Positions 1 to 25,040 of a stretch of 25,040 bases of DNA are shown one piece after another. How positions within the stretch are numbered: the stretch's first letter is position 1; every line of letters begins with the position of its first letter. The stretch is from a virus. The DNA lies in the IMG/VR virus record IMGVR_UViG_3300037557_000305, positions 1 to 25,040 of that record. One strand, given 5' to 3'. The notes beneath the pieces are model-generated. The model did not search any database. It was not told the DNA's origin and worked only from the letters and a program-made list of their open reading frames with translations. Position numbers and translations under genes: made by a program.

Positions 1-110
1 ATCTTCCTCTTTATCGAGAGTTAATTCTTGAGGATGCATGGGGTCGGGATCCATATAAATTCGATTATTATCAAAAATTAAAATATGAAATAGAGAATAA
101 TAAAATATGA
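1..110 (+). CDS. 3' end of an unrecognised protein (partial)
   Basis: An open frame enters from the left edge of the window and ends with TGA at 108-110, giving about 35 C-terminal residues. They end in a charged, Lys/Tyr-rich tail (DYYQKLKYEIENNKI). The stop overlaps the ATG of the helicase gene in an ATGA junction, the same tight coupling seen elsewhere in this block, which supports it being a real gene end. The start and most of the protein lie outside the window, so no function can be given. Confidence 0.6.
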   Translation, partial: LPLYRELILEDAWGRDPYKFDYYQKLKYEIENNKI

Positions 111-1417
111 GTGATGATTATATTGGTGATACAACTGAAGAGTTTGATTCAGACTTTCAGTTGGGGATTCTGTCGTTGATGCAGCGGGATGTAAAATTCC
201 TATCTTATGCGTCCGACAATCTGTCCCCTAATTATTTTTCTGACAAAGATGTTTCTTGGGTTTTCTCCGCGTTAAAAAAGCATTTTTTAGATACTCGCAG
301 TGTTATTAGTCAACGAGCGATCAAGGACCGGTTGCTGGTGGAGCTAAAGCGTGGTCGTGTGGCTGCGGAGCGGATACCTCACATCCGAAAAGTGTTCCTC
401 CAAGTTCGCGACGATGCTTTGACAGATGCTGGGTACATCCAAGGTCGCGTAGTACGTTTTGTGAAGAAGAACGTGATGCGTGAGGCGTTTGTTGTGGCGT
501 CAGCCGCCTTTCAGAAAGGTGACTACGATGGGTTGGCTAACGTTTTTGTAGAAGCCCACAAGAAGTCAGACATTGTTTTTAAGACGGGTCAGACTTACCC
601 AGACATTGATCACTTTGACGAGCGAATAAAGCGTCGTAACGTGGTACGCAAGGTAGTCCCCACTGGGATTATGGGTTTGGATGATTACCTCCGAGGAGGA
701 GGGCTCGGTGAGAAAGAGTTGGGTGTTATCCTTGCTCCTACCAACCGGGGCAAGAGTATGATGCTCAAGCACATCGCGGAGTTTAATATGCTTCGTGGGA
801 TGAACGCTTTAATCTTCACCCTTGAGATGAGTGAGGACAGGTACCTAGATCGCTTTGACATGTCTTTGGCGAGGCTTACCACCAATGAGATGCTTGATGG
901 CTCTGAGAAGGTACGTAAGAAGCTCCAGAAGATAGCTGACAACCCGGCATACGGTAGGGTTCACATTAAGGAGTACCCTACTCAGATGGCTACTGTGGAT
1001 AACCTGAGGTCATACACTGACAACCTTCGACGTAGTGGGTTCTTTCCAGATTTCGTAGTGGTGGACTATGCTGATCTTCTCAGCAGTACTACGAAGTACA
1101 CAGAGAAACGGCACGAACACAGCCACATATATGAGACTTTGAGAGGGTGGGCAGTAGAGGAGGGGTTCCCGCTGTGGACTGCAACGCAGGCTAACCGAGG
1201 GTCTCTTAGTAAAACTCAGGTGACCGTGGGGGACATCTCTGAGGACTTCGGTAAGGCCATGATCGCAGATGTCATCGTAGGTCTGTGCCAGAACAAGAAA
1301 GAAAAGGACACGCAGGACATGCGGCTCTTCATTGCAAAGAATCGAGACGGGGCGTCAGGCATGGAGATATCTATACGTACCGACTTTTCTCACGGAAGAT
1401 TTTATGATGGGCCTTGA
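107..1417 (+). CDS. Replicative DNA helicase, DnaB/gp41-like
   Basis: This is a RecA-fold hexameric helicase of the DnaB family, expected to unwind the phage replication fork 5'-3' and to work with the primase at 2485. At 436 aa it has the family's usual size for phages. The N-terminal third is helical, like the DnaB primase-interacting domain. The C-terminal domain carries a Walker A loop APTNRGKS (about 210-217), the following segment with LEMSEDR, and a Walker B strand VVVDYADLL with Asp320. A TQANRGS segment near residue 360 fits the sensor/H4 region. The ATG overlaps the upstream stop, suggesting translational coupling. The product could equally be called gp41-like; RadA/KaiC-type relatives are less likely because of the N-terminal domain and the replication context. 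Confidence 0.9.
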   Translation: MSDDYIGDTTEEFDSDFQLGILSLMQRDVKFLSYASDNLSPNYFSDKDVSWVFSALKKHFLDTRSVISQRAIKDRLLVELKRGRVAAERIPHIRKVFLQVRDDALTDAGYIQGRVVRFVKKNVMREAFVVASAAFQKGDYDGLANVFVEAHKKSDIVFKTGQTYPDIDHFDERIKRRNVVRKVVPTGIMGLDDYLRGGGLGEKELGVILAPTNRGKSMMLKHIAEFNMLRGMNALIFTLEMSEDRYLDRFDMSLARLTTNEMLDGSEKVRKKLQKIADNPAYGRVHIKEYPTQMATVDNLRSYTDNLRRSGFFPDFVVVDYADLLSSTTKYTEKRHEHSHIYETLRGWAVEEGFPLWTATQANRGSLSKTQVTVGDISEDFGKAMIADVIVGLCQNKKEKDTQDMRLFIAKNRDGASGMEISIRTDFSHGRFYDGP

Positions 1418-1445
1418 CAAGGTGGTCTTTAGGGACTACCCTTGT
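1417..1445 (+). other. Stem-loop after the helicase gene
   Basis: An imperfect hairpin starts at the last base of the helicase stop codon. The arms are ACAAGGTGGTC and GACTACCCTTGT (11 pairs with one bulged C and one G-T pair) around a TTTAGG loop. It is followed by an A-rich stretch rather than a T-run, so it is not a canonical intrinsic terminator. It could be an mRNA-stabilising or attenuating structure. A TTGACA (1414-1419) overlaps its left arm, so the segment may instead be a promoter. Confidence 0.3.
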
Positions 1446-1461
1446 GTAGTAATTTAAAAAA

Positions 1462-1959
1462 GTGCTTATGTATAAATACAAAAATATAATAAACAAAGAC
1501 TTTTTAAGTTTTGAGTTTTATAGACTTGTTGAGCTTTTTATACCTGACGAGCTTGGCTTTTTACCTGACATTAGTTTTTCTGTTCTGGATTCTCACCCAA
1601 AGAACTTTGCTGCTAAATGTTGTTTGGAAACCAACAAGATTGAATTCTACCTTAACTACCATGTTGCTTACCCAGAAGATTATAAAACGACCTTACTGCA
1701 TGAAGCTGGGCACTTTATATATGGGTTAGGTCATCAGGGGTTTGAAGACTACTATTCTTATTTAAAAGTGAGACAGCGAGGAATACCCGAATTAGTAGTA
1801 CCCCGCAGTTATTGTGAGTTTAGATATTGCCACCCTATTAATTCTAAAACTTATAAATTTAAGTGCAGTGGTTGTTTAAAATCTTTAGAAGAGATTTCTT
1901 TTGATAGAGCTTATTGCTTTGGTTGCGATAAGCAGATGTTACTAGTATCTGGTCTTTAG
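1462..1959 (+). CDS. SprT-like zinc metalloprotease-fold protein
   Basis: The 165-aa product has a metalloprotease signature, HEAGH at residues 80-84, followed by a third His at 91 in a GLGHQGF context. A C-terminal zinc ribbon follows (C135/C138 and C152/C155). HExxH plus a later His and a C-terminal Cys4 ribbon is the layout of SprT/Spartan-type proteins. Known family members cleave proteins crosslinked to DNA; whether this one is active is inference. The start is GTG 1462 or, more likely, ATG 1468; neither has a clear Shine-Dalgarno sequence. Codon use is conspicuously AT-rich (many TTT, AAA, TTA) compared with the helicase before it, which hints at a separate origin. It stands alone between the helicase and the zinc-ribbon/HTH gene. 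Another zincin family is possible. Confidence 0.65.
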   Translation: MLMYKYKNIINKDFLSFEFYRLVELFIPDELGFLPDISFSVLDSHPKNFAAKCCLETNKIEFYLNYHVAYPEDYKTTLLHEAGHFIYGLGHQGFEDYYSYLKVRQRGIPELVVPRSYCEFRYCHPINSKTYKFKCSGCLKSLEEISFDRAYCFGCDKQMLLVSGL

Positions 1960-1962
1960 GAG

Positions 1963-1989
1963 GTGACAATAATTTCAACTTGGTATAGT
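1963..1989 (+). promoter_or_regulatory. Possible promoter before the zinc-ribbon/HTH gene
   Basis: GTGACA (1963-1968) is separated by 15 bases from TATAGT (1984-1989). A start near 1996 would give a short leader carrying the AAGAGGG ribosome site of the gene at 2022. The spacer is shorter than the usual 17. The AGGAGG at 1958-1963 has no well-placed start codon after it and may be chance or part of this element. Confidence 0.25.
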
Positions 1990-2021
1990 ACTTTATTCCT
2001 TAAGTGGAAGAGGGTATTTAA

Positions 2022-2507
2022 ATGTCTAGAGCTAAGGGTAAACGGTGGCCAGACCTTATATCCTCCTGTGTTAAGTGCTCTTCCCACAAAGATAAGGTGG
2101 CTTATAGCAGGCGCGGTTTATGTGTGTCTTGTGAGAAAGTGGAGAGGCGTGCTGGGCGTGTTAAGTCTTGGCCTAAGATCGGTAGGGATAAGGAGAAGCA
2201 CTCTACTGCCGCTACCAGGTATACCAAGGACAACTATTGGCGTCGTAAGCGTGCCCGTGTCATTTACACAGTGGTAAGTAGCATAGGGATCACAGAGGCT
2301 TCCGAAAGACTTGGGGTCGATCGCGAAGAGATCCGTAACTGGATGAATGGCGCTAACATACCAGAAGATTTTATTGAGAGGGTTACTGACCTTAAGGATA
2401 AAATAACTACTTTAACAACACAGGCTAACTCTAATTTGAGAGAGGAAGAACTTTTCAAAAGTAGAGGAAGTCATATTAGAATTTTTGACGGTAAGATATT
2501 TGAATAG
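2022..2507 (+). CDS. Zinc-ribbon/helix-turn-helix DNA-binding protein
   Basis: The 161-aa protein has an N-terminal Cys4 zinc ribbon (C16/C19 and C34/C37). A basic linker (about 40-80) follows, then a helix-turn-helix resembling Cro/CI-type or small terminase HTHs (about 82-117, containing ITEASERLGVDREEIRNW). The tail is short and charged. It probably binds nucleic acid, perhaps as a regulator or a replication accessory; its place between helicase and primase would fit either role. ATG 2022 is preceded by AAGAGGG at a sensible distance. Its end overlaps the start of the primase gene by about 20 bases. No specific family was recognised beyond these two modules. Confidence 0.7.
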   Translation: MSRAKGKRWPDLISSCVKCSSHKDKVAYSRRGLCVSCEKVERRAGRVKSWPKIGRDKEKHSTAATRYTKDNYWRRKRARVIYTVVSSIGITEASERLGVDREEIRNWMNGANIPEDFIERVTDLKDKITTLTTQANSNLREEELFKSRGSHIRIFDGKIFE

Positions 2508-3492
2508 AAAAGAATTTTTATCAAAATTTGATTTTGATAGTTATATAAGAAACAAGTTTTCGTTAATACTTGAGACCAGTGACGAAGATCGCGTGCGCGT
2601 TATTTGTCCTATGTGTTCAGACACTAGAGGGCACTTGTACGTTTTGATTTCTGCGGGACTCCCCTTTTGTCAGAAGTGCAAGTACGATCCTAAGTCCCCG
2701 ATCAAGTTTATCGCAGACGTAGAGGGCATCAGCTTCTCTGAAGTTTACCAAATGTGTGACGGTAACCTTTCTTACCTAGACGTGTCGGTCGAAGAGGCCG
2801 TAGATAGCCTCTTTGAGGAAGAGGAAGAGGAGTTCTTTGAGTACGAAGTGATGGCGTTTGACCAAACCTTCGTACCCGTCCTAGAACGTGTAGGAATACC
2901 CCCAATAGATAACGCACTAGATAGGTCGCAGCAGTACCTGTTGGACAGGGGCGTAACACGCGAAGAGATACAGAAGTATGACATACGATACTGCTACGAA
3001 GGGCAGTACGCGGGCAGGGTGGTGGTGCCGTGCCTGTACGAAGGAGACTTAGTCACTTTTGTGGCGAGAGACTTGTTTGGGTTTAGCGATAGAAAATATT
3101 TAAACCCCCAAGGAAATAAACAATCTGATTTCCTATATAACGCCGGGAATGTGAAGGGGGAAACTGTCGTCCTGACGGAAGGAGTGTTCGACGCCATCAG
3201 TGCCTCACGGTGCTACCCCGCTGTTGCCTCTTTTGGGAAGTCCCTGTCGTCTCGTCAAATAGATTTGTTAAATTGTTTTAAATTGGTGGTTTTTTATTGG
3301 GACGTAGATGCCTACCCCCAAGCGGAGAAATATGCTCAACGTATTCAGGCCGAATGTGTTTGTGTATTACACGCAGACGGGAAGGATGCAGGCTCTAGGT
3401 CTCAACAAGAAAACCAGAGGCTTTTAGACGCCGCTGTACCTTTTGGATCTGTCCCGTATGAGATGTTTAAATTAATGAATTTAAGTTCTTGA
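2485..3492 (+). CDS. DnaG-type DNA primase (zinc finger plus TOPRIM)
   Basis: This 335-aa primase should make RNA primers for lagging-strand synthesis with the helicase at 107. The N-terminus carries a CHC2-like zinc site (C41, C44, a nearby His50, then C62 and C65). The TOPRIM domain shows the conserved Glu in VVLTEGVFDAIS (E232) and the Asp pair in FYWDVDA (D273, D275). A run of acidic residues lies near 112-118, between the zinc and catalytic parts. The first start in frame is TTG 2485; a second TTG at 2500 is possible, and there is no nearby ATG. Either start overlaps the end of the upstream gene. The length is short compared with bacterial DnaG (about 580 aa), because the helicase-binding domain seems to be missing. 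Confidence 0.88.
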   Translation: MTVRYLNRKEFLSKFDFDSYIRNKFSLILETSDEDRVRVICPMCSDTRGHLYVLISAGLPFCQKCKYDPKSPIKFIADVEGISFSEVYQMCDGNLSYLDVSVEEAVDSLFEEEEEEFFEYEVMAFDQTFVPVLERVGIPPIDNALDRSQQYLLDRGVTREEIQKYDIRYCYEGQYAGRVVVPCLYEGDLVTFVARDLFGFSDRKYLNPQGNKQSDFLYNAGNVKGETVVLTEGVFDAISASRCYPAVASFGKSLSSRQIDLLNCFKLVVFYWDVDAYPQAEKYAQRIQAECVCVLHADGKDAGSRSQQENQRLLDAAVPFGSVPYEMFKLMNLSS

Positions 3493-3551
3493 CTGGCTTA
3501 GTAGTGGCGTGGTAGTTGGCTTGTACTCTTGTTACCCACTGAGGAGGAAAT

Positions 3552-3728
3552 GTGAGACTAAAAAAGAGTAAAGATAAAAGTACTAGAAAAACTAAGATTC
3601 AAATTTATGTGTCCCCTGTAGACTATGACTTGCTTGTAGAGGACGGTGAGAAATGTGGAATTACCGTTTCTGAGTTAGTTAGAAGTCTTATTAGGAAGCA
3701 CTACGACGAGAAGTTGGGCCGTGTTTAA
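3552..3728 (+). CDS. Ribbon-helix-helix protein, 58 aa
   Basis: This small gene begins with GTG 3552 just after a strong AGGAGG (3543-3548) and ends TAA at 3726-3728, sharing one base with the next ATG. The product has a basic Lys-rich N-terminus, a short beta strand (KIQIYVSP) and two helices (DYDLLVEDGEKCG and TVSELVRSLIRKHY). This is the classic MetJ/Arc ribbon-helix-helix pattern. Such proteins dimerise and bind operator DNA, so it may regulate the replication operon or act as a small phage repressor; the target is unknown. Strong ribosome site, clean overlap and fold-like pattern together make it a convincing gene despite its size. Confidence 0.75.
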   Translation: MRLKKSKDKSTRKTKIQIYVSPVDYDLLVEDGEKCGITVSELVRSLIRKHYDEKLGRV

Positions 3729-4312
3729 TGGCTCACCCGGAGTGTTTTGGTAGGGAGTATGTTGATGAGCAGGGCGGGGAGTGCCCTCATGAGGAGTGCC
3801 TTTTACGGTACGAGTGTAGGCAAGTCTTTGCTACAGCGCGCCGGGTCCTCGCTTCTCAACGACCCTCCCCAAAAAAGACTACTACTACTAAGCCTTCGGT
3901 TTCTTCACACCAACAACCTATAAAAAAGAAACGAAGTGGTTACGTCAAACCTGGGAAACTCCTTTACGTTGACGAAGGAACTCTAAGAGACTCTCTAGTA
4001 TTTGAGATAAAAGAGTATCTAGAAGAGTTCGGGTTCCTGACCAAGTCTACCAAGTGCCTGCACTCGTTCTTGGATGATCAAAAAAGATTTCTACTAAAGA
4101 TTGATACCCGAAGAAAAAACTCTATTTTACTGTATGTAAACGAAGAATTGTCTGACCACCTTTTAGATGAAAGGTTTAAGTGTCGGGCGTTGTTTGATTC
4201 CGAGAAGCCTAATTTTCCGAATTATCTTAAGTGGGTAGCCACGATACGATCGGAAGCAGGGGTGGCGAGATTTAAAACAGCTTTTGAAAATTATCGAGTA
4301 ATCCCAAAATGA
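3728..4312 (+). CDS. Unknown protein with N-terminal Cys4 motif
   Basis: The 194-aa product was not recognised as a known family. Residues 1-31 hold four cysteines (C6, C19, C24, C30) beginning with PECFG, a pattern that fits a zinc or Fe-S site. A low-complexity Lys/Thr/Ser linker (about 45-70) follows, then a compact alpha/beta C-terminal domain. The strands LLKIDTRRKNSILLYVN and the ending FKTAFENY suggest a folded domain of about 110 residues. The start ATG shares a base with the preceding stop, and its stop TGA overlaps the next ATG, so it is cotranslated with both the RHH gene and the FmdB-like gene. Confidence 0.6.
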   Translation: MAHPECFGREYVDEQGGECPHEECLLRYECRQVFATARRVLASQRPSPKKTTTTKPSVSSHQQPIKKKRSGYVKPGKLLYVDEGTLRDSLVFEIKEYLEEFGFLTKSTKCLHSFLDDQKRFLLKIDTRRKNSILLYVNEELSDHLLDERFKCRALFDSEKPNFPNYLKWVATIRSEAGVARFKTAFENYRVIPK

Positions 4313-4569
4313 TCTTAAACGATTTCAAATGTAAAGACTGTGACTCGTCTAACGAGCAAAGATACAAATACGCCAATAGAGATAAACTAGTGTGTCCAGA
4401 GTGCGGAAGCGCAAACCTTCAGCTATTGCTGAGTGCCCCCGCAGTACGGACGTTAGATAGTAGAGAGAAAATATCACATGCGCTTAAGAAAAGAACCGTC
4501 GAAGACCACAACAAAAACAAATCCGACAGGCTCGAAAGGGCCAAAGCGAAAAACCCGGAGGTCTTCTAA
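4309..4569 (+). CDS. FmdB-like zinc-ribbon protein
   Basis: The 86-aa product opens with a Cys4 ribbon (C8/C11 and C29/C32) and then LLLSAPAVRT, which matches the FmdB/putative regulatory zinc-ribbon family: N-terminal CxxC, CPECGS, then a leucine-rich 'SAPAVR' segment. The rest is a charged Lys/Glu tail. FmdB proteins are of uncertain function; they are often annotated as regulators in host genomes and are frequent in phages. The ATG overlaps the previous TGA. Its last 92 bases overlap the polymerase reading frame in another frame. Confidence 0.7.
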   Translation: MILNDFKCKDCDSSNEQRYKYANRDKLVCPECGSANLQLLLSAPAVRTLDSREKISHALKKRTVEDHNKNKSDRLERAKAKNPEVF

Positions 4570-6472
4570 ACCTAAGAGCCGAGAAGAGGTTCTAGAGAAG
4601 GTTCTTTCGGAAGCAGATATTAGTGGGATTGCTCCCGACGAAAACCACAGCTTTATCTGCATAGATACGACAGAGAAGCTGCTTGAAGTCTTTGAGGCTT
4701 TTCTTAAAGACGACCCTAAGACGGTTGCTGTAGATACTGAGACGGAAGGTCTTAAGTGGCACCACCGAATTATTGGAGTGTCTTTCTCTTGGGACGACCA
4801 TCACAACTATTACATCCCGATGCGTCACGTTGGGGATGAAAAGCAACTCTTTGTTGAAGATTGTGTGGACGTACTCAATGAGATGTTTTCTTACGAGGAT
4901 AAGAATTACGTCTTTCACAATTATAAATTTGACTACCACAAGCTCGTGAAAGAAGGGGTCAGGATCAAGGGGGCGATCCACGACACCATGCTCATGCATT
5001 ACATTCTAGACGAGAATGATAGACACGCGCTAAAGCACCTAGCTACGAAATTTATTGACCCCCAAGCCGATTATTACGAAAAGGTTATTTCTGACATACG
5101 AAGACGACTTGCGCGAGGTCTCAAGATTAAACTTGCTGACTTCGGGTTCGAACACATCCCCGTCTATATAATGGTGCAGTATGCTTGTCGGGACACTCTC
5201 TATACTCTTAAGCTTTTTAATAAGTTCAGCAGTGACATTTACTCTGACGAAACTAGGGCTAAGGTTTACGAACGGGAATTAGATCTTCTTCCTGTCCTGT
5301 GTGGCATGGAAGAGGTAGGTGTCTACGTAAACCAAGACTTGCTTTCTGAAAAGTCTGACATACTGCAAGTAGAGATAAACGAACTACAGACTCAAGTGTG
5401 GGAGTTGTCCGGGGTCGAGTTTGATCTCAACAGCCCTAGTCAATTGTCTGAGGTTCTTCGGGGTAAGGGAATACACACCGGGCAGTATACCCCTAAAGGC
5501 AAGATGTCCACCGACAAGAAGTCCTTGAAGGGGATCTCTAATCAGTTCCCTTTCGTAAAGAAACTCTTAGAGTACCGCGATCACTATAAGAATAAGAACA
5601 CGTACACTGACCCCTTACGAGGGCACTGTGACGAGAACAGTTTTATCCACTGTAGCTATTCGCAGGCAGTTGCGGTTACAGGGAGGCTGACGTGCCGCAA
5701 CCCCAGTCTCCAAGTTATCCCCCGGTCCACGGGTATTCGGGATGCGTTTGCCCCCCCAACTAAGGACCACTTGATTGTCCCGATCGACCTTAGTCAGATT
5801 GAGCTTCGTCTTACCGCGCACTACAGCGAGGACCCGATTCTCCTTCATGCGTACACACATGACGAGGACATCCACTCGCGTACCGCTGCGGAGATCTTTG
5901 ACATCGACATATCGGAGGTCACAAAAGAGCAACGAACAGTTGCAAAACCCATCAACTTTGGCATCATCTACGGCATCGGACCTAGCAAGCTAGCCGAGAC
6001 CTTAGAGGTTCCCGTTGTGGAAGCCAAACATTACATAGATATGTATCTCACTAGGTACGCGGGAGTGGCCCTCTTTATTAAGAGGTATCAGAATCTCGCT
6101 AAGAAACATGGTTTCGTAAGAAACTATTTTGGAAGAGTTCGGCATCTAGATTTCTTAAAGAGCCGACAAATAGAACAGTGGCAGAGGGAGCGCGGGTATC
6201 GTCAGGCTGTCAACTTTGTAATTCAGAGTTCTGCCGCTGATATGTTCAAGATAATAATGAGGCGTTGTCATGACTTACTAACGGGAAAGCGTTCCACGAT
6301 GGTCATGAACATTCACGATGAAATCGTGTTTTACATTCACGAAAGTGAAATCGATTTACTAATCCCCATTAAAGAAGCATTTGAAAATTGGGCTTTCAAG
6401 GTTCCGATCTTAGCTGAAATATCTTACAGCACCGTATCGTGGGGAGCTAAGCAAGCATTGGAGGACATCTAG
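4478..6472 (+). CDS. Family A DNA polymerase with 3'-5' exonuclease
   Basis: This is the phage replicative DNA polymerase, 664 aa. After a basic, probably disordered N-terminus (1-50) comes a DEDD exonuclease: Exo I VAVDTETEG (D86, E88), Exo II FHNYKFD (D152), Exo III YACRD (Y235, D239). The polymerase domain has motif A DLSQIELR (D437), motif B RTVAKPINFGIIYG (R486, K490, Y498) and motif C HDE (613-615). No 5'-3' nuclease domain is present, as in T7-type and many phage PolA-like enzymes. ATG 4478 is the only plausible start upstream of the exonuclease domain, which forces a 92-base out-of-frame overlap with the FmdB-like gene. It shares its last base with the next gene's GTG. Confidence 0.95.
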   Translation: MRLRKEPSKTTTKTNPTGSKGPKRKTRRSSKPKSREEVLEKVLSEADISGIAPDENHSFICIDTTEKLLEVFEAFLKDDPKTVAVDTETEGLKWHHRIIGVSFSWDDHHNYYIPMRHVGDEKQLFVEDCVDVLNEMFSYEDKNYVFHNYKFDYHKLVKEGVRIKGAIHDTMLMHYILDENDRHALKHLATKFIDPQADYYEKVISDIRRRLARGLKIKLADFGFEHIPVYIMVQYACRDTLYTLKLFNKFSSDIYSDETRAKVYERELDLLPVLCGMEEVGVYVNQDLLSEKSDILQVEINELQTQVWELSGVEFDLNSPSQLSEVLRGKGIHTGQYTPKGKMSTDKKSLKGISNQFPFVKKLLEYRDHYKNKNTYTDPLRGHCDENSFIHCSYSQAVAVTGRLTCRNPSLQVIPRSTGIRDAFAPPTKDHLIVPIDLSQIELRLTAHYSEDPILLHAYTHDEDIHSRTAAEIFDIDISEVTKEQRTVAKPINFGIIYGIGPSKLAETLEVPVVEAKHYIDMYLTRYAGVALFIKRYQNLAKKHGFVRNYFGRVRHLDFLKSRQIEQWQRERGYRQAVNFVIQSSAADMFKIIMRRCHDLLTGKRSTMVMNIHDEIVFYIHESEIDLLIPIKEAFENWAFKVPILAEISYSTVSWGAKQALEDI

Positions 6473-6951
6473 TGAGTGATGAGAACGAAGAGCACTTCAT
6501 CTCTATTGATGGTAGTAGATTTGACCTTAAACCTCTGTACTTGGAGCTTGACCCTGTGCAAGATGTTAAGGTAGATCAGTCCGACCTGCACGGGGAGTTT
6601 ATGCGGCAGTCGGAGTTGAGTGCTGCGTATGGATACCTGACAGCGGAAGCTGAAAAGCAGGAGAAACTAGTCGAGTATCAACTGGAGAGACTTCACGCGA
6701 TGCTCGACAAACAGGTGCGTGACGAGTTTGCTATGGCAGGCGAGCGTGCGACAGAGAACAAAATACGCAATAGCGTAATAACCCACAGAGAGTATCAGGA
6801 GGTAAAACTAGAACTCATCGAAGCCAGGAAAAACAAACAGCTTTTCAAAGCGACATGTGGTGCTCTCAGTCACAAACTTCAGGCGTTGATAAACGCTGGT
6901 GCTGATCACCGTAAGACTTTTGTAGAACCAACTATCCTTCGGGACCAATAG
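6472..6951 (+). CDS. UvsY-like recombination mediator candidate
   Basis: The 159-aa, mostly alpha-helical product has long charged helices (AEKQEKLVEYQLERLH; EYQEVKLELIEARKNKQ), and its ending resembles the helical ending of UvsY. T4 UvsY is a small helical protein (137 aa) that loads the UvsX recombinase onto gp32-coated DNA. Here the gene sits directly before the gp32-like SSB and RecA genes, which strongly favours a mediator role. The sequence match is by overall layout only, not by a diagnostic motif, so the function is inferred. Start is GTG 6472, sharing a base with the polymerase stop TAG. Confidence 0.5.
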   Translation: MSDENEEHFISIDGSRFDLKPLYLELDPVQDVKVDQSDLHGEFMRQSELSAAYGYLTAEAEKQEKLVEYQLERLHAMLDKQVRDEFAMAGERATENKIRNSVITHREYQEVKLELIEARKNKQLFKATCGALSHKLQALINAGADHRKTFVEPTILRDQ

Positions 6952-6962
6952 GAAATTGAAAA

Positions 6963-7907
6963 ATGGGTAAGTTTGATAATTTTGTAAGTTTAGACCTTGG
7001 TAAGATGGCTAGCGACGAGAGTCGTTTTGGTCGCGGTAAGCGCATCCAGCGCCTCAAGGTCCAAGTAGGCCAGCCACGAGTGATTAGGATTCTTCGTGGG
7101 GCGACGGACTCTTCTTTCTATCGGGTGCGTTCTCAGCACTGGGGAATCCCAGTCGGGCACGGAAACACGCCTCCCCTCTCCTGCTCGCGAAAGCATGGAG
7201 ACAACGAGCCCTGTTATTTTTGTGAACAGGTTAATGAATACTACAACTCCGGGGACCCTCGTCAGAACGAGTTAGCTCGCCGCATGAAGGCGTCTGTGAG
7301 TGTCATCAGCAACGTCATTGATGTGAAGGACCCTCTTAATGATGACGGCACACCTAAGGTGCTCATCTGGCAGTATTCTTGGAAGCTCTTTCAGGAGATT
7401 CGATCTTACTTTCGGGACGCTGACTACGGTGACTTGACTCACCCACTCAATGGCCGGAACTTCAAGATCTCTGCGTCAGTAGTCTCCTCCCAAGGGCAAC
7501 GTCAGTGGACGCGATACGATCTTCAGGTAGGTGCTAAGCCCACTGAGTTGGAGACCCCGGAAGCGTTGGATCACCTCTATGACCTCGACAGCACTTTCCC
7601 TGTGAAGATCTACAGCTATGAGGAGCAGAAGATGATCTGGGACGGGACGTGGGACCCCAGGTCTGGCCGAACCGCGCTTCCTGCTTCGGCAGCGTCTACA
7701 GCGCCTAAGCTGGAGAGCAAGAACACCGAGGAGGAGTTTGCTGATACCCCAAGTCCTAAAGCAGCCCCAAAGGAGGATGACCTTGATGAGTTTGAGGCAG
7801 CTTCTGAAGACGATGATTGGGGGGACCTGACTACGTCGGGTGACAGCGAAAAACAAAACGCTATGCAGCAGAAGTTGGCGGCTCTCAAAAAAGCGGCAAA
7901 GAAATAG
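6963..7907 (+). CDS. Single-stranded DNA-binding protein, T4 gp32-like
   Basis: The 314-aa protein has the three-part plan of T4 gp32. The basic N-terminus should support cooperative binding. The central OB-type domain contains a zinc site (C74, C84, C87, spacing C-x9-C-x2-C, the same as gp32's Cys77/Cys87/Cys90, with His59, His66 or His78 as possible fourth ligand). The C-terminal tail is acidic (about 240-290, with EDDLDEFEAASEDDDW), of the kind used to recruit replication partners. It would coat ssDNA at the fork and during recombination. AGGAAAT lies just upstream of ATG 6963. It is flanked by the UvsY-like candidate and RecA. Confidence 0.88.
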   Translation: MGKFDNFVSLDLGKMASDESRFGRGKRIQRLKVQVGQPRVIRILRGATDSSFYRVRSQHWGIPVGHGNTPPLSCSRKHGDNEPCYFCEQVNEYYNSGDPRQNELARRMKASVSVISNVIDVKDPLNDDGTPKVLIWQYSWKLFQEIRSYFRDADYGDLTHPLNGRNFKISASVVSSQGQRQWTRYDLQVGAKPTELETPEALDHLYDLDSTFPVKIYSYEEQKMIWDGTWDPRSGRTALPASAASTAPKLESKNTEEEFADTPSPKAAPKEDDLDEFEAASEDDDWGDLTTSGDSEKQNAMQQKLAALKKAAKK

Positions 7908-7910
7908 GCT

Positions 7911-8963
7911 ATGAAGATTAAAAATCCCTCTAAGACTAAAAAGACTAAAAAATCTCAACCCTTGAAGGGGGTTGCGGAGACTCCTTCTGATAAAGTTTCG
8001 GCTCTTGCGGCGCTCATGAGTAACGTGTCAAAGAACTACGGAGATGGTTCTTTGATGCTTATGGGAGATAGCCCCCGCGCAGATGTCGAGGTTATCCCCT
8101 CAGGGTCTATTGGAATGGATTACGCTTTTGGGATTGGGGGGTACCCTCGGGGCCGGATTGTGGAGATCTATGGCCCGGAGAGTAGTGGTAAGACCACCCT
8201 GACGTTGCACGCTATTGCAGAGTGTCAGCGTCAGGGTGGTGTTGCTGCGTTCATTGATGCTGAGCACGCTTTAGATCTCTCCTACGCTCGAAAGCTCGGG
8301 ATTGATACAGACGCTCTACTTTTCAGCCAGCCTGATTACGGAGAGCAAGCTCTGAACATTGTCGAAGACATCGTAAGAGCTAACGTTGTGGACCTTATCG
8401 TGGTAGACTCTGTCGCCGCGTTGACCCCTAAAGCTGAAATTGAAGGGGACATGGAGAAAAACCATGTAGGTTTACAAGCCCGTATGATGTCTCAGGCTCT
8501 TCGTAAACTCACTGCCGTCGTACACAAGACAGACACTTGTTTAATGTTTATCAATCAGACGCGCCAAAAGATTGGTGTGATGTTTGGTAACCCGGAGACC
8601 ACTCCCGGAGGTAATGCCCTAAAGTTCTATTGCTCCATACGAGCCAGTATCCATCGCTCTTCTGCCATTAAGAAGGGTGAAGAGATTGTGGGTAATGTTG
8701 CTCGCGTGAAGGTCGTAAAGAACAAGCTCGCTCCTCCGTTCAAAGAGGCGAGAATTACCATCTTGTTTGGTAAGGGCATTGACCACTGGGGAGACGTGGT
8801 TGATATGGCAGTTGAACGCGACCTGATCATTAAGTCAGGGGCATGGTTTAAGTACGAAGGGGAGTCCATAGGCCAGGGCAAGGCCGGAGCTATTAAGTGG
8901 CTTAAGGAAAACCCTGAGCAAGCTAGTAGTATTGAGTCGGTACTAAGAAAGGGGTTGACTTAG
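7911..8963 (+). CDS. recA: RecA recombinase
   Basis: The 350-aa protein is a RecA-type strand-exchange ATPase. It has the Walker A loop GPESSGKT (88-95), a Glu-containing [10 protein letters not shown] segment, a Walker B strand ending VVDSVAAL, and the L2/ATP-cap region [18 protein letters not shown]. This reads as a bacterial-type RecA, not a diverged UvsX. An extra Lys-rich N-terminal stretch of about 25 residues is present, and the C-terminal domain is of ordinary length. With the SSB and mediator candidate just upstream it should drive recombination-dependent replication or repair of phage DNA. The ATG lies 3 bases after the SSB stop with little Shine-Dalgarno, suggesting translational coupling. 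Confidence 0.95.
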
Positions 8964-8983
8964 ACTCTGCTGGGTACTATAGG
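8955..8983 (+). promoter_or_regulatory. Candidate promoter at the end of recA
   Basis: TTGACT (8955-8960), 17 bases, then TATAGG (8978-8983). The -35 has five of six consensus bases and the -10 has four. A start site would fall at or just before the ATG at 8991, so the transcript would be nearly leaderless. The element overlaps the last codons of recA. Confidence 0.35.
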
Positions 8984-8990
8984 TATAGCT

Positions 8991-9218
8991 ATGAAAATGA
9001 TTGAGACAACGCTCACCATAGGGCGTACTATTAATATGGGAAACTTTGAAAGCCTCCGTGTGGATCTTTCCATTAAGGCCGAAATAGATTCCGACAACTA
9101 TTCAGAAGACTTGAAATCCTTAGAGGAAACTCTTACGGGACATATTGAGGGCGTTATTCATAGAAAGATTAACGGACCCCCCGATGTGGTTGAGGCTTCA
9201 GGGGAAGAGTTTATATAA
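8991..9218 (+). CDS. Small unknown protein, 75 aa
   Basis: I did not recognise this gene. The product begins with a beta-rich segment (TTLTIGRTINMGNFESLRVDLSIKA), then an acidic helical stretch (SEDLKSLEETLTGHIEGVIH), and has no signal peptide, membrane segment or cysteine. It looks like a small soluble cytoplasmic protein. It begins 27 bases after recA and ends one base before the ATG of the secreted Cys-rich protein. A promoter-like TTGACT sits 36 bases ahead of its ATG; only a weak AGG could serve as ribosome site. Confidence 0.55.
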   Translation: MKMIETTLTIGRTINMGNFESLRVDLSIKAEIDSDNYSEDLKSLEETLTGHIEGVIHRKINGPPDVVEASGEEFI

Positions 9219-9219
9219 T

Positions 9220-9384
9220 ATGTGGTTTATTGCTTTTTTATTGATGTCCTCGCACGCCCCTGTGGTTGCGGCCCCTAATGGCAGGACCCCGTGTAACCAT
9301 GATGTGGTGTGTGGAAAGGGCGAGTGCTGGGAAGGTATTTGCGAGGCTGACGGGTACTGTCAGGCGTACTGGACTTGTGTATGA
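9220..9384 (+). CDS. Small secreted Cys-rich protein, 54 aa
   Basis: ATG 9220 starts one base after the upstream stop. The product has a hydrophobic N-terminal signal (MWFIAFLLMSSHAPVVAA), with likely cleavage after Ala18, and a short mature part of about 36 residues with six cysteines (25, 31, 36, 41, 47, 53) spaced 4-5 residues apart, consistent with three disulfides. There is no lipobox. A longer reading frame begins at 9145 inside the previous gene, but the signal peptide marks 9220 as the true start. Its TGA overlaps the ATG of the gp47-like gene. Function is unknown; an exported disulfide-rich peptide inside a recombination operon is unusual. Confidence 0.6.
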   Translation: MWFIAFLLMSSHAPVVAAPNGRTPCNHDVVCGKGECWEGICEADGYCQAYWTCV

Positions 9385-10448
9385 AGATTGCTTTGTACTC
9401 AGACTTGCACGCCCACCCGTACAGTAACGGTGTGTTGTTAGAGCACGGATCTAACAGCCGCGTTCTAGATGCTTCTAACGTAATAGGTCAGGTGTATTCT
9501 TACGCTATTGATAACGGGTTGGCGCACGTACTGTTTGGTGGAGACCTTTTTGACCGACGTAAGAGTATAGACGTAGACACGTATAACACCATCCACAGGT
9601 GCATCCAGAACTGGTCCGAGCAGGTCTCTACGGTGATGATACCGGGTAACCACGATCAGGCTAACAAGTCCGGTACCATACATGCCCTTCAACGCTTTCA
9701 GTCGCCTACTTGTAAGATTTTTAGCAAGCCTGAATGGGTTCCCTTGTCAGACGATGTTCACTTATTCGGGGTACCTTACTACGACGACGGGGAAATCATA
9801 GCTAAGCACGTTCGGGAAGGGTTAGAGGACAAGCCTGAAGGTAAGAGGCATATCTTGATGCTTCACTACGGTATTGAGGGTGCGAAGATCGGACCCTCTG
9901 ATTACGTACTGCCCTGCGAGTTGAAGTTGCCGATGCTATGTCTTGACGAGTGGGACATAGTATTCAGTGGGCATTATCACATCGGACAACAGCTAGGGAG
10001 CAAGTTCCATTACATTGGATCAGCGATGCAGCACCGTTGGGACGATGTCGGCTTTGAAAAGACTTTCGTTGTTTATGATTCAGATACTAATTCTATTTCT
10101 CGGGTACCTACCGTAGCTCCAAAGTTTTTGGAGATTAGAGGTAAGACTAAAGATCATGACGTGAAAAATTGCTTCGTTAGAATTATCAGAGATTATGAAA
10201 TATCTTCTGATAAGAAGCCTAAGATTGAAGCGTCTCTAAAAGATAAGGGAGCCCTATCCGTAGAGTTTAGGTATGAGCCTGAAAAAGAAGATTTAGAAAC
10301 TTCAGAGAGGATAACCTTCTCTGAGTCAGGCGGTAAGTATCAGATTTTAGATGACTATATTTCTTCTGATTTGGTAGATACCGCTGAGTTTGATTTGGAT
10401 AAATTGCTTAATATTGGCAAAGAAATCCTTTCTCGGGCAATGGATTGA
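9381..10448 (+). CDS. SbcD/Mre11/gp47-like nuclease subunit
   Basis: The 355-aa calcineurin-like metallophosphoesterase has all expected metal-binding motifs: DLHAH (D8, H10), GGDLFDRR (D55), GNHD (89-92), a LHYG His near residue 155, and GHYHIG near residue 198. Mre11/SbcD/gp47 enzymes pair with Rad50/SbcC/gp46 ATPases to resect double-strand ends; the probable partner is encoded at 16025. ATG 9381 is preferred to the in-frame TTG 9375 because it forms an ATGA overlap with the previous stop. About 110 C-terminal residues beyond the phosphoesterase core would carry the capping and ATPase-binding part. The other metallophosphoesterase, at 13891, has a different architecture. Confidence 0.88.
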   Translation: MKIALYSDLHAHPYSNGVLLEHGSNSRVLDASNVIGQVYSYAIDNGLAHVLFGGDLFDRRKSIDVDTYNTIHRCIQNWSEQVSTVMIPGNHDQANKSGTIHALQRFQSPTCKIFSKPEWVPLSDDVHLFGVPYYDDGEIIAKHVREGLEDKPEGKRHILMLHYGIEGAKIGPSDYVLPCELKLPMLCLDEWDIVFSGHYHIGQQLGSKFHYIGSAMQHRWDDVGFEKTFVVYDSDTNSISRVPTVAPKFLEIRGKTKDHDVKNCFVRIIRDYEISSDKKPKIEASLKDKGALSVEFRYEPEKEDLETSERITFSESGGKYQILDDYISSDLVDTAEFDLDKLLNIGKEILSRAMD

Positions 10449-11062
10449 TGATGAATGGTATCTTATCTTCTATATTTTATACTCTATGCTTAATTACCTC
10501 CCCCCCAGGAGACATACTAGAGGAAGAGTATTGTGTGATTGCTGGGCCGGATGGGACAGACGCTGAGTTAGAAGCTCACATGGAGGAGACTCTGTACGAG
10601 GAGGAACTCATTTTTACGGCTATTAACCGCTGTAAGAATGCGACTCCGTCTAAGGTTAAGCCTGATCTTATTCGTGACCTTTTAGAGATTGAAAAGAAAG
10701 CGGGCGTACCGAAGAAGTATCGCGGGATGGTGCTGGCGGCTGCATGTAGCGAGTCAGGTTACAACCCTAATGCGGTTGGTGATAGCGGAAAAGCTGTAGG
10801 TATTTTGCAGATGTGGCCTTGGTGGGAGCGTAGTAGGTATAAGGTTAACCGACGCGATCCGTACCAGTCGGCCATGGCGTGGACTGCTCAAATAATGAGG
10901 ACGGTACCCAAAGCTATTAAAAAGTGTGGTAAAAGGCGGGGGTTCTTAACAGCGTGGTCCTGGGTGGCTGCCGGTCCTAAGAAGTGGCGATGTAGGTCCC
11001 CCCGGCATTACACTCGACTGAAACGCTGGCAGCGGAAAGTAAAAAAAGAATTAGGCATCTAA
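10448..11062 (+). CDS. Lytic transglycosylase, SLT-like, exported
   Basis: The 204-aa product begins with a hydrophobic export signal (MMNGILSSIFYTLCLITS). A lysozyme-like SLT domain follows: ACSESGYNPNAVGDSGKAVG with probable catalytic Glu102, then ILQMWPWW and a helical end with WSWVAAGPKKW. Such enzymes cleave the glycan strand of peptidoglycan. Four or more cysteines in the mature part fit an oxidising periplasm. It could be the endolysin (signal-dependent) or a virion-associated muralytic enzyme. The ATG overlaps the previous TGA; a TTG at 10445 is an alternative. It is followed by tRNA-Arg and faces convergent minus-strand genes that include a holin-like protein. Confidence 0.75.
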   Translation: MMNGILSSIFYTLCLITSPPGDILEEEYCVIAGPDGTDAELEAHMEETLYEEELIFTAINRCKNATPSKVKPDLIRDLLEIEKKAGVPKKYRGMVLAAACSESGYNPNAVGDSGKAVGILQMWPWWERSRYKVNRRDPYQSAMAWTAQIMRTVPKAIKKCGKRRGFLTAWSWVAAGPKKWRCRSPRHYTRLKRWQRKVKKELGI

Positions 11063-11069
11063 GTTAAGT

Positions 11070-11143
11070 GCCTTCGTAGCTCAGTTGGATAGAGCAACGG
11101 CCTTCTAAGCCGTAGGTCACAGGTTCGAATCCTGTCGAAGGTG
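11070..11143 (+). tRNA. tRNA-Arg (anticodon TCT)
   Basis: A full cloverleaf: 7-pair acceptor stem GCCTTCG/CGAAGGT (terminal G-T pair), D arm with AGCTCAGTTGGATAGAGC, anticodon stem ACGGC/GCCGT around loop CTTCTAA (anticodon 11104-11106), and T arm with GGTTCGAATCC. The CCA end is not encoded. It reads AGA. Only two bases separate it from the stop codon of the facing minus-strand gene. Confidence 0.95.
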
Positions 11144-11145
11144 AC

Positions 11146-11346
11146 CTAGTTTACAAAACCCTCCGTGGGCATTTTTATCAATATACGATTGAGGGCGAGT
11201 TGGTCGTGGGCTTCTTGTAGAGCTTTTTGGAAGTTAGATACGTCAGATTTACGCAACTCGTCTAACATCCCCCACAGGGAGGCGTTCTCATCTTCCAGAA
11301 TGCTTATTCTCAACTCTAGTTCTTTGATGATAGCTTCCCACTCCAT
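11146..11346 (-). CDS. Small coiled-coil protein, 66 aa
   Basis: The product starts with a heptad-rich helix (WEAIIKELELRISILEDEN) and is predicted almost entirely helical and charged, like a short coiled coil that forms oligomers. No membrane segment or catalytic motif is seen. The ATG is preceded by AGGAG at about six bases. It is the last gene of the minus-strand block, 8 bases after the holin-like gene, so the two are likely cotranslated. A role in lysis control or membrane scaffolding could be guessed from context, but the sequence does not show one. Confidence 0.55.
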   Translation of the reverse strand: MEWEAIIKELELRISILEDENASLWGMLDELRKSDVSNFQKALQEAHDQLALNRILIKMPTEGFVN

Positions 11347-11354
11347 GATTTCTC

Positions 11355-11603
11355 CTATTTTCTGGTTCTTACTCTGATCTCAACCAGACCTTCGTTTATC
11401 TTCTCAAGAGCGCGTTCTAGCATGTGCTCTTGCTCTATCAGTCTTTCTACGATGTGTTCTTGGTGGTACTGGAGAGTTTCTTTTGCGTTTTTTTCGTACT
11501 CTTTTCGGTCCTTGTTCATCCGGTGAGTGGTCCATAAAAGAGAAGCAGTCCAGAGGCCAAGAGGCCCGTACTGAGCTAAAGCGTTAAGAAACTCTATTTC
11601 CAT
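11355..11603 (-). CDS. Holin-like small membrane protein, 82 aa
   Basis: A short hydrophobic N-terminal segment (about 6-25, with GPLGLWTASLLW) is followed by a long charged helix with many Glu/Lys/Arg (residues 29-80). One N-terminal membrane span plus a cytoplasmic coiled-coil tail resembles the BhlA/UviB-type holin layout in outline only. The transglycosylase lies just across the convergent tRNA, so a lysis role is plausible. Alternatives are a membrane anchor or a spanin-like accessory protein. AAGGA lies six bases upstream of the ATG. Confidence 0.5.
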   Translation of the reverse strand: MEIEFLNALAQYGPLGLWTASLLWTTHRMNKDRKEYEKNAKETLQYHQEHIVERLIEQEHMLERALEKINEGLVEIRVRTRK

Positions 11604-11646
11604 GCCGCGTCCTTCACCTAGATAAGTAGTTCTTCCTCGTCCTCAC

Positions 11647-11662
11647 TTCTCTGACCAGAGAA
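11647..11662. repeat. Perfect inverted repeat between minus-strand genes
   Basis: TTCTCTG and CAGAGAA surround a two-base centre, a perfect 16-base dyad in the gap between the small membrane protein gene and the holin-like gene. No T-run follows on either strand, so it is a protein-binding dyad or mRNA hairpin candidate and not a clear terminator. Confidence 0.35.
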
Positions 11663-11674
11663 ATTAGAAGACGT

Positions 11675-11959
11675 TCAAGGTATCTCCAAAACGATACAAG
11701 AGCCGTTCAGAACTTGTATACGTGTGTTTAGTTCTAAAGAAAAAAAAGATATATTTTTTTTATCTATTTTTATATCGCCAATTGCTTCCCCACTAAATAT
11801 TGGGTTGCCTGCTACAAAACAGGTAACTAGAGATTTAGTAGGTGCGGTTGGTTTTATTTTAGGGGATTCTGGCTTGTTGTGGTTGATTACAGCTAATACG
11901 GTTAGCGCTATCGCAGCCACTCCAAACCAAAATATTGCGTTATCGAACAAGTACTTCAT
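11675..11959 (-). CDS. Small membrane-anchored protein, 94 aa
   Basis: ATG 11957-11959 forms an ATGA overlap with the stop of the MopE/VWA lipoprotein gene, so the two are probably translated together; an in-frame GTG six bases earlier is less likely. The N-terminus is one transmembrane helix (about residues 8-26, FWFGVAAIALTVLAV). A Pro/Lys linker and a small beta-rich domain with two cysteines (SLVTCFVAG and NGSCIVLEIP) follow, probably facing the periplasm. No family was recognised. The gene contains an A-run and a T-run of eight bases each, about six bases apart, which are possible slippage sites. Confidence 0.6.
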   Translation of the reverse strand: MKYLFDNAIFWFGVAAIALTVLAVINHNKPESPKIKPTAPTKSLVTCFVAGNPIFSGEAIGDIKIDKKNISFFSLELNTRIQVLNGSCIVLEIP

Positions 11960-13818
11960 TGGCACACATTCTCGTCCAGTATTTGCAGTAAGTTAGAAAG
12001 TAACTCTTCTGGGTTTATGGATAAATTAAACCAACTACCTCCTGTCGCTTGAGCTAAGTTTTCCCAAGTGTTTTTAAAATCCACTGTAGTGAATGTATAA
12101 AGTTTTAAATCTTCAGAAGTACTAAGTGTTGTTTCTACTTCTAGTGGGTTTAGTGGTGGGGATAAGAAGGATTGCGGCTGTTCGTCGCTAAATAAGATTA
12201 TTACTTGCTTGGCGTCCTCCCTCCACGTAGGTGGGAAGCTTATGATTGGGGGATCAGAAAACACACCGTTACCCCAAGTAAGATCTTCCAACATATGCGG
12301 AGTAACTCCTCCGAGGGGGAACACGCTTAGGTATACCGCGTCTAAAAGCATTTCTTTGCCGCCAGATAGCGGGAGAGTAGCGGCTACGGACAACGCCCCT
12401 ATGAAGGCAGAGAACCCCCCTAAGTCGGAGTGTAGTGTGAGGTACTCGTCTGAGAAAATATTTGTAGAATTTGCAGAGGTAGGTCCGATGATTAGCCCCC
12501 ACTGAAGGGTCTCTTCGTCTGTATACTGGAGTGCAAAGGTCTGAAGTGCGATCAGTACTGCGGATATTTCTGTGTCCATGCTCCCAGACATATCTACGAT
12601 TAGTAGGATGTCCGTAGGATCCATGGGTTCCCCATAGTCGGTTATCCCGTCACAGTCGTCGTCTACTCCGTTGCACACTTCTTCTTGTGGAGTAGTTTCT
12701 CCAAAACATAAGTTTGGGATGAAACCGTCTGGAGTATAGGACCCCCAGCTACCTTCTACGCACGTAAGATCTCCTCCGTGACAAATACCTACGTCTAAAG
12801 TGCTTGCGGGGCCTGTGTAGCACTCTCCGGCCAGGTCCTCGTCAATGAGATCGTCACAGTCGTCGTCAAAGTTGTTACATAGCTCTTCTTCTGGATGCCC
12901 TAGCGTAGGGTCGCAGGTTTCCCCCTCCACGGGTAAGAACACGCAGAGAGCAAAACACTCCGTCATGCCGGTAGTTGAACACAGGGGGTCTAAGCATTCG
13001 CATGTCTTAAACCCTTGTCCACAGGTTAAGGGATCTTCATTGCAAGGGAGCAGCGTACCTATAAGCTCGGGAGGACATTTACAAAGAAGCCCCTCGTCTA
13101 CGGCACCGTCACAGTCGTCGTCTATGCTATTACATATCTCTTCTGTAGGTTCCGTAGCCGTGCAGTTGGCCCACTCGCCTGCGATACAGATCTGGTACCC
13201 CGTGTCACAGTCCGTAGAGCAGGGCTCTACTAAATCTTCGTCTACGGCACCGTCACAGTCGTCGTCTATGTTGTTGCATACTTCCTCGGGGGGGAAACCG
13301 CACCCACCACAACTGTTAGTTTGGCCTTCGTCTATTTCTCCGTCACAGTCGTTGTCTAGGTAATCACACACTTCTTCAAAACAGGGAGATGTGCATTCTC
13401 CGTATTGGTAGTTCCCCTTGTTACAGTATATGTTTTGTGTTCCGGGGAACCCGTCTTCCGTAGTGCAGTCTTGGTTCCCTTGTAGGTATATGCTCGGATC
13501 ACACTCAAAGTACTCTATGCACTCGCCTACAGATAGTACTTGAGGTGGGTCTTGGCAGATGTCTACGATTACTTCGGCCTGCCACACGGCGTTGAGGGGA
13601 GGACAAAACCAAAACTGGCTTCGGTAGCAGTCGTATTCGTAAGTGTCCTCTTCTACGTCCTCCTCTGCATCCCCTGGAGAGGATTGAACTTCGGAAATAA
13701 CGTCGAGAACAGGAAGAGTGCCCCATTTAGGAGGGGAGCAAGAGCTGAGTAACAAAAAAGTAAATAAATACGTTAACTTTAAAAATAGACGATTAGAACA
13801 TTTGTTAGTTAGGGGCAT
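11956..13818 (-). CDS. Lipoprotein with MopE-like repeats and VWA domain
   Basis: This is the most unusual gene of the window, 620 aa. It begins with a lipoprotein signal (hydrophobic 11-24, lipobox LSSC, Cys27), so it should be anchored in the host envelope. A Cys-rich segment with pairs of cysteines follows. Five Asp-rich repeats of the form EVCNxxDDDCDGxxDE are centred near residues 158, 188, 236, 321 and 389, matching the MopE-type putative metal-binding motif. A von Willebrand A domain spans about 403-615, with MIDAS motif DMSGSM (D409, S411, S413). Related architectures are common in Myxococcota surface proteins. Here it is flanked by phage genes, so it is either a host-derived moron or a phage surface factor. 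Stop and next start overlap in ATGA. Confidence 0.8.
   Translation of the reverse strand: MPLTNKCSNRLFLKLTYLFTFLLLSSCSPPKWGTLPVLDVISEVQSSPGDAEEDVEEDTYEYDCYRSQFWFCPPLNAVWQAEVIVDICQDPPQVLSVGECIEYFECDPSIYLQGNQDCTTEDGFPGTQNIYCNKGNYQYGECTSPCFEEVCDYLDNDCDGEIDEGQTNSCGGCGFPPEEVCNNIDDDCDGAVDEDLVEPCSTDCDTGYQICIAGEWANCTATEPTEEICNSIDDDCDGAVDEGLLCKCPPELIGTLLPCNEDPLTCGQGFKTCECLDPLCSTTGMTECFALCVFLPVEGETCDPTLGHPEEELCNNFDDDCDDLIDEDLAGECYTGPASTLDVGICHGGDLTCVEGSWGSYTPDGFIPNLCFGETTPQEEVCNGVDDDCDGITDYGEPMDPTDILLIVDMSGSMDTEISAVLIALQTFALQYTDEETLQWGLIIGPTSANSTNIFSDEYLTLHSDLGGFSAFIGALSVAATLPLSGGKEMLLDAVYLSVFPLGGVTPHMLEDLTWGNGVFSDPPIISFPPTWREDAKQVIILFSDEQPQSFLSPPLNPLEVETTLSTSEDLKLYTFTTVDFKNTWENLAQATGGSWFNLSINPEELLSNLLQILDENVCQ
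12651..13356 (-). repeat. Five degenerate direct repeats inside the lipoprotein gene
   Basis: CACAGTCGTCGTC or a one-base variant recurs at 12651, 12855, 13110, 13254 and 13344 (plus-strand reading), each encoding the CDDD/CDND core of a MopE-like repeat. Copies at about 13095 and 13239 share a longer identical stretch of about 33 bases, pointing to a recent internal duplication. Spacing is irregular and the copies are coding, so this is not a CRISPR array. Confidence 0.7.
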
Positions 13819-13890
13819 TTATTTACTTCATATAGGTTTCAACTTCTTATTTATGGTTGGTATTAATAATATCTTCGTCAAGAAATATAA

Positions 13891-15576
13891 TTAACAAGTA
13901 CCTTCTGCGTATAAGGACGCAAAAACGCCATCTAAAGCGTCAACTAAGACAGCCGCTATTAATTTTTTATTGCCGACGTATCCTTTTTTGGCGTGCCATT
14001 TGTCTTCCCCTGACAAGCTTGGGAGTTGGTATCTAATGAACCCTCGGTCTTCCTCTACTTTTTCGTGGTGCAAGTGCCCGGTGAAGACCATCTTGTGATC
14101 ACACTTACCCCAGGCGTCTCTAGCTTCAACGGCGGCTAGTCGAGCTAGGTCAGAAGTCTTGCTTACACCGTCACCGTGGTGAAAACAGAGTAGGTTGTTT
14201 TCATACACAAGGTATTGCCTGTGCTGGGCAGACCTGACGGTAGTTACTTCTTTACAGCTTTTGTACCAAGCCTGGAGGTACAGGTGCAGACTAACGCTTA
14301 GAAGTTGGTCGTGGTTTCCGGCCATTAGCACCATCTGTATTGGAGCCACTTGTCTTAGCAAGTCGATGTAGTCGGTCATGAGTTCGCACCCTGTGGTGAG
14401 GATGTCACTCATGTTTCCGTCGTTGTCTTGTGGAGTCCCTGATGTTGTTGTGCCGTGATAAGTGTCCGCGTTGAAGAAGTCAGACCCTATCCCAATGATG
14501 ATTTTTTCAGGACGCCCATGTTTTGTAATGTCTGCTAGAACTTTCTCGGTAGACGAGAATAGGCGCTCCCTGGCAGTCGGGCGGTCGTAGTGTTCCCCGC
14601 ACTCGTACACGTCGCCACGCTTACCCCAGTGAAAGTCTGTAGGGGTTATGACTGCGGTGTATCTTCTTTTAGACTTAGGAATGCTTAGTTTTGGGACTCC
14701 TCTAGCTCCACCTGTTTCTGTTATGTTTTCTAGTCTTCTGAGAGTAGAGGCTTCGTACTCTCTCCACCTTAGTGCGTCTTTTTGAATCTCCTTCCACTTA
14801 TCTCTTTCTAGACGTGTGTAGAGAGCGGCTCTTCTGATTTGAAGAGCTTCTTGAGCAAGCTCGTCTTCCGATCGAGACATGATCTCCTCAGAAGTAAAAG
14901 GCTCTCTGTCGTGAGTTATCTCGTGTACCCGTAAATATTTTACGATCCAATTTCGAGGTAGCTGAAATGTTCGGGCAAGCTCGTTAACAGACGCAGGGTG
15001 TCCATCAAAGTTGCTATATGCCCGCAGGAGGTCACGATGTACCTCCCCAGGGAGTTCGATTGCGTGAGGCACGCCAGGAAGATACGTAGTGTACGTGTCT
15101 CGATCCTCGTCAAACCATATACGCTTATTACTTACGTATTGTTTAGAGCTAGATTTATCTACTTTTGGCTCGGGAGGCACGTCCTCGTCAGGAGCCACGC
15201 TCTGGACAAAAAGAGGCTCTAGTTGTACTAGGTGGCCTACCTCTTGTCGAGCCAACAACCACCTCCCCCACGCTTTTAACTCTTCGTCTTCAAAAGGGAG
15301 ATCCTTGTAAGTTCTTTGTATCCTAGACCACTCTCTATTTTTAACGTAGTTAAGGAAATATTGGTTTATCAGTTCTGTGGCTACGTACCACTTTTCTGGA
15401 ACTCCTTCAGTTTCTTGCTTTTCTAAATTGAAAGCCCTAACTAACTTCCTTATCTTTCTTGCGTCAGACTCTGAAACTTTAAACTTTTGAGAAATTCCTT
15501 TGTCGTTTAACCCGGTTAAAGATTTCCTTCTAAGGAGACTTTGAGCTATCTCCACTATTCTTGTTTCCAGGTCCAT
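13891..15576 (-). CDS. HTH-containing metallophosphoesterase
   Basis: The 561-aa product combines DNA-binding-like and phosphoesterase parts. Residues about 24-50 (GISQKFKVSESDARKIRKL) and 190-222 (SVNELARTFQLPRNWIVKYL) look like two helix-turn-helix units, and a long helical linker follows to 300. The C-terminal domain has metallophosphoesterase motifs: PTDFHWG (D314, H316), GSDFFNAD (D366), GNHD (420-423), HHGDG (466-470) and GHLHH (500-504). The metal site appears complete, so activity on a phosphodiester is likely; the substrate is unknown. It differs from the gp47-like protein by its HTH-rich N-terminus and lacks that protein's capping-type tail. It heads the minus-strand block and is divergent from the plus-strand genes at 15794. 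Confidence 0.8.
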   Translation of the reverse strand: MDLETRIVEIAQSLLRRKSLTGLNDKGISQKFKVSESDARKIRKLVRAFNLEKQETEGVPEKWYVATELINQYFLNYVKNREWSRIQRTYKDLPFEDEELKAWGRWLLARQEVGHLVQLEPLFVQSVAPDEDVPPEPKVDKSSSKQYVSNKRIWFDEDRDTYTTYLPGVPHAIELPGEVHRDLLRAYSNFDGHPASVNELARTFQLPRNWIVKYLRVHEITHDREPFTSEEIMSRSEDELAQEALQIRRAALYTRLERDKWKEIQKDALRWREYEASTLRRLENITETGGARGVPKLSIPKSKRRYTAVITPTDFHWGKRGDVYECGEHYDRPTARERLFSSTEKVLADITKHGRPEKIIIGIGSDFFNADTYHGTTTSGTPQDNDGNMSDILTTGCELMTDYIDLLRQVAPIQMVLMAGNHDQLLSVSLHLYLQAWYKSCKEVTTVRSAQHRQYLVYENNLLCFHHGDGVSKTSDLARLAAVEARDAWGKCDHKMVFTGHLHHEKVEEDRGFIRYQLPSLSGEDKWHAKKGYVGNKKLIAAVLVDALDGVFASLYAEGTC

Positions 15577-15793
15577 AAGCTATAACCCCCATGAGTATTC
15601 TGGAGTACAGGCGTACTTTACTAGAACTAGCACGAGTGACCTAAAAAATTATCTACAACGACTGTGGTAACATTTTGTTAAACACCTGTTAAAATACTAA
15701 AGTAGTCTTATTGTGGGATCTTCGTAGTTGACAACTCACCCAGCATGGGAGAAGGTGATGGCCGAACATAGGTTCTGAGGAGGTACACGCGGT
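15577..15793. promoter_or_regulatory. Divergent control region
   Basis: This 217-base gap separates the divergent metallophosphoesterase gene and the plus-strand genes, so it should hold promoters in both directions. It contains an inverted repeat AGTAC-AGGC-GTACT (15604-15617), two direct TGTTAAA copies 11 bases apart (15676 and 15687), a TTGACA at 15728 without a good -10, and ACCCAGCATGGG at 15738, recurring with one change at 15797 inside the next gene. No confident promoter could be assigned. Confidence 0.4.
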
Positions 15794-16018
15794 TTGACCC
15801 AGGATGGGGCACAACGGCTTATTGCCAACACGCTTAAGGCAAAAGAGGCCGCTAAGGAGTGGGAGGCTGTGGCGTCTGTATTGGCAGATGCTTTAGCAGC
15901 ATTAGACTTTTCTGACATCGGTATAGATATTGAGCCGTATAGATCTGCGGTCGCTATTTCAGCGCACATAAAAAGTGGGGAACTTCAAGAAGTTCTAGAT
16001 ATTATAAAAAACGGGTAA
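15794..16018 (+). CDS. Small helical protein, 74 aa
   Basis: I did not recognise this product. It is Ala-rich and helical (IANTLKAKEAAKEWEAVASV) with a second half of short helices ending in LQEVLDIIKNG; there are no cysteines or membrane segments. The start is TTG 15794, nine bases after a strong AGGAGGT; an in-frame stop at 15776 rules out an earlier start. It lies 6 bases before the SbcC/gp46-like gene and is likely cotranscribed with it. Being first after the divergent region it could be a small accessory protein of the nuclease, but this is only context. Confidence 0.6.
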   Translation: MTQDGAQRLIANTLKAKEAAKEWEAVASVLADALAALDFSDIGIDIEPYRSAVAISAHIKSGELQEVLDIIKNG

Positions 16019-16024
16019 AGAGAC

Positions 16025-17968
16025 GTGGAAATATCAAAATTAAAGATAGAGAATTTTTTAATTATTGGACAAGCAGATATAGACCTGAGTAACAGGGGGC
16101 TTTGCCGAATTGCGGGAGAGAACTCTGATGATACGACTTCTTCAAGTAATGGGTCTGGTAAGTCTTCTATTATTGAAGCTATTTATTGGTGCTTGTTTGG
16201 GGAAACTCTCAGAAATATTAAATCTGCTGACGGAGTGGTTAACCGGAAAACTAAAAAGAACTGCTCGGTGGTTCTGGAGTTTTCGGAAGAAGGTAACCTT
16301 TACCGAGTAGAAAGATACCGGAGACATACCAAGCACAAGAACAACCTCTACCTGTACATCAACGGGGTGGATTCTAGGGGCAAGGACAACAGAGACACTC
16401 AGAAGTACATCGAGGGCGTGATTGGCATGGACAAGATGTCCTTCGCCAACTCTGTTGTTTTTGGACAAGGTCACAGTAAGAACCTAAAGCGGTTCTCAGA
16501 GATGACCGACTCTGAGAAGAAAGAGACATTAGAGAGCATCCTTAACTTGGACGTGTTCGTTAAGTCTTATGAGGCTGTAAAGGGCTCTCTTAAAGAATTG
16601 GAGGTTTCTCGGGAGCACGCTGCTGATAAAGCTAAGGATCTTTTTGAGCGTGTGAGTTTCTGCGAGGAAAAACTTGCAGAGGCTCTTAAGAAAGCTGAAG
16701 ATTTTGACACGAATAAGGCTGTTGAGGTCTTGGGGCTAGAAGACGCAGAGACCGCTCTGGAGGAGACGATAGGTGGCCTTCGGGAGCGCATTCAGTCCTT
16801 GGGGGATAATCTGGTCAGTAGTGACGATGCTGAAGAGGGCATAGCTGCCGCTGAAGAACTTCTTAGCGCTCACTTAGAGCTTAAGTCTTCCTTGTCAGAG
16901 CTTTATACTGAGAAACGTAACAAAGACCTTTTGATAAAGAGGGGAATTGAGAGGGACGTTGCGGCGTTAGAGGCGAAAGTAGAAGCACTCTTAGACCCCG
17001 ATCATGACGGGGAGTTGTGTTCTTCTTGCGGGCAAAAGGTGACTGAGTCGGGCCTAGTTATGGCTAAGGACGGCTATGAGTTTAATATTCAGGACATGTC
17101 CCGTTCGGTAGAGACCTTAGACAACCGCCTTAAGAAACTGAAGAAGGGGTACACCCTGAAGGTTTCAGCTATTGAGGAGGACATCTCGCAAGTACGGGAG
17201 TTTATCTCTGAGCAAAAGGTCCGCGTAAAAGAGGCTTCTGATCTTAAGAATAAATATTTAGAGCTTACGTATAAGTTGGAAGCTAGGGAGGAGATGTTAG
17301 CTAGCTATAAAGATGCTATTTCTAAAGCTAGGTCCTCAGAAAACGTGTGGAAAGCTACTGCTAAAGAATGGGCAGATGAAGTGTCTAAACTCAACGAGAA
17401 GGTTTCTCAGTTTGAGGAAGACGTTCAAAACATGGACGGGGATATCAGCTACTACACGTTCTGGAAAAAAGCCTTTTCCAGAAAAGGTATTCGTTCCTAC
17501 CTGCTGGATCAGATTGTTCCTTTCCTCAATGAGCGAGTTGCTCACTACCTTGACATCCTTACGGATGGGGGCATCGAGGCTACGTTCCACACCGTCAAGA
17601 CGTTGGCTTCTGGAGACAAGCGGGAGAACTTTAATTTAGAAATATCTAATAAGAACGCCGCTGATACTTACGAAGGTAACAGTGGGGGCGAGAAACGACG
17701 TATTGACCTGGGTGTGGCGCTAGGTTTTAATGATTTCTTGGCGTCTAGGTCGGGGAAGAGGTTCAATTTACTTCTTTTAGACGAGGTATTTGAAGGTGTG
17801 GACGCAGACGGTCTTTACTACGTGATTAAGGTGCTCGAAGACATCGCACGTAGGAAGTCCTCGGTCTTTGTCATCACGCACCGAGATGAGCTTAAGAGCT
17901 ACTTTTCAGACGAGATTCTCATGCAGCGAGAAGACGGGCTGAGCTATGTGGAAGGAACAACTTCCTAA
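16025..17968 (+). CDS. SbcC/Rad50/gp46-like ATPase
   Basis: The 647-aa SMC-like ATPase has an N-terminal Walker A NGSGKSS (about 42-48). Two long coiled-coil arms are joined by a zinc hook with CSSC (C332, C335). The C-terminal half has the ABC signature NSGGEKRR (552-559) and Walker B LLLLDEVFEG (D586, E587). It is expected to form the partner of the SbcD/gp47-like nuclease encoded at 9381, opening and trimming DNA ends to prime recombination-dependent replication. It starts at GTG 16025 with a weak AAAGAGA site. The product is shorter than host SbcC (about 1000 aa) and close to phage gp46 size. Confidence 0.92.
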   Translation: MEISKLKIENFLIIGQADIDLSNRGLCRIAGENSDDTTSSSNGSGKSSIIEAIYWCLFGETLRNIKSADGVVNRKTKKNCSVVLEFSEEGNLYRVERYRRHTKHKNNLYLYINGVDSRGKDNRDTQKYIEGVIGMDKMSFANSVVFGQGHSKNLKRFSEMTDSEKKETLESILNLDVFVKSYEAVKGSLKELEVSREHAADKAKDLFERVSFCEEKLAEALKKAEDFDTNKAVEVLGLEDAETALEETIGGLRERIQSLGDNLVSSDDAEEGIAAAEELLSAHLELKSSLSELYTEKRNKDLLIKRGIERDVAALEAKVEALLDPDHDGELCSSCGQKVTESGLVMAKDGYEFNIQDMSRSVETLDNRLKKLKKGYTLKVSAIEEDISQVREFISEQKVRVKEASDLKNKYLELTYKLEAREEMLASYKDAISKARSSENVWKATAKEWADEVSKLNEKVSQFEEDVQNMDGDISYYTFWKKAFSRKGIRSYLLDQIVPFLNERVAHYLDILTDGGIEATFHTVKTLASGDKRENFNLEISNKNAADTYEGNSGGEKRRIDLGVALGFNDFLASRSGKRFNLLLLDEVFEGVDADGLYYVIKVLEDIARRKSSVFVITHRDELKSYFSDEILMQREDGLSYVEGTTS

Positions 17969-18116
17969 AGAGTCTGAAGAGACTACACTTTGTCCTTGGT
18001 GCGGTCGATCTTGTGTGTTAGTGTATGTGCATGGACACGGACAGTGTTCTTTATGTGGCGTAAATATAGAGCCTTGCTGCCAGGGTGCCCCTGGCGTTGT
18101 TAAAGAGGACAACTAA
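17946..18116 (+). CDS. Zinc-ribbon protein, 56 aa
   Basis: This small gene overlaps the end of the SbcC-like gene by 23 bases in a different frame and ends directly before tRNA-Leu. The product has a Cys4 zinc ribbon (C16, C19, C34, C37: CPWCG and CSLCG), a linking VHGHGQ segment, and an extra CC pair (44-45). It looks like a compact metal-binding protein for nucleic acid or protein contact, but a partner is not visible. The conserved-looking cysteine pattern in a tightly packed position argues that it is real despite the overlap and small size. Confidence 0.7.
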   Translation: MWKEQLPKESEETTLCPWCGRSCVLVYVHGHGQCSLCGVNIEPCCQGAPGVVKEDN

Positions 18117-18200
18117 GCCGGAATGGTGGAACTGGTAGACACAAGGGACTTAAAATCCCTCGCCCGTTTGGGCGTGCGGGTTCGATTCCCGCTTCCGGCA
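18117..18200 (+). tRNA. tRNA-Leu (anticodon TAA)
   Basis: A class II tRNA with acceptor stem GCCGGAA/TTCCGGC, D arm TGGTAGAC, anticodon stem AGGGA/TCCCT around loop CTTAAAA (anticodon 18151-18153), a short variable arm GCCCGTTTGGGC and T arm GGTTCGATTCC. Discriminator A73 and no encoded CCA. It starts on the base after the preceding stop codon. Confidence 0.96.
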
Positions 18201-18219
18201 GTGATTACAGGAGTATAAA

Positions 18220-19053
18220 ATGACAATTATGAGTCGTGTGAGTGCTCAGAGCTTTGCTGATGAGCTTCTTACCGTTCTTCCTGAGGGGAAGTTACTGGAT
18301 CCGCTAGATTACGTTACGGCGTTTAATCTACAGAGGGAGGTCCCTCTGGGAAAAGATACTTTTAAGAAGTACGTAAGTCTTGTGTACAAGGCTGGGTGTG
18401 CCCCTTCCCTGCGGAGGGAAAAGGCCGCTTCTGGAAAATTTCAGTATTTTTTAGAAAAACCTTCTAAAGGTCTTACCCCTCCAGTCGTGGGGTCCCCGTG
18501 TGTCTCTGATACTGCGTTGTCTGCGTTTGTGCAGAGGGTGCAGGGGGTTATGAAGCCTCGCAGGTGGTACACAGTTGCTACTGTGCGTAGGTACCACAAC
18601 ATGAAATTCTCTAGACCCCTCAAAGGGCGCACGTTTCGGTACTATATGGGACTTGCATTTCGTCGTGGCCTTTGGGATGGTCTGGAGCGTAGGAAGGAGC
18701 GTGGGATGTACAAATACAAGTGGGGGGAGGGAGAGAATGCTTCGTTTACTCCTGTGGTGGAAAAGCAACAGGGTGCTTCTCTCCCGTCAGCGTCGTCATG
18801 CGTTTCATGCGGAGGTAGCTCTCCTGTCGGCGCTAATTTTTGTATGCACTGTGGGAGTGCTTTGGGCACATTCATTCGTGTAGTAGTTCAAGAGGAATGC
18901 TTTTCGGCTATGATCCCTGCGGGAGACGAAATAACGGATGCTTTTGTTCGTGAGTTGGTGTGTTCTCGTATACGGAAAGGCGTAGTGGGTTCTACGTCGG
19001 CGGACGATGGAGCGATTACGTTTACGGTGGGGGGTCCTCGTGGGTCGAATTAG
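18220..19053 (+). CDS. Duplicated-domain zinc-ribbon protein
   Basis: The 277-aa product seems built of two similar segments (about 15-85 and 105-175). Each has a Thr-Phe...Tyr helix pair followed by Gly, a basic Arg/Lys stretch and a Tyr-containing strand, suggesting a tandem winged-helix-like duplication. A Cys4 zinc ribbon (C194, C197, C208, C211: CVSCGG and CMHCGSA) and a C-terminal domain of about 60 residues follow. It probably binds DNA or RNA, but no family was recognised. AGGAG sits seven bases before ATG 18220, directly after tRNA-Leu. Its end overlaps the KTSC gene. Confidence 0.6.
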   Translation: MTIMSRVSAQSFADELLTVLPEGKLLDPLDYVTAFNLQREVPLGKDTFKKYVSLVYKAGCAPSLRREKAASGKFQYFLEKPSKGLTPPVVGSPCVSDTALSAFVQRVQGVMKPRRWYTVATVRRYHNMKFSRPLKGRTFRYYMGLAFRRGLWDGLERRKERGMYKYKWGEGENASFTPVVEKQQGASLPSASSCVSCGGSSPVGANFCMHCGSALGTFIRVVVQEECFSAMIPAGDEITDAFVRELVCSRIRKGVVGSTSADDGAITFTVGGPRGSN

Positions 19054-19255
19054 CGTTGAGTCTAGTCTTGTAAAGTCTTTGGGGTATGACCCCAGCACCT
19101 CGACGTTGGAGGTGGAGTTCCACAACGGATCGGTGTACGTATACGACGGAGTTCCCGCGAGTGTTTACGAGGACATTATGGCGTCCGAGTCCGTAGGGAA
19201 GGAGTTTAATCGCCTTGTAAAGCGCGAGGGGGCCTACCCCTACACGAGAATGTAA
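19007..19255 (+). CDS. KTSC-domain protein
   Basis: The product carries SSLVKSLGYDPSTSTLEVEF, then YVYDGVPASVYEDIMASESV and GKEFNRL, matching the KTSC domain (named after its presence at the C-terminus of some lysyl-tRNA synthetases). It is a small all-in-one domain of unknown biochemical role, common in phages. The first start is ATG 19007, which overlaps the upstream gene by 47 bases; GTG 19040, with a G-rich ribosome-site candidate just before it, would overlap by 14 and is about as likely. The stop shares a base with the next ATG in a TAATG junction. Confidence 0.7.
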   Translation: MERLRLRWGVLVGRISVESSLVKSLGYDPSTSTLEVEFHNGSVYVYDGVPASVYEDIMASESVGKEFNRLVKREGAYPYTRM

Positions 19256-19470
19256 TGGCTGGTGTGTTTGCGTATTTATCCTATTTGTCGGTTTACTACC
19301 TTGTGTTGGTGGTTGTTGATGTAATAGGTAGCGTTAGGGAGTATAAAAAAACTCTTTTATCGTCAGAAGTTCCTCAGAATATTAGTTTTAAAATAGATTT
19401 TAATTCTGATTTAGCTGTAGCCGCCCTAATTTATTTAGTGTCCTATTATTCTGGGGTTTTTGATGGCTGA
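19255..19470 (+). CDS. Small membrane protein, 71 aa
   Basis: The product has a hydrophobic N-terminal helix (about 3-25: VFAYLSYLSVYYLVLVVVDV), a short hydrophilic loop with Lys and Asp, and a second hydrophobic segment near the end (LAVAALIYLVSYYSGVF). This suggests two membrane spans. No family was recognised. A holin role is imaginable for a small two-span protein in a phage but nothing in the sequence proves it, and it lies between KTSC and HAD genes rather than lysis genes. The start is TAATG-coupled to the previous stop and the end overlaps the HAD gene by 8 bases. Confidence 0.5.
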   Translation: MAGVFAYLSYLSVYYLVLVVVDVIGSVREYKKTLLSSEVPQNISFKIDFNSDLAVAALIYLVSYYSGVFDG

Positions 19471-19837
19471 CTATGACGAAGTTATAGTGGTGGACTTTGA
19501 CGATACCATTTGCCGCTTTAACGAGGACTTTTCTTGTAAAGACCTTGTTCCTGGGGCACGAGAGTACATGGGGAAGCTTCAAGAGGCGGGGTATAAGCTC
19601 GTAATCAGTTCTGCCCGGAACAACGTGTCTTACGGGGGTGTCGGGGGGACACCTCATTGTCTTATGACGCGGTTTCTGTGGAAGAGCGACATTCCTTTTG
19701 ACAAGGTTGATTGCGGCAGTGAGGGGAAGCCCGTTGCTTACCGTTATATAGACGATAAAGCGGTGGGCTGTCCCCTTACCCCGGAGGGGTTTGTGGATTG
19801 GCCGAAAGTTTATAATCTTATAGTGGGAGATTCTTAA
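19463..19837 (+). CDS. HAD-family phosphatase
   Basis: The 124-aa protein has HAD motif I VVDFDDTI (D11, D13), a motif II Ser in LVISSAR (about 46-52), and an acidic pair in YIDDKAVG for motif IV. The Lys of motif III is likely in the segment after residue 85. The compact size without a cap domain suits a polynucleotide-phosphatase-like or nucleotidase-type HAD. Substrate unknown; DNA-end or nucleotide processing would fit the replication context. ATG 19463 is preferred over TTG 19460. Confidence 0.75.
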   Translation: MADYDEVIVVDFDDTICRFNEDFSCKDLVPGAREYMGKLQEAGYKLVISSARNNVSYGGVGGTPHCLMTRFLWKSDIPFDKVDCGSEGKPVAYRYIDDKAVGCPLTPEGFVDWPKVYNLIVGDS

Positions 19838-19860
19838 ATCTGTAAAATCTCTGAGAAATC

Positions 19861-19889
19861 TTGACAATCGACCTCCTAAATACCTAACC
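19861..19889 (+). promoter_or_regulatory. Candidate promoter, weak -10
   Basis: A perfect TTGACA (19861-19866) lies 36 bases ahead of the ATG at 19897. The same distance separates TTGACT and the ATG at 8991, and both have TAC at the same place, 20 bases after the first T of the -35. With 17-base spacing the -10 would be CTAACC, a poor match. The gene downstream has no Shine-Dalgarno, so a leaderless transcript is possible. Confidence 0.3.
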
Positions 19890-19896
19890 TCTCGGC

Positions 19897-20112
19897 ATGA
19901 ACTCTCGCGACATCCTAGTCTCAGAAGCCGGAGAGCATTTACTGGGGCTATTTAGGGCTTTGATGCAAAGCCCTCGGTTTCGAGAATTTGTCGATACGAA
20001 TTTCGTTATAAAGCAGTATTATGATAGCTCTGACGGAAAGATCCTTAGGGTTGAAATAGAAGATAAATCTAATGAAAGCAGTTCGCACTATGCCAAAGAG
20101 TCTGTCCATTGA
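19897..20112 (+). CDS. Small unknown protein, 71 aa
   Basis: No family recognised. The product starts with a helical segment (EAGEHLLGLFRALMQSPRF) and continues with a beta-like YDSSDGKILRVEIEDKS; it has no cysteines, signal or membrane span. No Shine-Dalgarno lies before the ATG; the upstream CCTCCT is instead the complement of one. It follows a TTGACA and overlaps the next gene by 41 bases. The overlap and position suggest it is translated with the resolvase-like gene. Confidence 0.45.
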   Translation: MNSRDILVSEAGEHLLGLFRALMQSPRFREFVDTNFVIKQYYDSSDGKILRVEIEDKSNESSSHYAKESVH

Positions 20113-20758
20113 AGACCTAGATTCGCTAGACATAATACCGGTTTCCGCGTCTACGAGAAGCAAGGCTGGTAAAAAGGCTAAGAGAAAGGGTTCTACTTTT
20201 GAGAGATCCTTATGTAAGTCTTTTTCTAATTTCTGGGGATCTAAGTTTTTCCGAACGCCAATGTCGGGGGGCTCTCAACTTAAGCATGATTACAACCTCG
20301 CTGGGGACATCAGCACCCCGGATGAGGCGTTCCCGTATCACGTCGAGGCTAAGAACCAGCAAGCTTTGAAGGGTTTTTACACGATTTTCACGTCGTCTAA
20401 GTGCCCTGTGTGGAAGTGGTGGACACAATGCACTACGGAGTGTCCTCCCGGTAAAGTACCTCTTTTAGTATTTACAAAAAATTATATGCCGCCCTTTGTT
20501 TGCATTCCGCACCTGTACGGGAGTTTGCTGGAGGGTGTGAGTTCGGACTTAGGTAAAGCTGACGTACACAATATGTCGAGCGAGTTTATCCGTGTTCGGG
20601 GATGCATTATGATGACCTTAACAAGGTTTCTTATCTTTAATAAAGAGATCCATTTAAAGTGCTCGGAGGAGTACTTAGCGTGGGGGAACAAGTATGACTT
20701 TAAGACCAGCCTCCATTCGTCGTCTATTGAGACAGTTTTACGTAAAACCTCTAAATAA
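20072..20758 (+). CDS. PD-(D/E)XK nuclease, resolvase-like
   Basis: The 228-aa product shows a PD-(D/E)XK catalytic pattern: KGSTFERSL with Glu44 in the first helix, AGD with Asp79, and YHVEAKNQ with Glu92 and Lys94. The spacing resembles Hjc-type Holliday-junction resolvases, which need Glu, Asp and Glu-X-Lys. A Lys/Arg-rich segment (30-40) precedes the active site. A role in resolving branched DNA before packaging fits the nearby terminase and recombination genes; a restriction-type nuclease is the alternative. Start ATG 20072 overlaps the previous gene; a second ATG lies at 20090. The C-terminal half (about 110-228) is uncharacterised. Confidence 0.65.
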   Translation: MKAVRTMPKSLSIEDLDSLDIIPVSASTRSKAGKKAKRKGSTFERSLCKSFSNFWGSKFFRTPMSGGSQLKHDYNLAGDISTPDEAFPYHVEAKNQQALKGFYTIFTSSKCPVWKWWTQCTTECPPGKVPLLVFTKNYMPPFVCIPHLYGSLLEGVSSDLGKADVHNMSSEFIRVRGCIMMTLTRFLIFNKEIHLKCSEEYLAWGNKYDFKTSLHSSSIETVLRKTSK

Positions 20759-20822
20759 ATGTCCCGCGTGTGGGAAAGTGTTGTTGCACTGCGTGTGCGA
20801 AGACAACAGCTTAGATAAATAG
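20694..20822 (+). CDS. Tiny zinc-knuckle protein, 42 aa
   Basis: A short frame starting at ATG 20694 inside the end of the resolvase-like gene (65 bases of overlap) runs to TAG 20820-20822. The product has a basic N-terminus (RRLLRQFYVK) and four cysteines in two close pairs (CPACG, then CVC; C23, C26, C33, C35), a minimal zinc-binding arrangement. GGGGGAA lies upstream as a possible ribosome site. It ends ten bases before the NYN gene. Without homologues it stays a tentative gene, but the Cys pattern beyond the end of the overlapped gene is hard to explain otherwise. Confidence 0.5.
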   Translation: MTLRPASIRRLLRQFYVKPLNKCPACGKVLLHCVCEDNSLDK

Positions 20823-20832
20823 GAAGACGGTA

Positions 20833-21378
20833 ATGCAGAAGTCCTACTATGTGGCACTAGACATACAGAACCTTTGGTATTCTTGCAGGTACGTCCACGG
20901 ACCTAACTACCGTGTAGATTACCGGGCGTTGTTGGATTTCTTTGATGAGATTGTCAACGACGACGATGCTTCTGTGAAGGTGGTGGCTTACTTGATAGCC
21001 AGCCCTAACCACGATCAGAGCAGTTTCATTAACACCCTCAAGATGCTCGATATGACGGTTAAGAAGCGCAACTTGCATTACGACAGTGATCGGAGGCACG
21101 CCCAGAATACTAACTGGGACGTTGGCATCACCGCTGATGCGTTCTTTAACGCCCCCGAATATGATGCTTTCATACTGGTTAGTGGGGATGGGGATTTTAG
21201 GTATCTTGTAGATCCCCTAATGGATATGGGCAAAGAGGTGCTGGTGTGCTCTTTTGAGAAAGCTCTCAGTAAGACGTTGGCCAATAGCGTAGATAGGGTA
21301 TTTTATTTAGAGGATGATCTCGTCTACGACCCTAAAGCTCGCCATGAAGAGCGCCAAAAACATTATACGTCAGGTTAG
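20833..21378 (+). CDS. NYN/PIN-like nuclease (LabA/DUF88 type)
   Basis: The 181-aa protein fits the NYN domain, a PIN-like ribonuclease fold: N-terminal ALDIQNLW (D10, N13), a central NWDVGITADAF (D96, D102), and SGDGDFRYLV (117-126) with clustered Asp. These acidic residues would bind Mg2+ for RNA or DNA cleavage. NYN proteins include LabA and MARF1-type enzymes. Its place between a resolvase-like gene and the large terminase suggests nucleic-acid processing, either host mRNA attack or genome maturation; both are guesses. AGGAAG precedes the ATG. Confidence 0.82.
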   Translation: MQKSYYVALDIQNLWYSCRYVHGPNYRVDYRALLDFFDEIVNDDDASVKVVAYLIASPNHDQSSFINTLKMLDMTVKKRNLHYDSDRRHAQNTNWDVGITADAFFNAPEYDAFILVSGDGDFRYLVDPLMDMGKEVLVCSFEKALSKTLANSVDRVFYLEDDLVYDPKARHEERQKHYTSG

Positions 21379-21380
21379 TA

Positions 21381-23120
21381 GTGGGAAACTCCACCAACAA
21401 CAAAGGTTTGGGGCTTTCTGATAAACAGGTAGAAGCTCTGCGAATGGAGAATCTGGGGGTTTGGTGTGCCCTTAATGATTTTAAGGTGGACCACAAGCCG
21501 TTTACTTTTAAAAATAGAAAGTTCCTAAAAGACATTTACCTCTGTAACAACTCGCACATCACTGTGCGTAAGTGTACTCAGGTGGGTCTTACTATTTGGA
21601 TGATTTTAAAGGTCCTCCACCAACTAAGATACTCGCAGTCTACGGGTAGGAAGATTGCGCGTAAGGCAGGATTTTACTTCCCCGTATTTGACTCCGTAGC
21701 CAAGTTTTCAAAAGACAGACTACGTCCTTTAATCTACGGCATTCCTGAATTCAATGAGACGTTGTCTAGCGCTCCAAGTATTGACCTTGTTCAGTTTGGA
21801 ACAAGCTCTCTTTACTTGTCCTATACTGGTGGTGTGGCCTCTATGGACTCCACCCCTATGGACATCTTGTGCCTAGACGAGGTTCGCTTGATGCAGCCCT
21901 CTACTATCAACCAGTTAGAAGAGCGCCTAAGTGGTTGCTTAGACCCGTCGCTGTATAAGATTTCTACTGCGGGTTACCCAAACGACGCTATCGACAAGTC
22001 CTTCATGCTTGGCGATCAGCGGTACTGGCACACCAACTGTAATTGCTCGGACGGGATTATCCTACCGGACGCCTTTCCTCAGTGCGTCGGGCAAAGAAGA
22101 AACACTAAAAGCGGCAAACCAGAATTTTTCTACAGATGCCCTAAATGTGGGAAAGAAGACTTGGATCCTCAGGACGGAGGGTATGTGGTTCACAACCCGC
22201 AGTCTGATTACGCCAGTTTTCATATCCACCAGTTACTGTCCCCTGCTAAGTCAGCCAAAAACATTTGGGAGAGGTACGTTACTACGGATAACCCGAAGGA
22301 GTTCTGGAACGCTACTCTTGGGAAACCTTATGTGGATGAGGATAACGTCGGTCTTACGGACGCTGAGATTCAGGGGTGTGTGAATACCGATCTGTCTTGG
22401 AACACCAAGGTAAACAACACTTGTATGGGAATTGACCAAAGGTCGGGGAACATGCACGTAGTGGTCGCTAAGTACATTGGTGACAAGAAGCGCATCGTAC
22501 ACATCGAGGTAGTAGACAACCAGTTAGACAAGTACAAAGAGGCTGGTAAGATCGTATCCCCGTTTAAACGTATGTATGAGATGATGAGGGAGTTTGATGT
22601 AGACCTGTGTGTTCTTGATGCTCTTCCCAACGCTAATGAGGCTAAGGACTTTGCCAGAGCCTTCCCCGGCAGAGTGTTCTTGTCTTACTACAAAGAGAGC
22701 ACTGATATGGTGCGTTGGTCGGACAAGAAAGCTTCTGCTTCAGAAAAACCGCACTCTCGTAAAAGCAGTGATGACCTGAAATTTAAGTGGGTAGTGTTTT
22801 TAGATAGGTATAAAAGTATAGATTATGCCTTACGGCAGTGGGTAGGAAGGCGTGTTGAGTGTCCTAACCCGCGAGGGCTGATCCAAGAACTGAGGAATAT
22901 GAAGACAGGGGCGTATGATCCGTCCTTTGTGTGCGAAGACGAGTTCTTTAAGCACCTCAAGGCAGTTGTGAGGGAGTTAGTCCAAAACAGGAACGACCCT
23001 ACCAACTACAGGTATAGGTGGAATTATCTTGGACTAGACCCTCACTTACTCCATGCTTGGAACTACTGCTGCGTGGCATTAGAGAGGAAAAAACGCTCGT
23101 TTACCTTTGAGTTTATATAG
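21381..23120 (+). CDS. Terminase large subunit, lambda gpA-like
   Basis: The 579-aa DNA-packaging motor has an unusual Walker A RKCTQVGLT (63-71), in which the Lys sits at the front as in lambda gpA's KSARVGYS, and a Walker B DILCLDEV with D166/E167. A zinc-finger-like cluster follows (C220, C222, C235, C253, C256). The C-terminal nuclease half has GIDQRSG (D352) and VLDALPNANE (D413), with the last metal ligand near the HAWNYCC segment. It cuts and threads phage DNA into capsids. GTG 21381 follows the NYN stop by two bases with CAGG upstream. Large subunit precedes the probable small subunit here, the reverse of the common order. Confidence 0.88.
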   Translation: MGNSTNNKGLGLSDKQVEALRMENLGVWCALNDFKVDHKPFTFKNRKFLKDIYLCNNSHITVRKCTQVGLTIWMILKVLHQLRYSQSTGRKIARKAGFYFPVFDSVAKFSKDRLRPLIYGIPEFNETLSSAPSIDLVQFGTSSLYLSYTGGVASMDSTPMDILCLDEVRLMQPSTINQLEERLSGCLDPSLYKISTAGYPNDAIDKSFMLGDQRYWHTNCNCSDGIILPDAFPQCVGQRRNTKSGKPEFFYRCPKCGKEDLDPQDGGYVVHNPQSDYASFHIHQLLSPAKSAKNIWERYVTTDNPKEFWNATLGKPYVDEDNVGLTDAEIQGCVNTDLSWNTKVNNTCMGIDQRSGNMHVVVAKYIGDKKRIVHIEVVDNQLDKYKEAGKIVSPFKRMYEMMREFDVDLCVLDALPNANEAKDFARAFPGRVFLSYYKESTDMVRWSDKKASASEKPHSRKSSDDLKFKWVVFLDRYKSIDYALRQWVGRRVECPNPRGLIQELRNMKTGAYDPSFVCEDEFFKHLKAVVRELVQNRNDPTNYRYRWNYLGLDPHLLHAWNYCCVALERKKRSFTFEFI

Positions 23121-23128
23121 GGGCAATT

Positions 23129-23746
23129 ATGGCAAGGACACCAGTTACGTCCAGTGACGACTTAGAAGAACATGGGAAACGTAAGAGTCTTATCGTTAAC
23201 CCCGATAAGGCTATTGAGCTTCGACGAGTAGACGTTATCCGTCGTCGGCTGCGCGGGGAGACTATCTCTAGTATTGCAGATTCTCTTGCTTGTTCTGTAA
23301 GCACTATTAACAACGATCTGAAGGCTATTAGAGCCGCCAACAACAGCGCTATTAAAGAGTTCAACCAAGAAGACTATGTGGGAGACACTCTCCAGACGTT
23401 TAAAAAGATAGAAGAAGAGTCGTGGATGCAGGTTTTTGCCCTGGGTACTGGAGATTCTAGAAAAGCTAAATTTTTAGATTCTATCCGCGCTACTAGAAAG
23501 GAAGCTATCAAGCTTCTTCAGAGTAGTGGGCTTTTGCACAAAGAAGCGCAGAAGGTGGAAATTCAAGTCACCTCTGAAGCTATCAGCGGTTGGTCTTCAG
23601 ACCAGAAGATGCTTGTAGCAGACGCAGTTATTGAGGCGGCTATTATTGACGCGGACTTTGAAGAGGCTGCGCCAGAGTTTAACTCTTTGCCTAAGCCGAC
23701 TGAGGACCTATCGCTTAAAGACATCGCCGTCTTTTCGGATGACTAA
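23129..23746 (+). CDS. Probable terminase small subunit (HTH)
   Basis: The 205-aa protein has a basic N-terminus and a homeodomain-like HTH (about 32-70: RRVDVIRRRLRGETISSIAD then STINNDLKAI), then a helical region for oligomerisation and an acidic C-terminus. Small terminases use an N-terminal HTH to recognise packaging sites and a helical ring to bind the large subunit, and this gene is 8 bases after that subunit. The order is unusual, and a generic phage HTH regulator is the alternative. The stop shares a base with the methylase ATG (TAATG). Confidence 0.6.
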   Translation: MARTPVTSSDDLEEHGKRKSLIVNPDKAIELRRVDVIRRRLRGETISSIADSLACSVSTINNDLKAIRAANNSAIKEFNQEDYVGDTLQTFKKIEEESWMQVFALGTGDSRKAKFLDSIRATRKEAIKLLQSSGLLHKEAQKVEIQVTSEAISGWSSDQKMLVADAVIEAAIIDADFEEAAPEFNSLPKPTEDLSLKDIAVFSDD

Positions 23747-24570
23747 TGCAGCGGTCTTTTATTAAGTGGGTCGGGGGCAAGTACCGTAGCCTTTCTCAGA
23801 TTCTCCCTAAATTTCCTAAAAAGTTTAAAACTTATTATGAACCCTTTATAGGTAGTGCAGTCTTATTCTTTAACCTAAAGCCAGAAGTCTCTATATTAAA
23901 TGACTTTGAGTTTAATTTAGTTTCTACGTTTCGAGCAGTACGGGACCACTGTGGTGACGTGTGTGAAGAGCTAGAGGCTCTTAGTAATGACCCTCTCACT
24001 TATTACGAGGTTAGGAAGTCTTTTAACGAGGGCGCGTCTGCGGTACCCGCAAGAAGTGCTGCACAGTTCATCTACATGAACAAGTGCGGGTTTAATGGGT
24101 TGTACCGCGTGAATAGAAAAGGTGCCGTTAACGTGTCTTACGGTCGCCGTTCGGGATCTCCTCACCAAGATTACCAAAACATAAGACAGTGTAGTGATAT
24201 TCTGAAGGGTACTCAGATTATGAATGCCCATTACGAGGAAATTTTAAGGCTTACCAGAAGTGAGGACTTTGTGTACATGGACCCTCCTTACTACAAGGAG
24301 GCCCACAATTCGTTCACAGGTTATAACCCCACACCCTTTGGCCCGGAAGACCATGAGAGGCTCGCTTTAGAGTGCAAGTTCATGTCTAAACGGGGGGTTT
24401 TGTTCGCCCAAAGTAACTCTGATACAGAATTTATTAGAAATTTGTATAAACAGTATAATATTTACCCTATAAATACCACTAGGACCGTATCCGTAGATGC
24501 GTCGGTTAGGGGGAGTGTTACTGAGATCCTGATTACCAACTACGAAGTGAGTGATAATGCGGCTAGCTGA
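23746..24570 (+). CDS. DNA adenine methylase, Dam/D12 type
   Basis: The 274-aa protein has the D12-class N6-adenine methylase motifs: FIKWVGGK at the N-terminus, YEPFIGSAVLFF (SAM-binding motif I, 31-42), an NDFEFNLV acidic turn, and catalytic DPPYY (179-183). It would methylate adenine in a specific sequence (GATC for Dam relatives; the true target is not readable from the sequence). Roles could be evading host restriction or marking DNA for packaging; being coupled to terminase genes makes the second plausible. The gene overlaps the next by 20 bases. Confidence 0.9.
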   Translation: MQRSFIKWVGGKYRSLSQILPKFPKKFKTYYEPFIGSAVLFFNLKPEVSILNDFEFNLVSTFRAVRDHCGDVCEELEALSNDPLTYYEVRKSFNEGASAVPARSAAQFIYMNKCGFNGLYRVNRKGAVNVSYGRRSGSPHQDYQNIRQCSDILKGTQIMNAHYEEILRLTRSEDFVYMDPPYYKEAHNSFTGYNPTPFGPEDHERLALECKFMSKRGVLFAQSNSDTEFIRNLYKQYNIYPINTTRTVSVDASVRGSVTEILITNYEVSDNAAS

Positions 24571-25033
24571 GAGACATAGGCTTAACCCACGTAAGAAGAA
24601 AGAGGAGCCTAAGAAAGAGGAACCTAAGAAAGACCCCTCAGTCAAATTACGTAGGGGAGGTAGGGACGTAGGAGCGCCTGTTGTTTACATAAACAAGGGA
24701 GTTTACGACGCCCCCTCACACGCAGAAGAAGAGTCCTCTGAGGATTTACTGAATCGTTTAAATTCTTCTTTTGGGTTAAAACTCGAAGACGACGCAGATA
24801 AGCTTCTAGTTGAAATTTTTAAAAGAGGATGGAAGGTCTTAGGGTTTGACCTAGCCTCTGGAAGAACATACGGAATTAGGTTTAATCGATCTGTGGGAGA
24901 GCAAAAGTCTCGCACTTTTGTGAAAAAGGCTGAAAGCCTTAAAAAATTGCTTTTATTGGCGCTCGAACAGGTTCTCAATCACGAAGAGAGCCGATATAAG
25001 AATCGTATGGATAAAATTCGGCGTGGGAACTAA
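24551..25033 (+). CDS. Unknown protein with basic N-terminus
   Basis: I did not recognise the 160-aa product. It has a Lys/Glu-rich low-complexity segment (about 13-30: KKKEEPKKEEPKK) and a Ser/Glu acidic stretch (57-70). A folded C-terminal part with ERGWKVLGFD-like elements (KRGWKVLGFDLASGRTYGIR) and helices (KKAESLKKLLLLALEQVL) follows. The start is GTG 24551 or ATG 24557, both inside the methylase end. Another ATG at 25036, right after the stop, may begin the next gene. A structural or packaging accessory role is possible only from location. Confidence 0.55.
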   Translation: MIMRLAERHRLNPRKKKEEPKKEEPKKDPSVKLRRGGRDVGAPVVYINKGVYDAPSHAEEESSEDLLNRLNSSFGLKLEDDADKLLVEIFKRGWKVLGFDLASGRTYGIRFNRSVGEQKSRTFVKKAESLKKLLLLALEQVLNHEESRYKNRMDKIRRGN

Positions 25034-25040
25034 AAATGTA

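Follow-up and report, generated by a model that had tools for sequence, protein, structure and literature searches.

The sequence analysed here (the window) is a stretch of 25,040 nucleotides, positions 1 to 25,040 of the IMG/VR virus record IMGVR_UViG_3300037557_000305. Its minus strand carries a gene for a lipoprotein, here called LP, in which a signal peptide with a lipobox is followed by an acidic linker, a beta-rich domain, a region of MopE-type repeats and a C-terminal VWA domain (Table 1). The phage-like surroundings described in the initial annotation were confirmed by matches in the window to a GpA-type terminase (phrog_675, E 7.5e-80), an SbcC-like exonuclease (phrog_77, E 2.4e-118) and a DNA repair exonuclease/phosphoesterase, and two tRNA genes are also present. 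The gene of this last enzyme lies directly upstream of LP, on the same strand and 72 bp apart. An independent contig, L005, is collinear with the window over positions 5846-14804 at about 75% nucleotide identity and also has this gene upstream of LP. Because of this collinearity an assembly join with bacterial DNA was excluded.

Table 1. Features of the LP locus and of related loci. Positions refer to the window unless another contig is named.
Feature	Position	Strand	Remarks
LP gene	11956..13818	(-)	620-aa ORF
LP signal peptide and lipobox	13738..13818	(-)	residues 1-27; lipid-attachment Cys27; predicted from sequence
LP acidic linker			residues 28-62; fast-evolving
LP beta-rich N-domain			residues 63-147
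LP repeat region	12628..13377	(-)	residues 148-397; five MopE-type D-x-D-C-D-G-x2-D-E repeats; PF11617
LP VWA domain	11959..12627	(-)	residues 398-620, C-terminal; predicted integrin-beta-like MIDAS
Small protein	11675..11959	(-)	one N-terminal TM segment and a domain with two Cys
82-aa protein	11355..11603	(-)	weak phrog_2429 match, E 1.1e-4 (bacteriocin production/immunity)
66-aa coiled-coil protein, cluster c43	11146..11346	(-)	adjoins LP in several relatives
DNA repair exonuclease/phosphoesterase	13891..15576	(-)	phrog_704, E 1.7e-56
Lytic transglycosylase (SLT)	10445..11062	(+)	N-terminal hydrophobic segment; PF01464 above cut-off; convergent neighbour
79-aa ORF	9145-9384		hydrophobic segment, then Cys-rich tail; overlaps ORF 8991-9218; no family match
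tRNA-Arg(tct)	11069-11146		directly borders the coiled-coil gene, at its end (minus-strand cassette); 95% identical in L005
tRNA-Leu(taa)	18117-18200		
c24 copies	L007:11899-12510; L008:11911-12522; L009:12130-12735; L033:11491-12108; L044:12335-12970; L175:9233-9865		often beside LP
Phage lipoproteins with trypsin-like domain	L023:5448-6500; L011:8664-9491; L016:11427-12218; L043:11796-12515		
Two LP-family lipoproteins in one phage, tandem	L015:9722-14348; L040:9131-12740		
Two LP-family lipoproteins in one phage	G382:C1:180415-181068 and 224791-225507		
Terminase matches with in-frame TAG	G356:C1:58427-60160; G367:C1:22038-23657; G377:C1:56765-57901		large LP-bearing phages
Terminase match with in-frame TGA	G383:C1:102017-102982		large LP-bearing phage

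The lipobox of LP has the form L-S-S-C and ends at Cys27, as had been proposed. The initial annotation also listed five C-x3-DDDCDG-x2-DE repeats; five copies are indeed present (residues 151, 181, 229, 314 and 382), but the exact consensus is found in copies 2 and 3 only, the remaining ones reading DNDCDG..DE, DDDCDD..DE and DDDCDG..DY. The two predicted Pfam domains were recovered in part. PF11617 matched LP with an E-value of 1.6e-16 (60.7 bits against a cut-off of 27) and four stretches each pass this model independently, which places the repeats far beyond chance, whereas PF00092 (VWA) stayed below its cut-off (E 0.05, 14.3 bits against 23.8). The MIDAS motif announced for the VWA domain is there, as D409-M-S-G-S, and the domain itself was established, despite the sub-threshold score, by the modelled fold and the family conservation described below.

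The stop codon of LP overlaps the ATG of the gene for the small membrane protein, in the ATGA coupling noted earlier. The suggestion that both genes form a conserved pair did not survive comparison: the small protein has a homologue in L005 alone, and there a 93-aa ORF lies between it and LP. A two-gene system was consequently rejected, there being no viral relatives of the small protein beyond L005.

When IMG/VR was scanned with the LP protein, 46 relatives were obtained with identities to LP of 28-74%, except for four very distant ones at 23-24%. A second scan, based on the VWA alignment, found 38 loci, part of which lie on contigs already found with the LP protein. Pooling both scans, the family comprises at least 75 distinct proteins in phage contigs, window included, in agreement with LP being a phage trait, and relatives lie among phage replication genes on contigs of up to 284 kb. 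The proteins are 620-790 aa long and 35 cysteines are conserved in at least 90% of the family alignment. Usually three to eight repeats are found per protein (one in the most distant branch), a presence that is partly selected, as relatives were fetched by patterns with the repeats, or with the MIDAS plus an FSDE..Q stretch; the lipobox, E489, W532 and R533 lie outside these patterns. A lipobox occurs in 69 of the 70 distinct members with a complete 5' end, and the column of Cys27 is kept in all 33 with an intact N-terminus. Just one of these 33 has Asp after the lipobox Cys; in E. coli, Asp at position +2 is the signal that retains lipoproteins in the inner membrane.

The terminase of the window (phrog_675) was matched in none of 32 LP-bearing records. 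Moreover, 18 of 20 large LP-bearing records have a phrog_2 terminase, of which there is none in the window, a 25-kb fragment though one with its own terminase. From this difference it follows that LP is common to phages with different terminases, and the gene is thus shared by different phage lineages, which fits an accessory, host-directed gene. In the LP gene tree the window and L005 stand together, and gene contexts cluster. Some phages have two lipoproteins of the family, in tandem or apart (Table 1). As a separate observation, four terminase matches in large LP-bearing phages read through an in-frame TAG or TGA, which may reflect an intron, another insert, a changed code or an error.

No match to LP was found in cultured phages, plasmids, PHROGs or NCBIfam, nor among the anti-phage defence proteins of PADLOC-DB, and literature searches returned no paper on such a phage protein. 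The viral protein A0A516KYY5 in BFVD is a structural match to the LP model (E 4.2e-20, 27% identity over 313 columns) and is probably a public relative, although with 266 aa it is partial.

The structure of LP was modelled with AlphaFold2 on a 36-member alignment. The model has a mean pLDDT of 82, with values of about 90-97 across much of the VWA part, and shows a confident alpha/beta VWA fold. It gave 126 PDB matches at E <= 0.001, the top ones being mostly integrin I and other VWA domains. The best solved structure in Foldseek was integrin beta3 (E 2.3e-7), and further best matches were integrin beta and alpha I domains and CMG2. At the sequence level, the best PDB matches of the family VWA profile were to integrin beta-8 (E 0.003); the PDB sequence search with the single LP protein gave no match.

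D403, D409, S411, S413, E489 and D493 never vary in the 36 aligned family proteins, and W532, R533, D545, E546 and C619 are likewise constant (36/36). Judging from the alignment, D409, S411, S413, E489 and D545 would correspond to the integrin-beta MIDAS, composed of D-x-S-x-S followed by a Glu and an Asp, and E489 appears to take the place of the Thr of canonical VWA domains, as in integrin beta. MIDAS-containing VWA domains bind acidic ligand residues via a divalent ion, and D-x-D-x-D-G loops usually bind calcium.

Comparison of LP with its counterpart in L005 gave a dN/dS of 0.10 overall, 0.04 in the repeats, 0.12 in the VWA domain and 0.64 in the signal peptide and linker, values that are rough, with synonymous changes near saturation. 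They point to strong purifying selection on LP, and the pattern fits a tether that is free to vary, carrying a head and stalk under constraint.

Genes for MopE-type repeats are also found in cells: 80 cellular loci, mostly of Myxococcota and Deltaproteobacteria, match the LP repeats, and two proteins among them match the phage VWA profile, weakly. For most family members the E-values lie between 1e-56 and 1e-96; the best cellular matches reach about 1e-9 to 1e-11, and among the genomes of the three phyla searched LP has no close cellular VWA relative. That MopE-repeat proteins are common in Myxococcota might suggest that LP is a recently captured host gene without phage function, or bacterial DNA fused to the phage contig by the assembly. 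This explanation is hardly credible and already largely refuted, given the collinearity of L005, the dN/dS of about 0.1, the number of distinct family members in phage contigs and the distance of the cellular matches.

Among 331 Myxococcota genomes there was one strong match, on a 34.9-kb binned phage-like contig with LP and c24 in G226. No match of that strength was found in 345 genomes from the phylum of a Saprospiraceae MAG or in 343 from the phylum of a Phycisphaerae MAG, both searched without a positive control. The G226 contig is a hint of a Myxococcota host, and one contig is too little to name it. Myxococcota, in which MopE-repeat proteins are abundant, include many social and predatory members, and together with the integrin-like MIDAS fold this could indicate an intercellular adhesin, whose head would stick infected cells to neighbours or prey and so aid phage spread. 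With the family on just this one binned contig in the Myxococcota genomes, we regard such a function as unlikely.

The gene order in the largest clade is RecA, exonuclease-like, DnaB, RNR-like, GroES-like, ThyX, LP, c2, c3, PolIII alpha, dUTPase and IMPDH-like, where PolIII, GroES-like and ThyX were labelled by Pfam scan, RecA and DnaB clustered with the window's own proteins and the others were read from sequence. In about 14 relatives LP lies between ThyX or GroES-like and the c2, c3 and PolIII genes, mostly with short overlaps, which suggest that LP and c2 form one operon. It is this position among replication, not structural, genes, along with a lipobox ill-suited to a virion protein, that makes a virion component, such as a receptor-binding decoration, highly improbable, even if VWA domains do occur in some viral proteins.

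Other relatives have genes for envelope proteins beside LP. Cluster c24 is a secreted or lipoprotein-like protein with an invariant H-E-L-x-H of the HExxH zincin-like type and a downstream D-x-D-H; in L007, L008 and L033 there is a 4-bp overlap between its gene and the LP stop, and its gene is the one present on the binned contig G226:C1 (L137). Against Pfam no family scored above cut-off for c24, and in structure comparison its hits were weak and for the most part zinc peptidases (E 0.05). Cluster c33 is a lipoprotein with a Trypsin_2 domain. Among the phage lipoproteins with a trypsin-like domain (Table 1), the copy in L023 has Trypsin_2 and gives in addition a match to the PADLOC models RT-Protease_XI (E 5e-9). 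Cluster c35 is by sequence an SLT transglycosylase, located just upstream of LP in L021, L027 and L034 (5-13 bp) and close upstream in L147 and L149. The constant trait of LP neighbourhoods is the envelope setting, while the partner varies.

The neighbours c24 and c35, as well as the SLT gene and the phrog_2429-like gene of the window (the product of the latter is possibly holin-like), could also speak for a lysis or egress factor. In such a role LP, located in the outer membrane, would act like an outer spanin and help the transglycosylase, the holin-like product and the small TM protein to break the envelope. We consider this rather unlikely: the LP gene of the largest clade lies within the block of replication genes, the small TM protein is restricted to the window and L005, and spanins are short and are not known to have a VWA domain.

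We propose instead that LP acts at the host surface. Following export, the protein would receive its lipid at Cys27, and its most likely destination is the infected cell's outer membrane, where a flexible acidic linker and a stiff, disulfide-rich stalk of MopE-type repeats, probably loaded with calcium, would hold out the VWA head. Through a divalent metal, the head would probably contact an acidic residue in a binding partner. As the gene is embedded among replication genes in many relatives, LP is probably made during phage replication, gene order being an indirect sign of expression time. In the infection LP may occupy or remodel a host surface component, most plausibly blocking the adsorption of a second phage. 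We give this reading of LP, as an envelope-displayed, metal-dependent protein that most plausibly excludes a second phage, a probability of roughly 0.4. In its favour are the lipobox (69/70), the MIDAS residues (36/36), the integrin-like best folds, the dN/dS of 0.10, the position in the replication block and the envelope neighbours c24, c33 and c35. Counting against it, known superinfection exclusion proteins are usually small whereas LP proteins have 620-790 aa, and the nearby lytic transglycosylase and possibly holin-like gene in the window fit lysis as well.

In broader terms, LP may tentatively be seen as an undescribed phage family that places an integrin-beta-like head on the infected envelope and alters its contact with phages or cells, often with a neighbouring gene for a peptidoglycan lyase, a serine protease that is itself a lipoprotein, or a secreted protein resembling metalloproteases. 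The phage genes known to change the envelope of their host mostly encode small proteins and come from a few model phages. A large and strongly conserved lipoprotein whose head resembles integrins, which occurs in phages with different terminases and was missing from the collections of cultured phages, plasmids and PHROGs searched, would suggest that some uncultivated hosts share a selective pressure acting at their surface. The invariant MIDAS residues are direct targets for point mutants.

Some features of LP are shared with systems already described. An outer spanin (Rz1-like) is a short lipoprotein of the lysis cassette that goes together with an inner-membrane coiled-coil spanin, either as a pair or with nested genes; LP has 620 aa and no conserved partner. 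Another parallel is Llp of phage T5, a superinfection-exclusion lipoprotein, which has in common with LP that a phage encodes it and that its expected place is the outer membrane of the host. Llp differs from LP in being small, and it is not known to have a VWA domain or repeats.

MopE of Methylococcus capsulatus, after which PF11617 is named, is exported like LP. The copper site of MopE consists of His132, His203 and a kynurenine formed from Trp130 (PMC3423442). LP has four His in all and no W-x-H, a motif found in just 6 of 36 family members, so a counterpart of this site is absent and copper binding of the MopE kind, as one form of the metal binding considered in the initial annotation, is unlikely and was rejected for LP. 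In spite of the name of PF11617, a protein that scavenges or stores copper or another metal as MopE does is very improbable, the repeats being Asp/Cys loops of calcium-binding look.

The PF11617 surface proteins of Myxococcota and other Deltaproteobacteria are, like LP, exported and have Cys-containing D-x-D-C-D-G-x2-D-E repeats, and some, such as L078, also have a VWA domain. The LP family differs from them in its own type of VWA and in the order lipobox, repeats and C-terminal VWA. With integrin beta-I and other VWA A domains LP has in common the fold, the D-x-S-x-S motif and the Glu and Asp further on, and in both LP and the integrin beta-I domain a W-R precedes the last MIDAS strand. Identity to integrins is low (10-15%), and an integrin hybrid domain or partner chain is not known for LP. 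LP thus resembles the integrin site without being a member of the integrins.
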